NCBI RefSeq assembly: GCF_900105725.1
Contig: NZ_FNLM01000034.1
Location: forward strand, 186,001-250,000
DNA length: 64,000 nt
Reading direction: 5' to 3'
Source: Gordonia westfalica
GTDB taxonomy: Bacteria; Actinomycetota; Actinomycetes; Mycobacteriales; Mycobacteriaceae
This document shows, in pieces, positions 1 to 64,000 of the stretch (within the stretch, counting starts at the first letter, position 1; every line of letters begins with the position of its first letter). The position numbers and the translations under genes were made by a program. The notes beneath the pieces were generated by a model. That model had not been told where the DNA came from. It saw only the letters and a list, made by a program, of their open reading frames with translations, and searched no databases.

Positions 1-1
1 C

Positions 2-304
2 TGTCCCGACTGGGTCATGCACGAGGCCTACAGCGACGAGGTCTCGAGTGCTGGGTATTGGCCGGGTGGCGCCGAGGAAGGTGCCTTCTATGCCTACGCG
101 TACCCGCATCCCGACGGGTACGACACGCATCCGGCGGTCGAGGCGCCGGCGTACTGGGACACCGCGCTGGGTGAGTACGTGCTGCCGTATCACCTCGTGC
201 GGCAAGCTCCGGACCCGGACGCGATGGTCCTGAATTTCCTCGAACAGACCCACCGGGCGGCCGCGGAGACGGGTCGCTGGGATCAGGTCAAGAGTTCATC
301 CTGA
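2..304 (+). CDS. DUF5996 family protein, C-terminal part (starts before the window)
   Basis: The reading frame is open from the left window edge to a TGA at 302-304, so only the last 100 or so residues are seen. The motif HEAYSDEVSSAGYWPG and the following AFYAYAYP and AYWDTALGEYVLPY blocks are the conserved C-terminal signature of DUF5996 proteins, found across actinobacteria and proteobacteria. The biochemical role of this family is unknown. The next gene is on the same strand 175 bases away, so an operon is not obvious. The family call is from memory of the motif, not from a search. Confidence 0.75.
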   Translation, partial: CPDWVMHEAYSDEVSSAGYWPGGAEEGAFYAYAYPHPDGYDTHPAVEAPAYWDTALGEYVLPYHLVRQAPDPDAMVLNFLEQTHRAAAETGRWDQVKSSS

Positions 305-478
305 CCGGCGTCGGCGCCTCGGCTTCAGGTACCCCGATGACGGTGATCACCGAAGGCGTTGTCGGTCGATGCCTTTGATATTGCTCCGGGTCGGCAGCGT
401 CGACTCGATAGACTCGGCCACGATAGTGGTTCGCGCGTACCGGATCGGCTACGTGACCGGCGTCCGAGAGGAAACAAG

Positions 479-1132
479 ATGAGTGTGGCGTTCCGTCGCG
501 CTGACCTGGCAGCTGGAATGTTCGTCGTCGCGCTGATCGCCGCCGGCTGCGGTAGTGCCGACGCGAACGACGCATCGTCGGCGGCGCCATCGGCCGAGGC
601 TTCCGCCTCCCCGTCACGAGCCGACGATCAGGAGGCCGCGGAAAGCGTCACAAGGGCGTCCGAGGCCGGGCCCGCCACGGTGACGATCACGGGGGTAGAC
701 GACGTCGCGGTGACCCTGGTCGGCCCGCTGGCAGTCAAGTACGCGGCGGCGACCGACGCCCAGAAGCGGGCCATCGGCATACCGCTGACCGGGGATCACA
801 ACGCAGGAACCCGTGAGAGCGGCGTCGTGTACCAGCAGTTCCAAAGTGGCGTGATCATTGCGAAAAACGCCGATCCCGGGACCCCCGCGTACATCGTCAC
901 CTCGGGAAAGATCCGGGATGCGTGGAATACCGAACGTGCCCCGGACGGCGTGCCGCTACTCACCGGCAAGAACGGCTCGGCCGGACCGTTGGGTGTGCCT
1001 ACGAGTGACGTGATCACCGACGGTGACCTCGAAGTGGTGACTTTCGAGTACGGCATGATCTCGGAGAACACAGAAACCGGCGAGATGATCGTGAAGGTCA
1101 ACGGCAAGGTCGTACCGTCGGGTCTGAAGTGA
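479..1132 (+). CDS. LGFP-repeat-like exported lipoprotein
   Basis: A 217-residue protein. The ATG at 479 is preferred over the upstream in-frame ATG at 359 because it follows GAGAGGAAACAAG and starts a lipoprotein signal: an RR pair, a hydrophobic stretch and the lipobox AAGC about 24 residues in. After a low-complexity Ala/Ser linker come two repeat-like blocks (AIGIPLTGD...VYQQFQSGVII and PLGVPTSDV...VTFEYGMIS). They resemble LGFP repeats, which in mycolata are cell-wall-associated. The likely role is a surface protein anchored in the membrane; no enzyme domain is visible. It ends 33 bases before the convergent DUF1304 gene. Confidence 0.65.
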   Translation: MSVAFRRADLAAGMFVVALIAAGCGSADANDASSAAPSAEASASPSRADDQEAAESVTRASEAGPATVTITGVDDVAVTLVGPLAVKYAAATDAQKRAIGIPLTGDHNAGTRESGVVYQQFQSGVIIAKNADPGTPAYIVTSGKIRDAWNTERAPDGVPLLTGKNGSAGPLGVPTSDVITDGDLEVVTFEYGMISENTETGEMIVKVNGKVVPSGLK

Positions 1133-1165
1133 CCGGCGGCGTCGTGGGCGAGGAGTTCGCCGGGT

Positions 1166-1555
1166 TCAGATGATCAGGCCGCCGGCGAGTGCGATCACCG
1201 CGAGCGCGGGAACCACGCCCTGCTTGAGCGCGGCTGCGATCTTGTCGGGGCTCGAGAGCGCCAGAACCAGCGCCGCCGCGACCATCGACCCGGTGCCCGT
1301 GAAGACCAGCGTCGCGCCCACGGCGTCAGAACCGATGGCGTACACCACGATTCCGACGAACACCGCGATCGCGAGGAACAGGTTGTAGAACCCCTGGTTG
1401 AAAGCGAGTTCCTTCTGAACTGTCGCTTCCTCCACGGTCCCGGTGCCGAACGTCGCGCGTGCGCGCTCGCTCGTCCAGGCGATCGACTCCAGATAGAAGA
1501 TGAACACGTGGAGGAGCCCCGCGACCGCGGCGAGCACAAGACCTGCGATGACCAT
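1166..1555 (-). CDS. DUF1304 family four-helix membrane protein
   Basis: A 129-residue protein with four hydrophobic segments, the conserved start AGLVLAAVAGLLHVFIFYLES and the motif AFNQGFYNLFLA, which are diagnostic of DUF1304 small membrane proteins. The frame is open further upstream, but the start at 1555 is preferred because GAGGAG lies just before it and the family normally begins this way. Family members are 115-130 residues long, so this is full length. Its function is not established. It is transcribed towards the lipoprotein gene, with only 33 bases between the stops. Confidence 0.85.
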   Translation of the reverse strand: MVIAGLVLAAVAGLLHVFIFYLESIAWTSERARATFGTGTVEEATVQKELAFNQGFYNLFLAIAVFVGIVVYAIGSDAVGATLVFTGTGSMVAAALVLALSSPDKIAAALKQGVVPALAVIALAGGLII

Positions 1556-1779
1556 TGCGTACTCCTCGTGTTCGATCGCTTCGTCGGAAGTAGTGCGTTC
1601 CGACCAGTGTGCCACCGGGACTCCTCCTCGGAACCCGCTGCGCCCGGCGCGTGATCTTGTCCGGCAGAGTCGATGCGCGACGAGCCTCGCTGGTGCTAGC
1701 GTGCTCTGCATGTCGAGTCTGCAGAAAGGCGCATGAGGCGCCTCGGTAGTTCGCTGGTCCAGATGTGTGGGTCCGTCCG

Positions 1780-3387
1780 ATGACGGCCACCCGTACGGTC
1801 CGCCAGGGATCGCGTGTACTCACCGTTTCGGTCCATTCGTGGGATATCGAGGACGGATCGATACCGCCGCCCCGGATAGGCGCCGTCGCGGCGCTGTGGC
1901 TGGACTTTCACGAAACCTCAGATGCGGCGCCGGGCGCGATGACCGTAGATGCGGTGCTGGACCTGCATTCGACACCGCGCCTGGATGGCAGCAGCAACCG
2001 CCCCGCGCAACGCCGGTGGTATTGGACCGGTGACCTGGTCGGCGATGGTTGGCGAGCCACCTGGATCGGTCGGCGACCCAGTATCGGTCCCGTCGCGCTG
2101 ACCGGTCAGTTCCGGCAGTCGGGCGGCGTCGCTTTCAACCGCCACGCCCAGGTGCGTGGCCGGGTGACTCGTGTACAGGTGCGAACCACTCCGTATCACC
2201 ACCGAGAGGGAGGGTGGGAACCCGTACCGGGTGCGATGTCGACGTACCGCGACGTCGACGAATCGCCTCGCTGGTTCGACAGAGCCGGTATGGGTGACGC
2301 AGGGTCGGACTCGTCCTCGGTGTTCGCGGTCGAGACCGGCGTGATGATCGACCTCGACCTCGACGACGTCGACCCGCCGGAACCGAGACCACGAATCGAA
2401 CCCCAGGCCGTGGCAGCAGGCGATCACGGGATATGGGTGGTCGACAACCAACTGCCGATCATCGCTCTGCTGTCGGGGGACACCGCAACCGAATACGTCT
2501 TTCCGGGCACGATCACCTCAGGCCGATCGATCCGCGCGACACCGACCGGATGCACTGTCACCGAAGGCCTCGACGTCTACCGCTGCCGCATCGGCGAACC
2601 AGTCCAGAAGTCGAGCACTACAGAGTCGTTCATCTCCATCGGAGAGGTGACGCTGCAATGGCGAACTCTCGATCACGGCAGGCCGCGAGCAATCGTCACC
2701 TCACCGGAGGGTGAGCAAATGGCTGTCGTCGACGTTCCCGACGACCATCTCCTGCTCGGCACCACTACGGACAACGCCTCCTTCGTGATCGCCACACAGG
2801 ACACCGAAGTCTCTGAGCAACCCATACGGCTGATGCGAATCACCACCGCGGGCGACCTGATTGTCGGCCCCGCGATGTCCATCTCGGCGCGGCTGCGACG
2901 ACCCACGCATAGAGGGAAGTCCCTGTTCAACAACCCACTTCGATACCTGCACGGTGACGACGTCTATCCCATCAACGGTGACCTCACCTTCGGGGAGCCG
3001 ATACGCCTCCCCTCATCGCCCTTGGCCGCAGGTCAGACCACGTACGCAATCTGGATCAGCACGCATGCGTCAGATCGGCACGCCTTCAACCGATCCGCAC
3101 CGGCGGAACGTACGGAACCCACCCAGGTCTCACGACGGTTCTCGTGGCTCATCACATTCCTCGATGCCGACACACAACCACTCGGCAGCTATCCGACATC
3201 CAGTCCCACGCCGTCCGTCACCACCGATCATGAAGGACGGCACTGGATCACCGATAACGGACTGCGCCGGCTGCCCGTCGAACCCATGACTTGGTCCGAC
3301 CCGGTCGATTTCGACGCTGCTGTCACCAGGACCATCTATCCGACGCCGGATCCATCAGACAGCACCCGCATCGAACCCCTACGGTGA
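1780..3387 (+). CDS. large hypothetical protein, possible beta-propeller-like
   Basis: A 535-residue protein with no signal peptide or membrane segment that I can see. A GTG at 1765 is an alternative start; neither has a strong ribosome binding site. Short patches such as GIWVVDNQLPIIALLSGD and GRHWITDNGLRRLP look like blades of a propeller or repeated beta-sheet fold, but this is only an impression from sequence texture. Asp/Glu runs occur near residue 190 (DLDLDDVDPPEPRPR). The stop lies 22 bases before the cold-shock-like reading frame at 3410, so the two are probably co-transcribed. I do not recognise a family. Confidence 0.6.
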   Translation: MTATRTVRQGSRVLTVSVHSWDIEDGSIPPPRIGAVAALWLDFHETSDAAPGAMTVDAVLDLHSTPRLDGSSNRPAQRRWYWTGDLVGDGWRATWIGRRPSIGPVALTGQFRQSGGVAFNRHAQVRGRVTRVQVRTTPYHHREGGWEPVPGAMSTYRDVDESPRWFDRAGMGDAGSDSSSVFAVETGVMIDLDLDDVDPPEPRPRIEPQAVAAGDHGIWVVDNQLPIIALLSGDTATEYVFPGTITSGRSIRATPTGCTVTEGLDVYRCRIGEPVQKSSTTESFISIGEVTLQWRTLDHGRPRAIVTSPEGEQMAVVDVPDDHLLLGTTTDNASFVIATQDTEVSEQPIRLMRITTAGDLIVGPAMSISARLRRPTHRGKSLFNNPLRYLHGDDVYPINGDLTFGEPIRLPSSPLAAGQTTYAIWISTHASDRHAFNRSAPAERTEPTQVSRRFSWLITFLDADTQPLGSYPTSSPTPSVTTDHEGRHWITDNGLRRLPVEPMTWSDPVDFDAAVTRTIYPTPDPSDSTRIEPLR

Positions 3388-3409
3388 ACGTACGGGGACC
3401 ACTGGGATC

Positions 3410-3997
3410 GTGCGGACGTGGAACCAGCAATTGGGCTGGGGTGTGATCGATTCCGAGGCGACGCCGGGAGGGGCGTCGGCGACGGCGACAATGATCCGCG
3501 TCGAGGCCGTTGCCGACCTCACCGGATTTCCCATGATGGGGCTGCGGCCGGGAACCCAAGTCGATTTCGAGTGGTCGGTCGCCGATCCGCCGGTCAACGG
3601 TTGCGATTATGAGGCGCAACTCGTCTGGCCTGCCGGGGCGACCCCGCCGGAGCAGTCTTCCGTGGCCTATTCGGGCAGTCTGTGGAACAGCGTCGGTGAT
3701 CCCGGGCCGGACGGTCTGACGATCATGCGCCAGGTCACCGAACCCGACGAGGCCCGGCAACCGGAGGCTGCGACGTTGCCGACGGCGGTGGGCACCGTGC
3801 GATCCTGGAACGATTCCGAGGGGTGGGGTGTGCTCGACTCGGGCGCCACACCCGGGGGAGCGTGGGCTCACTTCTAGGAGGTCGCCGGTACGGGTTTCCG
3901 TTCACTGACAGCGGGACAGGCGGTGGAGTTCGACTATGAAGATCGGGGACAGGACGGATACGGATTCCGCGCGAACAACATTCGTGTCCTCGAATGA
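3410..3997 (+). pseudogene. tandem cold-shock-domain-like gene interrupted by an in-frame TAG
   Basis: Two cold-shock-like halves are visible. The first begins VRTWNQQLGWGVIDSEATPGG; the second begins GTVRSWNDSEGWGVLDSG and reaches AHF, where TAG (3875-3877) stops it. The same frame then continues EVAGTGFRSLTAGQAVEFDYE to a TGA at 3995-3997, which is exactly the missing second half of the domain. In related actinobacterial proteins the residue at the stop is normally Ser, so a TCG-to-TAG change would explain it. The first half also lacks the usual AHF-S nucleic-acid-binding patch. A truncated product of 155 residues may still be made. A GTG at 3410 is the only reasonable start. Confidence 0.7.
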
Positions 3998-4154
3998 CGA
4001 GGGAGATCCGACGCTGCCTGAGCTCTCCGTCTCGACCGAACTCGCAGTCCGAGTTCGACCCGGCCTGAGCGGTACTGGAGTGTCCCCATAGACTTTCCGG
4101 CAGCCGGCGCCTGCTCACGGCCGCCGAAAGGGTGACGAGCGTGGAGGCTGGCGT

Positions 4155-4988
4155 ATGGCGGAGACCGGTAGAAGATTGTCGTGGGTCGTGGCTCTGGCGA
4201 TCGTTGTCGGCCTGATCATCGCCTACGTCTCCGTGCTGGTGGTCTACGCAAAAGGCGGAACCGATGACGGTGCGGATGCGAGTAAGCCGGCGGCGAACGG
4301 CGTCGTGGTGTACCTCGACATCAACACGGTCAACGGCGCCGACTTCGAGGTCGCCGGCACCGTCTCAGTTGATGCCGGTGGTGATCTGCTCGACGGTCGA
4401 GGAGACCTGAAACAGGATCTGACCGTCGATGTTTCACCGATGGTCTCCGATACCGAACTGACTTTCCCCGCGGGTACTCGCCCGGGGGTTCTGCCGGTGT
4501 CGTTGTACAGCGACGGCGACATCCGGCTCTGGCCGTTCGACAGATACGTCGCGGAGTCGGTGACGGTGAAGGCGTTCGGTCCGAACGACGCGGAGTTGGC
4601 GACCGAGGTCGTGCTGATCGACTCGCTGATCGGCTGGGACATCAAAGCGGGGGACACCGTCGCCGACGGGAAGGCGTTCCCGGTCACCTCATCCAGGGCG
4701 GCCGCATCCCTGGCCTTTGATCTCGCGTTGTGCGCGATGCTGGTCGTTCTGCCGATCTGCACCCTGTTCGTCTCGATCCAGACGGTCCGCCACCGCAAGG
4801 CGTTTCAGCCCCCGATGGTGACCTGGTTCGCGGTGATGCTGTTTGCCGTGCTACCCCTGCGCAACATCTTCCCCGGTTCGCCTCCGTTCGGATCATGGGT
4901 CGACTATTCGGTGGTTCTCTGGGTGCTCGGCGGTCTCGTCGCGTCGCTCGCGCTGTATGTCGTCGCCTGGTGGAAACAAGCTCCCTGA
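4155..4988 (+). CDS. DUF4436 family membrane protein
   Basis: A 277-residue protein with one N-terminal transmembrane helix (residues about 9-31), an extracytoplasmic beta-rich domain of about 155 residues, and three C-terminal helices. The motif LWPFDRY in the middle of the outer domain and the helix block ending near LPLRNIFPGSPPFGSWVDY are typical of DUF4436 proteins of mycobacteria and relatives. No enzymatic function is known for the family. It stands alone, with about 160 bases of non-coding sequence before it. Confidence 0.8.
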   Translation: MAETGRRLSWVVALAIVVGLIIAYVSVLVVYAKGGTDDGADASKPAANGVVVYLDINTVNGADFEVAGTVSVDAGGDLLDGRGDLKQDLTVDVSPMVSDTELTFPAGTRPGVLPVSLYSDGDIRLWPFDRYVAESVTVKAFGPNDAELATEVVLIDSLIGWDIKAGDTVADGKAFPVTSSRAAASLAFDLALCAMLVVLPICTLFVSIQTVRHRKAFQPPMVTWFAVMLFAVLPLRNIFPGSPPFGSWVDYSVVLWVLGGLVASLALYVVAWWKQAP

Positions 4989-5072
4989 CCTGAGACACCT
5001 TGGGCTCGTGTGCCCGTAGTCTCTCCAGAACTCCCAGGATCGCGAGCGAGTCCGGGCGCGGCCGGTTCGTCG

Positions 5073-5729
5073 TCAGGTTTGGCCGGCACTCACGTAGACA
5101 ACTCGGGGCGCTCGTAGCGGATCCCAAGTCGCGGTGACGTACCCGCGGGAATCCCACCGGTGGGAAGTCACCAGCGTGGGACTGGGTGCAGGGCCGTGAT
5201 TCTCCGGCGCTCTTGTGGCGAAGTCGGGCGTGACCGGCCTGGACGGGGGAAGTCCCGACCGATCGAACAACTGGCGCGACCGCTCAGCAGAAGGAGTCGT
5301 GATGACCAGATATGCGCTCGAGTCGGGGAATGAACTGGTCACCTCGCCGTAGGTGACATCGTCTCCGTCGATGAGAACGAGTCCCATAACTTCGGCCATG
5401 CTTCTGGCGCCGTCGGTCGATTCGTAAGTCCGGGTGGTCATTCCTCTGTCGATCCACTCGAACAGCGCCCACTTCAGGCCGACGAGAATGGCTCCGGAGC
5501 AAATCACGACGATCACACAGGCGAGGGCGACTCGCCACCAGCGATGAGACCTGCTCGGCTGGTGATCGTTCTCCTCGGCCAGACCCGTCACCGGACGAGA
5601 CAACCCGGGCCGACCGGGGCGCCCGGGCGAACGGTGACCGTGCGTGTCGGACCGCCCGCCGAGGTCTGGTATGTCCTCGGGGTGTGCTTGCCGGGTCGAG
5701 TCGGAGTCCGCAAAGCCACGGCGAGACAT
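5073..5729 (-). CDS. hypothetical single-pass membrane protein
   Basis: A 218-residue protein: a hydrophilic Pro/Arg-rich N-terminus of about 65 residues, one strong transmembrane helix (WWRVALACVIVVICSGAIL) and an extracytoplasmic domain of about 125 residues. I recognise no conserved domain. The ribosome binding site at the first ATG is weak, so a downstream start cannot be excluded. It converges with the DUF4436 gene; about 85 bases separate the two stops. Confidence 0.55.
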   Translation of the reverse strand: MSRRGFADSDSTRQAHPEDIPDLGGRSDTHGHRSPGRPGRPGLSRPVTGLAEENDHQPSRSHRWWRVALACVIVVICSGAILVGLKWALFEWIDRGMTTRTYESTDGARSMAEVMGLVLIDGDDVTYGEVTSSFPDSSAYLVITTPSAERSRQLFDRSGLPPSRPVTPDFATRAPENHGPAPSPTLVTSHRWDSRGYVTATWDPLRAPRVVYVSAGQT

Positions 5730-5781
5730 ACAGATGCAGTGAGAGTGATCGGCCAGGCACGAACGGAGGGTCGCATGACCT

Positions 5782-5943
5782 TCAATCGTGAGTGAGTCGT
5801 GTTTCGTTAGTTCGAGCCGAGCGTCTGGTCGCCTGTCGAGAGTCGCGGTATGCCTTCACACCGAGATGGGACGCCGCGATGACTATTGCGGCCACGGTCA
5901 TCGGGGCGCCACCGACCATCAGTAGCCCCAGAAGCCGGTCCAA
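5782..5943 (-). CDS. possible small membrane protein (53 residues)
   Basis: In the otherwise empty stretch 5730-6163 a short frame runs from a TTG at 5943 (or an ATG at 5919) to a TGA at 5782. It would give one hydrophobic helix (TVAAIVIAASHLG) and then a basic tail rich in Arg and Lys. No homologue is known to me and there is no clear ribosome binding site, so it may be chance. I see nothing else in this gap. Confidence 0.25.
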   Translation of the reverse strand: MDRLLGLLMVGGAPMTVAAIVIAASHLGVKAYRDSRQATRRSARTNETRLTHD

Positions 5944-6163
5944 TGCGCCCCGTCCGCACCCACCTCACAGGCGCACCCTACTCGCGCGACCCAGAGAGAT
6001 CGTCGAGGCCGGGAGCGGCGACGAGTGCCGTCCCGACCTTGTTCTGCGACGATGGTTCGATGTTGCGTAACACCGTCGACCGCGGGAGTCAGGTGCCGTG
6101 GGAGTGGAAACGGCCACCGCACGGCGTTGAGTGGGACCGGAAGCTGTTCGGTCGGACGGGACG

Positions 6164-6607
6164 ATGAGACGTCCGGCTCCCGCGTCGCTGAGGTCGGAAC
6201 TGCGAGTTCGACCTTCGTTTCGGCACGGCATGCCGACGACCGAACTGCGGATGAACCTGCCGCCCGAAGCGGTGTGGGCAACCATCACCGATGTGAGCGC
6301 CTGGCCGAAATGGGGACCCACCGTCACCGGGGCACGCGTGGACGGAGACGTCGACTTGAAGTCCGGGGTACACGGCACGATCACGACCATCGCGGGGGTG
6401 CCCCTGCCGTTCGAGATCACCGAATTCGTGGATCGACGGCTATGGGCCTGGAAAGTGGCAGGGGTGAACGCGACGCGACACGAGGTGATCCCGGTGGCGG
6501 GTGGTTGTGTCCTCAGCTTCGGCGCGCCGGTCTGGGCGGTGGCGTATCTGCCGGTACTGGCCATCGCGTTGCCGCGCATCGAACGGATCGCGTCTCGTCG
6601 GGACTAG
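6164..6607 (+). CDS. SRPBCC (START-like) superfamily protein
   Basis: A 147-residue protein matching the polyketide-cyclase/START-like fold: the strand-helix motif MNLPPEAVWATITDVSAWPKWGPTV near residue 30 is the common SRPBCC opening, and FEITEFVDRRLWAWKVAG is the usual central strand pair. These proteins form a cavity that binds hydrophobic ligands. No catalytic residues can be assigned. An in-frame ATG at 6131 lies further upstream, but 6164 fits better with the length of the family. The gene ends 17 bases before the convergent membrane gene. Confidence 0.7.
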   Translation: MRRPAPASLRSELRVRPSFRHGMPTTELRMNLPPEAVWATITDVSAWPKWGPTVTGARVDGDVDLKSGVHGTITTIAGVPLPFEITEFVDRRLWAWKVAGVNATRHEVIPVAGGCVLSFGAPVWAVAYLPVLAIALPRIERIASRRD

Positions 6608-6623
6608 GGGACCGGCGGTGGTG

Positions 6624-7874
6624 TCACGCTCGCGTGCGCTGGGCCTGGTATTCGACCATTTCCTGGGAGAGGAGTTGGCGTATTCGTGGATTGTGACTGC
6701 AGGCGACCGCGAGGAGTGTCAGCAGTATCCAGCTGCTCAGTGCGCTGACGACAACCACGACGAAGGCGGCGGTGTCGCCGCCGGTGATGTGGTCGCCGGC
6801 GCTGTGGCGGGCCCAGAGCCGCCAGTAGATCATGAGGTTGACCGTGAGCCCGACCCCGTACGAAAGCGCGAAGGACAGGAGATACGGGACCCAGGTGCCG
6901 TCTCGTAGGCGAGCCGAGAAGGGTTCTTGGCGTAGGGGAAAGATCACCGAGAGTACGTTGCCCACTCCCAACCAGATGAAGATCATCGTGATGAACTGGT
7001 CGATCATTGCGATCGGATTGGTCCCGGCGGTGAGGGCGAGTACGGCTATCACCGGCGTGCCGGCTGCCATCACCAGGACTGCCATGGCGAGGTTCTTGAC
7101 GATCAACAGTTGCCATAGGCGTTGACCACCCGCCAGTCGGCGGCGTACGCGGCTGGCTTCGAAGCACAGAGCGTTGGTGCAGACCACGCTTCCGACGATC
7201 ACCGAGAACTCATACAGGGTCATTGATGCGGCGTCGTCGTACCGTCTCCATCCCAGGGTGTGGTAGCTCACCACCAACGCGGCGCTCAGAGCCAGGGTGA
7301 TGGCAATACGCACCAGTATCGAGCGCGGTTGCCCGGCGAGTATGTGGCGTACTTCGGCAATGACATTGCGGCCCAGCCCCGCGAGGGAGTCGGTGAACCT
7401 GAGTGCGGCGATCCTGCTCATGGCTGGTCGGTCGGGCGTGTGGGTCGGGATCCCGGCGGCACGCGCCGCGGCCAGAGTCGCTTCGGCGACAGCGATGTTG
7501 GCCAGAGATGCTGCGAGCATGGCGTCGGCGGTCGCTTGATGTGGTGTCGGTGCAGTACCGGAGGTGGCCGCGACTGCGCGCACAGCGTCCTCGGCGCGCC
7601 GAGTCCACAGCGGTGAGGCTCCTTCTGCGGCAATGTCTTTGATCGATCCATCGGCGAAGTGGGTGATCTCGAGTGCGGCGTCGGCTGTCAGATCGGCGAG
7701 CGCCCCGGTTTCGCCCCACTGAGCCTGGGCGGCGGCAGTATTCAGGCGATGCAGAGTTGCGGCAGCCTTGCGCAGTTCATCAAGAGCGGGAGCTGCGGTG
7801 GACCACGTGCCCTGTGGGCTGGTCGATTCGTTCTCTACGCGCCGATCTGCTGCAGCGCCTGGTGTGTTGCTCAC
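6624..7874 (-). CDS. hypothetical multi-helix membrane protein
   Basis: A 416-residue protein starting at GTG. The first 180 residues are soluble, Ala-rich and probably helical. The rest carries about six transmembrane segments (for example ILVRIAITLALSAALVVSY, LAMAVLVMAAGTPVIAVLAL and AAFVVVVVSALSSWILLTLLAVA). The overall shape resembles actinobacterial integral membrane proteins without an assigned function. There is no ATP-binding partner nearby. I cannot name the family. Confidence 0.6.
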   Translation of the reverse strand: MSNTPGAAADRRVENESTSPQGTWSTAAPALDELRKAAATLHRLNTAAAQAQWGETGALADLTADAALEITHFADGSIKDIAAEGASPLWTRRAEDAVRAVAATSGTAPTPHQATADAMLAASLANIAVAEATLAAARAAGIPTHTPDRPAMSRIAALRFTDSLAGLGRNVIAEVRHILAGQPRSILVRIAITLALSAALVVSYHTLGWRRYDDAASMTLYEFSVIVGSVVCTNALCFEASRVRRRLAGGQRLWQLLIVKNLAMAVLVMAAGTPVIAVLALTAGTNPIAMIDQFITMIFIWLGVGNVLSVIFPLRQEPFSARLRDGTWVPYLLSFALSYGVGLTVNLMIYWRLWARHSAGDHITGGDTAAFVVVVVSALSSWILLTLLAVACSHNPRIRQLLSQEMVEYQAQRTRA

Positions 7875-8255
7875 CCGCAGAGTATGCCAGTCACAGGCAA
7901 ACCCACTGCGGTGTCGGCTCCGGGCGGAAATGGCAGCGGCGGCACAGGGTTCGCCGCGGTGAATATCTACTGGGCAAGATATACCTCAGCGACGTGCGGA
8001 CCCGCTCGAAAATCCTGGAGGACCGGGCGTCGAAGGAGAAGAACCAGTCGGCGCCGCGTGCCACTACCAGCGTCAGGATGCTGCCGTCATCCGGCACTCA
8101 GTACCACTGAGGCGTTGGTTGTCTTGCGGGGGGACGACTCCCTCGGCCCTACTGGTAACCGGGCATATTCGATCCCTGCATATTCCGGTACGGACGCGAC
8201 AACGTTGGAAATTTCTGCGACGCAACTCGTTCGGTGTTCAGTGACGCTCCGAGTT
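7875..8255. other. non-coding stretch of about 380 bases
   Basis: Short frames exist on both strands (for example 7891-8097 minus) but none has a ribosome binding site, a recognisable motif or a convincing residue composition. The stretch separates two minus-strand genes. I see no tRNA, repeat or clear promoter in it. Confidence 0.4.
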
Positions 8256-8963
8256 TCAGGACTGAGCTCGGGCCACCGACGTGGACGTCGAACTCTTCGC
8301 CTCGATGGCCGTTCCAACCCACCGATGCAGGAATGCGCGTAGCTCGTTTGGAGGACGAGGAGGGACGCCCGGGTCGACGAGGAGTGATTGGACGAACCGG
8401 AGCATGACTTCGACGAGCTCATTCATGTCGGCGTCCGTCCATCCATGTCCGGCCCAGTCGATCGGAAGGTGGTCGACGATCACGCGTCCTATGGCGATGG
8501 ACCGGGTAGCGGTGACCTCGGCGGTGAGTTCGGTGTTGTCCGGGTGAGCGAACAGCAGGGCGAATCGGCGATTATCTTGAAGGCGCTCGAAGGTAAGGGC
8601 GACTGCCTCGACTATCGCGTCTGAAGGTTCGGTGAGACCTTCAAGTGACCGCGCCAAGTCGTCGAGGAACTTGTTGGTGGCGTGTTGAGCTGTCGCGACG
8701 AGCAGCGCTTGGCTGTTGGGAAAGTACCGGTAGACGGTCTGGCGAGCGATACCCAGCTTCTGTGCGACCTGGCGGATGTTCACATCAGTTGCACCTGACT
8801 CCATCAGCTCTCCGGCGGCGGCGATGATGCGTGTCGCAGCCTCGTCGTCGTCGGCCGGGGGAATCAGGCCGGCCCATCCATGTGTACGCACCTGCCCATT
8901 GTGTCGTGCTCGTCGATTCTGGTGGCGTATTGGATCGTTGGATCGCCGAAAACGACTGGACAT
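8256..8963 (-). CDS. TetR family transcriptional regulator
   Basis: Up to 235 residues, depending on the start (ATG at 8963 or GTG at 8891). The DNA-binding helix-turn-helix VNIRQVAQKLGIARQTVYRYFPNSQALL is a classic TetR motif. The C-terminal ligand-binding part (LEGLTEPSDAIVEAVALTF... onward) matches regulators of mycobacterial and rhodococcal catabolic genes. It is divergent from the Rieske oxygenase gene, so it most likely represses that gene and itself from the shared region 8964-9018. The inducer is unknown, probably a substrate of the oxygenase. Confidence 0.8.
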   Translation of the reverse strand: MSSRFRRSNDPIRHQNRRARHNGQVRTHGWAGLIPPADDDEAATRIIAAAGELMESGATDVNIRQVAQKLGIARQTVYRYFPNSQALLVATAQHATNKFLDDLARSLEGLTEPSDAIVEAVALTFERLQDNRRFALLFAHPDNTELTAEVTATRSIAIGRVIVDHLPIDWAGHGWTDADMNELVEVMLRFVQSLLVDPGVPPRPPNELRAFLHRWVGTAIEAKSSTSTSVARAQS

Positions 8964-9018
8964 AGAACGTGTTACATGTATGGTCGTCGGCAAGGCACTG
9001 GTGACGAGAGGACCTGGC
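8964..9018. promoter_or_regulatory. divergent control region between tetR and the Rieske oxygenase
   Basis: This 55-base gap contains GTGTTACATGTATGG, with the ACATGT palindrome, a plausible TetR-type half-site cluster overlapping the promoter. GACGAGAGGACCTGGC supplies the ribosome binding site of the oxygenase. The exact operator is an inference. Confidence 0.4.
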
Positions 9019-10215
9019 ATGACGACGTTCGAGAACCCCGCCCCGAGCACGGGACCGGCCGCTAGTCCGTTCGGACCGGAGCTCACTCGACGAGCATTGG
9101 ACCTGGCAGTCGCCAACACCACGGACATGGCTGAGTCGACACTGCGGGTGCCCCTGTCGTACTACCGCGATGACACGATCGCCGAGTACGAACGGAATCA
9201 ACTGTTGAGGGAGACGCCGCTTCCTCTGCTGGCATCGGCTCAGATCCCGAATAATCATGACTATGTCGTGCGCACGGTGCTCGACGATTCGTTGCTGATC
9301 ACCCGTGACCGTGACGGGCAGGCTCACGTCTTCTTGAACTACTGCCGCCACCGTGGCGCGATGCCGGCTTGCGGGGCAGGGAACAGCCGACGATTCACAT
9401 GCCCGTACCACGCATGGGTTTACGACAACAGGGGACAGCTGCGCGGGATTCCGGGCAAGGCAGGGTTCGACGACGTCAATCGTGACGAATACGGTCTGGT
9501 CGAGCTACCCAGCGAGGAGCGCCACGGATTCATCTGGGGTGTCCTCAACGCCGATGCGCCGATGGATCTGGACACGCACCTGGGTGAGTGCGATGCCGAA
9601 CTCGCACGGTGGAATTACCAGGACTACCAGTACCATGACGAGCGATCCCTGAACTCCGCCGTCAGCTGGAAGGGTGCGCTCGAAGCCTTCGCTGAGGGTT
9701 ACCACTTTCCATTCGTCCACGGCAACAGCGTCATCGGACAGAACACCATCGCGAACACCCACGTCTACGACGAGTTCGGCCCGCACCACCGTATCGGCTT
9801 CCCGTTCAACTGGGTTCGGGACCTCGAGGGTATGCAACAAGACGAGTCGTGGAATGACCCGACTGCGCAGATGGGCATCATCTATTGGGTTTATCCCAAC
9901 CTCATCCTGGCCAACAGTCCTGTAGGAGTCGAGGTCATCGACATTCTGCCGGGTGATTCGGCCACGAGTTGCGTTGTGCGGCACAGTTGGATGGCGAAGT
10001 ACCCTGCGGAGAGTCCTGAGCAGGTGGAGATGTATGCCGGCATATTCGCACAGGTTCATGCCGCTGTTCGGGACGAAGACTTCGCGATGCTCCCTCAGTG
10101 CGGTGAAGGAGTGCGCCGCGGGCAGCATGACCACATGGCCATCGGGCGCAACGAAATCGGCGTGCAGCACATGATCCGGGTGATGGCGGAGAAGATCGGG
10201 ATCTCTCTCACATGA
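9019..10215 (+). CDS. Rieske non-haem iron ring-hydroxylating oxygenase, large subunit
   Basis: A 398-residue protein. The Rieske [2Fe-2S] ligands are C109, H111, C128 and H131 (NYCRH and CPYHAW). The catalytic domain carries EAFAEGYHFPFVH, which provides the two His ligands of the mononuclear iron, and an acidic DEDFAML segment near the C-terminus. Such oxygenases insert oxygen into aromatic or alicyclic rings with electrons from a separate reductase. No reductase or small subunit is encoded beside it, so partners must lie elsewhere. The start at 9019 is chosen because of the upstream AGAGGA. It is divergent from a TetR gene that probably controls it. Confidence 0.85.
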   Translation: MTTFENPAPSTGPAASPFGPELTRRALDLAVANTTDMAESTLRVPLSYYRDDTIAEYERNQLLRETPLPLLASAQIPNNHDYVVRTVLDDSLLITRDRDGQAHVFLNYCRHRGAMPACGAGNSRRFTCPYHAWVYDNRGQLRGIPGKAGFDDVNRDEYGLVELPSEERHGFIWGVLNADAPMDLDTHLGECDAELARWNYQDYQYHDERSLNSAVSWKGALEAFAEGYHFPFVHGNSVIGQNTIANTHVYDEFGPHHRIGFPFNWVRDLEGMQQDESWNDPTAQMGIIYWVYPNLILANSPVGVEVIDILPGDSATSCVVRHSWMAKYPAESPEQVEMYAGIFAQVHAAVRDEDFAMLPQCGEGVRRGQHDHMAIGRNEIGVQHMIRVMAEKIGISLT

Positions 10216-10246
10216 CCGCTGATGTCGCGTCGGCATCGGGGGAGGG

Positions 10247-11380
10247 ATGAACGCAGTCGACTGGGGTCGCCTGGAAGGTGATCTCACCGAGGAGATCGTC
10301 TCTGCGGTTCGGGAAGTCACGACGCGGTCTGCGGGGTCAGCGGTGTACGGCGCTGCGCTGACCGATGTTCATGCGCGGGACATGCTGTTCCTGTGGCCAG
10401 CCATCCGGGTGGCGACTGGCGTACCGGATTGTGCTGTGGCTGATCGGGGATGGGACGTCGATAGTTGGCCGGTGCAGGTCGACTGGTCAGGCAGGGGTGA
10501 CAAGTGGGCTGAGACGCTGACAGCTTCCGTTGGTCTTGGTGACTACCTCTGGGATTCGGTCACCGCCCGGTTCCGCGAGAGTCTGGTGAGCGCATCCCGC
10601 CGCGCGACTAGAGTGCTGATCAGATCCGGTGCCGTCAACGAAGCGTTCGCGGTCGTAGTCCACGATCCGGACGATCCCGTTGCTGCGATGAAGAATTCAC
10701 TCACCGTCGAGCAGCTTGCAACGCTGTTCCCAGAGCTGTACCGGCTCGCGGAGATCGAGGACCAACTCTCTCGACTCTCGGAGCCTGAACAAGTCGAGCA
10801 ACTGGTCGAGATACTCGTACACGCCGATTCCCGCGAACAACATTACCTGGCGCACCGTCTGTTGGTTGCCGCCGGATCGACGGCTGTTTCACGCGTTGTC
10901 GCCGCGCTGGGCCTGCTTCCTTCGGAGGCGGCCGCGTCGGGTGGTATCGATCGCGTTCTTGACGTCCTGCTCGCGATCGGCGAGGTTGACGATCAGGCCG
11001 CCGAGCGAATCGTTGCGTTTGCAGAGGTTCCGACGACAACGGCAGAGGTTCGAGCGCGTACCGTGTCCGTGCTGAGTGCCGGCGGCCAGACCTGTAGAGC
11101 AATGAATCTCCTCGCGGATCTGCCGGACAATCTAGCTGGCAGGGCGGTGAGTGCTCCGTACGTCGATGGCGAGCGAAGATGTCGGCTCGACTACGCACCG
11201 ATTCGTGAAGTTCTCGCTATGCGCCCGGAGCTGGACGAAGTGATGGCTGCAGAACTCACGTCCGATCGGATCCAGGACATAAGGCACGAAGACCTACGGA
11301 CAGCTGCGGATGCGCTGGACTCACCGTCGCGCTTCATCAGGCGGCACGCGTCGATCGTGCTGCTGTCGTCTCACCTGTAG
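10247..11380 (+). CDS. hypothetical protein with HEAT-like C-terminal region
   Basis: A 377-residue protein preceded by GGGGGAGGG, a strong ribosome binding site, 31 bases after the oxygenase stop, so probably in the same transcript. The C-terminal half is made of short helical repeats (EQVEQLVEILVHADSREQHYLAHRLLV and similar) reminiscent of HEAT or armadillo repeats. No catalytic motif is visible and I do not recognise the N-terminal part. Its link with the oxygenase may be positional only. Confidence 0.6.
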   Translation: MNAVDWGRLEGDLTEEIVSAVREVTTRSAGSAVYGAALTDVHARDMLFLWPAIRVATGVPDCAVADRGWDVDSWPVQVDWSGRGDKWAETLTASVGLGDYLWDSVTARFRESLVSASRRATRVLIRSGAVNEAFAVVVHDPDDPVAAMKNSLTVEQLATLFPELYRLAEIEDQLSRLSEPEQVEQLVEILVHADSREQHYLAHRLLVAAGSTAVSRVVAALGLLPSEAAASGGIDRVLDVLLAIGEVDDQAAERIVAFAEVPTTTAEVRARTVSVLSAGGQTCRAMNLLADLPDNLAGRAVSAPYVDGERRCRLDYAPIREVLAMRPELDEVMAAELTSDRIQDIRHEDLRTAADALDSPSRFIRRHASIVLLSSHL

Positions 11381-11463
11381 GACTATCGGCCACTCAGTCG
11401 GCGGAGTGGACGCGATGGTGCATCTGATGCAGGATGCAGTTGTTCACTGGATAAGACCCGATA

Positions 11464-11501
11464 CCAAGATCTGAGTTACTCCTAGTATCAGCGGATCTTG
11501 G
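11464..11501. repeat. inverted repeat CCAAGATC ... GATCTTGG
   Basis: Eight-base perfect arms at 11464-11471 and 11494-11501 with a 22-base spacer. It lies 84 bases downstream of the hypothetical gene and just beyond the end of a recombinase remnant. It could be a weak terminator or the end of a decayed mobile element; nothing decides between these. Confidence 0.4.
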
Positions 11502-11508
11502 GTCAGTC

Positions 11509-11671
11509 AGGCTTGAGTGCGCCCAGATCTACTTGCCGGCGCGCGTTCGAGATTGCGGTGACGGTGCAGCTGCTGACGTATCCGTCTCGATCGAACATGG
11601 TTGCGCCATCCCTGCAGCATCTCTGCGATGGTCTGTTCCTCGGGATGCAGCGGCCGGACAGCACTGACGAG
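11509..11671 (-). pseudogene. remnant of a tyrosine recombinase (N-terminal region)
   Basis: On the minus strand this frame reads VRPLHPEEQTIAEMLQGWRN followed by a basic tail ending at a TGA. The block LHPEEQ...MLQGWRNQ is the typical opening of phage-like tyrosine recombinases of actinobacteria. The catalytic domain is missing and the frame upstream of the block is broken. This is a dead fragment, evidence that an integrase once sat here. Confidence 0.55.
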
Positions 11672-11799
11672 ATAGGCGCGTCAACTCGTCAACCGCCATC
11701 GGTACCCCGCTCATCGCGAGACCGACACCGCCGCGTCCTCGGAGACCGTCCGACCCTTCGATCGAGACGTTCACGGAGGGCACCTACCAGGTTGTGGTC

Positions 11800-11956
11800 A
11801 TCGCCTTGAGCAGGCCGTCGGAGACAGGTCGAACTGGCCTCGGCCTCCCCGGGTCTGGCGCACCAACTCGCGCGCTACCTCGAGCTCGTCGACGTTGCGG
11901 TCCGCAGGCACCTCGACGATCCCGTCATCGTGTTCATCAGATGGCTCCACAGCCAT
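11800..11956 (-). pseudogene. remnant of an IS256-family transposase (N-terminus)
   Basis: From the ATG at 11956 the minus strand reads MAVEPSDEHDDGIVEVPAD, then DELEVARELVRQTRG, after which the frame is lost. IS256-type transposases of actinobacteria often begin in this way (two short acidic segments, then an ARELVEQAR-like helix before the catalytic part). Only about 50 codons remain. The rest of 11381-12058 holds no intact gene. Confidence 0.45.
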
Positions 11957-12058
11957 CAGAGCGGCGGGCCGTGACGTGACCTTCCTGACCCCGACACACC
12001 GAGGGCGGCGGTAAGGCCACTTACACCGTTCTCACGACAGTCCACCCGATGAGGGTTG

Positions 12059-12619
12059 TCACCAAAATGGGACGGGTGCGGTGCCGAGTTTGTACCAGCC
12101 GGGTAGTGGCTTTCGGTCTTTGGCGGCGTTGAGGACTCGGTCAATACGCATTTTCATGCCATTGGTGGCATCACCGGCACCGAGCATCTCGGTGTAGAGG
12201 GCGGTCACGTTGCCATAGTCGAAGAAATCGCGTTGCCATCCGAACTTGAAATCGCCAGCGTATTTGAACCAGCTACCTTGTATGCCTTCCAGGGCATAGC
12301 GGGTGCCGTCCGGGCGGTGGCCGGCGAAGACTTGTTTCCATAGTCCGATCATGTCTCCGGTGTGCTCGTCGATGACCCAGGACTGGTACGGGTAGGTCCA
12401 GCCGTCCAGTCCGTCCATCTCAAATCCGATGGCGAAGTCGCGGATCTCGTCGCGGCCTATAGCCATGAAGTCCCACTGGGGGCCGTAGTTCCAGCCGTAG
12501 GTCGCGTCTTGGGTGTAGAACTCGCTCAGGGGCCGCCAGTCACCTGCCTTCTCCACATCGATGTTTGCTTGTTCCCAGCTGTCTTTCATTTTGTGTAGTT
12601 CACTGCGGTCAAAAGCCAT
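12059..12619 (-). CDS. nuclear transport factor 2 / SnoaL-like family protein
   Basis: A 186-residue protein with the NTF2-like pattern: a helical start, then ADWRPLSEFYTQDATYGWN-like and WVIDEHTGDMIGLWKQ strands of the cone-shaped fold. Such proteins in mycobacteria and relatives often sit in lipid or steroid breakdown clusters as isomerases or accessory proteins. The ATG at 12619 follows GAGGAG with a 9-base gap. It is divergent from a TetR gene, and the space between holds two strong operator-like palindromes, so it is probably the regulator's target. Confidence 0.75.
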   Translation of the reverse strand: MAFDRSELHKMKDSWEQANIDVEKAGDWRPLSEFYTQDATYGWNYGPQWDFMAIGRDEIRDFAIGFEMDGLDGWTYPYQSWVIDEHTGDMIGLWKQVFAGHRPDGTRYALEGIQGSWFKYAGDFKFGWQRDFFDYGNVTALYTEMLGAGDATNGMKMRIDRVLNAAKDRKPLPGWYKLGTAPVPFW

Positions 12620-12655
12620 GATGGGTGACTCCTCCTCAAGGTTCGGTCGGTCAGG

Positions 12656-12684
12656 TTTACAGGTGTAAAGTTTACACGTGTATA
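12656..12684. promoter_or_regulatory. paired TetR-type operators
   Basis: TTTACAGGTGTAAA (12656-12669) is a perfect inverted repeat with a GG centre. TTTACACGTGTATA (12671-12684) is a second copy with one mismatch, only one base later. The pair sits between the NTF2-like gene and the TetR gene. Two adjacent sites suggest co-operative binding that shuts off both promoters. Confidence 0.7.
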
Positions 12685-12707
12685 GCTGGGTGTCTACCGT
12701 AATCGGG

Positions 12708-13295
12708 GTGACGAACGGCGACGAACTCGCAACCTCAACGAAGGGCTTCCTGGGCGAGGTCGGTGGTGGGGTGACGTCAGATCGAATTGTCTCCGCCGCC
12801 GTCGATGCTCTGCACGAGTCCGGTTATGACCGGTTGTCGATGCGGGAAGTGTCGCGGCGCGCGGGCGTCACCCACGTCACGACGTACGGCTACTTTCGCT
12901 CCAAGCATCACGTGATCGCCGAGGCGTTCACCCGCAAGCTTGATCAGTGGGGCGCACAGACCGCCAGTGGATCCACGGTTGGTGAGCGCTTACACAGCCT
13001 GTTCACCACGTTCGGAGAGGTTCTGGGCGAGGACCCGGTTCTGAGTCGGGCTTCCACGTCAGCTCTGCTCGGTGAGGACCCGCCAGTAAGAGACATTCGA
13101 GAACGGGCCGGCGCGGTCATCCTTCACCGACTCTCGGCTGCCCTCGGCGAGTACGACACTGATGCCCGGCGAGACGCCCTGGTGATCGCGGTCAACGGGG
13201 CCACCCTGCAATGCGGCCTGGGGTACTCCCACTACGATGGCATCGCCGATCGGTTGATGAACGCCGCACAGTTCGTCCTAGACGGCATGGAATGA
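12708..13295 (+). CDS. TetR family transcriptional regulator
   Basis: A 195-residue protein with the helix-turn-helix LSMREVSRRAGVTHVTTYGYFRSKHHVI near residues 40-65. The start is uncertain: a GTG at 12678 lies inside the second operator, which is unlikely, so the GTG at 12708 (after GGGG) is preferred. It is divergent from the NTF2-like gene and probably represses it through the palindromes at 12656-12684. No ligand can be inferred. Confidence 0.78.
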   Translation: MTNGDELATSTKGFLGEVGGGVTSDRIVSAAVDALHESGYDRLSMREVSRRAGVTHVTTYGYFRSKHHVIAEAFTRKLDQWGAQTASGSTVGERLHSLFTTFGEVLGEDPVLSRASTSALLGEDPPVRDIRERAGAVILHRLSAALGEYDTDARRDALVIAVNGATLQCGLGYSHYDGIADRLMNAAQFVLDGME

Positions 13296-13360
13296 GGAAT
13301 GAGGCCAGGCACCACGACACACCACCGACGGTGTCGGCCACGGGACTGCGGCTGAGCAAG

Positions 13361-13552
13361 CTAGCTGTACAAGTAGGTCGGTGCCGCCTGAGGTCGAGCT
13401 GACCGGCAGCCCTGCAGTTTGTGTTGCAGCTCCGTTTGTTCGCGTTGCAGCTTAGTTTGCTCGCCCGCTTGATGCACCTGGCGGGCAGTTAGGCACAGCG
13501 CCCCGATGGCGATCGTGGCACTGATAATCGCCACGACAGTCTCCAAGTTCAT
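13361..13552 (-). CDS. small membrane-anchored protein, possibly a truncated paralogue of the protein at 25935-26537
   Basis: A 63-residue protein after a strong AGGAGGGG ribosome binding site. One N-terminal transmembrane helix (VVAIISATIAIGALCLTARQV) is followed by a charged Gln-rich coiled segment. The arrangement of helix, then a basic RQV motif, then EEQT or EQTKLQR resembles the start of the 200-residue protein at 25935-26537, suggesting a shared family. It ends where that protein's outer domain would begin, so it may be a shortened copy. Confidence 0.5.
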   Translation of the reverse strand: MNLETVVAIISATIAIGALCLTARQVHQAGEQTKLQREQTELQHKLQGCRSARPQAAPTYLYS

Positions 13553-13744
13553 GTCGACCCCTCCTCGTAGAGGCCCTTCCTCTCATCGCCGGCGTCCGGC
13601 GACATTCAACGGAAGTCCGGCGGTCCGGTCAGCGGGGCGTCCCACAATCCATTCCCAGGCAGCGAGAATGTCGTAAATACCCAGCCTCGGAACTCGAAAT
13701 CAAATGCGTCAGAATTGAATTAGACGATACTCATCCGGCAGCAC
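13553..13744. other. non-coding gap
   Basis: No frame with support is present. The composition becomes AT-richer around 13680-13735 (AATTGAATTAGACGA), which could be a promoter region for a lost gene. Confidence 0.3.
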
Positions 13745-13869
13745 TCACGTGCGGTCTTTCCAGCGCTCGTTGGCTGATTGTCGGGTCATGCCGGTGGCCG
13801 CGCCGATGTCGGCCCACGAGCGACCCAGCCGGCGGGCCTTGGCCACCGCGGCGTCGATTAGTGACGGCG
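13745..13869 (-). pseudogene. remnant of a small helix-turn-helix protein
   Basis: The minus strand reads DAAVAKARRLGRSWADIG followed by AATGMTRQSANERWKD and a TGA. This is the C-terminal HTH typical of small actinobacterial proteins with an ARRxGRSWxEIG motif. The N-terminus is cut by the mobile element at 13891. Confidence 0.45.
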
Positions 13870-13890
13870 CTCATCGAAATTCCCCAGTGA

Positions 13891-14397
13891 TGCTCACCTA
13901 AATTCCCCACCCGTGTGGCTCCGCCAGCGAAGGCGGGCCTCCCGAGATGCTGATGGTCTCTGACCACGCACCAGCTCCAGGGAGGCCCGCTTTCTCATGT
14001 TGACCACAAAGCCGCCATCGAGGGCCGTTGGGCCACCTGCATGCGGTTCTTTGCCGGACCCACGCTGCTGGTGATCGATGAACTCGGCTACCTGCCACTA
14101 CCCGCCGAGGCCGCGTCAGCGTTGTTTCAGGTTGTGGCACAACGCTATTTGAAAACCAGCATCGTGATCACCACCAACAGGTCGGTGGCCGAGTGGGGTG
14201 AAGTCCTCGGCGATACCACCGTCGCCGCGGCCATGCTCGACCGGCTACTAGACCGCTCCGTCGTGCTCGAACTCGACGGCAACTCCTACCGCCTACGCGA
14301 CCACCACGCCCGCTCCCAAAACCAGCGCACCGCGACCACACCGACCCGACGAACGCTAGAGTAGAAGCCGCCTCCGGGTGGGGAATTTCAGTGAGCA
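13891..14397 (+). mobile_element. 507-bp IS21-family derivative with matched terminal repeats
   Basis: The left end begins TGCTCAC at 13891 and the right end finishes GTGAGCA at 14397. The 21-base ends match in inverted orientation with two mismatches and share AAATTCCCCACC. Only the 3' part of istB remains inside; istA is gone. A further AAATTCCCCAGTGA copy at 13876-13889, just outside the left end, may be part of an IS21 multiple-repeat end. It could be moved only by an IstA/IstB supplied elsewhere. Confidence 0.7.
13999..14364 (+). pseudogene. istB: IstB (IS21-family ATP-binding helper), C-terminal fragment
   Basis: About 121 residues remain, beginning AAIEGRWATCMRFFAGPTLL and including the Walker B block LLVIDELGYLPL and the sensor region IVITTNRSVAEWGEVLGD. 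The N-terminal DNA-binding part and Walker A motif are deleted. The missing part was lost together with istA in the internal deletion that made the 507-bp element. No activity is expected. Confidence 0.75.
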
Positions 14398-14563
14398 CAC
14401 CTGGGGAAGATTGATGAGCCTCGTCAAGGTGGGGGAGTAGAGGTCACGCACACCATTCTCTCTGGATTGCTGTCGCCATGGGCGAGCCCACGAGCAAGAA
14501 ACTATGACGACAACGTGGTTGGAAGTATGGACAAAGTAGCAACGAACTATCTATGGTTGAGGC

Positions 14564-15067
14564 ATGACAAACACCGAAAACACCATCGCCGTCTTCACCG
14601 CCAAGAACCTCGACTCGATCCTCGCGGAGGGCGGTTCGGGCGTCTGGAAGCTTGATCCGGCCCGCGCCAGGAAGTGCACCTACGTTGTGTGCACCCAGAA
14701 CGCCCACAACGCGGAGGCTTACGCCGACGCCACAGAACCGCACGGCAGCGCCTTCCTAGTCGGGAAGATCTCCCGCATCATCCCGGTCGACGACCGCTGG
14801 CGAATCGAGTTCAGCGAATACGCTGCGATCAACCAACCCGAGGTCTGGGGAGGCCACCGCAACCCCGTTCGCTACACCACCCTCGACGATCTCGGCGTCG
14901 AGCTCGATGGTGTGAAGTGGCTGCCGGCCCCGAAAAAGAAGGCCGCCGCAACACCTCCGCAGGCGACAACTGCACCACACGCACTCACCATCCAGGAGGC
15001 AAAAAATGGTCTCGCGCAAACCTACGGAGTCGACGTCGAGGCCATCGAAATTGTGATCCGCGGCTAG
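14564..15067 (+). CDS. hypothetical protein, mobile-element-type
   Basis: A 167-residue protein with GAGG just before the ATG. The first 110 residues form a mixed alpha/beta segment (CTYVVCTQNAHNAEAYADA...GSAFLVGKISRI) and the C-terminal 50 are an Ala/Pro linker followed by a helix (ALTIQEAKNGLAQTYGV). Proteins of this look occur in actinobacterial plasmids and phages, but I cannot assign a function. A GC-rich hairpin follows it. Confidence 0.55.
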   Translation: MTNTENTIAVFTAKNLDSILAEGGSGVWKLDPARARKCTYVVCTQNAHNAEAYADATEPHGSAFLVGKISRIIPVDDRWRIEFSEYAAINQPEVWGGHRNPVRYTTLDDLGVELDGVKWLPAPKKKAAATPPQATTAPHALTIQEAKNGLAQTYGVDVEAIEIVIRG

Positions 15068-15076
15068 ACGAAACAG

Positions 15077-15100
15077 GGCCGGCGCCACGCGGACCCGGCC
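15077..15100 (+). terminator. possible terminator hairpin
   Basis: GGCCGG and CCGGCC pair across a 12-base loop, 9 bases after the stop of the preceding gene. There is no T-run, which is usual in high-GC actinobacteria. Confidence 0.35.
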
Positions 15101-15233
15101 TCTGGTCACCGTCGCAGGTCGCCGCTAAGAGCAAGGTAACGAGGGCCGAACCCACGGCGAATCCACTGCAAGCTCTATCGGTAGAGTGCGGGGGCAGATC
15201 GTAATGCTGCACATCCGGTTCGGGGGAGAAGTA

Positions 15234-15707
15234 ATGGCCAACCGCCAGCGGTTTGTGATGTCGCTCGTGGCGGCATCGTGTGTAGGTCTGATGGCAGTGG
15301 GATGTTCGGACTCCGACACACCTCAAGGTGATCAGTCTCGTCCGAAGCTGTCGAAGATCGAGATTCCTGATGCTGGGCTCAGCGCCACCGTCGAGGGACA
15401 ACCGCTGCCCGACGTCGACCTGACCAAGTTCCAGTGCTACAACGAGAGCGATTTGATCAGTCTTCACGGGCAGGACCCCACCGACGGTCAGCCCGGGCTC
15501 GCCGTGAATCTGCAACCAGGAAATCCGCCGAAAGTCGAGAGCGTGTCGTTCGCCATCGATGGGGTCAACTACGCCGCGAAATTCGGCAAAGGCTCGGCCG
15601 AGGTAACCCAGGACGGTTCCCGGATCACGATCAGGGGCACCGCGGAAAGCTACGACCTCGCCGCACCGCTCACCAAGCGATTTGAGATCTCGGCGACCTG
15701 CAACTGA
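15234..15707 (+). CDS. lpqH: LpqH-family (19-kDa antigen-like) lipoprotein
   Basis: A 157-residue exported lipoprotein. The ATG at 15234 follows GGGGAGAAGTA. The signal peptide ends in the lipobox LMAVGC. The mature part matches the mycobacterial 19-kDa lipoprotein family: FQCYNESDLI... for the first disulfide Cys, KVESVSFAIDGVNY, the block GSAEVTQDGSRITIRGTA, and a C-terminal KRFEISATC for the second Cys. Members are cell-envelope proteins of unknown biochemical role, known in pathogens as TLR2 agonists. The gene is alone, in a region of mobile debris. Confidence 0.75.
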   Translation: MANRQRFVMSLVAASCVGLMAVGCSDSDTPQGDQSRPKLSKIEIPDAGLSATVEGQPLPDVDLTKFQCYNESDLISLHGQDPTDGQPGLAVNLQPGNPPKVESVSFAIDGVNYAAKFGKGSAEVTQDGSRITIRGTAESYDLAAPLTKRFEISATCN

Positions 15708-15820
15708 CATTGACCCAATGCCGATGGCCTGGTCCGTCGTTGCTGGGGAGTAGACGCGACGAGGACTCGCACTGGAAGGGTTTTGAATCCGTTGCCTCAC
15801 CCCGTCGGTCTTCTGTCCGG

Positions 15821-16521
15821 TCAGGAGCGACCTCGTACGGTCCACTGCCAGTCGGGGAACTCCGTTTCGAGGCGGCGGATCCGCTCAGCGGTCAGTCGGC
15901 CTTTGCGGTAGTCGGCGCGACGGGAAGCGACCCAGGTGCCGATAGGGAATCCGTCGATGGTGTCGCGCCGGCGGGCGTTGCTCGTCCCGTGGGCGGCGAC
16001 GTAGCGGCGCAGATGCGCCAGTCCGGTCTCGAACGCGACGGCGAATGCCGCGTCCTGTTTTCTCCACTGCCAGTCCGGGAACTCGTTCTCGAACAGCGCG
16101 ATCCGCTCGGCCGAGAGCCGCCCGACGCGGTAGTCGGTGCGGCGATTGGTCACCCACTGCCCGAGCGGGAATCCGTCGAAGACTTCGTGTTGACGGATGT
16201 AGCTGGTTCCGTGCACGGCGACGTAGCGGCGGAAGTGCACCAGCCCGGTCTCGAACATGGCGTCACGCACGTTCCACCGCCAGTCCGGGAACTCGGACTC
16301 GAGTCGCGCGACCCGCTCGGCGGACAGGCGGCCCAGCCGGTAGTCGGTACGCCGACTGTCGACCCAGGCCCGAGCAGGAAACCGTTGATCGTCACGCCGC
16401 GGGGCGGCGAGCTCGAACCATGTTCGGCAACGTACCGGTGGAGGTGCTCAATCCCGGTCTCGAAAAGTCGATCGTAGGCACCACCACGTTTGGTCGAACC
16501 TGACTCATCCGCGCTTGGCAT
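15821..16521 (-). pseudogene. three-repeat helicase-associated (HA) domain protein with a frameshift
   Basis: Three HA repeats of about 65 residues (each with FETGL.H..RYVA.HG, then GF.LG.WV..RR.DYR.GRLSAER, then EFPDWQW) can be read. The first lies in one frame from the ATG at 16521; the other two lie in another frame ending at 15821. The switch is inside the first repeat at about 16367, where one base is missing after GGTTTCCTGCTCGG. Restoring it gives a continuous three-repeat protein. HA repeats normally follow a helicase core and bind DNA; there is no helicase here. The frameshift may be real decay or a sequencing error. Confidence 0.65.
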
Positions 16522-16656
16522 TGCCTCACAGTCTGTTTCGGTCCGATCTACGAGCAGGGTCCACTCGAGTCCGAGGAGGGTCAGGGCGCGGGCCAGTTGT
16601 GGACGACAGTCCGCTCGAACCTTTGCGCCAGGGTCTGAAAACGCCCGACTCAGCAT

Positions 16657-16951
16657 GATCTATGAATCGGCACCTGATACGTGCTTGGCCACAGTTCCTT
16701 CGCGCGAATCCGTATGAGTTCAACTGTGGTCCGACACGAACATGAATGCGCCTGAAGCCTCAGTCTGGAGGTTTCCCGGGAAATGAAAAAATGATGTCCG
16801 AGGCAACTAGGGCATCGATCCTCGTCAAACTTGCGATGATCCCCGGGGAGAGAACGGCAGCAGCGCGCGACGACTATCGTATGGGAAGCGTTTATCACGC
16901 TGTCTCACAGGCAAATGCACGGTCCTTCCGGAAGAGCTTCTGACGTCTTGA
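16657..16951. other. gap with possible end of the Tn7-like element
   Basis: No gene is supported. On the minus strand the segment after the truncated tnsC start reads TGTGAGACAGCGTGATAAAC, which begins with TGT as Tn7-like ends do, but a matching end on the other side was not found. Confidence 0.25.
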
Positions 16952-18970
16952 CTAGACCACGACTCCGGAACCTGCGGGCTCGTGAAGTCGACACCGATGC
17001 CAGTCAACGACCCGTCTGGCCTCCTTTTCGGGAGTTCCATGACGACTGTCCGAACGACATTCATAGAGTTTGTGATCGGGCCTTCTTCTCGGCCTTTGAG
17101 TCTGTCGACTCGCGTGACGTCTTCGTGCTGGCCTGTTTCGCTGCCACACGAGCGGACTCGGCATCGAGAAAGTCCTGCGACCACTGAGCGTGCGGGTCGA
17201 CGGCCTGTTCGGTCGCTCCGAGGTTTGCCGATGTTCGGGAGCCGAATGGGAGTGCGGCAGTAGTGCGGCCAGTCGAATGCTTCGGGCATGGCACGTGATC
17301 CACTCCGAAGTGTCCGGATGGCGAACCCACACGCGTTCTGAGTCATAGGGGTCGTGGCGCACTTCGAATTTGCCGCTTCGCGTCCGCAGGTCGTTGAGCT
17401 CGGGCGAGTCGTAGATTTCGTTGCCGAGGTGCACGCCATCCGAGCGAATCGTACGTTCGTCCCGCGGCATGAGCGCGATGTAGTCGCGGTCGGAGAAGGG
17501 GAGTGGGATGCCTGCGGTGGCGTCGAACGAGGCTGCGTACATCTGATTGGGTGTGAAAGTTCGTCCGGGATGCTCTCGCAATACAAACCCCGAGTGAGGG
17601 CGATTCTGGTACACGGTGATGATGAATGCCCACATTTGATCGACAAGAGACGCGAACGGGATCGCTGCACGTTCGGCGCGGGCGCGGTGCTCGGGGGAGT
17701 TGCCAACGTAGCTGTCGATCCGAGATAGAAACAGGCTGTTGACGCTCTTGAAGAACCGCTCGACGTGAGGCTTGGCAGTGGGAGAATGCGGCGGGGCGTC
17801 GATGACGCTCCACCCCAGTGTTTCTGCTGCCGCGCGGCTGGCGAGGAAGTCCTTTCCCCGGTCCATCGTCAGCGTTTCGACAGCGATGAACGGCATCGCG
17901 GGAGCCTCTGAGTTCGCCTGTCCCATAGCGATCATTGCTGAGCCGGGCAGCACTTTCGATTTGCCCAGTGAAAGTTCGTGATCGATCCGATCAACTGCGC
18001 GACGCGGACTGACCATCCGTGCGAACAGGATTGCGTGGTCGGTCGATGATGGGACACCGCCGTGAATGTGGAAGCCAACGACACTGTCGGTGAACACGTC
18101 TATTGCCGCCGTCATGTACGGGCGGATGACCTTGCCGTCGGGCATGACCGCCTCAACATCGAGTGTGTTCGAGTCGATCTCGACGAACTGCCCGGGATAG
18201 GTCGCGAGAATCGGCTGGAACGCGCGCTTCGGCCGGTTACCTTCGCTTCTCCTGTGCTGAGCCGACTTTGTAAGCCCGGCAGCGTCGAGGAGGGGAGTGA
18301 GCCATCGCCGAAGAGTGCGGTCGCTGGGCCAGTTGACGTCAATGTCGGGGTTGTCATGGCGGACTCGTTGTTTGACCTTATCGAGGTAGTACAGGACATC
18401 GCGGGTCGTCGCGCCGAGGTGCTCAGCGATGACCCGGTGCGCCGCATCATCGACGATCTGCGGAATCTTCTGCCCCGTGGATTCCTTGGCCCGGCGACCG
18501 TCGATAAGACCAACGATGCCGTGAGCACGATACTGAGCGTCTTTGCGGAACAGGCTCGTTCGTGAGGTCTTGATTCCCGCCGCATTGAGTTCCTGCGCTT
18601 TGCGTTCCATCCGACCTTCGATAGTCGTCTCTGGTCCGTAACCGTCGCGCGGCACAGCATCGGGATTATGCGGGTCGACCACGCCGAAGCGAGCCTCGGT
18701 CAGGTGTTGCAACCAGAAGAGTGCGTCAGCGCGGGTGGCCGGATCGAGCATGGCGAGCTGGATGCGGTCGGCAGCTACGCCGAGGTGACCATCACTACCA
18801 CCGTGGTACTCAAACGAGCCGTCATGAGAGATGGTGGCCATGTCAACCCATCTTGGCGTTCCATCCGTGACCGGGTTCAGCCTGGAGCCGTTGCGGCCGT
18901 GGGCGTCAACGATCCAGTCGCGTCCATCCCACGAAATGATGTCGCCCAAGTTCACGCGCCGCAGTTGCAT
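16952..18970 (-). CDS. tnsB: TnsB-like DDE transposase of a Tn7-like element (C-terminal frameshift)
   Basis: As read, a 672-residue protein. The rve-type catalytic core has D266 (EIDSNTLD), D370 (TMDRGKDF) and E404 (KPHVERFF). N-terminal HTH domains precede it and a Mu-type C-terminal barrel follows. The ATG at 18970 overlaps the end of tnsA by 19 bases. Near residue 570 (about 17265) the sensible sequence jumps to another frame, which continues ALPFGSRTSANLGA to a TGA at 17061-17063; the tail as translated (Arg/Ser-rich, to 16952) is out of frame. A single missing base would explain this. The protein's last 70 residues, which in Tn7 contact TnsC, are therefore lost unless frameshifting occurs. 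Confidence 0.75.
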   Translation of the reverse strand: MQLRRVNLGDIISWDGRDWIVDAHGRNGSRLNPVTDGTPRWVDMATISHDGSFEYHGGSDGHLGVAADRIQLAMLDPATRADALFWLQHLTEARFGVVDPHNPDAVPRDGYGPETTIEGRMERKAQELNAAGIKTSRTSLFRKDAQYRAHGIVGLIDGRRAKESTGQKIPQIVDDAAHRVIAEHLGATTRDVLYYLDKVKQRVRHDNPDIDVNWPSDRTLRRWLTPLLDAAGLTKSAQHRRSEGNRPKRAFQPILATYPGQFVEIDSNTLDVEAVMPDGKVIRPYMTAAIDVFTDSVVGFHIHGGVPSSTDHAILFARMVSPRRAVDRIDHELSLGKSKVLPGSAMIAMGQANSEAPAMPFIAVETLTMDRGKDFLASRAAAETLGWSVIDAPPHSPTAKPHVERFFKSVNSLFLSRIDSYVGNSPEHRARAERAAIPFASLVDQMWAFIITVYQNRPHSGFVLREHPGRTFTPNQMYAASFDATAGIPLPFSDRDYIALMPRDERTIRSDGVHLGNEIYDSPELNDLRTRSGKFEVRHDPYDSERVWVRHPDTSEWITCHARSIRLAALLPHSHSAPEHRQTSERPNRPSTRTLSGRRTFSMPSPLVWQRNRPARRRHASRQTQRPRRRPDHKLYECRSDSRHGTPEKEARRVVDWHRCRLHEPAGSGVVV
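16953..17065 (-). pseudogene. start of a TnsC-like gene, truncated
   Basis: An ATG overlaps the TGA of the shifted tnsB frame (ATGA) and begins MNVVRTVVMELPKRRPDGSL, then reaches GVDFTSPQVPESWS before the sequence loses coding character. The position directly behind tnsB, the overlapping start-stop and the LPKRRPDGSL opening fit a Tn7-type TnsC ATPase whose Walker motifs are missing. This is an inference from position and a short N-terminus. Confidence 0.4.
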
Positions 18971-19662
18971 GGCTCCTCTTTTCTGGTCGTACGAAGCACC
19001 GATGTAGGGGAGATAGGTACGGAGAGGTCGGCATCGAGGTACCGGTGCCAAAGCAGGTGGCGCACGTGAGCGGCTGCGCGGTATGGATGTTGGCGGTCGG
19101 CCATGATTGATCCGTCACCGAACGTCACGCCGTCGACGAAGGCTTCGCGGATGCGCCCGAACGCGGTAGCCGACGGATGATAGTGGCCATGCCGGGCGGG
19201 GCGGAGAAACTGCAAATTCTGGAGAAGCGCGGGCGCGGGCTCGTTCAGGACTTGATGCTTCCAGCCTATTGATGCGCACATCTCGGCGGTCTTGCGGAAC
19301 TGTTCCCGTGCTTCATCGGTCATTCGTCCCAACGGCTTGACGTCATACACGACTTGATCGCCAGATCTCAGAAGCGCGAAGAAGTCTGGTACGTGTTCCG
19401 TGCCGTCCGCGAACACAAACTTCATCGGCTGGGAGGCGACCTGTCGGGCATCGCCTTCGAACTCAAGGACAAGGAGCGCATCGGCCTCCAGCGCAGACTC
19501 ACACCACACATGCGATCGTTGTGGGGACACGAACTGCCGTGAGTGCCGGTTGCGCCGGTTCTGGTACTGAACTCCGGAACGGAAAGGAAGCGCCGTTTCG
19601 ATCTTGGCGTGAAGCAAAGCAGCAGAAGGGATTTCTGATCGAAGCTTCCCCGCGGAGGACAT
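18952..19662 (-). CDS. tnsA: TnsA-like endonuclease of a Tn7-like element
   Basis: A 236-residue protein. The restriction-enzyme-like core runs CESALEADALLVLEFEGD (acidic residue near E59), then VPDFFALL (D93), then VVYDVKP (D107, K109), which is the PD-(D/E)xK arrangement of TnsA. A C-terminal helical domain follows. In Tn7-type transposition TnsA cuts the 5' ends of the element while TnsB cuts and joins the 3' ends. Its 19-base overlap with tnsB fits co-translation. The likely start is the ATG at 19662, but the N-terminus is not well fixed. Confidence 0.75.
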   Translation of the reverse strand: MSSAGKLRSEIPSAALLHAKIETALPFRSGVQYQNRRNRHSRQFVSPQRSHVWCESALEADALLVLEFEGDARQVASQPMKFVFADGTEHVPDFFALLRSGDQVVYDVKPLGRMTDEAREQFRKTAEMCASIGWKHQVLNEPAPALLQNLQFLRPARHGHYHPSATAFGRIREAFVDGVTFGDGSIMADRQHPYRAAAHVRHLLWHRYLDADLSVPISPTSVLRTTRKEEPCNCGA

Positions 19663-19765
19663 CCATGAACCCCAGCTTGGCGTGTGCGCGCGCGTTCCAA
19701 CGACGCGGCATCGTGAACTGTCTCCGTGCCCATCGCGAACCCCTCCGATCTATATCCGTGATCAA

Positions 19766-19793
19766 TTGGGAAAGTACGACGGGGGTACGACAA
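19766..19793. repeat. short repeated motif near the tnsA end
   Basis: GTACGAC occurs twice within 15 bases (GTACGACGGGGGTACGAC) upstream of tnsA. Tn7-like ends carry several short TnsB-binding repeats at this side, so these may be such sites, but two copies are weak evidence. Confidence 0.25.
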
Positions 19794-19860
19794 AGAGTCG
19801 ATACCACTTCTCAGGCGGTCGACGACGACGGGTCTCGGCGAACGGAGTGGTGCTCGTTTG

Positions 19861-20463
19861 CTACTTCGTCTTGTTCCAGGTGACGGCGTATCGCCACAGC
19901 GGAAGGCGTCGCCACTTCATGCCCGGTAGCATCGCCGCCGCGATTCCTTCCACTTCGGCGTACGTGTGGGCAGACTGCATCTGGACAGGGGCGTTGTGCT
20001 GCCAGAAGCCACGAGTGCGCGAAAGAACCTGGTGCTGCACGACTCCGAGGGCATCAAAGGCGTAGTCGCGAAGCGTCGAGCTGCGGGCGCAGCCGATTAC
20101 GACCAGTGCGCCGCCGGGGGAGGTGAGGTCCGCTAGGCGCTGCAGACCGGCCATCAGATCAGGGAAATGGTGGACAGTGGCGACGGCGGCAACAAGGTCG
20201 TAGTGCGTCTCGGGCAACTCATAGGTGAGGGCATCGCCGGTGATCCAGGTGACGTTGGAGACGCAATTTGACTGAGCGCGGTTGATTATTTCGGCGTTGG
20301 AGTCCAGTCCAGTGACATGAGGGATCTTCTCAGCGAGCCGGATCGCCAGCAGTCCGTCGCCTGTGCCAACGTCGAGGGCGGTGCGAGCTGATGGTGACGC
20401 GCGGTCGAGCACGAGGTCGTAGTAGTGGGTGTTGTGGTTCCACCGGGGTCCTACGTTGCGCAC
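19861..20463 (-). CDS. class I SAM-dependent methyltransferase
   Basis: A 200-residue protein with the Rossmann-type SAM site ALDVGTGDGLLAIRLAEK (motif I), GLDSNAEIINRA (motif II), ITGDALTYEL (motif III) and DLVAAVATVHHFPD (motif IV). The substrate is unknown; small-molecule methylation is most likely. It starts at GTG 20463 with no clear ribosome binding site. It lies between the Tn7-like genes and the recombinase module, so it could be cargo of one of them or a bystander. Confidence 0.8.
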   Translation of the reverse strand: MRNVGPRWNHNTHYYDLVLDRASPSARTALDVGTGDGLLAIRLAEKIPHVTGLDSNAEIINRAQSNCVSNVTWITGDALTYELPETHYDLVAAVATVHHFPDLMAGLQRLADLTSPGGALVVIGCARSSTLRDYAFDALGVVQHQVLSRTRGFWQHNAPVQMQSAHTYAEVEGIAAAMLPGMKWRRLPLWRYAVTWNKTK

Positions 20464-20824
20464 CAGACCACTGTGTCATGCCAGTGCCGGGCCGCGGCCG
20501 CCAACGCTCAGCTGAACCGCCATTGCCGTGCACCAACGACTCCCAAGTTCGCTGTCAAACTCCCAACTACCTTGTCATCCGACAGACTCCGTGTCGAGTT
20601 CGCGGATGATACAACTCGCCACAGACTAGTTGACATAATGTATCTTATCGGCACTTAACGAGGCCGAGTAGAAACAGATGAGAGGACTCGACCCAGTCCA
20701 TCTCGAGTGACCGTGCAGGTTGCGCCGGTGCGTGTGGCGTGCCGCCGCTCGCTCGGGTCATCGTTCTCGCACTTCGGTGCTGGTTTAGCCAAACAGATGA
20801 GAGATTCTCGCGTACATTGAGTTG
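20464..20824. other. gap with 13-base direct repeats before the recombinase
   Basis: AAACAGATGAGAG occurs at 20672-20684 and again at 20791-20803, the second copy ending 21 bases before the recombinase start. A TTGACA at about 20630 could be a -35 element. The repeats may be recombinase arm sites or operator sites. No gene is supported. Confidence 0.35.
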
Positions 20825-21931
20825 ATGCAGAGCGTCCCGGGCCGGCTCCCTGAGTTCCTCGCCAACGGTGTCGTCGGTCTCTTGCGGCCTGAAGACCGAG
20901 TGTTCGAGGCGATGCTGGACGGCTGGCGGGCGCAGATGCTGGCGCGTGGCCTAGGTGTGCCGTTTATCCGGTCGTCCTGCAGCTTGGTGGCGCGTTTCCA
21001 GGAGCACTCGAACGAGTATCCGTGGACCTGGCAACCCATCCATGTCGATGAGTTCCTCGCTGATCGGCGCACCGGTCCCAAAGCTGTCTCGGTGTCGACG
21101 CTGCGCGCGAACGCTGGCACTATTCGGGCGTTCTGCTATTACGTCACTGACGAAAGGTACGGGTGGGCTACCTTCTGTAGCAAAGCGTTCGATGACGTTC
21201 CCGCTCAAGTTGTCTTCGAGTGGAACACGCCGCGCCACAAGACAGATGACGCGATTCCGGCCAATCGGCGTAGCTTCACCCAGGTCGAATTACAGACGTT
21301 CTTTGACGCGTGTGATGACCTCGTAGACCAGGAGTTCACGAAGGGCTCGAAACGCTGGCTCCCGCTCATGCGAGACTCGACAGCGTTTAAGGTCTGTTAT
21401 GCCTACGGTCTCCGGCGCCGCGAGTTGGCGATGCTGGAACACTACGACTTCGGCCCGAATCCGCATGTCGAGAAGTATGGACACTACGGCGCTGTTCAAG
21501 TCCGCTACGCCAAGGGCATGTCAGGGTCGGGCCCACGGCGACGCACGGTCCTGACTGTGCCTGAGTTCGACTGGGTCGTAGGCATTCTCGAACATTGGAT
21601 GTCGCAGCACGGGCGTGAGCTCTTTGCGACTGCGGACCGCTCGGCATCACTGTGGCCATCCGAACGCGCCGGCGCCACGGGTATCCGAAACTTCAATCGA
21701 ACCTTCACCGCAGTCCGCGACATGGCCGGCCTGCCGAAGGAGCTCAAGATGCATTGCCTGCGCCACTCGTACGTCACACATCTCCTCGAGGCGGGATACG
21801 ACCCAATGTTCGTACAACAGCAAGTCGGCCATGCATACTCCTCGACCACCGCCCTCTACACATCGGTATCTGCAGACTTCAAACAGAAGACCATCCAGAG
21901 GGATGATCCAACAGAGAATCGTCACTCGTGA
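20825..21931 (+). CDS. tyrosine recombinase, first gene of a three-gene recombinase module
   Basis: A 368-residue phage-integrase-type protein. The catalytic residues are visible: R in YAYGLRRRELAML, HxxR in HCLRHSYVTHLLE, a downstream H in VGHAYSSTT and the nucleophile Y in ALYTSV. An N-terminal SAM-like DNA-binding domain precedes them. The ATG at 20825 is preferred to the TTG at 20822. It is followed at 24 bases by an HTH gene and then by a larger degenerate recombinase. This grouping suggests that the three act together to move a small element. Confidence 0.85.
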   Translation: MQSVPGRLPEFLANGVVGLLRPEDRVFEAMLDGWRAQMLARGLGVPFIRSSCSLVARFQEHSNEYPWTWQPIHVDEFLADRRTGPKAVSVSTLRANAGTIRAFCYYVTDERYGWATFCSKAFDDVPAQVVFEWNTPRHKTDDAIPANRRSFTQVELQTFFDACDDLVDQEFTKGSKRWLPLMRDSTAFKVCYAYGLRRRELAMLEHYDFGPNPHVEKYGHYGAVQVRYAKGMSGSGPRRRTVLTVPEFDWVVGILEHWMSQHGRELFATADRSASLWPSERAGATGIRNFNRTFTAVRDMAGLPKELKMHCLRHSYVTHLLEAGYDPMFVQQQVGHAYSSTTALYTSVSADFKQKTIQRDDPTENRHS

Positions 21932-21955
21932 CGAAAGTGGGAGTAAGAAGTACCC

Positions 21956-22321
21956 GTGAGCGAGCAACGCCGAATCGGCTATCACTGGAATCTGCGCCAA
22001 CGAATGGCCGACCACAACCTTTGGAAGACAACGGAACTCATCCCGTTGCTGAAGTCACGTGGGATCAACCTCTCCAACGCCCAAGTGCACCGATTGGTGA
22101 CTGGTACTCCCGAACGGATCCCGGCTCGTACCTTCGCTGCCCTATGCGACATCCTCGAATGCACACCCAACGATCTGTTTGAGCCCTACGTCGAGATGCG
22201 AGCCGCGGCCACCGCAGACGCGCCGGCGAATCCGGCGGACTTAGGCGTAGGTGAGAAGCGCTCCGTGGCACGCAGGATCAAGATCGTCCGAGATGACGGT
22301 AACGATGGCACGCCCACGTAA
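21956..22321 (+). CDS. XRE-type helix-turn-helix protein of the recombinase module
   Basis: A 121-residue protein whose first 75 residues form a Cro/C1-like HTH: NLRQRMADHNLWKTTELIPLL, then ISLSNAQVHRLVTG-like recognition helix (NLSNAQVHRLVTGTPERIP) and FAALCDILECTPNDLF. The C-terminal tail is basic. It starts at GTG 21956. It overlaps the next gene by 17 bases, so the two are translationally coupled. It probably regulates or guides the recombinases. Confidence 0.75.
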   Translation: MSEQRRIGYHWNLRQRMADHNLWKTTELIPLLKSRGINLSNAQVHRLVTGTPERIPARTFAALCDILECTPNDLFEPYVEMRAAATADAPANPADLGVGEKRSVARRIKIVRDDGNDGTPT

Positions 22322-23759
22322 GCCAGAAGACCCAGAGCGCTGGCTCCCCTGCGAGCGTTGCGGAGAGCACCGCGAATGCGTCGTTACCTGGCAGGAGCTA
22401 GAGATCTGTGGTTACTGCTACCAAGCGGCCAAACGGACCCGCGGTGTGTGCGCATGTGGCCACAACGGCGTCCTGCCCGGAATCATCAACGGTCGACCCG
22501 CCTGCCGTGCCTGCAGCGGCATCAAACTGAACGTCGACTGCGTGGAATGCGGCGCAGAAGAAGAGCTCTATGCCAAGGGGCGGTGCTGGCGATGCGTCTT
22601 CGGATCGACGATTGACCGGATCCTGACGAACCCAGAGACGGGGGCCATCAACGCTGAGCTCAAACCCTTCGCGGCCGCGTTGAAGTCCATGAAACGAGCC
22701 AATAGCGGACTCACGTGGATCAACCAACCGCACGTCACTGCATTTCTCACTGACCTTGCACAGTCGCCAGCGGTGACTCATGAGGTGGTCGATGCGTTAC
22801 CGAAGTCACGAACACGCGAGTACGTTCGAGAACTGTTGGTGGCCCACGAGATCCTTTCGCCTAGGGACGGACTGCTCCACCGCTATATCGAATGGTCCAA
22901 CGAAGCCCTCAGCCGTGTAATATCCGAGGAACATCGTGACGTCGTAAACCGCTATATTCGTTGGCACCATCTACGTCAGATGCATTCGATGGAGTCGGTG
23001 TCGCAAGGAACCTTCTTGAGATCCAAGCAAACCGTCACTGTAACAATCGACTTCCTCAACTGGCTCACCGCTCGGGACATCTCGATTACGGGCCTGTCTC
23101 AGCCCGACCTAGACGCTTGGCAAGCCGAAGGTCCGAGCACGAGAGAGTTCGCCATACGCTTCCTTTCGTGGGCTATCAAGACCACGCTGGTCCCTGCGAA
23201 CCTAACGATGACGCCGCACCGTCGTGGCAGTCGCAAGATGAGTACTGAGGACCAGCACGATGCCGTCGACAGCATCACGTCGAACAAACTGGCGCTGAAT
23301 CCTCGAGACCGAGCTGCGGCGATCCTGGTACTCGTCTTCGGCCAGCAGATCGATCGCGTCGTCAAACTCACGTGGGACGACGTGATTGTCTCCGACGAGC
23401 TTGTGACAGTAACGCTCGGCGACATCGCCATCGCCCTGCCCGAGCCCCTTGATGAGCCATTCCGCTACCTCGCTGGCGAGCGCGAGCTCGCGAACACCGC
23501 TGCGCATCCGGCCACAACATGGGTGTTCCGCGGGTACATGCCTGGTCAACATATCAACCCGGGGTACTTACGAACGTGCCTCACGACGATCTGCAGTACC
23601 AGGGCGGCCCGCCTTGGAACACTTCACGAACTCACAAAGCTCGCACCACCCGCGATCCTCGCGGATGCCCTAGGCTACTCCCCCGCGACGATCGAGCGAC
23701 ATGCTGTGGCAGCTGCTGCAACGTACGCAGAATATGTGAGCAACTTGGGCGACGATTGA
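22305..23759 (+). CDS. zinc-ribbon protein with degenerate tyrosine-recombinase domain
   Basis: A 484-residue protein. The first 110 residues hold four CxxC pairs (CERCGEHREC, CGYC, CACG, CRAC, CVECG, CWRC) that would bind two or three zinc ions. The C-terminal half is recombinase-like: RAAAILVLVFGQQIDRVVKLTWDDV matches the first catalytic box but the Arg is displaced, and LGYSPATIERHAVAAAATYAEY matches the tyrosine box. The HxxR box is not evident (HELTKLAP). It is therefore probably catalytically weak and may be a partner of the 368-residue recombinase. The start at 22305 is inferred from the overlap with the HTH gene. Confidence 0.65.
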   Translation: MARPRKPEDPERWLPCERCGEHRECVVTWQELEICGYCYQAAKRTRGVCACGHNGVLPGIINGRPACRACSGIKLNVDCVECGAEEELYAKGRCWRCVFGSTIDRILTNPETGAINAELKPFAAALKSMKRANSGLTWINQPHVTAFLTDLAQSPAVTHEVVDALPKSRTREYVRELLVAHEILSPRDGLLHRYIEWSNEALSRVISEEHRDVVNRYIRWHHLRQMHSMESVSQGTFLRSKQTVTVTIDFLNWLTARDISITGLSQPDLDAWQAEGPSTREFAIRFLSWAIKTTLVPANLTMTPHRRGSRKMSTEDQHDAVDSITSNKLALNPRDRAAAILVLVFGQQIDRVVKLTWDDVIVSDELVTVTLGDIAIALPEPLDEPFRYLAGERELANTAAHPATTWVFRGYMPGQHINPGYLRTCLTTICSTRAARLGTLHELTKLAPPAILADALGYSPATIERHAVAAAATYAEYVSNLGDD

Positions 23760-23795
23760 TCATGTAAGTCCGACACTGGGGGGATAATTCGAATG

Positions 23796-23894
23796 GGATT
23801 CCTTCCACACATGCTTGGGTAGTACCCTGCGACGATCGAGCGAAATTCGGTCTCTGCTGCGGCGGCATACGCAAGAGACGTATTCAATCGTTGA
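23796..23894 (+). pseudogene. stray 3'-end fragment of a second zinc-ribbon recombinase gene
   Basis: Just after the intact gene, this 33-codon stretch reads LG-stop-YPATIERNSVSAAAAYARDV and ends at a TGA. It is clearly homologous, but not identical, to the end of the preceding gene (LGYSPATIERHAVAAAATYAEY). The most natural reading is that a related element was here before and its body was replaced or deleted, or that the module inserts into its own 3' end. An in-frame TAG (23820-23822) and the lack of any upstream homology show that it is dead. Confidence 0.65.
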
Positions 23895-23980
23895 CAACGG
23901 CGCATGACTTACGCTGCCATTATTCTGTATAGGCAGTGGTGCGAATATCACAAATTCCCGACGTGATCGCGGAGGTTAAG

Positions 23981-25876
23981 ATGTCGAAGAAGAAGCGAGG
24001 CAAGCCTCGTACGGGTAAGACAACCAAACAACGGCGTCGCGAGAGGCGGTCGAACGGGGCGCGCCCCGGAACGTCACCTTCCATGGCGCCCAAGCGTCTA
24101 CCCACCGGACAGCCTGCACCGCTATTCGCGATCATTTCTGACCACGCGGGGCTGACCGCATTGAGCCACGCCGAGCGGGTTCAGCGACTTGGACAGATTT
24201 CCCAGAGATCGGCTCTTCATGCGTTGGCAGCAATGCAGTCTCGACTTGACGTTGCTACTACGACTGACTGGTCAGAGGTGAGTGTCGAACGTGAACTCCT
24301 GACAGAAGTTGGGGCGGAGTGGGCTAACCGGCTGTCTCCGATGATCGGGGTCACCCATCGTCTCGTACCCCCTCGATCAGTAACGCAACTCATACGAGAA
24401 GTCTTTGAGTCGTGTCCAGTCACAGAGGGATCATCCGGGGTACGTGATATCGAAACAAGTGACGTGATTGAGCTAGTTATGTCCATTACGACGGAACACG
24501 TAAGCGTACAGAACGCACTCGATTCAATGGCGAACCCAGACCCCGCCGACGTCGGTGCGTACATCGCAGAGATCGAAGCGTATACCTCTGACGAGACCAT
24601 CGCGGCGATTCGTCAGCATGCATTGGATGATATGGCGAATTTCCTTAGCAATGAACCCGTCAAGATCGAGTTGATCAAGGCTCTAACGTACGATCTGTGG
24701 TTTCGGCCTTGGCCGGCACGCGTGAGTGACGCGCGAGTAGGTGCCAACCCGGCTGAGGCTTTCGAACTCGCAAATGGCATCCCGCTGCTCGATGTCATGG
24801 TTGCAGGCCAGATCATTAGCGAGATCGTTTCCTCTGGGCGGTTCGTTGTTCGACGCTCGGACCTAGTGCGTGCTGGTGCTACCGAATGCGCCGTAGAGTT
24901 CGTACTTAAGAACATGGCATATTCGGCGAATGATTATGCGCGCAGGCTTCGTCGTGATCGCGAGCAGGGTCCGGTTACGAATCAGCGATACGTTTTCACG
25001 GAACGTCCATTTCTTCGGGACGACGACGACACAGTTTTTGCGCTCCGATATCAATGGATTGTTGATAGGTTCTTTGGTTCGCAGTTGTATTGGCAAACAT
25101 TTTTCTCGTTTGGTCCTGCGAAGCCAGGTTCAGCGGCCGAGGCATTCAGCCTTGCAATGAATTATGCGTTCGAGCGTGTCGCTGGTGACATTCTGGGGCG
25201 GATTGCATCCTATAGTTCCAAAATTTCGAGGGTAGTATATGAAAGCGAAATGCGGGAGGAGTGGTCTAGTACTAAAGGGGAAGCCCCTTCGGTCTGCGAT
25301 TTCCTGTTGGTTGCGGGACGTGCCTGCATTCTCATTGACGCAACGAATCACCACCTGAGTGCCAGGCTTGCTCAAGGTCTTGCTGACGTCTCTGCCTACG
25401 ACAAAGATATGGATACTTCGTTTGTCGAAAGCAAGTTCAACCAGATTTTGTCAACTGCGAGATTGATTAGGGAGCACTTATCCTTTGGAGTTGAGGCGAA
25501 TCCGGTATTCATACCGTACGTTGTTGTGCCGAATAACGGTCTCGCAAACATAACCTCCGTCCGGTTGGATTGGATTACAAGGTCTGCGCCGTTCGAGGAG
25601 TTGCGGGGCTCCGCGCGAGCCCCTGTGCCACTGAGGCTGAGTGACCTAGCGTTGTTCGAGGGCCTCGGTGAAGCATTCTCCACGACTCCCAGAGACATCG
25701 CTGATCTATTGGGTTCGTGGACGACGTTACAGCCTGGCCCTGTCCCCGTCTCATTGAGAGAGCTACTTGATCAACTCGGCCTGCCTGCACCTATTCCGCG
25801 GTCCATGCTTCGAGATCAAGCTGTTCTTGATGCTTTAATTCAAGAGCGACGCTCAGAGGGAGGGCTGCCAGACTAG
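23981..25876 (+). CDS. large protein of unknown function beside the recombinase module
   Basis: A 631-residue protein; the ATG at 23981 follows GGAGGTTAAG, the best ribosome binding site. It begins with a very basic leader (MSKKKRGKPRTGKTTKQRRR) and has no membrane segment. Residues around 445-475 (APSVCDFLLVAGRACILIDATNHH) have a hydrophobic-acidic-strand-acidic shape that recalls PD-(D/E)xK nuclease cores, but the catalytic Lys is missing, so this is only a hint. The base composition is more AT-rich than the flanks (for example 25040-25500), a sign of recent transfer. As cargo of a recombinase module it could be a defence or maintenance gene; no function is proven. Confidence 0.5.
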   Translation: MSKKKRGKPRTGKTTKQRRRERRSNGARPGTSPSMAPKRLPTGQPAPLFAIISDHAGLTALSHAERVQRLGQISQRSALHALAAMQSRLDVATTTDWSEVSVERELLTEVGAEWANRLSPMIGVTHRLVPPRSVTQLIREVFESCPVTEGSSGVRDIETSDVIELVMSITTEHVSVQNALDSMANPDPADVGAYIAEIEAYTSDETIAAIRQHALDDMANFLSNEPVKIELIKALTYDLWFRPWPARVSDARVGANPAEAFELANGIPLLDVMVAGQIISEIVSSGRFVVRRSDLVRAGATECAVEFVLKNMAYSANDYARRLRRDREQGPVTNQRYVFTERPFLRDDDDTVFALRYQWIVDRFFGSQLYWQTFFSFGPAKPGSAAEAFSLAMNYAFERVAGDILGRIASYSSKISRVVYESEMREEWSSTKGEAPSVCDFLLVAGRACILIDATNHHLSARLAQGLADVSAYDKDMDTSFVESKFNQILSTARLIREHLSFGVEANPVFIPYVVVPNNGLANITSVRLDWITRSAPFEELRGSARAPVPLRLSDLALFEGLGEAFSTTPRDIADLLGSWTTLQPGPVPVSLRELLDQLGLPAPIPRSMLRDQAVLDALIQERRSEGGLPD

Positions 25877-25934
25877 GAGCTATACTACTGACAGCCCTGC
25901 TTCCGAAATTGCGCTGCTGCCGTTCGTGAAAAAG

Positions 25935-26537
25935 CTATTCGGAAAGCTGTATCGCAACGTTATTGATTGCCTTGGATAGGGTCTTGGTGGCGTCGTCCAC
26001 TGACTTTGCGATAGTCATTGGGGTGCCGGGTGTCGTCTTTGCGACCCATCGGTACTCGCTTAGGTTTATCGAATAACTTAAAGTGGTTTTCGTCCCGTTC
26101 GGTCCACGAAAAGAGATCGATATTTTGAAACGCCCATCACCGTTACCCGGAGTATCGGGGGATGGTAAGAGGTCTTGTGGCAATCCGAGATTCCACTGCA
26201 TCATACGTCCAGGTGGTAGCGAATCAAAGCAGCGCATGCTCGCGAACTTCTCGTGGTCTTCGTTCCGGGCCCATTCAGACGGCAATCCTGGATTAATCTT
26301 CAGTGAGACGTCGGTAGCGACGGTCGGTCCTTCATTCTTCAGGATGAGCATCATGAATGAAGCATGCTGGGCGTGAGGTCGGATATCTGCCCAGACGTAC
26401 GGTTGAGCGGCATCTTTGTACATTCCCCGCTGGATTGCGGTCTGTTCTTCTGCGGTCTTGACTTGTCGTCGCGTGAAGTACAGGGCAGCCAAAGTGATGG
26501 CGGCGGCAATCGCGGCAACGATGGCGGAAGCATCCAT
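25935..26537 (-). CDS. membrane-anchored hypothetical protein
   Basis: A 200-residue protein from the ATG at 26537: one N-terminal helix (ASAIVAAIAAAITLAALYF), a basic RRQVKTAEEQTAIQR segment, then an outer or cytosolic beta-sandwich domain (PYVWADIRPHAQHASFMMLILKNEGPTVATDVSL...). This layout is typical of proteins annotated as hypothetical in actinobacteria. It resembles the 63-residue protein at 13361-13552. It converges with the 631-residue gene, 58 bases apart. Confidence 0.6.
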   Translation of the reverse strand: MDASAIVAAIAAAITLAALYFTRRQVKTAEEQTAIQRGMYKDAAQPYVWADIRPHAQHASFMMLILKNEGPTVATDVSLKINPGLPSEWARNEDHEKFASMRCFDSLPPGRMMQWNLGLPQDLLPSPDTPGNGDGRFKISISFRGPNGTKTTLSYSINLSEYRWVAKTTPGTPMTIAKSVDDATKTLSKAINNVAIQLSE

Positions 26538-26874
26538 TGAGCCATTGTCAACGATCGTCCGAGGTGTGGACAGCGTGTCGCGCATTTTGCCGACCACTCG
26601 CTGTAGTGGCCCTGCGTGGTTGTGCCACTCCTCCCTGCATACGTCTGCTCGAGGTGAGGATGGTGGGGTGGCGGTTACAGTGCCTGTTGGTAGCGCTCGC
26701 CGCACGGGCCGGTTGGTGTCGTGGACGGCACGCTGCACTCCCGTCGCTACTCGTCCTACTTCAACACGTCTCGCTACCAGCTGAAAGGCGTTGGGGAGTA
26801 TGTATTTGAACATTCTCTGACGTAACGTCAGCGGCTCCGCCGGTCGAGGGTGATCTCGAAGGTCGCACCCGAGG

Positions 26875-27079
26875 TTAGGAGCGGTTGATCAGACGGTTCA
26901 CCCCGGCCACGACGGCTGTAGTGAGCACCCAGCCGATGATGACGTTGAGCGCGCAGCTGGCGGATGACGAACCACAGCCCGACAACCGGGCCGGCGACCA
27001 GCAATCCGATCGAGGTGGACAACGCGAAGATGCGTTCCGAACTGATCTGCCCGTGACGTGGCTCCTGACCACCACCCAC
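26875..27079 (-). pseudogene. frameshifted two-helix membrane protein remnant
   Basis: One minus-strand frame gives SSERIFALSTSIGLLVAGPVVGLWFVIRQLRAQ (helix 1) and the neighbouring frame continues NVIIGWVLTTAVVAGVNRLIN (helix 2) to a TAA at 26875. Joining the two would give a small two-helix protein of about 65 residues, so a single-base frameshift is likely. The remaining sequence 26538-26874 and 27080-27300 holds no supported gene; the frame 27080-27193 on the plus strand is undecided. Confidence 0.35.
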
Positions 27080-27368
27080 GTGGTGATGAACGCGGCAGCC
27101 GAGGAAGTACGCGCCGGACGCCTTGACGCCGACGACGCCCCGTGGTTCATCGGTGCGATCCTGCTACCAGCGTTCACGCAGACACAAGATTGAGCCGCAA
27201 CACTCTTGCGGTCGCGATCAACGGCACACGGCGCGGCACGCGCCTCGGCTGCAAAGCCCGTCAATCGCACTCACCCACGGTCGGAGTGGCGTGTCCCCCG
27301 TGAACCGGTCCGGGTGGTTCTAGAGTCCTGATTGCCCTGTTGAGGGCGGAGAAGGGACGATAGGGATC

Positions 27369-27650
27369 ATGGCGGGACGGAAGCGTCACTCGGCTGAGGA
27401 CATCGTGCGCAAGTTGCGCCGAGCCGATGAACTGGCGGCCGAGGGCAAGAACGGCGAGGAGATCGCCGCCGACCTCGAGGTGTCGGCGGCCACCTTGTAC
27501 AACTGGCGCCGCCAGTACGGCGGTATGGACGCTGATGCCGCCAAGGAACTCAAGAAGCTACGCGAGCAGAACGGCCGGCTCAAGCGCCTGCTCGCCGACG
27601 CCGAGTTGGAGAAAGACGCGCTGCGGGAGATCGCCAAGGGAAAATTCTGA
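27369..27650 (+). CDS. IS3-family transposase OrfA (DNA-binding subunit)
   Basis: A 93-residue protein: the helix-turn-helix HSAEDIVRKLRRADELAAEG...VSAATLYNWRRQYGG, then a leucine-zipper helix (ELKKLREQNGRLKRLLADAELEKDAL). It ends ALREIAKGKF at a TGA. The sequence AAGGGAAAATTC just before the stop is a typical slippery site for the -1 shift that makes the OrfAB fusion transposase, and the orfB frame is indeed -1. It resembles the IS407 group. Confidence 0.85.
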   Translation: MAGRKRHSAEDIVRKLRRADELAAEGKNGEEIAADLEVSAATLYNWRRQYGGMDADAAKELKKLREQNGRLKRLLADAELEKDALREIAKGKF

Positions 27651-27679
27651 GCCCGACCGCCAAACGCGCCGCGATCGAC

Positions 27680-28513
27680 ATGCTCAAAGACGTGAAGAAC
27701 ATGTCAGAACGTATGGCGTGCAGGGTTGTTGGGCTTTCACGGTCTACCTACCGGCGTCTGCCGTTGGCTCAGACACCGGCCGACCCGGACGCTGGTATGC
27801 GTGCACAGCTACGCACCTACGCCCGCAAGCACCCGCGACACGGGTTCCGGCGGGCGTGGGCGCACCTGCGGTTCGACGACGGTATCGAGGTGAACAAGAA
27901 GAAGGTGCATCGGCTGTGGACGGAGGAGGGCCTGCAGGTGCGCCGGGCGCCGCGGCGCAAACGAGCCGGGCAATCGTCAGTGCCGATCGTGGCGGCGGAT
28001 GCGCCGAAGGTGGTGTGGGCATTGGACTTTCAGTTTGACTCGACCGTGGATGGCAAGAAGGTCAAGATCGCATCAATGGTCGATGAACACACCCGGATGT
28101 CGTTGCTCAACATCGTGGATCGCTCGATCACCGCCGACCGGTTGGTCGAGGAATTGGAGAAGACCTTCGCGATCTGGGGTGGCCCACCCATGGTGCTACG
28201 CATGGACAACGGCCCTGAGTTCATCTCAGAGGCGCTCCAGGCGTTCTGTGCAGGGTCGGTAGGCATCTCCTATATTCCGCCCGGCACGCCGTGGAACAAC
28301 GGATTCATCGAATCGTTCAACAACCGGCTTCGCGACGAGTGCCTGAACCGCAACTGCTGGCCCACCCTGCTCGAAGCTCGCGTGGTGATCGACGATTTCA
28401 AAGACGACCACAACCACCGGCACCGCCACTCGGCGCTGGGCTACCAGACCCCGGCCGAGTACGCTGCCCGATGCACCCACCAGCACCACCCTGTGGGCTG
28501 CGAGATCGACTGA
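27680..28513 (+). CDS. IS3-family transposase OrfB (DDE catalytic subunit)
   Basis: A 277-residue protein with the DDE core: D in WALDFQFDST, D in MDNGPEFIS, and E in PGTPWNNGFIESFNNRLRDECL, with an N-terminal HTH_21 segment (PRHGFRRAWAHLRFDDG). The open frame extends upstream of the ATG at 27680 to the slippery site in orfA. The element looks functional apart from its broken right end. Confidence 0.88.
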   Translation: MLKDVKNMSERMACRVVGLSRSTYRRLPLAQTPADPDAGMRAQLRTYARKHPRHGFRRAWAHLRFDDGIEVNKKKVHRLWTEEGLQVRRAPRRKRAGQSSVPIVAADAPKVVWALDFQFDSTVDGKKVKIASMVDEHTRMSLLNIVDRSITADRLVEELEKTFAIWGGPPMVLRMDNGPEFISEALQAFCAGSVGISYIPPGTPWNNGFIESFNNRLRDECLNRNCWPTLLEARVVIDDFKDDHNHRHRHSALGYQTPAEYAARCTHQHHPVGCEID

Positions 28514-28543
28514 CCGACAGCTAGAAGAAACTGGCTCTAGAAC

Positions 28544-28548
28544 TGCCT
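28544..28548. repeat. left 5-bp target duplication TGCCT of the Tn3-family transposon
   Basis: TGCCT sits directly before the left terminal repeat; the second copy is at 37282-37286, directly after the right repeat. Five-bp duplications are typical of the Tn3 family. Confidence 0.85.
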
Positions 28549-28607
28549 GGGGTCCCGGTAGTAATGGCGCAAAAAACAACGAAGTTCGCGTAGTGCCTGG
28601 TCAGCGG
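28549..28607 (+). repeat. left terminal inverted repeat of the Tn3-family transposon (59 bp)
   Basis: Matches 37223-37281 in inverted orientation; one mismatch at base 7 (C here, A on the other side). It is longer than the common 38-bp repeat. Confidence 0.9.
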
Positions 28608-28696
28608 CGATTTCTCGGTTCGGGCTGCGGGCCGGGGTGGTTGGTGCTTGGCTTGTCTGCCGATGAGGTTGGTCGGCGTGTTGGAGGCTGGGGTTC

Positions 28697-31600
28697 GTGG
28701 CGACGCGGGTATTCGCGGACGAGGAGTTGCAGCGCCTGCGGGAGTTCCCGGAGATCAGTCGTGAGGAGTTGTTCCGGTACTTCACGCTGACCCCGGCGGA
28801 TCTGGCGTTTGTTGCTCCGCAGGGCAGGGGCCCTGCGGTCCGTCTGGGCCTGGCGGTGGCGTTGTGCACCTTGCCGTGGCTGGGGTTCGTGCCGGACAAG
28901 GTGCCGTCGGCGCCGCCGGTGGCGGTGGCCCGGCTGGCGGATCAGCTGAATATCGATGCAGCGCAGCTTCGTTCGTATGGCAAGCGGGCGCAGACGCGGA
29001 CCGAGCATGTGCGGCTGGTGGCCCAGTATCTGGGGTGGCGGCCTGCCGGGGCGATGGAGTTGAAGGAGCTGGATGAGTTTCTGCTGGCGCGGGCGATGGA
29101 GCACGATTCGCCGACGCTGTTGTTCCGGCTGGCGTGTGAGTACCTGATCTCGGCGCGGGTGATCCGGCCGGGCCCGGAAACGGTGGTCCGCCGGGTCGCG
29201 CACGCTCGCACGCGGGCGCAGCGGGAGACCTACGACCGGTTGGCGCGCGAGTTCACGCCGCAGCGGTGTAAGGAACTGAATGCGTTGCTGGTCGTCGACC
29301 CGTCGATCGAGATGTCGCGGTTGCGGTGGTTGTCGACCGGCCCGGTGGAGGCGTCGGCGACCGCGGTGAAGGCCGAGGTCGAGAAGCTGGTGTTCCTGCG
29401 CAACCTGGGCGCGGATGAGCTGGACATGTCGGTGCTGCCGGCGGAGCGGCGGCGGTTCCTGGCGACGGTGGGCCGCCGCTTGACGGGCCAAGCCCTCGAA
29501 CGCCGGGATCCGCAACGCCGCTACCCGATTCTGCTCACCGTGTTGGCGCAGTCGGCCACCGATGTGCTCGACGAGGTGGTGCAGCTGTTCGATCAGGCGA
29601 TCTCGGCCAGGTTGAGCAAGGCCGAACGCCGGATGCGCGACGAGCTGGCCGAGCGCGGTAAGGCCGGAGAGGATCGGCAGGGGTTGCTCGACGACCTGCT
29701 GGCGATCGTCTGTGACCTGCAGATCCCCGACGAGGAGATCGGCGGCCTGATCCGGGGCGATCGGATCGGATGGGAGCGGTTGCGGGCCGCGGTCGCGCAG
29801 GCCAAGCCTCGGCTGCCGCGCGATCACGGGCACCTGGCCGCTCTGGACAGCTCGTACTCCTACCTGCGGCAGTTCACCCCGCAGGTGCTGTCGACAGTCC
29901 GGTTCGCCGGCGGCACCGCCGCGACCGAGCTGCTGATCGGGGTGCACATGCTGCGGGAGCTGAACGCGACCGGTACCCGCAAGGTGCCCGACGACGCGCC
30001 GACCGGGTTCGTGCCGACGAAGTGGCGCGGCTACCTCGACGAGGCCCGCAAAGCCGGTAACACCACCGCCTATCGGCACTACTGGGAGCTGTGCGTGCTG
30101 CTGGGGCTGCGTGACGGGTTGCGCAGCGGGGATGTGTTCGTGCCGGGGTCGCGCCGCTACGCCGACCCGGCCGCGTACCTGCTGACCCCGCAGGCGTGGG
30201 AGCCGCAGCGTGACGAGTTCTGCCGCCTGGTCGGCAAGTCCGCTGATCCCGCTCGCGCGCTGGCGACCGCCACCGACGAGCTCGACGCCGCTATGGGCGA
30301 GTTGGAGAAGGTGCTCGCCGGCGGCGACGGGCCGGTCCGTCTCGATGAGGCCGGTGACCTGGTGATCTCACCGCTGTCGGCGGAGGATGTGCCCGCGGAG
30401 GCGACGGCGCTCAAGGCCGAGCTGACGGAGATGCTGCCGTTCGCGCCGATCGTGTCGCTGCTGATCGAGCTGGACAAACGCACCGGCTACCTGGACTGCT
30501 TCACCCACGCCGGCGGCAAACAGGCCCGCAGCCCGGAGCTGAAACGCAACCTCATCGCCGTCCTGCTGGCCTACTCCACCAACCTCGGGCTGACCCGAAT
30601 GGCCGAGGCGTCGGGCCTCTCCTACGACATCCTGGCCTGGACCAGCGAATGGTATGTGCGGGAGGAGACGCTGCGGGCGGCGAACCTGACGATCATCGAC
30701 TACCACCAAAGGCTGCCGCTGACCCCGGTCTTCGGCGCCGGCACCCTGTCGTCGAGTGATGGGCAACGGTTCCCGACCCGCGGCAAATCGGTCACCGCCA
30801 GAGCGTTGAGCCGCTATTTCGCGAACGAAGGACTGAGCACGTATACCCATGTCACCGATCAGCACGCCACCTACGGCACCAAGGTCATCGTCGCGACGAG
30901 ACGCGAAGCTCACTACGTGCTGGACGAAATCCTCGGCAATGCAACGGATCTGCCGATCACCGAGCATGCGACCGACACGCACGGCGTCACCCTCGTGAAC
31001 TTCGGGCTGTTCGACCTGCTCGGATTGCAGCTCTCGCCCCGCATCCGGGACCTGGGCCGGATCACCCTGTATCGGGCGGCGCCTCGGGCCCAGGTGGAGT
31101 CCGCGTTCCCGCACGCCGGGCCGCTGCTGACCCGCAAGCTGAATCTGGATCTCATCGCCGAGCACTACGACGACCTGCTCCGGCTGAGCGGGTCGCTGAA
31201 GTTCGGGCACGCCACCGCGTCGCTGCTGGTCGGCAAGCTCTCCGCGTCGGGCCGGCAGAACGCCCTCGCGGCGGCGCTCAAGGAATACGGGGCGCTGCGG
31301 CGCACGATCTACGCCGCCCGGTACCTGTCCGACCCGGGCTATCGGCGCAAGATCTCCCGACAGCTCAACAAGGGCGAATCCCTGCACGCGCTCCGCCGCG
31401 ACCTGCTCTACGCGCACGAAGGCGCCGTGCGCGCGAGGCACCTGGAGGGACAGACCGAACAGGCATGGTGCCTCACGTTGGCGACCAACGCCGTCATCGC
31501 CTGGACCACAGAGTATTACGGGCTGGCGACCGAACAGATGCGGCGGGCCGGGCGGCGCATCGACGACGAGGTGCTGACGCACATCTCCCCGGCCCACAGC

Positions 31601-31708
31601 GAGAACATCAACTTCTTCGGCGCCATCGAGGTCGACATCGACGCCGAACTCGCCCAGCTCGGCCCCACCGGGTACCGGCCGCTGCGCGTGCGGGACACCC
31701 TGTTCTGA
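28697..31708 (+). CDS. tnpA: Tn3-family transposase TnpA
   Basis: A 1003-residue protein, the usual size of the family. The N-terminus is a DUF4158-type DNA-binding domain (LTPADLAFVAPQGRGPAVRLGLAVAL). The catalytic domain has the DDE hallmark blocks TLSSSDGQRFPTRGKS, DQHATYGTKVI, NFGLFDLLGLQLSPRIRD and the C-terminal TNAVIAWTTEYYG...HISPAHSENINFFG. The GTG at 28697 starts the frame. It carries out replicative transposition by cutting at the terminal repeats. Transcription runs away from the left end; its stop converges with merB, 35 bases apart. Confidence 0.95.
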   Translation: MATRVFADEELQRLREFPEISREELFRYFTLTPADLAFVAPQGRGPAVRLGLAVALCTLPWLGFVPDKVPSAPPVAVARLADQLNIDAAQLRSYGKRAQTRTEHVRLVAQYLGWRPAGAMELKELDEFLLARAMEHDSPTLLFRLACEYLISARVIRPGPETVVRRVAHARTRAQRETYDRLAREFTPQRCKELNALLVVDPSIEMSRLRWLSTGPVEASATAVKAEVEKLVFLRNLGADELDMSVLPAERRRFLATVGRRLTGQALERRDPQRRYPILLTVLAQSATDVLDEVVQLFDQAISARLSKAERRMRDELAERGKAGEDRQGLLDDLLAIVCDLQIPDEEIGGLIRGDRIGWERLRAAVAQAKPRLPRDHGHLAALDSSYSYLRQFTPQVLSTVRFAGGTAATELLIGVHMLRELNATGTRKVPDDAPTGFVPTKWRGYLDEARKAGNTTAYRHYWELCVLLGLRDGLRSGDVFVPGSRRYADPAAYLLTPQAWEPQRDEFCRLVGKSADPARALATATDELDAAMGELEKVLAGGDGPVRLDEAGDLVISPLSAEDVPAEATALKAELTEMLPFAPIVSLLIELDKRTGYLDCFTHAGGKQARSPELKRNLIAVLLAYSTNLGLTRMAEASGLSYDILAWTSEWYVREETLRAANLTIIDYHQRLPLTPVFGAGTLSSSDGQRFPTRGKSVTARALSRYFANEGLSTYTHVTDQHATYGTKVIVATRREAHYVLDEILGNATDLPITEHATDTHGVTLVNFGLFDLLGLQLSPRIRDLGRITLYRAAPRAQVESAFPHAGPLLTRKLNLDLIAEHYDDLLRLSGSLKFGHATASLLVGKLSASGRQNALAAALKEYGALRRTIYAARYLSDPGYRRKISRQLNKGESLHALRRDLLYAHEGAVRARHLEGQTEQAWCLTLATNAVIAWTTEYYGLATEQMRRAGRRIDDEVLTHISPAHSENINFFGAIEVDIDAELAQLGPTGYRPLRVRDTLF

Positions 31709-31743
31709 CCCGCAGCGCCGGCCCGGATCGGCGGCGGCGCGAT

Positions 31744-32394
31744 CTAGCAGCAGGCGCTGGTTCCGGTGGTCGTGGTCGGGTCGGTGATCGCGTCGGCGAG
31801 GGGGCGGGCGAGCTGGTGGTAGGCGTCGGTGACCGGCAGCACCGTCATGCCTGGGAATTTCGCCTGCCAGTGGTGGGCGGCGTCGGAGGTGGCGAGGAAC
31901 ACCTGCGGGTTGCAGCAGGTGGCGCGGAGGTGACCGGGCTGGATCCGGTCGGGGTCGACGAAGGCCACCATCGCGGTGGCCGGTTCCAGGTCGCTGACCC
32001 CGGTGACGGGGTCGATGGTCAGGCGCACGGTGGTGCCCGTGATCGGGCAGTCGGATTCGATGCAGGCGGGTGCGCCGATGACGGCGGGGAAGATGAGGGT
32101 GTCGGGGGCACACCAGGTGTAGAGCTGGTGGCCACCGACGCTGAACCGGTGCGGGGTCGGGTTGAGGGTCAGGCCCCAGCCGACGATCCGGCCGGCCTCG
32201 TCGTATTCGACGTCGGCGCCGATCGGCGTCTGCGCGGGGTCGAGGTCGGGCACTCCCGCGGCGGCGGCGAGTTCGGTGACGGTGACCGGGGTGCCGTGGG
32301 TGAGCAGCCGCAGCGCGGCGCGCATCAGCGCCCGGTCCCGGCCGGCGGGCAGGATCTTGGCGAAAACGTCGGCAGTGAGGTTGTCGGTACTCAT
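31744..32394 (-). CDS. merB: alkylmercury lyase MerB
   Basis: A 216-residue protein. It breaks carbon-mercury bonds and frees Hg(II) for MerA. The catalytic residues known from E. coli MerB (C96, D99, C159) are visible as C95 and D98 in YTWCAPDTLIFP and C160 or C161 in HLRATCCNPQVF. Extra Cys at 111 and 116 and a CC at the C-terminus could bind more mercury. The ATG at 32394 follows GGAGTCC. It is the last gene of the merA-merR-merB transcript. Confidence 0.92.
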   Translation of the reverse strand: MSTDNLTADVFAKILPAGRDRALMRAALRLLTHGTPVTVTELAAAAGVPDLDPAQTPIGADVEYDEAGRIVGWGLTLNPTPHRFSVGGHQLYTWCAPDTLIFPAVIGAPACIESDCPITGTTVRLTIDPVTGVSDLEPATAMVAFVDPDRIQPGHLRATCCNPQVFLATSDAAHHWQAKFPGMTVLPVTDAYHQLARPLADAITDPTTTTGTSACC

Positions 32395-32464
32395 GGGATC
32401 GGACTCCTCGAGGGCGATCGGACAGTGACGGTGCCGACGGTAGGGTCTGTCCCCGGGGTGAGGG

Positions 32465-32887
32465 TCAAGCCCGTAGCTCGCATCCGCACGGGTCACCGGC
32501 CCAGCACAGGTCGTCGGTGGCCAGATGCGCACGGTGTGCGGTTTCGAAGGCGTCGATGCGGTCGAGGATCTGCTCGGCATCGGCGATGCGCTGGCGCAGC
32601 CGCTGCCGCGACCGCTGCAGCAGCTCGGCGAGATGGGCGCCGACCGAACGGCCGTGGTCGTCACGGTCGGTGGAGGTGAGCTGGCAGATCTCGGCGATGG
32701 TGAGCCCGAGGCCGCGCAGCTCGCCGATGAACCGCACGCACCACTCCGCGTCGTCGGTGTAGAGGCGGTAGCCGGCCGGGCTGCGGCCCAGGGTGTAGAT
32801 CAGGCCGAGGTCGGTGTACTCGCGCAGCGCCTTCACCGGCACCCCGGTGCGGGCCGAGAGGTCCCCGATCGTCATGTGTCCGTTCAT
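32465..32887 (-). CDS. merR: MerR-family transcriptional regulator
   Basis: A 140-residue protein: the MerR helix-turn-helix MTIGDLSARTGVPVKALREYTDLGLI with the YRLYTDD wing, then a long dimer helix. Cys residues are at 50, 68, 128, 134 and 136; the CWAGDPCGC end resembles a metal site, but the spacing is not the classical MerR one. GGGAGG sits 5 bases before the ATG at 32887. Lying between merA and merB, it could act as an Hg or organomercurial sensor. The divergent ArsR-type protein at 34469 is a second candidate for the main regulator. Confidence 0.85.
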   Translation of the reverse strand: MNGHMTIGDLSARTGVPVKALREYTDLGLIYTLGRSPAGYRLYTDDAEWCVRFIGELRGLGLTIAEICQLTSTDRDDHGRSVGAHLAELLQRSRQRLRQRIADAEQILDRIDAFETAHRAHLATDDLCWAGDPCGCELRA

Positions 32888-32909
32888 CACTGCCTCCCGT
32901 CCGACGGCG

Positions 32910-34346
32910 TCAGCCTGCGCAGCAGGACAGTTTGGTGACGTCGGTGGTGAAAGTCTGCGCGGTCAGTTTCAGCGCTTCGGCCATGGTCAGGTACGGCGCC
33001 CAGGTGTGGGCGAGCCGGTCGACGGTCAGACCCGCGGTCATCGCATAGGTGGCGGCGGTGATCAGGTCCCCGGCGCCGTCGCTGAGGGCGTGCACGCCCA
33101 TGATCCGGCCGGTGCCGGCTTCGGCGACGATCTTGACCAGGCCGCGGGTGTCCCGGTTGACCAGCGCCCGCGGCACGCTCGACAACCCCAGCACCCGGCA
33201 CTGGCAGGCCAGCCCGGCCGCGGCGGCTTGCGCGTCGGTCAGTCCGACCGAGGCGATCGCGGGGCTGGTGAACGTCACGCGCGGCACCGTGGTGTAGTCC
33301 AGGACGCGATCGGCACCGGCCAGGGCGTTGTCGGCGACCAGGGTGCCCTGCGCGGCGGCCACGTACACGAACTGCGGATCCCCGGCCACGTCCCCGGCCG
33401 CCCAGATGCGCGGATTGCTGCTGCGCTGGCGGTCGTCGACCACGACCGCGCCCCGCTCGTCGACGGCGACGCCGACCGCATCCAGGCCCAGCCCGGCGGT
33501 GTTGGGGCGGCGGCCGGTGGCCATCAGCACCTGCTCGGCCCGCAGCTCGGTGCTGGCGCCGCCGCCGGTGCGCACGGTCACCACCTTGTGCCCGTCGTCG
33601 GCGAGGACCTTCTCGACGGTGGCGGCGGTGAGCACGTCGATGCGCTCGTGGGCGAAGACGGCCTCGAGCGCGGCCGAGATTTCCGGTTCCTCACCCGAGG
33701 TCAGCCGGCTACGCGCGATCACCGTGACCTTGCTGCCCAGGCGGGCGAACAGCTGGGCCTGCTCGAGCCCCACATAGCCCGCACCCACCACGATCAGCGA
33801 CTCCGGCAGCTGCTGGAGGTCCATGGCGGTGGTCGAGGTCAGATACCCGGCCTCAACGAGGCCGTCGATCGGCGGAGCCCAGGGCGCGGCACCGGTGGCG
33901 ATCAGATACTGGTCGGCCTCGATCACCCGTACACCGCCCTCGGCGCGCGCGACCCGCAGCACGGGTGCCTCGGCGCTGCCGTCGAACACCGCGGTGCCGG
34001 AGACGATCTCCCACCCGTAGTCGGCGGCCAGGTCGACATACTTCTCCGCCTGCAGCTGCCCGACCAGCGCGTCCTTGCCCGCGATCAGGGCGGGGAAATC
34101 CAGCGGCACCTCGGCGGGGGTGAGCCCGGGGAACCGGCCCGCCGCCTCGGCGGCGTGGCGGGCCTCGGCGGCGGCCAGCAGCGCCTTCGAGGGCACACAC
34201 CCGACGTTCACGCACGTGCCCCCGACCGTCCCGCGCTCCACCATCACCACCCGTTTGCCGAGGTTGACCGCGGCGATGGCGGCGGCGAACGCCGCCGAGC
34301 CGGAACCGATGATCGCCAGATCGGCGCGGGAATCTGTCAAGGTCAC
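32910..34346 (-). CDS. merA: mercuric reductase MerA
   Basis: A 478-residue flavoprotein that reduces Hg(II) to volatile Hg(0) with NADPH. FAD-binding IIGSGSAAFAAAIAA, the redox pair C45 and C50 (GGTCVNVGCVPSK), NAD-binding VVGAGYVGLEQ and the C-terminal metal-delivery pair C475-C476 (KLSCCAG) are all present. It lacks the N-terminal NmerA metal-binding domain found in some MerA. It heads a minus-strand operon with merR (22 bases later) and merB. The promoter lies in 34347-34468 with an ArsR-type operator. Confidence 0.95.
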   Translation of the reverse strand: MTLTDSRADLAIIGSGSAAFAAAIAAVNLGKRVVMVERGTVGGTCVNVGCVPSKALLAAAEARHAAEAAGRFPGLTPAEVPLDFPALIAGKDALVGQLQAEKYVDLAADYGWEIVSGTAVFDGSAEAPVLRVARAEGGVRVIEADQYLIATGAAPWAPPIDGLVEAGYLTSTTAMDLQQLPESLIVVGAGYVGLEQAQLFARLGSKVTVIARSRLTSGEEPEISAALEAVFAHERIDVLTAATVEKVLADDGHKVVTVRTGGGASTELRAEQVLMATGRRPNTAGLGLDAVGVAVDERGAVVVDDRQRSSNPRIWAAGDVAGDPQFVYVAAAQGTLVADNALAGADRVLDYTTVPRVTFTSPAIASVGLTDAQAAAAGLACQCRVLGLSSVPRALVNRDTRGLVKIVAEAGTGRIMGVHALSDGAGDLITAATYAMTAGLTVDRLAHTWAPYLTMAEALKLTAQTFTTDVTKLSCCAG

Positions 34347-34392
34347 GAGGGTGCCTCCTGGTCGGGCAACCGCTGAACCGACAACGGCTGCT

Positions 34393-34408
34393 ATTCGTGT
34401 TGACGAAT
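34393..34408. promoter_or_regulatory. ArsR/SmtB-type operator between merA and the mercury sensor
   Basis: ATTCG-tgttga-CGAAT is an inverted repeat of the form bound by ArsR-family sensors. A further CGAAT-like half (CCGAATAG) follows near 34437. The site lies in the 122-base divergent region and could control both directions. Confidence 0.6.
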
Positions 34409-34468
34409 ATCTACCGGAACCATATTATGCGCTTATCCGAATAGTTCAAGTCTCGTGGAGGCGATCCC

Positions 34469-34855
34469 ATGGCCCGGTCCACCACCGCCACTGTCACCGT
34501 GCCCGGTGCCGAGTCGGCGTGTACGCATCTGGATACGACGGCGAAGTTTTTTCGCGCCCTGTCGGATCCGACCCGGCTCAAGCTCCTCGAATTCATCCTC
34601 GCCGGGGAGCGCACCTCCGCCGACTGCGTCGAACACGCCGGCATCTCGCAGCCCCGGGTGTCGGTACACCTGTCCTGCCTGGCCGACTGCGGGTATGTCC
34701 TCGCGCGCCGCGACGGGAAGAAACTGCGGTACTCCGTGGGTGATCCGCGGGTAGCTGACCTGGTGATGCTGGCGCGGTCGCTGGCGGCCGACAACTCCGC
34801 CGCGCTGGGCTGCTGCCCGCGCATCCCCGCCGCGGACGGTAGTGGGCGGCGATGA
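34469..34855 (+). CDS. ArsR/SmtB-type mercury sensor (MerR of the streptomycete kind)
   Basis: A 128-residue protein with the winged helix CVEHAGISQPRVSVHLSCLADCGYV and ALSDPTRLKLLEFI. Paired Cys in the recognition helix (HLSCLADC), a C in TSADCVEHAG and a CC near the end could sense Hg(II). In Streptomyces the mercury operon is controlled by such an ArsR-family protein. GTGGAGG precedes the ATG. It overlaps the merT-like gene by four bases (ATGA) and is divergent from merA. Confidence 0.82.
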   Translation: MARSTTATVTVPGAESACTHLDTTAKFFRALSDPTRLKLLEFILAGERTSADCVEHAGISQPRVSVHLSCLADCGYVLARRDGKKLRYSVGDPRVADLVMLARSLAADNSAALGCCPRIPAADGSGRR

Positions 34856-35358
34856 ACACACCCGACAACAAGGCGATGAACACACCCGACAACGACTCGG
34901 GCGGGTTCGGTGGTCTGCTCGCAGTGGCCGGTGGCGTGCTGGTGATGGTCGCCTGCTGCGCCGGTCCCGCCCTGATCGCCGGCGGCGTGCTCGCCGGTCT
35001 CGGCGGTGTCTTGACCAGCCCGTGGCTGCTTGCCGCAGGCGTGCTGGTCGTGGCCGCCGCCGTCGGCTACACCCTGCGGCGCCGCGCCCGTAAGGCCACG
35101 GGGTGTTGTCCGCCCCGACCCGGATCACCATCCCCGCCATCGACGGCCTCGACACCGTCCCCTACTTCACTTCCCGCACCCTGCTGGACCTCACCGACCT
35201 GCCCTCACATCTGCTCGTCGTCGGCGGAGGCTACGTCGGCTGCGAGTTCGCCCAAATGTTCCGGCGATTCGGCTCCGAGGTCACCCTCATCCAACGCGCC
35301 GACCGGCTGCTGCCCGGCGAGGACCCCGACATCTCCGCCGCCGTCAGAGAGGGCATGA
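34852..35358 (+). CDS. MerT-like mercury transport protein with a chimeric tail
   Basis: Residues 1-85 form a small membrane protein: two helices (LLAVAGGVLVMVACCAGPALIAGG, with a Cys-Cys pair, and SPWLLAAGVLVVAAAVGYTL) and a KATGCC end, typical of actinobacterial Hg(II) importers. From about 35105 the same frame runs on through sequence that encodes the truncated flavoprotein in another frame, giving 80 Ser/Pro-rich residues that are an artefact of the fusion. The natural stop was probably lost when the flanking gene was deleted. The ATGA overlap with the sensor gene suggests coupled translation. Confidence 0.7.
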   Translation: MNTPDNKAMNTPDNDSGGFGGLLAVAGGVLVMVACCAGPALIAGGVLAGLGGVLTSPWLLAAGVLVVAAAVGYTLRRRARKATGCCPPRPGSPSPPSTASTPSPTSLPAPCWTSPTCPHICSSSAEATSAASSPKCSGDSAPRSPSSNAPTGCCPARTPTSPPPSERA

Positions 35359-36077
35359 CCGCCGACGGCATCACCGTGCTCACCGGCACCACCTGCACCG
35401 CGGCCACCGGCACCACCGGGAACATCCGGCTCGGCTGCACCGGCAGCGAAGCCGACGACATCACCGGCAGCCACCTGCTGATCGCGACAGGACGCACCCC
35501 CAACAGCGACAATCTCGGCCTCGAGTACCTCGGTCTCGAACCCGACCCACAGGGCTTCCTCACCGTCGACGCCTCCCTGCGCACCGACGCCGAAAATGTT
35601 TGGGCGCTCGGCGATCTGCGCGGCGGGCCCATGTTCACCCACACCGCCCGCGACGACGCCGACATCGTCTACCGCACCATATTCCGAAGCCAGGACCGCA
35701 CCACAACCGGGCGCATCGTGCCGCACGCGGTGTTCACCGACCCCGAAGTCGGCGCCGTCGGGCTCACCGAACCTGCCGCCCGCGCCGCCGGCTACGACGT
35801 CGTCGTCGGGCGCCAGGACTTCACCGGCGTCGTGAAAGCCCGCGCCATCGGCAACACCCGCGGCCTGGTCAAATTCGTCGCCGACGCCGCCACCGACCGT
35901 ATCCTCGGCTGCCACATCGCCGGACCCGACGGCGGGAACCTCGTTCACGAGGCCGTCATCGCCATGACCACCGGCGCCACCTACACCCAACTCGCCCAAG
36001 CCATCCACATCCACCCCACCCTCGCCGAAGCGGTCAACACCGCCGCCGGCGGCGTCCACCGCGAAATCGGCGCATAG
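35103..36077 (+). pseudogene. second mercuric-reductase-like flavoprotein, N-terminus deleted
   Basis: A 324-residue frame that begins at TIPAIDGLDTVPYFT and contains the NAD-binding LLVVGGGYVGCEFAQMF, the central VWALGDLRGGPMFTH and the C-terminal dimer domain of the pyridine nucleotide-disulfide oxidoreductases. The first 135 or so residues, with the FAD site and the redox Cys pair, are missing. AAGG precedes a GTG at 35103, so a truncated protein might be made, but it should be inactive. The deletion joins it to the merT-like gene. Confidence 0.75.
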
Positions 36078-36131
36078 ACACCCCATGAGCATCGCCCGGT
36101 ACTCGGGTGAGGCCATTTTCCGACTGCCACG

Positions 36132-36216
36132 GATAACACCCTGTTATCTGTAGCATCATGACATCCGGCCTGCGCCGACTCCGCTCCGGCGGTGCGCGAC
36201 GCGGACCTGTTATCTG
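36132..36216 (+). promoter_or_regulatory. TnpI resolution site (internal recombination site)
   Basis: GATAACACCCTGTTATC (36132-36148) is a perfect inverted repeat with a 5-base centre, matching the core-site layout of TnpI systems. A further copy of CCTGTTATCTG at 36206-36216 repeats the right arm (36140-36150) in direct orientation, like the accessory DR motifs of Tn4430. It lies directly upstream of tnpI. Confidence 0.7.
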
Positions 36217-36244
36217 CGGCAAGCCCAGTGAGGGAGGTACCACC

Positions 36245-37195
36245 GTGCCGTCCGGGATCACCGTCCGCGCCGCCGGCGACAGCTTCCTCGACTCGATCGG
36301 CTCCCCGAACACCCGCCGCGCCTACGGCATCGCCGTCGACAAGACCACCGCCACGCTCGGCGAGACCCGGCGGCTGGCCGACGTCGCCGACGATGAGATC
36401 GGTGAAACCCTCGAAACCCTGTGGGGCTCCTCAGCAGTCAACACCTGGAACGCCCGCCGCGCCGCGGTCGCGTCGTGGCTGGCGTGGTGCCGCGAGCACG
36501 GCCACACCGCCCCGGCGGTCCCGGCCTGGGTGAAACGCTCCACTCCACCGGACTCCACCACCCCGGTGCACTCGCGCACCGCGATCGACCGGCTCATCGC
36601 CCGCCGCGACATCGACCTCCGGGAGAAGACGCTGTGGCGGATGCTCTACGAAACCTGCGCCCGCACCGAGGAACTGCTCCAGGTCAACATCGAGGACCTC
36701 GATCTGGCCGGGCGGTGTTGCCCGGTGAAGTCCAAGGGCGCCAAGCCCCGCACCCGCCGCCGCGGTGCCACCTACCACGAGTACGCGCACGAGCTCGTGT
36801 ACTGGGACGCGGGCACCGCCCGGCTCCTGCCACGCCTCACCAAGGGCCGCACCCGCGGACCGCTGTTCGTCACCCACCGCCGACCGGGCCCCGGAAAGGC
36901 CGCCGCCGACCGGGACATCTGCCCCGACACCGGGCTGGCCCGGCTGTCCTACGGCCAGGCCCGCGCCGTGCTGGATGCCGCCACCGCGACGAATGGGCCC
37001 GGCACCGGTTGGGATCTGCACGAACTTCGGCATTCCGGCCTGACGCATCTCGGCGAGGCCGGTGCCAGCCTGGTGGAGCTGATGGCCAAGTCCCGCCACC
37101 GCAAACCCGAGAACCTACGCCGCTACTTCAAACCCTCACCGGCAGCCATGCGCGGCATCACCAGCCTCATCGGCCCCGACCGCAGCCACCGATAG
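36245..37195 (+). CDS. tnpI: TnpI tyrosine recombinase (co-integrate resolution)
   Basis: A 316-residue phage-integrase-type protein. Catalytic residues: R in [11 protein letters not shown], HxxR in [11 protein letters not shown], a His in SRHRKPENL and Y in RRYFKP. The GTG at 36245 follows GGGAGG and is preferred to the ATG at 36158, which would run through the resolution site. In Tn3-family elements of this type TnpI resolves the co-integrate formed by TnpA. The gene ends 27 bases before the right terminal repeat. Confidence 0.85.
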
Positions 37196-37222
37196 CGGCC
37201 ACCAACAAGAGCGTCCGTCTAC

Positions 37223-37281
37223 CCGCTGACCAGGCACTACGCGAACTTCGTTGTTTTTTGCGCCATTACTACCGTGACCCC
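37223..37281 (-). repeat. right terminal inverted repeat of the Tn3-family transposon (59 bp)
   Basis: Inverted copy of 28549-28607 with one mismatch; ends with GACCCC at 37281 and is followed by the TGCCT duplication. Confidence 0.9.
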
Positions 37282-37286
37282 TGCCT
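37282..37286. repeat. right 5-bp target duplication TGCCT
   Basis: Identical to 28544-28548. The bases 37287-37296 (GGACCGGCTA) after it complete the right end of the interrupted IS3-family element. Confidence 0.85.
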
Positions 37287-37296
37287 GGACCGGCTA

Positions 37297-37548
37297 TCGG
37301 GGACCTGCCAGGAGATCTGATACCAGAGAGCACTTGGTTGTTGCGCTTCCAGTTACGGGCACGCCAGTTTGGCGTGTACCGCGCGGTCACTCTCGAAGTC
37401 GGGTGGCAGACACCTTTTAGGGACTGGTGTGAGCGCGGCCCAGGGTTCCTCGCCTCGGGAGGCCTCGGTTCATCCATGGGGTAGGGCTACTCCCCCTCCG
37501 CTCAGCGTCCTCCGGCTCATCTGAACTACTATTTGGATTAGTTTCAAG
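37297..37548. other. gap before the copper region
   Basis: No gene is supported. GGGGTAGGGCTACTCCCC at 37478-37495 is a near-perfect inverted repeat, 54 bases before the next gene, and could be an operator. Confidence 0.35.
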
Positions 37549-38145
37549 ATGGCTGTTGGAGGCGCGGTGATCGCAAGCGTTGTGGCCCAAGGGGCACTCT
37601 TGGGGCTGTTCGGTGCGGTCGTAGCGTGTGGTGTCGCCGCTGCCCGTCGGCCGGGTCGAGGTGGGGAGGCTTGGCGGGCGCTCGTTTCGTGTGCGCTTGC
37701 TGTGAGTGCGGCCGGCGGCGTGATGGTGGTTGCTCCCCAGGGCTTTTTCGCGGCGGCTATCGTGTTGGCGCTGCTCTGTGTTGGGGCGTTCATGCTGTCT
37801 TCTGCTCGTCTGCACGGCGCGTCGTTGGCGGTGATGGTGGACTCGCTCGTGTGGATGGCCTCGGCGATGTGGGTGTTCATCGTGTTCGCCGCCACGGGCG
37901 GGCCGATCGAGGGTGATGTGGTGCCTGCTGATCCGATTGCCGAGTTGGCGTTGAGGGCAGAGCTCAATCGACCCCCGAGGTGGGTCCGTACTGGCAGTGT
38001 GATCGCGATTTTCGGTCTGGTGGCCGCGATAGTCTTCCGCCTGGCCCGGCCGGCCTCCTGTGGTGATTGCTTCGAGACCCTCGTTCCCGGCGCCCACGCC
38101 CGATGGCCACAAAATACGAAGGTGGTTAGTAGAAGTGGGGTGTGA
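37549..38145 (+). CDS. hypothetical membrane protein of the copper region
   Basis: A 198-residue protein with five or so hydrophobic segments (IASVVAQGALLGLFGAVVACG, AALVSCALAVSAAGGVMVV, FFAAAIVLALLCVGAFML, MVDSLVWMASAMWVFIVFA and VIAIFGLVAAIVF). Its shape resembles actinobacterial membrane proteins found beside copper genes (DUF5134-like), though that is not certain. The start at 37549 (ATG) has only a weak binding site. It lies 28 bases before another membrane gene. Confidence 0.55.
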   Translation: MAVGGAVIASVVAQGALLGLFGAVVACGVAAARRPGRGGEAWRALVSCALAVSAAGGVMVVAPQGFFAAAIVLALLCVGAFMLSSARLHGASLAVMVDSLVWMASAMWVFIVFAATGGPIEGDVVPADPIAELALRAELNRPPRWVRTGSVIAIFGLVAAIVFRLARPASCGDCFETLVPGAHARWPQNTKVVSRSGV

Positions 38146-38172
38146 TGCGGGTGTGCGGGGAGGTGGTGAGGC

Positions 38173-38502
38173 ATGACTGACGGTGTCGCGGTGCGGCGTG
38201 CGGGTCGGTTCGGCCCGCGCGGTCCTGCCCGTACGATCTCCCGTGCGGTGGGTCTTGCTGTGGTGATGTTTGAGGCGGTGGCCGCGTTCTGGCTGGTGAT
38301 GCTGCTCCGAACGTCGGATCTCGTGCCATCCGACCCCCGCTCAGGAGTCGGGCGCGGTGATCCGGTTGAGCTGCGGGTGCTGACCGCTGTGGGTGTGCAC
38401 GACTGGGTGTCGGCTCTGAGTGCTGCGGCCTTCGCTGCGGGTGTGGCCGGTGCGCTGGTGGCGCGTCTACTCCCAGCAGTCAAGGGGCGCGCGACCGGTT
38501 GA
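38173..38502 (+). CDS. small hypothetical membrane protein
   Basis: A 109-residue protein after GAGGTGGTGAGGC. Two hydrophobic segments (AVGLAVVMFEAVAAFWLVMLL and ALSAAAFAAGVAGALVARLL) surround an outer loop. Probably an operon partner of the previous gene. It converges with the CopY/BlaI gene. No family is recognised. Confidence 0.5.
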   Translation: MTDGVAVRRAGRFGPRGPARTISRAVGLAVVMFEAVAAFWLVMLLRTSDLVPSDPRSGVGRGDPVELRVLTAVGVHDWVSALSAAAFAAGVAGALVARLLPAVKGRATG

Positions 38503-38555
38503 GTAGTCGGGCCTGGGCCTCGCCGGAGTTTCCCTTGTCGGAGGGTTTCTATGGC

Positions 38556-38936
38556 TTAGGCTTTGGTGCCGCCGCCGCGGGTGTGGCGAGGTTTAAGGGT
38601 GAGGTATTCGCTGAGCACTTCACGCTCGGCGGGTGTCACGGTCTGGGCGAAGTGCATCAGTACTGCCGCGGAGTCCCCGCTGGCGTCGAGGACCTGACGC
38701 AAGGTGCGTGAGGTGGCCTCTTCACGGGTCTGCATGGGGAAGTACCGGTAGGCGCGGCTGACTTTTTCTCTACCGACGAACCCTTTTTTGTGCAGGTTGG
38801 TGACGACGGTGAGCACTGTGGTGTAGGCCGGTTCGCGGTCGTGGAGTTCCTCGACTAGGTCGTGCACCGACATCGCCGCACCGGCTGACCACAGCACGTC
38901 CATCACTGCGCGTTCCAGTGAACCCAGCCCAGTCAT
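38556..38936 (-). CDS. CopY/BlaI family transcriptional repressor
   Basis: A 126-residue protein with the BlaI-type winged helix (LERAVMDVLWSAGAAMSVHDLVEEL, AYTTVLTVVTNLHKKGFVGREKV) and the C-terminal dimer helices (RTLRQVLDASGDSAAVLMHFAQTV). In this context it is likely to respond to copper or to the membrane proteins, although no Cys-based metal site is seen. The ATG at 38936 follows GTGGGTGAAA. It sits beside the sensor kinase gene, transcribed in the same direction. Confidence 0.8.
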   Translation of the reverse strand: MTGLGSLERAVMDVLWSAGAAMSVHDLVEELHDREPAYTTVLTVVTNLHKKGFVGREKVSRAYRYFPMQTREEATSRTLRQVLDASGDSAAVLMHFAQTVTPAEREVLSEYLTLKPRHTRGGGTKA

Positions 38937-38976
38937 TTTCACCCACCATCTCTAGATGCGGGTCAATCTTACGACG

Positions 38977-38995
38977 GACTACCTCAGTTAGTAGC
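38977..38995. promoter_or_regulatory. possible BlaI/CopY-type operator
   Basis: GACTACCTCAGTTAGTAGC has CTAC/GTAG arms like the TACTA-type operators of BlaI-like repressors, 45 bases upstream of the CopY/BlaI start. It overlaps the end of the kinase gene. Confidence 0.4.
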
Positions 38996-40216
38996 TTGGT
39001 CCCGTTGGAGCGCATCGGCAGCGCCGCGACGCGGGCGGTGTTTGAAGGCCACGGAGAATTCGGTTCCAGGGGTGCTGCGGTGGATGTGACGTCGGGTGGT
39101 GGTCGGCAACGTGATGGTGAAGGTGGCTCCGTGTCCGGCTCCCAGGCTTTCGGCGAGCAAGGTGCCCCCATGGTCTTCGACGATAGAGCGGGCGATGGTG
39201 AGGCCGATTCCGCTGCCGCCGGCGTCTCTGGTGCGTGAGGAGTCGGTGCGGTAGAAGCGGTCGAAGATGTGTGGAAGGTGTTGAGGGGGAATGCCGTCAC
39301 CGCAGTCGACGACGCTGATGCGCACCGCGTGTGCCGGGGCGGTGTCGGCTTTCACTACGACTCGCTGGCCCGGGGAGCTGTGTCGCAGCGCGTTGGTGAG
39401 CAGATTGAGCAGTACTTGGCTCATTCGTTCGGCGTCGACATGGATGTGTACGCGCGCGGCGGTGGTGACGATGCCTAGCGTGACTTTGGCGTCGGTGAAC
39501 AGGTCGGCGGCTTCTTCGTAGGTCGCGATGAGCAGTTCGTTGACAGTGATCGTCGCCGGGTGGAGGGGCATCTGATGCTCGTCGGCGCTGGATACGGTCG
39601 CGATGTCCTCGGCGAGACGCTGCAGGCGGGTGGTGGCGGTGCGCACGACGTCAAAGGTCTGTGAGTCGGGAGCCCGGATTCCGTCTTCGATGGCGTCGGT
39701 GATCGCGCCGATGGTGGTCAGTGGGGTGCGCAGTTCGTGGGCAAGGTCTGACAGCATCCGCTTACGGATGTCGTCTTGTGAATCCAGCCGTTGTGCAAGT
39801 TGGTTGATAGCTCGGCTGAGCTGGGTGAACTCGGTGCCGAGCTGGCGATCGGGTACGCGCGTGCGGTAGTTGCCGGCGCCAATAGCCACGGCTGAGCGGG
39901 CGACACTGGCGACTGACTGTTGTACGCGGCGAGCCAGGAACCAGCTGACGGCCGTGGCCAGGATCGTCGAGGTGATCAATGCGACAGACATTGAGACGAC
40001 GATCGAGGAAGTGAACGCGGCTTCGACATGGTCGGCCTGAACTGACCCTGGCTCGAGGCGAGCTTGGCCGAGGTGGTCGTGGAAGGTGTGTGGAGCCACG
40101 AATAGTGCCACGATCGCGACGCTGATGCCGCCGCCGGCGATGACGATAGCTTGAGCGAGCATGAGCCGGGAGCCGAAGCTGCCGGGGATACGTAACCGTC
40201 GACGTTCATCGTTCAT
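38984..40216 (-). CDS. two-component sensor histidine kinase
   Basis: A 410-residue protein. Two transmembrane helices enclose a short outer domain (VAPHTFHDHLGQ...), followed by HAMP, the H-box SDLAHELRTPLTTIGA, the N-box LLNLLTNALRHSSPG and the ATP-binding boxes VDCGDGIPPQH and GGSGIGLTIARSIVEDHGG. The start at 40216 (ATG) overlaps the regulator gene by 11 bases. Given the flanking copper genes it is likely to sense copper (CutS/CopS-like), but the outer domain is too short to confirm this. Confidence 0.88.
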   Translation of the reverse strand: MNDERRRLRIPGSFGSRLMLAQAIVIAGGGISVAIVALFVAPHTFHDHLGQARLEPGSVQADHVEAAFTSSIVVSMSVALITSTILATAVSWFLARRVQQSVASVARSAVAIGAGNYRTRVPDRQLGTEFTQLSRAINQLAQRLDSQDDIRKRMLSDLAHELRTPLTTIGAITDAIEDGIRAPDSQTFDVVRTATTRLQRLAEDIATVSSADEHQMPLHPATITVNELLIATYEEAADLFTDAKVTLGIVTTAARVHIHVDAERMSQVLLNLLTNALRHSSPGQRVVVKADTAPAHAVRISVVDCGDGIPPQHLPHIFDRFYRTDSSRTRDAGGSGIGLTIARSIVEDHGGTLLAESLGAGHGATFTITLPTTTRRHIHRSTPGTEFSVAFKHRPRRGAADALQRDQATN

Positions 40217-40940
40217 CGCTGGCTCCTCGAGGTTGGCCGTCACCCATCCGGTAGCCCACTCCGCGAACGGTGCGGATGAATCGGCCGGCTACGGCGCTGT
40301 CACCGAGTTTGCGGCGCAGACTGGCGACATGGACTTCGACGACGTGGGCATCGCCGACCCAGTCGGGTCCCCAGATTTCGGTGAGCAGTTGCTCTCGACT
40401 GAACACAACACCGGGCCGCCGCGTGAGCGCTTCGAGAACGTCGAACTCAGTCCGAGTCAGCTCCACGGGTGTGCTCTCCACCTGGACTTCACGACCCTGA
40501 GGGTCGAGGGTGAGCTCCCCTATCGTCCGCGGGTGCGACTCGCCGGTTGGGGTCGGCCGTGGTCGGCGCAGCATGGCGTCGATGCGCGCCATCAGCTCAC
40601 GAGGGCGAAATGGTTTCGTGAGGTAGTCATCGGCCCCCACCGACAGGCCAACGACTGTGTCGACTTCGTCCGCGCGGGCCGTGACCATCACGATGTAGGC
40701 GTTGGTGAAGGTGCGCAACTGTCGACAGACCTCGACGCCATCGAGTGACGGCAAGCCCAGGTCGAGGATGACTACTGCCGGACTCGCCGTGCGTGCGGCG
40801 GCGACTCCCTCCTGGCCGTCGGGCGCAACGGTGACCGTGAATCCGCTGCGCTGCAGGTAGTCAGCAACGACTTCGGCAATGTCGGGCTCATCTTCGATCA
40901 CCAGGGCGTGCAGACCGTGCGGTGGTCGGACCACCGGCAT
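40206..40940 (-). CDS. OmpR-family response regulator
   Basis: A 244-residue protein: the receiver domain with IEDEPD and the phosphoacceptor D in VVILDLGLPSLDG, K in LTKPFRP, and a C-terminal winged helix (LTRTEFDVLEALTRRPGVVFSREQLLTEIWG). The ATG at 40940 is preferred over the upstream 41024. It overlaps the kinase gene, so the two form one operon. It is divergent from the cysK2-like gene, which it may activate together with the copper genes. Confidence 0.88.
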   Translation of the reverse strand: MPVVRPPHGLHALVIEDEPDIAEVVADYLQRSGFTVTVAPDGQEGVAAARTASPAVVILDLGLPSLDGVEVCRQLRTFTNAYIVMVTARADEVDTVVGLSVGADDYLTKPFRPRELMARIDAMLRRPRPTPTGESHPRTIGELTLDPQGREVQVESTPVELTRTEFDVLEALTRRPGVVFSREQLLTEIWGPDWVGDAHVVEVHVASLRRKLGDSAVAGRFIRTVRGVGYRMGDGQPRGASDER

Positions 40941-41183
40941 ATGGAGGTCGTCGACGACGTTGCGATCTTGGGGCACGCTCCTATGGTGGCGGTGGTCTAC
41001 ACGATCATCCAACCTCGTGGGCATTCTTGAGCAGATCTTGATCCACGCTGCCGATCAGCCTTGAGGTTCGGTGGGCAAGGTGGCGGTGTCGCCGGGTGGA
41101 ACGTTACGACACAGTTCCCTCTCACACTGATGATCTGATTTCTGCCCGGCGGCGTCCTGTTCAACAACGCAGAGGATGCCCGT

Positions 41184-42320
41184 GTGACTGTCTCCTACAG
41201 CCTCACCACCAGTGATCCATTCGCCAGTACCTTCCCCGCCGAAGCCGCGTCGCCCCGTGCTGGGCTGAGTCGTCAGCTGGTGGGCGGCACCCCGGTGTTG
41301 CGCATCGAGGAACCCTTCGCCGAGCACGGGCGCGGCTTCTGGGCCAAGCTGGAAGGCTTCAACCCCGGTGGTATGAAAGACCGGCCTGCGCTGCACATGG
41401 TGGAACGCGCCCGCGCCCGTGAAGAGCTGGCCCCGGGGGCGCGGATCATCGAATCAACTAGTGGGACACTGGGATTAGGCCTGGCTTTAGCGGGCATCGT
41501 GTTCGGGCATCCGGTGACCTTGGTGACCGATCCAGGACTGGAACCGATCTTGCGGCAGATGCTCGCCGCATACGGCGCCCAGGTCGATGTCGTCAGCGAT
41601 CCCCATCCGGTCGGGGGTTGGCAACAAGCCCGCCGCGACCGCGTGCGCACCCTGCTCGAGCGCGACGAGGCTGCGTGGTGTCCCGACCAGTATTCCAACC
41701 CCGACAACGTGACCGGTTACAGCTCGTTGGGTGTGGAGTTGATCGCGCAGCTGCGACATATCGATGTGCTGGTGTGCTCGGTGGGCACCGGTGGGCACTC
41801 AGCCGGTGTGGCTCATACTCTGCGGCAGTTCAACCCTGAGCTGGAGGTTGTGGGCGTAGACACCATTGGCTCGACGATTTTCGGCCAGCCGGCACAGTCA
41901 CGGATTATGCGGGGACTCGGCTCGAGTATCTACCCCCGCAACGTTGCCTATGACCAGTTCAGTGAGGTGCACTGGGTGGCGCCGGCCGAAGCAGTCTGGG
42001 CATGTCGCACCCTGGCCGCCACGCATTACGCCACCGGCGGCTGGAGCGTGGGCGCGGTGGCCCTGGTCTCGGGCTGGCTGGCGCGTACTCGTTCGGCCGA
42101 TACGCGCATCGCGGCGGTGTTCCCCGATGGCCCCGCTCGCTACTACGGAACCATTTACAACGATGAGTACTGCCGCGCTCACGACCTGATCGGCGCCCCG
42201 GCGCCGCCCACTGAACCCCGCACCATCAGCGATCCGCTCACTCAGGTCGCGAGCAGCTGGACGCGGTGCCCTACCATCATCGACCCCACTTGCGTGCCGC
42301 ACGCCGAGCCCACGAGCTGA
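41184..42320 (+). CDS. cysK2: PLP-dependent cysteine-synthase-family protein (CysK2-like)
   Basis: A 378-residue protein of the fold-type II PLP family. The Schiff-base Lys is in [17 protein letters not shown] and the substrate loop is [13 protein letters not shown]. The C-terminus is extended. It resembles CysK2 of Mycobacterium tuberculosis, which makes S-sulfocysteine and stands next to an MFS gene within the RicR copper regulon (Rv0846c-Rv0850); the same pair of genes is found here. The GTG at 41184 follows GCAGAGGATGCCC. Its stop is 3 bases from the MFS start, so they are coupled. Confidence 0.75.
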
Positions 42321-42323
42321 TCT

Positions 42324-43592
42324 ATGCGACGCCTCTACCGCAGTTTCCGCAGCTTCGATCGCCCCAGCCAAGTGCTGATGGTCAATCAGTTCACCATCAA
42401 TCTCGGCTTCTACATGCTCATGCCCTACCTCGCCGCCTACCTCGCCGGCCCGCTGGCCCTGGCCGCATGGGCAGTGGGCCTGGTCCTGGGGATACGCAAC
42501 TTCTCCCAACAGGGCATGTTCCTGATCGGGGGAACACTCGCTGACCGCTGGGGTTACAAACCGCTCATCATCGCCGGATGCCTGATGCGGGTCATCGGAT
42601 TCGTCCTACTGGCCCTGGCCAGTTCGCTGCCGGCGATCCTGATCGCCTCGGCGGCAACGGGATTCGCCGGGGCGCTGTTCAACCCCGCCGTACGCGCATA
42701 CCTGGCCGCCGACTCCGGTGAGCGCCGCATCGAAGCATTCGCCGTGTTCAACGTCTTCTACCAGGCCGGGATCCTGCTCGGGCCGCTGGTCGGACTAGCC
42801 CTGACCGCCCTGGACTTCCGGCTCACCTCCCTCTGTGCGGCAGCAGTTTTCGCGGTCCTGACCCTCGTGCAGATCAAAGCGCTACCCGCAACAACACCTG
42901 CCCCGAGCAGCACCTCAATCATTCAGGACTGGCGCAGCGTCGTCCGTAACCGGCGATTCCTGCTCTTCGCTGCGGCGATGGCCAGCTCTTACGTGCTGTC
43001 CTTCCAGGTCTACCTCGCCCTGCCCCTACATGCCGACCGCATAGCAGACAACCCCACCCTCGCCACCAGTGTTGTCACCGCAATGTTCGTGGTGACCGGT
43101 CTGGTGGCCATCGCCGGCCAGCTACGCATCACCACATGGTTCGGCAACCGCTGGGGCAGCACCGGCAGCCTGAGCGTGGGAATGACGCTGATGGCTGCAG
43201 CTTTCCTGCCCCTAGTCGCCAGCACCGCAACGCATCAGCGCAACATCGCCCTCAACATCGCCGCCCTGCTACTCACCGCAGCTCTGCTCGCCGCCGCCAC
43301 CGCAGCAGTGTTCCCATTCGAAATGGACACCGTGGTGGGACTGGCCCGCGGCACGCTTGTCGCCACCCACTACGGGCTCTACAACACCATCGTCGGGATC
43401 GGGATTCTGCTCGGCAACGCCGCGACCGGGTGGCTGTTCAGCGCGGCCACCACCCGCGACATGCCCGAACTGGTGTGGATCGCTCTAGTCCTCACCGGCA
43501 TGGCGGCGGCGTCAGCCCTGTTGCTGTTGCACCGCCGCGGATGGCTGGGCTTCACCGCCACCACCGAAGCTCAGCCCACCACAACCCATTGA
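42324..43592 (+). CDS. MFS transporter paired with the CysK2-like protein
   Basis: A 422-residue protein with 12 hydrophobic segments and the MFS signature GGTLADRWGYKPLIIAG between helices 2 and 3. In mycobacteria the neighbour of cysK2 (Rv0849) is a similar transporter of the copper regulon. It could export a sulfur-containing product of the synthase or copper complexes; the substrate is not known. The pair is separated by 3 bases. Confidence 0.85.
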   Translation: MRRLYRSFRSFDRPSQVLMVNQFTINLGFYMLMPYLAAYLAGPLALAAWAVGLVLGIRNFSQQGMFLIGGTLADRWGYKPLIIAGCLMRVIGFVLLALASSLPAILIASAATGFAGALFNPAVRAYLAADSGERRIEAFAVFNVFYQAGILLGPLVGLALTALDFRLTSLCAAAVFAVLTLVQIKALPATTPAPSSTSIIQDWRSVVRNRRFLLFAAAMASSYVLSFQVYLALPLHADRIADNPTLATSVVTAMFVVTGLVAIAGQLRITTWFGNRWGSTGSLSVGMTLMAAAFLPLVASTATHQRNIALNIAALLLTAALLAAATAAVFPFEMDTVVGLARGTLVATHYGLYNTIVGIGILLGNAATGWLFSAATTRDMPELVWIALVLTGMAAASALLLLHRRGWLGFTATTEAQPTTTH

Positions 43593-43593
43593 T

Positions 43594-43607
43594 TACCCTA
43601 GGGGGTA
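43594..43607 (+). promoter_or_regulatory. CsoR/RicR-type copper operator
   Basis: TACCCTAGGGGGTA is a near-palindrome of the TACCC...GGGTA type bound by CsoR/RicR-family copper repressors. It lies directly after the MFS stop and about 90 bases before copZ, with TATGAAT behind it as a possible -10. No CsoR gene is in the window, so the repressor would be encoded elsewhere. Confidence 0.7.
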
Positions 43608-43694
43608 AGGTATGAATGTGGTGTGGCGAGACGCCACAGCGACAGACCCCCTGAGGGTCGTCGGCACCACTGCTGTACCGAAAGGGCACATCTC

Positions 43695-43901
43695 ATGAGC
43701 ACATCGACAGTGATCGTCTCCGGAATGACGTGTGGGCACTGCGCGTCGTCGGTGCGTGAAGAAGTCGGAGCACTGGCCGGCGTGACTGACGTCGACGTCG
43801 ACTTGGCCAGCGGGCACGTCACCATCTCCAGCTCGGCCCCGATCGAGCCCGACGCGATCCGCGGCGCGATCGAAGAGGCCGGCTACCACCTGGCGCAGTA
43901 G
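43695..43901 (+). CDS. copZ: CopZ-like copper chaperone (HMA domain)
   Basis: A 68-residue heavy-metal-associated domain with the Cu(I) motif GMTCGHC, the usual beta-alpha-beta-beta-alpha-beta pattern and the end EEAGYHLAQ. It carries copper to CopA in the cytoplasm. The ATG at 43695 is preferred because the domain is then complete with no extra leader. The CsoR/RicR-type operator upstream suggests copper induction. Confidence 0.9.
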   Translation: MSTSTVIVSGMTCGHCASSVREEVGALAGVTDVDVDLASGHVTISSSAPIEPDAIRGAIEEAGYHLAQ

Positions 43902-43993
43902 CCGATGGGGGGCTGAAGTGTCTGCCCCACTGGCGACTTCAGCCTCTCCCGGGCGGCGTGGGTGTCGCCACCACCGATGACAGGAATCCAGCG

Positions 43994-44953
43994 ATGAATG
44001 TTCCAACCAAGCTCGGCGTCTTCGCCGCGGCCCTGCTGATAGTTTTCGCTGCGGCGTACGCCATCGCCGCTGGTGTCGCTCCCGACAGGGCGTCGACCTC
44101 CCCGGCTGAGTCCGCCCATGCCGATCACAATGCTGCACCACAGTCGCGAACATCCGCCTCGTCTCCGGGGGCCGATCAGGTTCGCGGAGTTTCGATGGCA
44201 GCAGCCGGCTTCATCCTGGGGAATGTGGTGGCACCCCATGCGTCCGGGGTGCAGGCACCGCTGAGCTTTGAGATCCTCGACGCCGCCGGGGCCGCGGTCA
44301 CCGACTTCGCCGCCGAGCACGACAAGCAGCTGCACCTGATCGTCGTCCGCGCGGATGGCACCCACTTCCGACACGTGCACCCCACTCTCTCGCCCGAAGG
44401 GCGCTGGACGCTGCCCTGGCAGTGGGCGACGGGAGGCAGCTACCGGATCTACGCCGACTTCGTGCCCGCCGCCACCGGCCAACCCCTCACCCTCACCAGC
44501 ACCGTCGAAGTCAGCGGTGACTACCAGCCGGCCCCACCCGCCGCCGAATCACGACAGTCACCCGTCGACGGGTTCGACATCGAACTGGCCGGGCACCTGC
44601 GCGCTGGAGCCGAGTCCGAACTGACCGTCACCGTGCGCCGAGCAGGACAACCAGTCACCACCCTGCAGCCGTATCTGGGCGCTTTCGGTCACTTGGTGGC
44701 CCTGCGACAGGGTGACCTGGCCTACCTGCATGTTCACCCAGAAGGCGCGGCACCAACCGCCGGTCAACTCGCGGGACCACAGGTCCGCTTCGCCACCACC
44801 GCCCCCACCCCGGGCCGCTATCTGCTCTACCTCGACTTCCAGGTCCAGGGCGCTGTGCATACCGCCACCTTCGTTCTCGACGTCCCCACCGGCGCCCCGG
44901 CCCCGACACCTGACTCCACGGCCCCCTCGGCCGATCCGCACGCCGGACACTAA
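43994..44953 (+). CDS. exported His-rich protein of the copper operon
   Basis: A 319-residue protein. A signal or anchor helix (VFAAALLIVFAAAYAIAAG) is followed by His-containing patches (HADHNAAP, GTHFRHVHPTL, AYLHVHPEG) and a DPHAGH end. Two beta-domains are visible. Proteins of this sort are found beside copA in actinobacteria and are believed to bind copper outside the membrane. The ATG at 43994 is preferred over 43958 (GATGACAGGAATCCAGCG upstream). Co-transcribed with copZ and copA. Confidence 0.7.
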   Translation: MNVPTKLGVFAAALLIVFAAAYAIAAGVAPDRASTSPAESAHADHNAAPQSRTSASSPGADQVRGVSMAAAGFILGNVVAPHASGVQAPLSFEILDAAGAAVTDFAAEHDKQLHLIVVRADGTHFRHVHPTLSPEGRWTLPWQWATGGSYRIYADFVPAATGQPLTLTSTVEVSGDYQPAPPAAESRQSPVDGFDIELAGHLRAGAESELTVTVRRAGQPVTTLQPYLGAFGHLVALRQGDLAYLHVHPEGAAPTAGQLAGPQVRFATTAPTPGRYLLYLDFQVQGAVHTATFVLDVPTGAPAPTPDSTAPSADPHAGH

Positions 44954-45014
44954 CTCGCTGACCAGCGCCACCCGGGGCACTGCGCCGAGGCATTCACCCA
45001 ACGAGGAACCCCCC

Positions 45015-45728
45015 ATGACCACCTCAGCTCCGATCCACCCACCTGCGGCCACCGCCGAGCAGACAGGCGCCGTCGATATCGAACTCGCCGTGTCGGGCAT
45101 GACGTGTGCATCGTGCGCGGCACGCATCGAACGCACACTGAACAAACTCGACGGAGTGAGCGCCTCGGTGAACTACGCCACCGAAAAAGCTCACGTCAGC
45201 GCACCCGCCGGTGTCGACCCACACCTGCTGATCGAGACCATCGAACAGGCCGGATACCACGCTGCGCTGCCCGCCACTCCCACCAAAGGTGCCGCCCCCG
45301 ACGATGACCCTTCGGACGACGACGGGGAGCTCGTGGCCTTGCGTCACCGACTGATCGGTGCGGTGGTTCTCTCGGTACCGGTGATCGCGCTGGCAATGGT
45401 CCCGGCGTTGCAGTTCACCTACTGGCAGTGGGCGTCGTTGACGTTGGCCGCGCCAGTGATCGTGTGGGCGGCATGGCCGTTTCATGGCGCCGCGTTGCTC
45501 AACCTGCGCCACGGTGCGGCCACCATGGACACCCTCATCTCGGTCGGCACCACCGCGGCGCTGTTGTGGTCGTTGTATGCGTTGTTCTTCGGCACCGCCG
45601 GACAACCAGGCACGACCCACGGGATGTTGACCGGACTAAGTTCGGACACGCCGAGGACGATCGAGGCGGGGGCGGTCAGCGTGGTCATTGTCGAGGGCAC
45701 TGTTGAAGGGAGTGTCCGTGAACCGTGA
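45015..45728 (+). pseudogene. copA: CopA copper ATPase, truncated by a mobile element
   Basis: Only the first 205 or so residues of the usual 750 remain: the N-terminal metal-binding domain with GMTCASC (C31, C34) and the first three membrane helices (AVVLSVPVIALAMV, TYWQWASLTLAAPVIVWAAWPF). After PGTTHGM the frame enters foreign sequence (from about 45625) and stops at 45728. The phosphorylation and ATP-binding domains are gone and the rest of the gene is not found anywhere to the right. No pump is made. The GGAACCCCCC before 45015 is the start signal. Confidence 0.85.
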
Positions 45729-45774
45729 AGACGCGAAGGGTGTGCCGACGAGGCTTCCGGCCTGGGCCGTGTGA
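45718..45774 (+). CDS. possible 18-residue leader peptide overlapping the recombinase
   Basis: GTG at 45718, preceded by GAAGGGAG, opens a frame MNREDAKGVPTRLPAWAV whose TGA overlaps the GTG of the recombinase (GTGTGA). Such start-stop overlap is a hallmark of translational coupling. It is too short to assert as a gene. Confidence 0.3.
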   Translation: MNREDAKGVPTRLPAWAV

Positions 45775-46952
45775 ACCCAGTAGATGGGGTTCCGTTCTGG
45801 TCTCTGGTTGGACCGGACGATCGTGAGATCGAGCCGGTCGGCGAGTTTCTGAAGGAGTTGGTCACTCGTGGTCACCGCGCCGGGACGGTTCGGAGCTATG
45901 CGTATGACCTGCTGCGATGGTGGCGCTGGTTGCGTGTGATCGACCGGCCGTGGAACCGTGCCACACAAGAAGACCTGCGCGAGTTCGTTCTCTGGTTGTC
46001 TGATGCCATCAAGCCGGAAAGTGGTCGGCGGACCGTGTCCGTCTCGACCGCGGGCACGATCAACGCCGTCACACGCAAGCAGTACCTCGACGACCGCTAC
46101 AAGCCGCGGACCATCCGCCACAGCAATGCGGTGCTGCGCACCTTCTACGAATGGGCCATCATCGAAGGGACTGGGCCCCTGGTAAACCCAGTCCAGTTGC
46201 GCAACGCGAGCCGGCGCGCCCATGCGCACCACAACCCCCTCGAATCATTCCGAACCGACGGCCGGCTTCGCTACAACCCGCCCATACCGAAACGTCGTCC
46301 GAGGGTCCTTCCCGATCCGGAATGGGTTCGGCTCTTCGGTGCGCTCACCTCCAATCGCGACAGGGCACTGCTGTCGATGGCGGTCAGCAATGGTGCCCGA
46401 GCTGGGGAGATCCTCGGGATGCGGATGGCCGACGTCGACTGGGGCGAGCAGTTGGTGCGGGTGACTCGTAAAGGTTCACGGGACGAACAATGGCTACCTG
46501 TGAGCGCGGAGGCGCTGCTGTGGCTCCGCCTGTATCTGTCCGAGATCGATGATGTGCAACCGAACGCCCCACTGTGGTGGACCCTTCGCGTCCGCAATCG
46601 TCGGGCTGGTGCGTCCCGCCAACCGATGAACTACGAAACGCTCCGAGGCGTCTTCCGTCGCACCAACGTCGCGCTCGGAACCAACTGGAGCATGCACGAT
46701 CTGCGGCACACTGCCGCACGACGTATGGCCGACGACTCGAAGCTCTCGCTCCGTGACGTTCAGACAATCCTCGGCCACCGACAAATCGCCACGACCGTCC
46801 AGGTGTACCTGCACGAATCAGATGTCCAGGTGGCGTCGCGTGTACTCGAGCACCTGAGCAGGCCTTCACCACCACACCCCCTCGCGGGGAAGTCGCTGGG
46901 ATACCGGGACCATGACATGTCTGTTCTGTTTGGCGGTGAGGATCTGTGCTGA
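45771..46952 (+). CDS. tyrosine recombinase (smaller, upstream)
   Basis: A 393-residue protein. A SAM-like domain (EFLKELVTRGHRAGTVRSYAYDLLRWWRWL) precedes the catalytic domain with R in SNGARAGEILGM, HxxR in HDLRHTAARRM, the second His in LGHRQIATT and Y in QVYLH. The GTG at 45771 begins the frame. The next, larger recombinase overlaps its end by about 40 bases. It may act with that one as the transposase pair of the element. Confidence 0.85.
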   Translation: MNPVDGVPFWSLVGPDDREIEPVGEFLKELVTRGHRAGTVRSYAYDLLRWWRWLRVIDRPWNRATQEDLREFVLWLSDAIKPESGRRTVSVSTAGTINAVTRKQYLDDRYKPRTIRHSNAVLRTFYEWAIIEGTGPLVNPVQLRNASRRAHAHHNPLESFRTDGRLRYNPPIPKRRPRVLPDPEWVRLFGALTSNRDRALLSMAVSNGARAGEILGMRMADVDWGEQLVRVTRKGSRDEQWLPVSAEALLWLRLYLSEIDDVQPNAPLWWTLRVRNRRAGASRQPMNYETLRGVFRRTNVALGTNWSMHDLRHTAARRMADDSKLSLRDVQTILGHRQIATTVQVYLHESDVQVASRVLEHLSRPSPPHPLAGKSLGYRDHDMSVLFGGEDLC

Positions 46953-49287
46953 CGACAGTGGCAACTCCCTCAGTGACCGTCCGCCCGAGCGCGTTCACGG
47001 ACACCACGACGGCCACTCGATCGATGAGGTGCTTGCCGCCGTGGAGGCAGACCTTCGCTGGCGGAATCACCCGGTACGCGGCGAGCGGGCCGCGATCGCG
47101 CTGCGCGGCATCCTCGAGTGGCTCTCCACATTCCCCGGAACCGGCTGGCAAGAGCGGTGGTCAGCCGCATCGGGGAACGACTACCCGAGCTGGATCACCA
47201 CCATGACCGAGCATCTCTCGGCGCGCGGAGTCGCCCGCAGGAACGTGATCGACACAGTGCCGGCGCTCCTCATCCATCGAGTGGTGATCGTCGACTACGC
47301 GTTCCTGCGCGCATACAGGGCACGAAGCCTGTACGAGACGGTTCGAGAGAGGCTCCGCCCCGATCTCTGGGAACGCATCGCCGCCAACGCACCGCGCGCC
47401 AAACTGACGGCGTACCAGTTCCGCGAAGCGCGGTTGGTGTTGAGCAAGATGGTCCTGGCAACCGGCCGAGACCTCAACCAACTGCAGCTACATGACTTCA
47501 CCGACTATCTTGCAGACAACCGGCACTCCAACGGGTCCAACCCGAACGGCGTCCACGCGGCCTGGGATCTCGTCCGCGGGATTGCCCCCATTCCCGACAA
47601 CGACCTGCTGACGTGTCTGAGAGTCGGCCAGCGCAGCGCCGAACAGATCATCGACCGATTCGCCATCCAGAACTCGGCTATCCGGGATCTCCTCGTTCGC
47701 TATCTCAACGAGAGGAAGCCAGCGCTGGACTACACCTCCTTCGACTCAACAGCCCGCCTACTCGGCTCCTTCTGGGCTGATATCGAAGCCCACCATCCGG
47801 GTGTCGACTCCCTGCACCTCAGCGACAATGCCGCGCGAGATTGGAAGCTGCGCTTGCGTACCGTCACGAATCGAGATGGGTCCACCAGACCGCGGCTGAA
47901 TTACCTGGACGTGCTGATGGTTGTGCGCGCGTTCTACCTCGACATCCAGGAGTGGGCCCTCGCGGATCCCTATTGGGCTCCGTGGGCGGCTCCGTCTCCC
48001 GTGCACCGTATGGACACAAAGGGAATCGAGAAGGCCAAGCGCACCCGACAAGCCCGGATGCACCAACGCGTCCGCACTCGGCTTCCACATCTCGACCGTC
48101 TCGTGGACAGCGCAAACGACCATCGCGAAGACCGGGCGGCGCTTCTCGACCATGCGCGGAGGGCCCAACCCGGCGAAGAGTTCGAGTACCGCGCAACGAA
48201 ATACCGCAGGGTCGACCCCAGCGACAAGCGACGCGTCAACGGCAACACGACGTTCGTTCACGTCATCGATCCAGCGGGCCGGCGCATCGACGTCGTCAAG
48301 GAGGAAGACGACGCCTTCTGGACCTGGGCTGTTATCGAGACACTGCGCCACACCGGAATACGAGTGGAAGAGCTCGGCGAACTCACTCACCTCGCACTCG
48401 TCACCTACAGGCCGCCGGATACGGGCGAGACGGTGCCACTTCTGCAGATTCTTCCCTCGAAGAGCAACGAGGAGCGCCTGCTGCTCGTCAGCCCCGAACT
48501 CGCCAGCGTCCTCGCCTCGATTATCACTCGACTACGCGGTGAGAACGATGGAGTGATCCCGCTGGTCGCCAGATACGACAAGCATGAGCGGACGACAGGT
48601 CCAGCGCTTCCGCACCTCTTCCAGTGCCGCAACGGGCACCGACGTTCAGTGATCGGGTACGGAACCCTGCGACGCCTTCTCGAAGAGGCGATCGAGCGCA
48701 TCGGCCTTCGTGACGCGGCCGGCGAGCCGTTGCACTTCACACCGCACGACTTCCGGCGATTGTTCGCCACGGACGCGGTTACGGGCGGACTCCCGGTCCA
48801 CATCGCCGCCAAGCTCCTCGGACACGCCAACATCACCACCACGCAGGGGTACGTCGCGGTTTTCCAGGATGAGCTGATCGGGTCCTACCGCCGTTACCTC
48901 GACCACCGTCGAGCGATGCGCCCCGCCGTCGAGTACCGGGAACCCACCGATACAGAGTGGGCTGAGTTCGAGCAGCACTTCGCGACCCGACAGCTTGAAC
49001 TCGGCACCTGCGGTCGCCCCTACGGATCGCTGAAGCGCGAACAAACGGGTGGCTCGGCGAAATTTAAGGGCTCGAGACCAGCCGAGACGCGGCGATCCGC
49101 AAGCTCACGGTCCTCGACCGATCGGGCCCGTACGGCCGAACAGGCCTGGCCGACTTGGGTATCCCGTCGGCTCGCTGATCCGCTCAGGGCGAGACGGTCG
49201 TTCAGTGAACCAGCGGCACGCCGAAGTTCAAAAGAACGTCGGGAATTGGATGACCAGACCAAGTTCCAGTGGTGCGGGAGATTCTAG
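46912..49287 (+). CDS. large tyrosine recombinase, C-terminus replaced
   Basis: A 791-residue frame. The catalytic domain (residues about 470-670) has R in RHTGIRVEELGEL, HxxR in PHDFRRLFATD, H in LGHANITTT and Y in QGYVAV. After LGTCGRPYG, members of this family normally have a Cys-rich zinc-binding tail (CxHEHACxRC); here the frame enters unrelated sequence at about 49023, so the tail is lost. The start at 46912 (ATG) overlaps the previous gene; a GTG at 46936 is possible. Confidence 0.75.
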   Translation: MTCLFCLAVRICADDSGNSLSDRPPERVHGHHDGHSIDEVLAAVEADLRWRNHPVRGERAAIALRGILEWLSTFPGTGWQERWSAASGNDYPSWITTMTEHLSARGVARRNVIDTVPALLIHRVVIVDYAFLRAYRARSLYETVRERLRPDLWERIAANAPRAKLTAYQFREARLVLSKMVLATGRDLNQLQLHDFTDYLADNRHSNGSNPNGVHAAWDLVRGIAPIPDNDLLTCLRVGQRSAEQIIDRFAIQNSAIRDLLVRYLNERKPALDYTSFDSTARLLGSFWADIEAHHPGVDSLHLSDNAARDWKLRLRTVTNRDGSTRPRLNYLDVLMVVRAFYLDIQEWALADPYWAPWAAPSPVHRMDTKGIEKAKRTRQARMHQRVRTRLPHLDRLVDSANDHREDRAALLDHARRAQPGEEFEYRATKYRRVDPSDKRRVNGNTTFVHVIDPAGRRIDVVKEEDDAFWTWAVIETLRHTGIRVEELGELTHLALVTYRPPDTGETVPLLQILPSKSNEERLLLVSPELASVLASIITRLRGENDGVIPLVARYDKHERTTGPALPHLFQCRNGHRRSVIGYGTLRRLLEEAIERIGLRDAAGEPLHFTPHDFRRLFATDAVTGGLPVHIAAKLLGHANITTTQGYVAVFQDELIGSYRRYLDHRRAMRPAVEYREPTDTEWAEFEQHFATRQLELGTCGRPYGSLKREQTGGSAKFKGSRPAETRRSASSRSSTDRARTAEQAWPTWVSRRLADPLRARRSFSEPAARRSSKERRELDDQTKFQWCGRF
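49068..49191 (+). pseudogene. fragment of another coding region at the element's right end
   Basis: In a different frame from the large recombinase this stretch reads SRDAAIRKLTVLDRSGPYGR then TGLADLGIP before a TGA. It looks like the end of a small helical protein, not the recombinase. It shows that the recombinase's original 3' end was cut away by deletion or another insertion. Confidence 0.35.
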
Positions 49288-51068
49288 GTCGGCGGGAGGT
49301 TCGACTGGGTCGTCTCGGACGGGCGGGTCAGTGCATTCAGTGCGTTGATCCCTACAGGTTCAGTGGCCAGCATCGGCACGATCGCACTCCGGTTGTGTGT
49401 GCTGGTGATGGAGCTGATCTCGACGACTTCTGTCCCGGCACGCCGTCGGAGCAGCGGTGATGTCGGGTGAGCTGCAGCGATCGAGTTGTTGACCACCCAG
49501 GCCCACGGGTGGATCCCGGCGCGTTCGAGGTCGGCGTGCAGTGTTTCGGCTTCGAGGCGGGGTGTGGTTTCGGCGAGGGTGACGATGAGGATCTTGGTCT
49601 CGTCGGGATTCTGCAGCCGCATCAGTGGGGTGGTGAAGTTCGTGTTCTCGCCCATCTGCCGGGCGATCTCGCGGTGGTAGGAGCCGGTCGCATCGAGCAG
49701 GAGCAAGGTGTGGCCGGTGGGGGCGGTGTCGACGACGACGAAGTGCCGGCGGGATTCGTGGATGATGCGGGAGAAGGCCTGGAAGACAGCGACTTCCTCG
49801 GTGCACGGGGACTTGAGGTCCTCGGCGAGGTTGGCGCGGCCCTGCTCGTCGAGGGCGGCGCCCTTGCTGGTCAGGACCCGGTCCCGGTACGCGGCGGTAG
49901 CCTCAGCCGGATCGATCCGCGAGACGGTCAGGTTCTCGAGGTTGCCGGCGAGGGTGTCGGTGAGGTGCGCGGCCGGGTCGGTGGTGGTCAGGTGCACCTG
50001 GTGGCCGCGCTCGGCGAGCGCGACGGCCACGGCGGCGGCGATGGTGGTCTTCCCGACCCCGCCCTTGCCCATGCACATGATCAGGCCGTGGTCGTCGGCG
50101 GCGAGTTCGTCGACGAGCGCGGACAGCGGCGCTTCCGGCACGGCGGCAGCGGTCTCGGAATCGGCCTGTGCCGGTGCGGTGTTCGACTCGGTGATGAACA
50201 GGGTGCCCAGGGCGTCGATGCCGACCATGCTGGTGGCCTTGAGCTCGACCTGGTCGAGGGGCAGCTTCCGCAGGTCGCCCGGTAGGGCGGCGAGGGCGGC
50301 CTGTTCGCGGTCGTAGATCGCGGAGGCCAAGGCGTCGCTGCGGTCGGGGGCGGGGAGGACACCGTTGATGACGACGTGCTGCTCGGTCAGTCCGATGTCG
50401 GCGAGTTCGGTGTGGGTGCGGGCGATCTCGGCCAGCGGGGACCGCTGCGGCCGGGCGACCAGGACCAGGCGGGTACGCTGCGGGTCGGCCAGGGCGGCGA
50501 CGGCGCCGGCGTAGATGGTGCGTTGCTTCTCGAGCCCGGACAGCGGGCCCAGGCAGGAGGCGTCGCCCTTGCCGTCGTCGAGGAATTCGGTCCACGACCC
50601 GGGCAGCTGCAGCAACCGGATTGTGTGGCCGGTGGGGGCGGTGTCGAACAGGACGTGGTCAAACCCGGCGATCGTGGTCTCGTCGGTCAGCAGCGCGGTG
50701 AACTCGTTGAACGAGGCGATCTCGGTGGTGCACGACCCGGAGAGCTGTTCGGTGATCGACGCGAGTTCCTTCTCGGGGAGCAGCCCACGGACGGGGCCGA
50801 TGATGCGTTCGCGGTACGCGTCGGCGGCCTGTTCGGGGTCGATCTCGAGCGCCGAGAGTCCCGGGACGGCAGGGACGTCGGTGATTGTGTTGCCGATGCT
50901 CAGCCCGAAGACCTGCCCCACGTTGGAGGCGGGGTCGGTGCTCACGAGCAGGACCTTCTTGCCCTCGCGGGTGAGGGCGACGGCGGAGGCGCAGGCGATC
51001 GAGGTCTTCCCGACCCCACCCTTGCCGGTGAAGAACAGGAACCGCGGTGCACCGTCGAGGAACTTCAT
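49284..51068 (-). CDS. arsA: arsenite-stimulated ATPase ArsA
   Basis: A 594-residue, two-half ATPase. Both halves have a P-loop (FFTGKGGVGKTS near residue 15 and CMGKGGVGKTT near 340), a switch II DTAPTGHT (twice) and a Cys used for arsenite (SCTTE and PCTEE). It delivers arsenite to an efflux pump using ATP. GGTCGACC before the ATG at 51068 and a 12-base gap from arsD fit an operon arsC-arsD-arsA on the minus strand. The family works with ArsB; here the only pump is Acr3. Confidence 0.92.
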   Translation of the reverse strand: MKFLDGAPRFLFFTGKGGVGKTSIACASAVALTREGKKVLLVSTDPASNVGQVFGLSIGNTITDVPAVPGLSALEIDPEQAADAYRERIIGPVRGLLPEKELASITEQLSGSCTTEIASFNEFTALLTDETTIAGFDHVLFDTAPTGHTIRLLQLPGSWTEFLDDGKGDASCLGPLSGLEKQRTIYAGAVAALADPQRTRLVLVARPQRSPLAEIARTHTELADIGLTEQHVVINGVLPAPDRSDALASAIYDREQAALAALPGDLRKLPLDQVELKATSMVGIDALGTLFITESNTAPAQADSETAAAVPEAPLSALVDELAADDHGLIMCMGKGGVGKTTIAAAVAVALAERGHQVHLTTTDPAAHLTDTLAGNLENLTVSRIDPAEATAAYRDRVLTSKGAALDEQGRANLAEDLKSPCTEEVAVFQAFSRIIHESRRHFVVVDTAPTGHTLLLLDATGSYHREIARQMGENTNFTTPLMRLQNPDETKILIVTLAETTPRLEAETLHADLERAGIHPWAWVVNNSIAAAHPTSPLLRRRAGTEVVEISSITSTHNRSAIVPMLATEPVGINALNALTRPSETTQSNLPPT

Positions 51069-51079
51069 GGGTCGACCTT

Positions 51080-51490
51080 TCAGCAGCAGCTGGTGTTGTC
51101 CGGGCCGTCGCCGCAGCAGGATCCGGCGTCGGTGGTGTCGGTGAGGCCGAGCATCTGGATCGCGGCGGGCGCGGCCACCGGTTCGGGGGCGATGCCGGCC
51201 CACTTGGCGAGCTGGGCGCGGTCGGGGTAGCGGCCGGTGACGGCGGTGACGCCGTCGACGAGGACGAGGGGCAGGCCCTCTGAGCCGGAGAGCTGCAGGA
51301 ACGCCTTGACCGGTTCCCGCTCGGCGAAGGCGAGGGGCTCATTGGCGAGGTTGAAGCGGGCGATGTCGCCGCCCTGGGTGTTGATCCAGTCCATGTCGGC
51401 GGTGAAGGTGACCAGGGCCTGGTCGACGTCGTCGCCGCACACTCCGGTGTTGCAGCACAGTGCGGGCTCGAAAACCTCGATACGGGTCAT
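51080..51490 (-). CDS. arsD: arsenic chaperone ArsD
   Basis: A 136-residue protein. C12-C13 and C18 (PALCCNTGVCG) are the arsenite-binding Cys that pass metalloid to ArsA. The C-terminus has two more pairs (GSCCGDG and TSCC). The fold is thioredoxin-like. It is between arsC and arsA, with short gaps, so the three should be co-expressed. Confidence 0.92.
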   Translation of the reverse strand: MTRIEVFEPALCCNTGVCGDDVDQALVTFTADMDWINTQGGDIARFNLANEPLAFAEREPVKAFLQLSGSEGLPLVLVDGVTAVTGRYPDRAQLAKWAGIAPEPVAAPAAIQMLGLTDTTDAGSCCGDGPDNTSCC

Positions 51491-51509
51491 CAGGGGGGCC
51501 TCTCAGTTC

Positions 51510-51929
51510 TCAGGGGTGGGTGGGGGCCGTGAGCTGGGCGGCGAGCCGGTCGACGCGGGCGGCGATGTCGTCGCGGACCAGGCGCATGCGGTCGATGCCG
51601 TCGATGCCGCGTTCGGACGGCTCGTCGGTGTCCCAGTTCTCGAACCGGGTCCCCGGGACGGGATCGACGTGGGCCTCGCGGCCGAGGGTGACCACCACGT
51701 CGACTGCCCGCAGCAGCTGCGGGTCGATCGCCTTCGGGGTCTCGGCGGTGATGTCCACGCCGACCTCGAGAAGCGACTGCGCGGACAGGGCGTTGACCGC
51801 GGCGCCAGGCTTGGTGCCGGCCGAGTGCACCTCGACCGCGTCGCCGGCGGCCTTGCGCATCAGCCCGGCCGCCATCTGGGACTTGCCGCCGTTCTTCACG
51901 CAGACGAACAGCACCGAAGGTTTGTTCAC
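51510..51929 (-). CDS. arsC: arsenate reductase ArsC, low-molecular-weight phosphatase type
   Basis: A 139-residue protein. The phosphate loop [13 protein letters not shown] has the nucleophile C10 and a Lys in place of the common Arg; the KNGGKS form is seen in actinobacterial arsenate-mycothiol transferases. Without other redox Cys it probably uses mycothiol/mycoredoxin. It leads the minus-strand operon with arsD and arsA and is divergent from arsR. The function is reduction of As(V) to As(III). Confidence 0.88.
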
Positions 51930-51979
51930 GCTCGGATCCTTCCGGGGTGGCCGTGTTCACCGGCCGTTCGGTTGACGAG

Positions 51980-51998
51980 TTGAATCGATAAGAGTCAA
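51980..51998. promoter_or_regulatory. ArsR operator in the divergent arsC/arsR region
   Basis: TTGAATCGATAAGAGTCAA has TTGA/TCAA arms, in the 78-base gap between arsC and arsR. It is placed to control both operons. Confidence 0.55.
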
Positions 51999-52007
51999 TA
52001 TAGACGT

Positions 52008-52409
52008 ATGTCGAATCAATCGTCGAGTGGGGTCGAGGCCTGCTGCTCGCCCATCACGCGGGAGCCGTTGACCTCAGATTGGGCCTCTGACCTGGCCCGG
52101 ATGTTCAAGGCGCTCGGGGATCCGGTGCGTCTGCGGATGCTGAGTCTGATCGCCAGCCACGAGAACGGCGAGAGCTGTGTGTGCGACATCTCCCCGGCGT
52201 TCGAGCTGTCGCAGCCGACGATCTCGCATCACCTCAAGGTGTTGCGCGAGGCCGGTCTGCTCGACTGTGAGCGCCGCGGCACCTGGGTCTACTACCGGGT
52301 GATCCCGTCCGCGCTCGCGCAGTTGTCGGCGGTGCTGGCGTCCGAGGTCGGTGTCGTCGAAGGCTCGGCCTGCGTGCCCGCAGCTGCGGTCGTGGAGGTG
52401 GCCCGGTGA
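52008..52409 (+). CDS. arsR: ArsR arsenic-responsive repressor
   Basis: A 133-residue winged-helix protein (FELSQPTISHHLKVLREAGLL). Two Cys sites are present: C12-C13 near the N-terminus, as in the corynebacterial ArsR, and C57-x-C59 in ESCVCD, the classical position. The stop overlaps the acr3 start (GTGA). It should release the divergent promoter when arsenite binds. Confidence 0.9.
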   Translation: MSNQSSSGVEACCSPITREPLTSDWASDLARMFKALGDPVRLRMLSLIASHENGESCVCDISPAFELSQPTISHHLKVLREAGLLDCERRGTWVYYRVIPSALAQLSAVLASEVGVVEGSACVPAAAVVEVAR

Positions 52410-53491
52410 CCGAGACGACCACCCATCCCGCTGTTGTCGGCAAGCTCTCGACCCTGGACCGGTTCCTGCCGGTGTGGATCGGTGTGGCGATGGTCGCCGG
52501 CCTGCTCCTGGGCCGGATGATCCCCGGCCTCGGTGACGCACTCGGGGCCGTCGAACTCGACGGCATCTCCCTGCCGATCGCGCTCGGTCTGCTGATCATG
52601 ATGTACCCGGTCCTCGCGAAGGTGCGCTACGACCGCCTCGACACCGTCACCGGCGACCGCAAACTCCTCCTCGGCTCCCTGCTGCTGAACTGGGTCCTCG
52701 GCCCGGCGCTGATGTTCGCGCTCGCCTGGATCTTCCTGCCCGACCTGCCCGAATACCGGACCGGTCTGATCATCGTCGGCCTCGCGCGCTGCATCGCGAT
52801 GGTCATCATCTGGAACGACCTCGCCTGCGGCGACCGCGAAGCGGCCGCCGTCCTGGTCGCGATCAACTCCGTCTTCCAGGTAATCATGTTCGCCGTCCTC
52901 GGCTGGTTCTACCTCTCGGTGCTGCCCGGCTGGCTGGGCCTCGAACAGACCACCATCGACACCTCACCGTGGCAGATCGCCAAGTCCGTACTGATCTTCC
53001 TCGGCATCCCGCTGCTCGCCGGGTTCCTCACCCGCCACTTCGGGGAGAAGGCCAAGGGCCGCGAGTGGTACGAGGAGCGGTTCCTGCCGAAGATCGGCCC
53101 CTGGGCGCTCTACGGCCTGCTGTTCACCATCGTGATCCTCTTCGCGCTACAGGGCGACCAGATCACCTCGCAGCCACTCGATGTCGTCCGGATCGCGATC
53201 CCGCTGCTCGCGTACTTCGCGATCATGTGGGGCGGCGGCTACGCACTCGGCGCCGCAATGGGACTGGGCTACGAGCGCACCACCACCCTCGCGTTCACCG
53301 CCGCGGGCAACAACTTCGAGCTCGCCATCGCGGTCGCCATCGCCACCTACGGCGTCACCTCCGGCCAGGCCCTCGCCGGGGTCGTCGGACCGCTGATCGA
53401 GGTCCCCGTCCTCGTCGGCCTGGTCTACGTCTCCCTCGCGCTACGCAAACGCTTCAACCGCACGGACTCTCCCGCACCCATCGCTTCGTGA
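52406..53491 (+). CDS. acr3: Acr3 arsenite efflux permease
   Basis: A 361-residue protein with ten membrane helices. C129 in GLARCIAMVIIWN is the conserved Cys needed for arsenite transport in Acr3, and NNFELAIAVAIATYG is the second hallmark. It begins at GTG 52406, overlapping arsR by four bases. It exports As(III), with or without the ArsA ATPase. Confidence 0.93.
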   Translation: MTETTTHPAVVGKLSTLDRFLPVWIGVAMVAGLLLGRMIPGLGDALGAVELDGISLPIALGLLIMMYPVLAKVRYDRLDTVTGDRKLLLGSLLLNWVLGPALMFALAWIFLPDLPEYRTGLIIVGLARCIAMVIIWNDLACGDREAAAVLVAINSVFQVIMFAVLGWFYLSVLPGWLGLEQTTIDTSPWQIAKSVLIFLGIPLLAGFLTRHFGEKAKGREWYEERFLPKIGPWALYGLLFTIVILFALQGDQITSQPLDVVRIAIPLLAYFAIMWGGGYALGAAMGLGYERTTTLAFTAAGNNFELAIAVAIATYGVTSGQALAGVVGPLIEVPVLVGLVYVSLALRKRFNRTDSPAPIAS

Positions 53492-53514
53492 CCCGAGAAG
53501 GCCAGGAGACGAAC

Positions 53515-54174
53515 ATGTCCCAGCATGTCGACCGCCATCAGTCCGAACTACTCGTCCCCGAGGCGGTCCTGCGGCGGGCCGCCGAGCATCTCGCCGGCAG
53601 ATACGTCGGGGTCTTCTCCCCGGAAACGGTGGAGCGGACGGTGTTCGAGTCGTACGCCGCGCTCCGCGAGACCGCCACGGTGCACACCCATCTGACGGCG
53701 CTCGCGCCCAGGCTGGCCGCCGAACGCCTCACCGCCCGCGCCCACACCGACGGTTCCGTGGTGAAGACGGCGCCCGAGGTGCTGTTCGTCTGCGCCCACA
53801 ACACCGGCCGCTCGCAGATGGCGGCGGCGCTGCTCGACCACCACAGCGGCGGCCGTGTCCACGTCCATTCGGCGGGCTCGGCCCCGACCGGCGGGATCGA
53901 TCCCGCCGTCCTCGCGGTGATGGCCGAAACCGGAATCGACCTGGCCGCCGCGTATCCCAAGCCGCTGACCGACGAGGTCGTCGCCGTCGCCGACGTGGTG
54001 GTCACCCTGGGCTGCGGCGACGCCTGCCCGGTCCATCCGGGCACACGGTATCTCGACTGGTCGGTACCCGACCCGGAAGGGCAATCGCCGCACATGGTGC
54101 GCGCGATCCGCGACGAGATCGATATTCGTGTCCGCGGCCTGCTCACCGAACTCACCACCACCACCCAGGCCTGA
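53515..54174 (+). CDS. arsC: arsenate reductase (ArsC-type) with N-terminal three-helix domain
   Basis: A 219-residue protein. Residues 1-75 form the three-helix bundle (LRRAAEHLAGRYVGVFSPETVERTVFESY) often fused to arsenate-mycothiol transferases in actinobacteria. The catalytic domain has FVCAHNTGRSQMA and the GCGDACPVHPG motif. AGGAGACGA precedes the ATG at 53515. It is the second of three ArsC proteins and lies in the acr3 operon. Confidence 0.88.
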   Translation: MSQHVDRHQSELLVPEAVLRRAAEHLAGRYVGVFSPETVERTVFESYAALRETATVHTHLTALAPRLAAERLTARAHTDGSVVKTAPEVLFVCAHNTGRSQMAAALLDHHSGGRVHVHSAGSAPTGGIDPAVLAVMAETGIDLAAAYPKPLTDEVVAVADVVVTLGCGDACPVHPGTRYLDWSVPDPEGQSPHMVRAIRDEIDIRVRGLLTELTTTTQA

Positions 54175-54201
54175 CCCCTCCATCTTCCCGAAAGGTTCTC
54201 G

Positions 54202-54633
54202 ATGACCACCGATTCCCCGAACGCCACTCCGTCGGTCCTGTTCGTCTGCGTGCACAACGCCGGCCGCTCCCAGATGGCCGCCGGATTCCTCACCGCGCTG
54301 GCCGGTGACCGGATCGAGGTCCGCTCCGCGGGCAGCGCCCCGGCCGACCAGGTCAACCCCGCCGCGACCCTGGCGATGGCCGAGGTCGGCATCGACATCT
54401 CGACGCAGTCCCCGAAGATCCTCACCGTGGACGCGGTACAGGCCTCCGACGTGGTGATCACGATGGGCTGCGGCGACACGTGCCCGGTCTTCCCCGGAAA
54501 GTCCTACCGCGACTGGGTTCTCGAGGATCCGGCCGGTCAGGGTGTCGACGCGGTCCGCCCGATTCGTGACGAGATCAAGGCGAAGGTCGAGGCGCTGATC
54601 GCAGAACTGACCGCCGAGCCCGCCCGTTCCTGA
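54202..54633 (+). CDS. arsC: arsenate reductase ArsC, low-molecular-weight phosphatase type
   Basis: A 143-residue protein with [13 protein letters not shown] (nucleophile Cys and Arg) and [13 protein letters not shown]. It is related to the previous protein but lacks its N-terminal domain. The ATG follows GAAAGG. The following gene is a thioredoxin reductase, which may supply electrons. Confidence 0.88.
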
Positions 54634-54685
54634 CCGACAACGTCCACCTCTTCGCCCCTGCGGGGGCCGCACGGAAGGCTCCTCA

Positions 54686-55669
54686 TTGAGTACTGACGCG
54701 ACCATCCACGACCTGATCATCGTCGGCTCCGGACCCGCCGGATACACGGCCGGCGTCTACGCCGCCCGCGCGGAGCTCGAGCCCCTGCTCTTCGAGGGCA
54801 CCCAGTTCGGCGGCTCGCTGATGACCACCACCGAGGTGGAGAACTTCCCCGGCTTCCGCGAGGGCATCATGGGCCCGGATCTCATGGACGAGATGCGCGA
54901 GCAGGCCAAGCGTTTCGGCGCGGACATCCGCACCGAGGACGTCGAGGAGATCGAGCTGGACGGCCCGGTCAAGAAGGTCGTCGCGAACGGTGAGACGTAC
55001 TACGCCCGCGCCGTCATTCTTGCGATGGGTGCCGCTGCCCGCTACCTCGGTATCCCGGGGGAGGAGAAGCTCCTCGGCCGCGGCGTCAGCGCCTGCGCCA
55101 CCTGCGACGGCTTCTTCTTCCGCGACCAGGACATCGTCGTGGTCGGCGGCGGCGACTCCGCGATGGAGGAGGCCACCTTCCTGACCAAGTTCGCCCGCAG
55201 CGTCACCCTCGTGCACCGCCGCGAGGAGTTCCGCGCGTCCCGGATCATGCTCGAGCGCGCCAAGGCGAACGAGAAGATCCGCTTCGTCACCAACGCCGAG
55301 CCGGTCGAGGTGCCGGGTGAGAACAGCGTCACCGGCCTGGTGGTCCGCGACACGGTCACCGGCGAGCGGTCCACGCTCGACGTCACCGGCATGTTCGTCG
55401 CCATCGGCCACGACCCGCGCAGCGAGCTCGTCAAGGGCCAGGTCGACGTCGACGCCGCCGGCTACGTCCAGGTGCAGTCGCCGACCACCGCCACCTCCAC
55501 CGAGGGTGTCTTCGCGGCCGGCGACCTGGTCGACCACACCTACCGTCAGGCCATCACCGCGGCCGGCACCGGCTGTGCCGCCGCGATCGACGCCGAGCGC
55601 TGGCTGGCCGACCAGGGGGAGATCACCGAGAACACCCTCGCCGCCGCGGGCGAGCCCGTCACCGTCTGA
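54686..55669 (+). CDS. trxB: thioredoxin-disulfide reductase
   Basis: A 327-residue FAD and NADPH enzyme: FAD site [19 protein letters not shown], redox pair in [15 protein letters not shown] site [15 protein letters not shown] and the FAD-contact [13 protein letters not shown]. It begins at TTG 54686. In arsenic operons a copy of trxB (also called arsT) recycles the thiol that re-reduces ArsC. No thioredoxin gene is next to it. Compared with chromosomal TrxB it is full length. Confidence 0.9.
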
Positions 55670-55671
55670 GC

Positions 55672-56733
55672 ATGATGCAGCAGCGATCGGTGACCGACAT
55701 GGATGTGGTCGTGATCGGTGGCGGACAGGCCGGGCTCGCCGCGGGCTACTACCTGCGGCGAGCCGGGCACCGGTTCGTGATCCTCGACGACCAACCGGTA
55801 CCCGGCGGGGCATGGCCACACACGTGGCCGTCGCTGCGGCTGTTCTCCCCGGCGGAGTTCGCGGCCCTGCCGGGATGGCCGATGCCGCCGTGGCCGGACG
55901 GTTTCCCGCCCGCCTCGCACGTGGTCGACTACTTCACCGCCTACGAGGAGCGCTACGACCTGCCGATCAAGCGGCCCGTCCGGGTCACCGGTGTGGACCG
56001 CGACGGGCAGCACCTCGCCGTCACCACGAACCAACGGATCTGGCGGGCCCGGCGGGTGATCAGCGCGACCGGCACCTGGCAGCAACCGTTCTGGCCGCTG
56101 TACCCGGGTGCGCGGGAGTTCACCGGCCGCCAACTCCACACGGTCGACTACCGGCAACCGTCGGACTTCGCTGGCGCCCGGGTGGTGATCGTCGGTGGCG
56201 GCAACTCCGCCGCCCAGCTCGTCGCCGAAATCTCCACCGTGGCCACCACCACGTGGGTGACGACCCGGCCACCCCGCTTCCTCGCCGACGACGTCGACGG
56301 GCGGGTGCTGTTCCAGGTCGCATCCGAGCGCGCCGCGGCGATCGCCGCCGGGAAACCCGATCCCGGCGGACCGGCTTCCCTCGGCGACATCGTCATGGTG
56401 CCCGAGGTGCGTGAGGCCCGCGATCGTGGTGTCCTGCAGGCGCTACCGATGTTCGACCGTCTCACCCGAGACGGCGTCGCCTGGGGAAACACGGTTCAGC
56501 ACGCCGATGTCATTGTGTGGGCCACCGGCTTTCGGCCCGCGCTGGCCCACCTGCGTCCGCTGCGGTTGCGCGAGCACGACGGCACGATCGCCGTCTCGGG
56601 CACGAAGGCGCTCAAGGAGCCCCGCCTGCACCTGCTCGGCTACGGGGACTGGACCGGCCCCGGCTCGGCGACCATCCTCGGCGTCGGACGCACTGCCAAA
56701 GCTGCAGTCGCCCAACTCGACCTCGACGACTGA
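55672..56733 (+). CDS. arsO: ArsO-like flavin monooxygenase
   Basis: A 353-residue protein. FAD site VVIGGGQAGLAAGYYLRRAG, NADPH site VIVGGGNSAAQLVAEI and the FxGxxxHxxxY-like FTGRQLHTVDY are typical of the class B flavin monooxygenase family. ArsO members are common at the end of actinobacterial ars operons; the reaction in resistance is not settled. Its start is 2 bases after trxB. Confidence 0.82.
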   Translation: MMQQRSVTDMDVVVIGGGQAGLAAGYYLRRAGHRFVILDDQPVPGGAWPHTWPSLRLFSPAEFAALPGWPMPPWPDGFPPASHVVDYFTAYEERYDLPIKRPVRVTGVDRDGQHLAVTTNQRIWRARRVISATGTWQQPFWPLYPGAREFTGRQLHTVDYRQPSDFAGARVVIVGGGNSAAQLVAEISTVATTTWVTTRPPRFLADDVDGRVLFQVASERAAAIAAGKPDPGGPASLGDIVMVPEVREARDRGVLQALPMFDRLTRDGVAWGNTVQHADVIVWATGFRPALAHLRPLRLREHDGTIAVSGTKALKEPRLHLLGYGDWTGPGSATILGVGRTAKAAVAQLDLDD

Positions 56734-56830
56734 CCACACTCGTCCGATAAGGGACCGGCGACGAGCGCGCCCACGTTCACCCGGACGCTTCCGCGGTGTG
56801 GGCGTTGCGCAAGGTGCTCGGGTATGCGGG

Positions 56831-57334
56831 TCATGGTGAGTGGTCCTCGTTGGATTCGAGGAGCAATGCGCCGATGACGAGGACGACGCCGCAGGTGATG
56901 TAGGTGTCGGCGATATTGAAGGTGGCGAACCATCCGGTGTGGAAGTAGTCGGTGACCTTGCCGTCGAGAAGACGGTCGATGACGTTGGCGGCGGCGCCGG
57001 CGACGATCGCGGCGAGCCCGACGGTCTGGATCGGGTGACTGTCCGGTGCGGTACGCCACGCGAACACACTGATCGTGGCGGTGATGGCCGCGGTGGCGGC
57101 AAGAACGACGGCGGTGGGGAGTTGGTCGCCGAGACTGAAAGCGACCCCGGTGTTGTAGGTCAGGCGCAGTTGCAGCAGGCCGAGATCGACGGTCCGACCC
57201 CAGGAAAGAGTGTCGCGTGCAATCGGATCGACGACCAGCGCGATCGCAGCTAAGGCGACGGCGACCGCGACGAGGGTGCGGCGGCCGCGGCGCCACCTGG
57301 CTGAGGTCGAGGTGGTGGGCTCGGCGTAGGTCAT
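56831..57334 (-). CDS. lspA: lipoprotein signal peptidase (LspA), metal-island copy
   Basis: A 167-residue protein with four membrane helices. The catalytic Asp residues are in NVIDR and FNIADTYI, and NTGVAFSL is the usual inner motif. LspA copies are often found beside heavy-metal ATPases (pbrB/C-like in Pb/Cd resistance). Its start overlaps the ATPase stop by four bases (ATGA), so it is translated with it. It probably processes a lipoprotein or affects metal sequestration. Confidence 0.87.
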   Translation of the reverse strand: MTYAEPTTSTSARWRRGRRTLVAVAVALAAIALVVDPIARDTLSWGRTVDLGLLQLRLTYNTGVAFSLGDQLPTAVVLAATAAITATISVFAWRTAPDSHPIQTVGLAAIVAGAAANVIDRLLDGKVTDYFHTGWFATFNIADTYITCGVVLVIGALLLESNEDHSP

Positions 57335-59289
57335 GACCGAGTCCCGGCGATCGGTTCGCGCGTGATCGCCGAGGGTGTCGCTGCGGTGAGGGTTCGGGCG
57401 CGTCCGGCGCGGACGCCGTTGGCGATGACGACGATCTCGGCGACTTCGTGGACGAGGACGACCGCGGCCAGGCCGAGGACACCGAACAGGGCCAGCGGCA
57501 TCAAGACGGTGATGATCGCCAGGGACAGGCCGACGTTCTGCAGCATGATCGTCCGAGACCGGCGCGCGTGGTGCAGCGCCTGAGGTAGGTGGCGCAGGTC
57601 CTCGCCCATCAGAGCGACGTCGGCAGTCTCGATCGCCACGTCGGTTCCTATTGCGCCCATCGCGATACCGAGGTCTGCGGTGGCGAGGGCGGGGGCGTCA
57701 TTTACTCCGTCGCCGACCATCGCGGTCGGTCGCGCAGCGCGGAGGGTTCCGACGATGCGGGCCTTGTCCTCGGGGCGCAGGTCGGCGTGCACTTCGTCGA
57801 TGCCGACGTCGGCGGCCAGGGCGCGGGCGGTGCGGTCGTTGTCGCCGGTGAGCATCGCGACCTGGTAGCCGTCGCGGCGCAGGCCGGCGATCACCTCGTG
57901 TGCCTCGGGGCGGAGTTCATCGCGGACGGCGACCGCCCCAATCACGGTTCCGGCGCGCTCGATCAGGACCGCGGTGGCGCCGGCACGCTGCATCCGTTCG
58001 ATGTCGGCGGTGAGGGGGCCGGGGTCGATCCAGCCGGGTCGACCGAGCCGAACCGGTGCGCCGTCGATGCGGCCGGTCAGGCCCGCGCCGGTCACGGCAT
58101 CGACATCGTCGGCGGGCACGTAGTGGCCGACGGCGGCGAGAATCGCTCGGGCCAGCGGGTGTTCGCTGCGGGCCTCCAACGCCGCGGCCACCGCGAGGAC
58201 GTCGCCGCGGGTGGCGCCGTTAGCGGCGGCGACGTCGATCACGACGGGCTGGTTGCGGGTGAGAGTGCCGGTCTTGTCCAGCGCGACGGTGCGGATGCGG
58301 CCGAGTGCTTCGAGGGCGGCACCGCCCTTGACCAGGACGCCGAGCTTGGACGCGGCGCCGATCGCGGCGACGACCGTCACGGGGATGGCAATCGCCAGCG
58401 CGCACGGTGAGGCGGCGACGAGCACGACGAGGGCGCGTTCGATCCACACCCGCGGATCACCGGCGAGGCTGCCGACTGCGGCGATGACCGCGGCCGCGAC
58501 CATCACGGCCGGGACAAGCGGCTTGGCTATCTTGTCGGCCAGGCGTTGCGCTTCGCCCTTGCGGGACTGCTCGGCCTCGACGATCCGCACGATCTTGGCC
58601 AGCGAGTTGTCTTGCGCGCCAGCGGTGACCTCGACCTCGAGGACTCCGGTGCCGTTGATCGACCCGGCGAACACCTCGTCGCCGGGACCGGCCTCGACGG
58701 GCACCGATTCGCCGGTGATCGCGGAGGTGTCCAGGGCGGTGCGTCCGGTGCGGATGACGCCGTCGGTCGCGATCCGCTCCCCGGGCTTGACGATCATGAT
58801 CTCGCCGAGAGCGAGCTCGGCCGGCGGGACGGTCTCCTCGCGGCCGCCGCGGAGCACCGTGGCGGTGTCCGGGACCAGGGACAACAGGGCCCGCAGGCCG
58901 CGGCGGGTGCGGGTGACCGCGTACTCCTCGAGCCCCTCGCTGATCGCGAACAGGAACGCGAGCATGGCGGCCTCGCCGACCTCGCCGAGCAGCACCGCTC
59001 CGACGGCGGCAATCGTCATCAGCGTGCCGACGCCGATCTTGCCCTTGGCCAGCCTCTTGAGCGTGGACGGGACGAACGTGTAACCCGCCACGATCAGCGC
59101 GGCCGCCTCGAACCCCACAGCGAGCGCATCGGCTCCGCCGGTCACGCGAACGATCAGCGCCGCGACCAGCAGCACGCCGGCCGCGGCGGCGGCGCGGATC
59201 TCGGTGATGTGCCAGAGCTTTTCGGGCTCGTGTTCTTCCTCGCCTTCGGGGCGGGGTTCGTCGTGGCCGCAGCCGCACGCGTCGCTCAT
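57331..59289 (-). CDS. P1B-type heavy-metal ATPase (Cd/Zn/Co/Pb class)
   Basis: A 652-residue ATPase. TGES at 192-195, the transmembrane metal motif SPC (294-296), the phosphorylated D338 in DKTGT and GDGVNDAPAL are all present, and the last helices contain HEVAEIVVIANG. The SPC motif points to the Zn/Co/Cd class rather than copper (CPC). The N-terminus has only a short Cys/His segment (ACGCGHDE), with no HMA domain. Its start overlaps the sensor gene by four bases. Operon: sensor, ATPase, lspA. Confidence 0.9.
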   Translation of the reverse strand: MSDACGCGHDEPRPEGEEEHEPEKLWHITEIRAAAAAGVLLVAALIVRVTGGADALAVGFEAAALIVAGYTFVPSTLKRLAKGKIGVGTLMTIAAVGAVLLGEVGEAAMLAFLFAISEGLEEYAVTRTRRGLRALLSLVPDTATVLRGGREETVPPAELALGEIMIVKPGERIATDGVIRTGRTALDTSAITGESVPVEAGPGDEVFAGSINGTGVLEVEVTAGAQDNSLAKIVRIVEAEQSRKGEAQRLADKIAKPLVPAVMVAAAVIAAVGSLAGDPRVWIERALVVLVAASPCALAIAIPVTVVAAIGAASKLGVLVKGGAALEALGRIRTVALDKTGTLTRNQPVVIDVAAANGATRGDVLAVAAALEARSEHPLARAILAAVGHYVPADDVDAVTGAGLTGRIDGAPVRLGRPGWIDPGPLTADIERMQRAGATAVLIERAGTVIGAVAVRDELRPEAHEVIAGLRRDGYQVAMLTGDNDRTARALAADVGIDEVHADLRPEDKARIVGTLRAARPTAMVGDGVNDAPALATADLGIAMGAIGTDVAIETADVALMGEDLRHLPQALHHARRSRTIMLQNVGLSLAIITVLMPLALFGVLGLAAVVLVHEVAEIVVIANGVRAGRARTLTAATPSAITREPIAGTRS

Positions 59290-59663
59290 GACTTCTCCTC
59301 GGCATCGGTGCCGTAGTTCGGGCACAACGCGACCGCGTTCCCGGTCGCCGCCAGCAGCGTCTCCGCCGAGGCGAGAAGATCCATCAACTCCGGCCGGGCC
59401 AGCGCATAGAACACCTGCCGCCCCTGCGGGCGGCCGGTCACCAGCCCGCAGTCCCGCAGACACGCCACATGCGCCGACACCGTCGACTGCGCCAACCCCA
59501 ACTCGCCGACCAGATCCGCCACCCGAGCCTCACCCGCAGCGAGGCGGCGCACGATCGCCAACCGGGTCCCGTCCGACAGGCTGTGGAACAACGCCACCGC
59601 CGCATCGAGGGTCGAGCCGGTACTCCCGGCTGTCAGGCAACCATCCGCACGATCAATCGTCAT
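59286..59663 (-). CDS. cmtR: CmtR-like Cd/Pb-sensing ArsR-family repressor
   Basis: A 125-residue winged-helix protein. The recognition helix carries HVACLRDCGLV, the C-x3-C pair that binds Cd(II) or Pb(II) in mycobacterial CmtR (C57, C61), and a third Cys occurs in ALCPNYG near the C-terminus, matching C102. It leads the operon with the P-type ATPase and lspA, so metal should switch on the pump. It is divergent from the Cys-rich peptide gene. Confidence 0.85.
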   Translation of the reverse strand: MTIDRADGCLTAGSTGSTLDAAVALFHSLSDGTRLAIVRRLAAGEARVADLVGELGLAQSTVSAHVACLRDCGLVTGRPQGRQVFYALARPELMDLLASAETLLAATGNAVALCPNYGTDAEEKS

Positions 59664-59722
59664 ACGGCGATGATAACCGATGAACTACGATGTTAGATGG
59701 GGGTTGGAGATCAGGTGAGGAC

Positions 59723-59830
59723 ATGGAGAACTGGCTGACGAATCTGCAGGCCTGGTGGACCTGTCAGGTAATGATGGCGAACGGAACATGTGAGATGTGC
59801 GCGTGCACGCCGATGACGGGCTGCTGCTAG
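59723..59830 (+). CDS. 35-residue Cys-rich peptide, possible metal-binding peptide
   Basis: GGTGAGGAC precedes an ATG at 59723, and the frame ends at TAG 59828-59830. The product begins MENWLTNLQAWWTCQVM and ends NGTCEMCACTPMTGCC: six Cys in 35 residues, with CEMCAC and CC. The spacing recalls small metallothioneins, though I know of no named family. It is divergent from the CmtR-like gene (59 bases between starts), so it may share its Cd/Pb control. The 3' end is copied in the tandem repeat downstream. Confidence 0.6.
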   Translation: MENWLTNLQAWWTCQVMMANGTCEMCACTPMTGCC

Positions 59831-60326
59831 GTCGCATGTTGCTTCGGCCGTGAACCCGCTCGTGTCGCCTTCGGTGCAGTGCTGCGCTGTGGGCGGAACG
59901 AGCGGGCATCTTTGCCCTCACTCGCGAGGTCACTGATCGGGTCGGTTTCCGCCAATTCGACATTTCGACGATGCTCGAACGCACGGTCCGCATACGCGGA
60001 CTGAGTGTCTGACGTCAGTGTCGCCGCAGCTCCGCCTGGCGGAGCGCCTCGACGAAACATGTGAGATGTGCGCGTGCACGCCGATGACGGGCTGCTGCTA
60101 GGTCGCATGTTGCTTCGGCCGTGAACCCGCTCGTGTCGCCTTCGGTGCAGTGCTGCGCTGTGGGCGGAACGAGCGGGCATCTTTGCCCTCACTCGCGAGG
60201 TCACTGATCGGGTCGGTTTCCGCCAATTCGACATTTCGACGATGCTCGAACGCACGGTCCGCATACGCGGACTGAGTGTCTGACGTCAGTGTCGCCGCAG
60301 CTCCGCCTGGCGGAGCGCCTCGACGA
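59785..60326. repeat. perfect 271-bp tandem direct duplication
   Basis: 59785-60055 and 60056-60326 are, as far as I can compare by eye, identical and directly adjacent. Each unit holds the last 45 bases of the Cys-rich peptide gene, the intergenic sequence and the last 41 bases of the thioredoxin-like gene. After duplication one full copy of each gene remains: the peptide gene at the left and the thioredoxin-like gene at the right. Identity means recent origin, or an assembly error. Confidence 0.88.
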
Positions 60327-60603
60327 GGTCGGGAACTGTCGGTGCTCCGGCGGGGCCGTTGGCGGTGTGGTAGACCCTGCAGGTCAGTCCCACCCCGGTG
60401 GTCGGCCCGAACGCGTCGACCCGGTCGATGCGGATGGTGGGCGATCCCGGAAACGCTTCGCGTTCTGCCTCGTCCTGGGTGTCGATCGCCCGGAGCACGA
60501 TCGGCGTTCCGGCGTTCCCGGTCGCGGCGAGGGCCTCGGCGATCTGGTCCCGGGCGATCTGCCAGTTGGGGCAGCCGTCGAAGTAGAGCAGCTCGATGTC
60601 CAC
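60286..60603 (-). CDS. thioredoxin-like (DF-family selenoprotein-like) protein
   Basis: A 105-residue protein starting at GTG 60603. VDIELLYFDGCPNWQIARDQ has a single Cys in DGCPNW where a thioredoxin CxxC would be, and FPGSPTIRIDRVD is the cis-Pro loop. Such proteins are common in mercury and arsenic islands of actinobacteria. It may bind or reduce metalloids. Its 3' 41 bases lie in the second copy of the tandem repeat. It ends the operon with the ArsR-acetyltransferase gene, overlapping none; the gap is 5 bases. Confidence 0.7.
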   Translation of the reverse strand: MDIELLYFDGCPNWQIARDQIAEALAATGNAGTPIVLRAIDTQDEAEREAFPGSPTIRIDRVDAFGPTTGVGLTCRVYHTANGPAGAPTVPDLVEALRQAELRRH

Positions 60604-60608
60604 GACGG

Positions 60609-61514
60609 TCAGAACGCCGCGCAGCTGGTGGCGGCCTCGGTCTCGGATCGTCGTTCGAGCAGGACGGTGTCGCGCCACTCGCCGCCGAGTTGGGCGATGC
60701 GTTCGCGGACCCCGACGGTGCGGAACCCGGCGGAGTGGTGCAGCGCGATCGCGGCCCGGTTCTCCGGGAAGACCGAGGTCTGTAGCGTCCACAGGCCGGC
60801 CTGGTCGGCGGCGATCACCTGCGTTCGGAGCAGGGCCTTGCCGACGCCGCGGCCGCGCCAGCCTTCGGCGACACAGACCGCGCTTTCTGCGACCCCGCGG
60901 AAGTGCTCGTGGGGCGACGCGGGGGTTAGGGCGGCCCAGCCGACGACGGTGCCGTCGATCTCGGCGACCCACCGGTGATCCGGGAGCCACTGGGTGTCCA
61001 GCGTCTTCCGAGGCGGCACCTCGGTGGCGAAGGTGGTGAGACCGGTGGCGATGGCGTCGCTGTAGATGCGGCGCACGGCGGGCCAGTCCTCGTCGGTCAT
61101 CGGTCGAACGGTCACGTCGCCGGGGAGATCGTCCGGGCAGCACGGGCGCTGGGTGAGCAGGCCCATGACTGCGTCGGCCGCGCTCGGCAGGCCGGTGCAG
61201 CACGCCGGGTTGACCACCACGACGGAGCTGGTGCCGTCCTTGTGGACGGTCACGAAGCCGACGTCGGCGAGCTTGCGGACGTGGTGCGAGATGGTCGGCT
61301 GGCCGATGCCCAGCCGTGTGGCCAGCTCCCCGATGCTGACGCCGGCCGGGGTGCTGGCGACCTCGTGGAGAAGCCGGACACGGGTCGGTTCGGCCAGGCA
61401 GGCGAACCAACCGGCGTAGGTGGCCGCGTCCTCGGCCGCCAAACCGGCCGACGGATGCCCGGCACCTGCACTCGGCGGGACACGGCACTCGGCGGACTCA
61501 GTGGACGTAACCAT
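60609..61514 (-). CDS. ArsR regulator fused to a GNAT acetyltransferase (ArsN-like)
   Basis: A 301-residue protein. Residues 25-100 are an ArsR winged helix (AEPTRVRLLHEVAS, LGIGQPTISHHVRKLADVGFV) followed by metal-type Cys pairs (NPACCTGL, RPCCPDD). Residues 130-290 are a GNAT domain (VRPMTDEDWPAVRRIYSDAI, then GRGVGKALLRTQVIAADQ, then FPENRAAIALHHSAGF), close to phosphinothricin-type acetyltransferases; ArsN relatives detoxify arsinothricin or other arsenicals. The fusion would combine sensing and detoxification. The ATG at 61514 is preferred because the operator starts just upstream. Confidence 0.82.
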   Translation of the reverse strand: MVTSTESAECRVPPSAGAGHPSAGLAAEDAATYAGWFACLAEPTRVRLLHEVASTPAGVSIGELATRLGIGQPTISHHVRKLADVGFVTVHKDGTSSVVVVNPACCTGLPSAADAVMGLLTQRPCCPDDLPGDVTVRPMTDEDWPAVRRIYSDAIATGLTTFATEVPPRKTLDTQWLPDHRWVAEIDGTVVGWAALTPASPHEHFRGVAESAVCVAEGWRGRGVGKALLRTQVIAADQAGLWTLQTSVFPENRAAIALHHSAGFRTVGVRERIAQLGGEWRDTVLLERRSETEAATSCAAF

Positions 61515-61525
61515 GAACTCAGTAT

Positions 61526-61596
61526 ATCGATCGGCATCGATGGTTGCATTCATCGATGGCCATCGATACTGTGGGCATTGATCGAAGAACATCGAT
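61526..61596. promoter_or_regulatory. ATCGAT-rich operator region
   Basis: A perfect 16-base palindrome ATCGATGGCCATCGAT lies at 61552-61567, and further ATCGAT copies lie at 61526-61531, 61536-61541 and 61591-61596. The cluster is in the gap between the ArsR-acetyltransferase gene and the divergent flavoprotein gene, so it probably binds that ArsR. Confidence 0.65.
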
Positions 61597-61606
61597 GAAA
61601 GGTCGA

Positions 61607-62950
61607 ATGATGAACGACTTGCCCGTCGTCGTGATCGGTGCCGGACCCATCGGTCTGGCCGCCGCCGCCGAACTGCGCGAACGCCAGCTCACCCCGCTGG
61701 TCTTCGAGCGGGGCCCCCGCGCAGGAGCTGCCGTGGCCGAGTGGAACCACGTGCGACTGTTCTCCCGCTGGGCCGAGGTCATCGACCCCGCCGCCCGCCG
61801 CCTGCTCGACCAGACCGGCTGGAATGCCCCCGACGATGAGGCGTATCTGACCGGGCAGGAGTGGGTCCGCGACTACCTCGTCCCGCTCGCCGCCGCACTC
61901 GGTGACGCCGTGCAGTTCGGCACCGAGGTCATCGGCGTCGCCCGCCGCGGCCGCGACCTCGTCGTCGACTCCGGCCGCGACACCGAACCGCTGTCCGTGC
62001 ACATCCGCCGCGCCGACGGCACCGAGGAACGTGTGCTTGCGCAGGCGGTCATCGACGCCTCCGGCACCTGGGGCACCCCGAACCCGCTCGGCGGCGAAGG
62101 ACTACCCGCGCTCGGCGAGAAGGCCGCGGCCGACGTCATCTCCTACCGCGTCCCGGACCTCGACGACCGGGAAGTGCGCGCGCAGTACGCGGGCAAGCAC
62201 ACCGCGATCGCCGGCGGCGGCCACTCGGCACTGAACGCCATCGTTGCCCTCGCCGCGCTCGAGAAGGAAGCACCCGGCACCCGGATCACCTGGATCCTGC
62301 GCCGCGGCGACGTCGCCTCCACATTCGGTGGCGGCGAATCCGACCAGCTGCCCGCCCGCGGCGCCCTGGGCCTGAAGGCGAAGAAGGCCGTCGACGACGG
62401 CCTGCTGAACGTCGTCACCGGGTTCCGCACCGCCGCAGTCGAACCCGCCGATCAGGACCGGGTTGCCCTGACCTCCGACAACGGTCAGCGGGTCGACGGT
62501 GTCGACCGTGTCGTGGTGCTCACCGGTTTCCGGCCCGAGCTGTCCTGGCTGTCGGAGATCCGCCTCGGCCTCGATCCGGTCCTGCAGGCCCCGATCGAGC
62601 TGGCCCCGCTGATCGACCCGAACGTGCACTCCTGCGGCACCGTCTACCCGCACGGCGCCGAGGAACTCAGCCACCCCGAACCCGGCTTCTACCTGGCCGG
62701 AATGAAGAGCTACGGCCGCGCACCGACGTTCCTGGCCATGACCGGGTACGAGCAGGTCCGCAGCATCGCCGCCGCGATCGCCGGTGACCACGAGGCCGCC
62801 GCCCGCGTCGAGCTGATCCTCCCCGAAACCGGGGTCTGCGGCGGCGCAGGGGTATTCGACGAGCCCGACGCCGACGCCTCGGAAGGCGGCTGCTGCGGCG
62901 CGCCGCAGCCAGAGTTGGTGACCCTGACCGCACCCGGCGGGTCACGATAG
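61607..62950 (+). CDS. FAD-dependent oxidoreductase of the ars region
   Basis: A 447-residue protein with the FAD site VVVIGAGPIGLAAAAELRER, the NADPH-type site TAIAGGGHSALNAIVAL and the end motif FLAMTGYEQVRSIAAAI. The C-terminus has EGGCCGAPQ, a Cys pair like those of arsenic-binding proteins. It is related to the flavin monooxygenase ArsO group. AAAGG precedes the ATG at 61607. Its divergent position next to the ArsR-acetyltransferase gene suggests arsenic control. It is followed 4 bases later by an MFS gene. Confidence 0.82.
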   Translation: MMNDLPVVVIGAGPIGLAAAAELRERQLTPLVFERGPRAGAAVAEWNHVRLFSRWAEVIDPAARRLLDQTGWNAPDDEAYLTGQEWVRDYLVPLAAALGDAVQFGTEVIGVARRGRDLVVDSGRDTEPLSVHIRRADGTEERVLAQAVIDASGTWGTPNPLGGEGLPALGEKAAADVISYRVPDLDDREVRAQYAGKHTAIAGGGHSALNAIVALAALEKEAPGTRITWILRRGDVASTFGGGESDQLPARGALGLKAKKAVDDGLLNVVTGFRTAAVEPADQDRVALTSDNGQRVDGVDRVVVLTGFRPELSWLSEIRLGLDPVLQAPIELAPLIDPNVHSCGTVYPHGAEELSHPEPGFYLAGMKSYGRAPTFLAMTGYEQVRSIAAAIAGDHEAAARVELILPETGVCGGAGVFDEPDADASEGGCCGAPQPELVTLTAPGGSR

Positions 62951-62954
62951 CCCG

Positions 62955-64000
62955 ATGACGGACACCAAGGCCCCGCCGCAGACCGACACCCTTCCCGCGG
63001 CTGGTCTGCGGCGGGTCTTGGCGATCCTGTGCCTGACGGAGATCACCAGCTGGGGCATCCTCTACTACGCCTTCCCCGTGCTGTCGGTGTCCATCGCGGA
63101 CGACACCGGCTGGTCCCTACAGACGATCATGGCCGCGTTCTCGATCGGCCAGCTCGCCGCCGCATTCACCGGCATCCCCGTCGGCCGCATCATCGACCGC
63201 ATCGGCCCGCGCGCCATCATGACCGCCGGCTCCGTACTCGCCGTGCCCGCACTGCTCCTCATCGCGACCGCACACAACCTGCCGACGTTCTACGCCGGCT
63301 GGATCCTCGCCGGCATCGCGATGGGCGGCGTTCTCTACCCGCCCGCGTTCGCGGCGCTGACCCGCTGGTACGGCGACAGCTACGTCAAGGCGCTGATGAT
63401 CCTCACCCTCGCCGCGGGCCTGGCGAGCACCGTCTTCGCCCCGCTCGCCGCGACGCTGGTCGAGCGAACCGACTGGCGCGCCACCTATCTCATCCTCGCG
63501 GCGATCCTCGCCGTCATCACCATCCCCGCCCACCTGTGGGGCTGCGCGGGCGCTGGCCGCACCCACCGGCACCGGCGCACGGAGACGCGGCCGATCACCG
63601 CGACGCCTCCCGCAGCCCCGCGTTCCTCGCCCTCGTCGCCGCCTTGAGCCTCGGCGCGTTCGCCGCCTTCGCTGGCGTGTTCAACCTCGTGCCGCTGCTC
63701 ATCGAACAAGGCTTCTCCCCGTCTCTGGCGGCTTTGACCCTCGGCCTGAGTGGGGCGGGACAGCTCCTCGGCCGCATCGGCTACCTGCCCCTCGCGGCCC
63801 GTACCTCGGCTCGCAGCCGTGCCATCGGTGTTCTCGTCGCGACCGCCGTCAGCACCGCACTACTGGGTGTCGTGACCACGGTCGTGACCCTGATCACCGT
63901 CGCGATCGGCGCCGGACTGATCCGTGGACTGTTCACCCTCGTCCAAGCCACCGCCATCACCGACCGGTGGGGCGCCGTCCACTACGGCCGCCTCAACGGC
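62955..64000 (+). pseudogene. MFS transporter with a frameshift; runs off the window
   Basis: The first frame (62955-63647) gives the first six helices of an MFS transporter (TEITSWGILYYAFPVLSVSI, and PVGRIIDRIGPRAIMTAG between helices 2 and 3). At about 63540 (after CACCTGTGGGG) the sensible sequence moves to the -1 frame and continues FLALVAALSLGAFAAFAGVF to the window end. A missing base explains it. The gene would otherwise be an organoarsenical or metal exporter; the substrate is unknown. The frameshift may be a sequencing error. Confidence 0.75.

Follow-up and report, generated by a model that had tools for sequence, protein, structure and literature searches.

The stretch of Gordonia westfalica DNA analysed here (64,000 nt, further referred to as the window) carries a gene for a 35-residue Cys/Met peptide, located divergently from a CmtR-like repressor gene. 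Judged by its relatives and by the substitutions that separate them, it is a genuine conserved gene of Rhodococcus and related bacteria that annotation often misses. It was found in two regulatory contexts, and its most likely product, as read from sequence and neighbours, is a metal-inducible peptide sequestering Cu(I) or Cd(II)/Pb(II). Related loci are denoted below by L numbers and genomes by G numbers.

The peptide gene and its surroundings in the window

Translation from the ATG at 59723 yields MENWLTNLQAWWTCQVMMANGTCEMCACTPMTGCC, the stop codon occupying positions 59828–59830. Six Cys residues are present, among them those of CEMCAC and of the terminal CC. The earlier note on this DNA had described exactly such a frame at 59723..59830 (35 residues, six Cys, CEMCAC, CC), and both translation and coordinates agree with it. 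The ribosome binding site that it had considered good was also confirmed as GGTGAGG at 59714–59720, ahead of ATG 59723 and conserved in relatives. An alternative in-frame start, ATG 59690, would give a 46-residue product and is absent from L006 and L053. Since this ATG is not conserved there, whereas GGTGAGGAC-ATG is kept in the alignment of relatives, 59723 is the likelier start. The features of the region are listed in the table.

Table. Features of the window discussed in the text, in order of position
Feature	Position	Strand	Evidence or remark
Two adjacent low-molecular-weight arsenate reductase-like stretches and a thioredoxin reductase-like gene	52969-54633, 54686-55669	+	by eye
LspA (signal peptidase II) type gene	56831-57334	-	accompanies the CmtR-ATPase pair in many loci
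Cd-family P1B ATPase	57331..59289	-	downstream of the repressor, overlaps its end; start read from sequence
CmtR-like ArsR/SmtB metal-sensing repressor	59286..59663	-	HTH_5, HTH_metalloreg NF033788, best PDB 2jsc
Shared divergent control region, 59 nt	59664..59722	.	CGATGATAA / CGATGTTAG elements
GGTGAGG ribosome-binding site	59714..59720	+	sequence; kept in L006, L051, L053, L055 (alignment)
Cys/Met peptide gene, 35 residues	59723..59830, stop included	+	translation, relatives, mainly synonymous changes
Tandem duplication, 271 bp	59781..60322 (59781-60051 / 60052-60322)	.	repeats the peptide tail
Hairpin directly downstream of the peptide gene, where transcription may end	59855..59906	+	fold z -2.98
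DF-family (seleno)protein relative	60286-60612	-	63.4 bits, cut-off 70; beside the metal island
ArsR-type HTH fused to GNAT acetyltransferase	60609-61514	-	beside the metal island

The downstream hairpin is present also in L006 and L055, with covariation not above that of column shuffles, while the sequence of L053 diverges from the window past the peptide stop, where the hairpin sits. A scan for sigma-70 promoters and terminators, the latter defined by a T-run, gave no match, the hairpin included. The 271-bp tandem duplication begins within the peptide ORF; the first copy of the tail is intact and the second is incomplete. Locus L051, which comes from another genome and is otherwise 99.9% identical, has a single copy of this unit, and the duplication is either genuine or an artefact of assembly.

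The ATG of the peptide gene and that of the repressor gene (59663) are separated by 59 nt. The repressor scores 87.2 bits against HTH_metalloreg NF033788 (cut-off 55) and 63.8 bits against the CmtR equivalog NF047906, under its cut-off of 150, and therefore it is named only CmtR-like here. Its best solved relative is CmtR from Mycobacterium tuberculosis (2jsc), and the CxxxC pair is present (ACLRDCGL aligned to SCLRGCGL of 2jsc), which we take to be C57/C61 of CmtR. The ATPase scores 526 bits against the Cd-family model TIGR01512 (cut-off 313.5) and 393.9, slightly below the cut-off of 397, against the Cu-family model TIGR01511; hence the family models favour Cd as its probable substrate, other metals still being possible. 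A control region common to a CmtR-like repressor and a metal ATPase operon, as suggested earlier, was thereby found: the 59-nt gap, the ArsR/SmtB gene and the P1B ATPase are all in place.

The LspA-type gene occurs with the CmtR-ATPase pair also in L006, L009, L051, L052, L054-L060, L062 and L069. The arsenic genes recognised by eye (52969-55669) adjoin the cadmium genes. An MFS-like frame at 62955-63650 stops early and the coding-like sequence seems, by eye, to go on in another frame, a possible frameshift.

Conservation, selection and anatomy of the peptide family

The gene status of the frame was accepted because it is conserved across relatives, not because of its Cys count. At least six Cys were found in 2 of 385 window ORFs of 25–60 aa, and in 4 of 570 when the reversed window served as control, so that the number of Cys taken by itself has no significance. 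When Cys and Met were counted together, the 46-aa form of the peptide frame was the top window ORF with 11, the runner-up having 8.

With tblastn, matches to the peptide were obtained in 25 plasmid records (23 from Rhodococcus, one from Prescottella, the decayed L007, and one from Nonomuraea, spurious), and the sequence was examined for 14 of them. Met-rich members used as queries matched three records and one record. The low-complexity filter probably hid Met-rich matches, and therefore the plasmid counts are lower bounds. An annotated feature lay under the best match place in none of the 25 records, which is a weak sign of missed annotation given that the PLSDB gene table is incomplete. Profile search of the bacterial family of the window gave matches in 24 of 401 genomes and 8 of 31 genera, including the spurious G130 and the decayed G162; the window's own genus, Gordonia, had the peptide in 2 of 59 genomes. 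No match outside that family was found in the samples of the order (397 genomes, 2 matches) and of the phylum (396 genomes, 1 match). A pattern search of genome contigs produced 21 matches, six of which were confirmed, in Skermania, Williamsia and four Rhodococcus. Of 167 candidates in the protein database, 26 are relatives at E up to 1. They are without Pfam domains, and three bear a name, in each case "hypothetical" or "uncharacterized". The viral collection gave no match.

Two candidate matches, Nonomuraea L020 and L042/L070 of G130, were rejected as spurious, having no matching short frame. Decayed-looking copies are L007 and L040/L068; L007 was used in one alignment, A1, and all alignments were made without L040/L068 and L042/L070.

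The reading frame is kept under selection at the protein level. Substitutions pooled over six pairs, hand-picked from 17, gave pS 0.28, pN 0.055 and pN/pS 0.195, and owing to this choice the Fisher p-value for them carries little weight; for single pairs pN/pS ranged from 0.10 to 0.63, and one pair was identical. The earlier note had suggested an unrecognised metallothionein or metal-delivery peptide and named conservation of the frame and the Cys pattern in syntenic loci as a check. At the level of sequence this check supports its reading: beside cmtR, loci L006, L055, L009 and L052 preserve the frame, Cys14, Cys23, Cys26 and the terminal CC. Exceptions beside cmtR are L053, which has no Cys26, and L007, which looks decayed; together with L040/L068, they indicate that the peptide is dispensable in places.

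Invariant positions in the 48 aligned rows (decayed copies excluded) are Q9, C14, M17, G21 and M31; N7, A10, W11, M18, M25 and C26 are nearly invariant. The family signature, defined from alignments A3 and A4, consists of a first half like NLQxWWxCQxMM (NLQAWWxCQxMM), followed by G and [DEQ]MC, and the window peptide fits it; L009/L052 have GTC where the signature has EMC. The second half is variable, usually with at least one MC unit followed by MM, and ends with CC in 17 of the 42 distinct members. The member from Williamsia has 53 residues with four DMC units. Overall, the 42 members contain 12.3% Cys, 25.4% Met, 1.2% Lys plus Arg and no Tyr; two of them have only two Cys and 13 only three. 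Between one and three Trp were counted in the members that were read.

AlphaFold, run on 25 rows (the window peptide and 24 of the 26 database proteins, all but P0015 and P0027, which are longer), predicted a single helix at residues 2–20; the tail was open apart from a short turn, and the mean pLDDT was 67. The window peptide matched no Pfam family and no NCBIfam model at E up to 10. Searching the 48 members against Pfam at E up to 1 retrieved no metallothionein profile; the only weak matches were to laminin-EGF (three members) and thioesterase (one), and these few matches are meaningless. Neither the family profile nor the window peptide matched PDB.

Two genomic contexts and their operator-like elements

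Further analysis covered 34 tabulated loci, one of which, L070, is spurious. Not all of them are independent: L051 is a repeat of the window, and the members of each of the groups L056-L060, L009/L052 and L014/L054 resemble one another. A repressor gene of one of two types lies beside the peptide in 31 of them. In eight loci (the window, L006, the decayed L007, L009, L051, L052, L053 and L055) the peptide is divergent from a CmtR-like gene. In 23 it is divergent from a repressor of the BlaI/MecI/CopY type, accompanied in all of these except L062 (22/23) by a protease annotated as M56. Loci L011 and L064 have neither repressor nearby. The peptide and the repressor are separated by IS256 in L016 and by a DtxR-like gene in L014, L015 and L054.

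The repressor of the sister loci scores 82.2 bits against Penicillinase_R (cut-off 22.6) and 28.3 bits against CopY_TcrY (cut-off 121.95). The L010 repressor contains no Cys and therefore no CxC metal site. Its partner annotated as M56 passes the Pfam cut-off for M48, not that for M56.

Genes located downstream on the same strand in the 23 BlaI-type loci are TlpA/CcdA (9), CopC (3) and MerR-type (6), with no reference gene in the other five. In L010, L013, L016, L018, L065 and L067 an LpqS-type gene and a cysteine-synthase gene lie on the side of the repressor, and an MFS gene is annotated beyond them in L010, L013 and L018. The LpqS-type protein of L010, the copy that was tested, passes the LpqS model with 115.7 bits (cut-off 35); gene order suggests that the cysteine synthase is CysK2-like. 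The neighbours of L019 have CopC/CopD domains. In M. tuberculosis, lpqS, cysK2, Rv0849 and the metallothionein MymT share the copper-responsive RicR regulon, as stated in PMC10470581. These associations suggest a possible tie of the BlaI-type loci to copper. Overall, a metal gene of the Cd, As, Cu or MerR type was recognisable in 28 of the 34 loci, the reference genes for this count having been chosen from the same loci; it was not recognised in L011, L017, L063, L064, L068 and L070, among which L017, L063 and L068 are BlaI/M56 loci with no metal gene in the locus table.

We also examined how often each repressor gene occurs with the peptide. By tblastn, the peptide lies beside cmtR in 3 of 32 plasmid records with a similar cmtR region, one of the three being decayed; 30 of these 32 were among the matches listed, and the other two are, by genus counts, from Gordonia, a genus with no plasmid tblastn match. 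No peptide was found by profile at the cmtR loci L008, L077 and L078, and it seems to be missing from the majority of cmtR loci. The same BlaI was found in 35 Rhodococcus plasmid records, 22 at identity of at least 68% and 13 at 47.7%. The peptide is located within about 1.7 kb in 21 of the former, CP070615 being counted through its genome copy, and is absent from CP130956 (L071). Near the 13 BlaI genes at 47.7% no peptide was seen by tblastn, nor in L076 by profile; the nine mycobacterial records gave none by tblastn, and four of them none by profile.

An operator-like core is present at the peptide promoters of the BlaI type. It is part of an imperfect palindrome ahead of the peptide, best in L015 (CATCTACTATCTACGTACGTAGACAGTAGATG). 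Of 20 non-CmtR upstream regions, 17 contain an exact copy of the core CTATCTACGTACG and that of L012 a copy with a single mismatch; the core was not seen upstream in L011 or L064, both of which have no BlaI nearby. A scan of whole genomes of eight hosts for exact sites found nine cores. Eight sit 52–69 nt before a peptide ATG, and one falls within a long coding frame. These promoters had supplied the pattern, so that finding it there is expected by construction; what is new is its rarity elsewhere. Loci combining the BlaI/M56 regulators with the palindromic core at the peptide promoter are L010, L012-L019, L061, L063 and L065-L069. The BlaI/M56 pair is possibly an uncharacterised copper-responsive system of Rhodococcus plasmids.

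At loci of the CmtR type, the elements CGATGATAA and CGATGTTAG occupy the short intergenic gap. Similar elements precede cmtR with no peptide beside it in L008, L014, L015 and L077, and therefore the peptide may be a later addition to a cmtR promoter that was already in place. The repeats may serve cmtR alone.

The composition of the peptide was compared between the two types, decayed and duplicate copies being left out. The Cys/Met ratio is 1.0–1.5 in all five CmtR-type members and 0.33–0.83 in 15 of 16 BlaI-type members, L062 having 1.0. BlaI-type members with CmtR or CadA genes in the locus (L012 via L056-L060, L014/L054, L015, L062, L069) have ratios of 0.58–1.0, and the remaining 11 have 0.33–0.43; among the latter is L067, in which a distant P-type ATPase, 42% identical to CadA, lies 5.6 kb away. 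This split was made post hoc and could also stem from shared ancestry; it fits a putative preference for Cd/Pb versus Cu(I).

Proposed function, alternatives and related systems

We consider it probable that the peptide is a small soft-metal-binding, metallothionein-like protein which is induced via the divergent metal repressor and holds metal until its export by the ATPase. The gene would be switched on by that repressor, in the window the CmtR-like protein, which probably leaves DNA upon binding Cd(II)/Pb(II). Once translated, and located in the cytosol, the peptide would buffer free metal with its Cys/Met tail, joined to the short N-terminal Trp-containing helix, and the P-type ATPase would then receive and export the metal it holds. 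The sisters located ahead of TlpA-CcdA or CopC-CopD genes, presumably repressed by the adjacent BlaI, would perform the same task mainly for Cu(I).

Metallothioneins are small Cys-rich proteins with few or no aromatic residues, which bind metal via thiolate clusters. Members of this family are small and Cys-rich, but they bear Trp and are rich in Met, and two or three Cys, as in some members, are few for a metallothionein. We know of no metallothionein feature resembling the N-terminal half of the NLQAWWxCQ type, and the conservation of this half suggests that there may be a partner.

Such a partner is central to the main rival explanation, a metal-delivery chaperone carrying Cu(I)/Cd(II) to the P-type ATPase, TlpA/CcdA, CopC/CopD or cuproenzyme assembly and docking by its NLQAWW helix. 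The stronger conservation of the N-terminal half compared with the tail, the single predicted helix, the TlpA-CcdA or CopC genes downstream on the same strand in 12 of the 23 BlaI-type loci and the few ligands of some members agree with delivery. Nevertheless we regard it as doubtful: the neighbours vary from locus to locus (CadA, TlpA, MerR, CopC, ArsA) with no single partner among them, no chaperone profile or solved structure was matched by sequence, and the helix model, given its mean pLDDT, is weak.

A regulatory leader or translation-arrest peptide, whose Cys/Met codons would respond to the amino-acid or metal-thiol status and regulate the genes that follow, is improbable. Cys and Met codons do cluster at the end of the peptide, and the gap to TlpA can be short in the BlaI type (in L010 the peptide stop is at 4111 and the TlpA start at 4160). 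However, a leader role is unlikely because the next recognised downstream gene is on the opposite strand in the window, L009, L052 and L062 and because a hairpin follows the peptide stop in the window; moreover, the N-terminal amino acids are conserved to the same degree as the Cys positions. Even less credit is given to a membrane-active or toxin-like peptide, or an antagonist of the repressor (anti-CmtR/anti-BlaI), that would be in metal loci by coincidence. The Trp-Trp pair with the hydrophobic Met run and the repressor gene adjoining the peptide in almost all loci could be read so, but in the three members computed the hydrophobic moment of the helix is low (0.16–0.20) and the mean hydrophobicity modest, and the neighbouring repressors belong to two unrelated families, neither being near L011 and L064. 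Finally, a chance ORF inside a conserved promoter region, which the shortness of the frame and the frequency of six-Cys ORFs in the window and its reversed control would allow, is barely credible given the family-wide protein conservation, the pooled pN/pS, the occurrence of the peptide under two unrelated promoters and the divergence of the L053 flank after the stop.

Retaining the metallothionein-like reading, we tentatively extend it to the whole family, which might be a new, mobile set of very small metal-binding peptides, each combining a conserved Trp-containing helix with a tail whose MC repeats can expand. Swaps of promoters and neighbours would have retuned the ligands, Met-rich for Cu(I) with the BlaI/M56 operator and Cys-rich for Cd(II)/Pb(II) with CmtR and CadA.

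Among known systems, MymT is similar in being short, actinobacterial and Cys-rich, but has no detectable sequence relation to the family. The window peptide did not match the MymT equivalog model NF052418 (80 bits) at E up to 10, and hhalign gave the family a probability of 0.1%; a MymT sequence, used as the control of this search, scored 99.6. Unlike the peptide family, the MymT sequence used has no Trp and no MC repeats. The LpqS- and cysteine-synthase-type neighbours at some peptide loci recall the copper regulon of MymT as outlined in PMC10470581; its regulator, according to PMC10961391, is RicR, versus BlaI or CmtR for the peptide family. PMC10470581 also reports that socAB was added by hand. 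The copper-induced SocAB of the M. tuberculosis RicR regulon are likewise small metal-regulated ORFs overlooked by annotation, under a different regulator.

The smtA-smtB pair of Synechococcus has the same layout, a Cys-rich metal peptide beside an ArsR/SmtB repressor. These two genes are divergent, and SmtA is a larger, folded Zn/Cd metallothionein; the peptide described here differs in having no Pfam metallothionein match. The smt pair is named in PMC4353254. The repressor of the sister loci belongs to the superfamily of CopY/TcrY and BlaI/MecI, whose site is the palindrome TACANNTGTA according to PMC7253601. The putative site at the peptide promoters is also palindromic, but its core CTACGTACGTAG resembles TACANNTGTA without an exact fit; the L010 repressor differs from CopY in the missing CxC metal site. 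No earlier description of this Cys/Met peptide family was recognised in the titles and abstract openings of the literature matches listed.

Thus, the metal-resistance DNA of Rhodococcus and its relatives harbours a conserved gene that annotation often leaves out, or calls "hypothetical" where it bears a name, and the BlaI/M56 regulators of Rhodococcus plasmids gain a candidate target promoter. If the peptide binds metal, it would represent a metallothionein-like class outside the searched profiles, whose natural Met-rich and Cys-rich versions would allow a direct comparison of metal preference.
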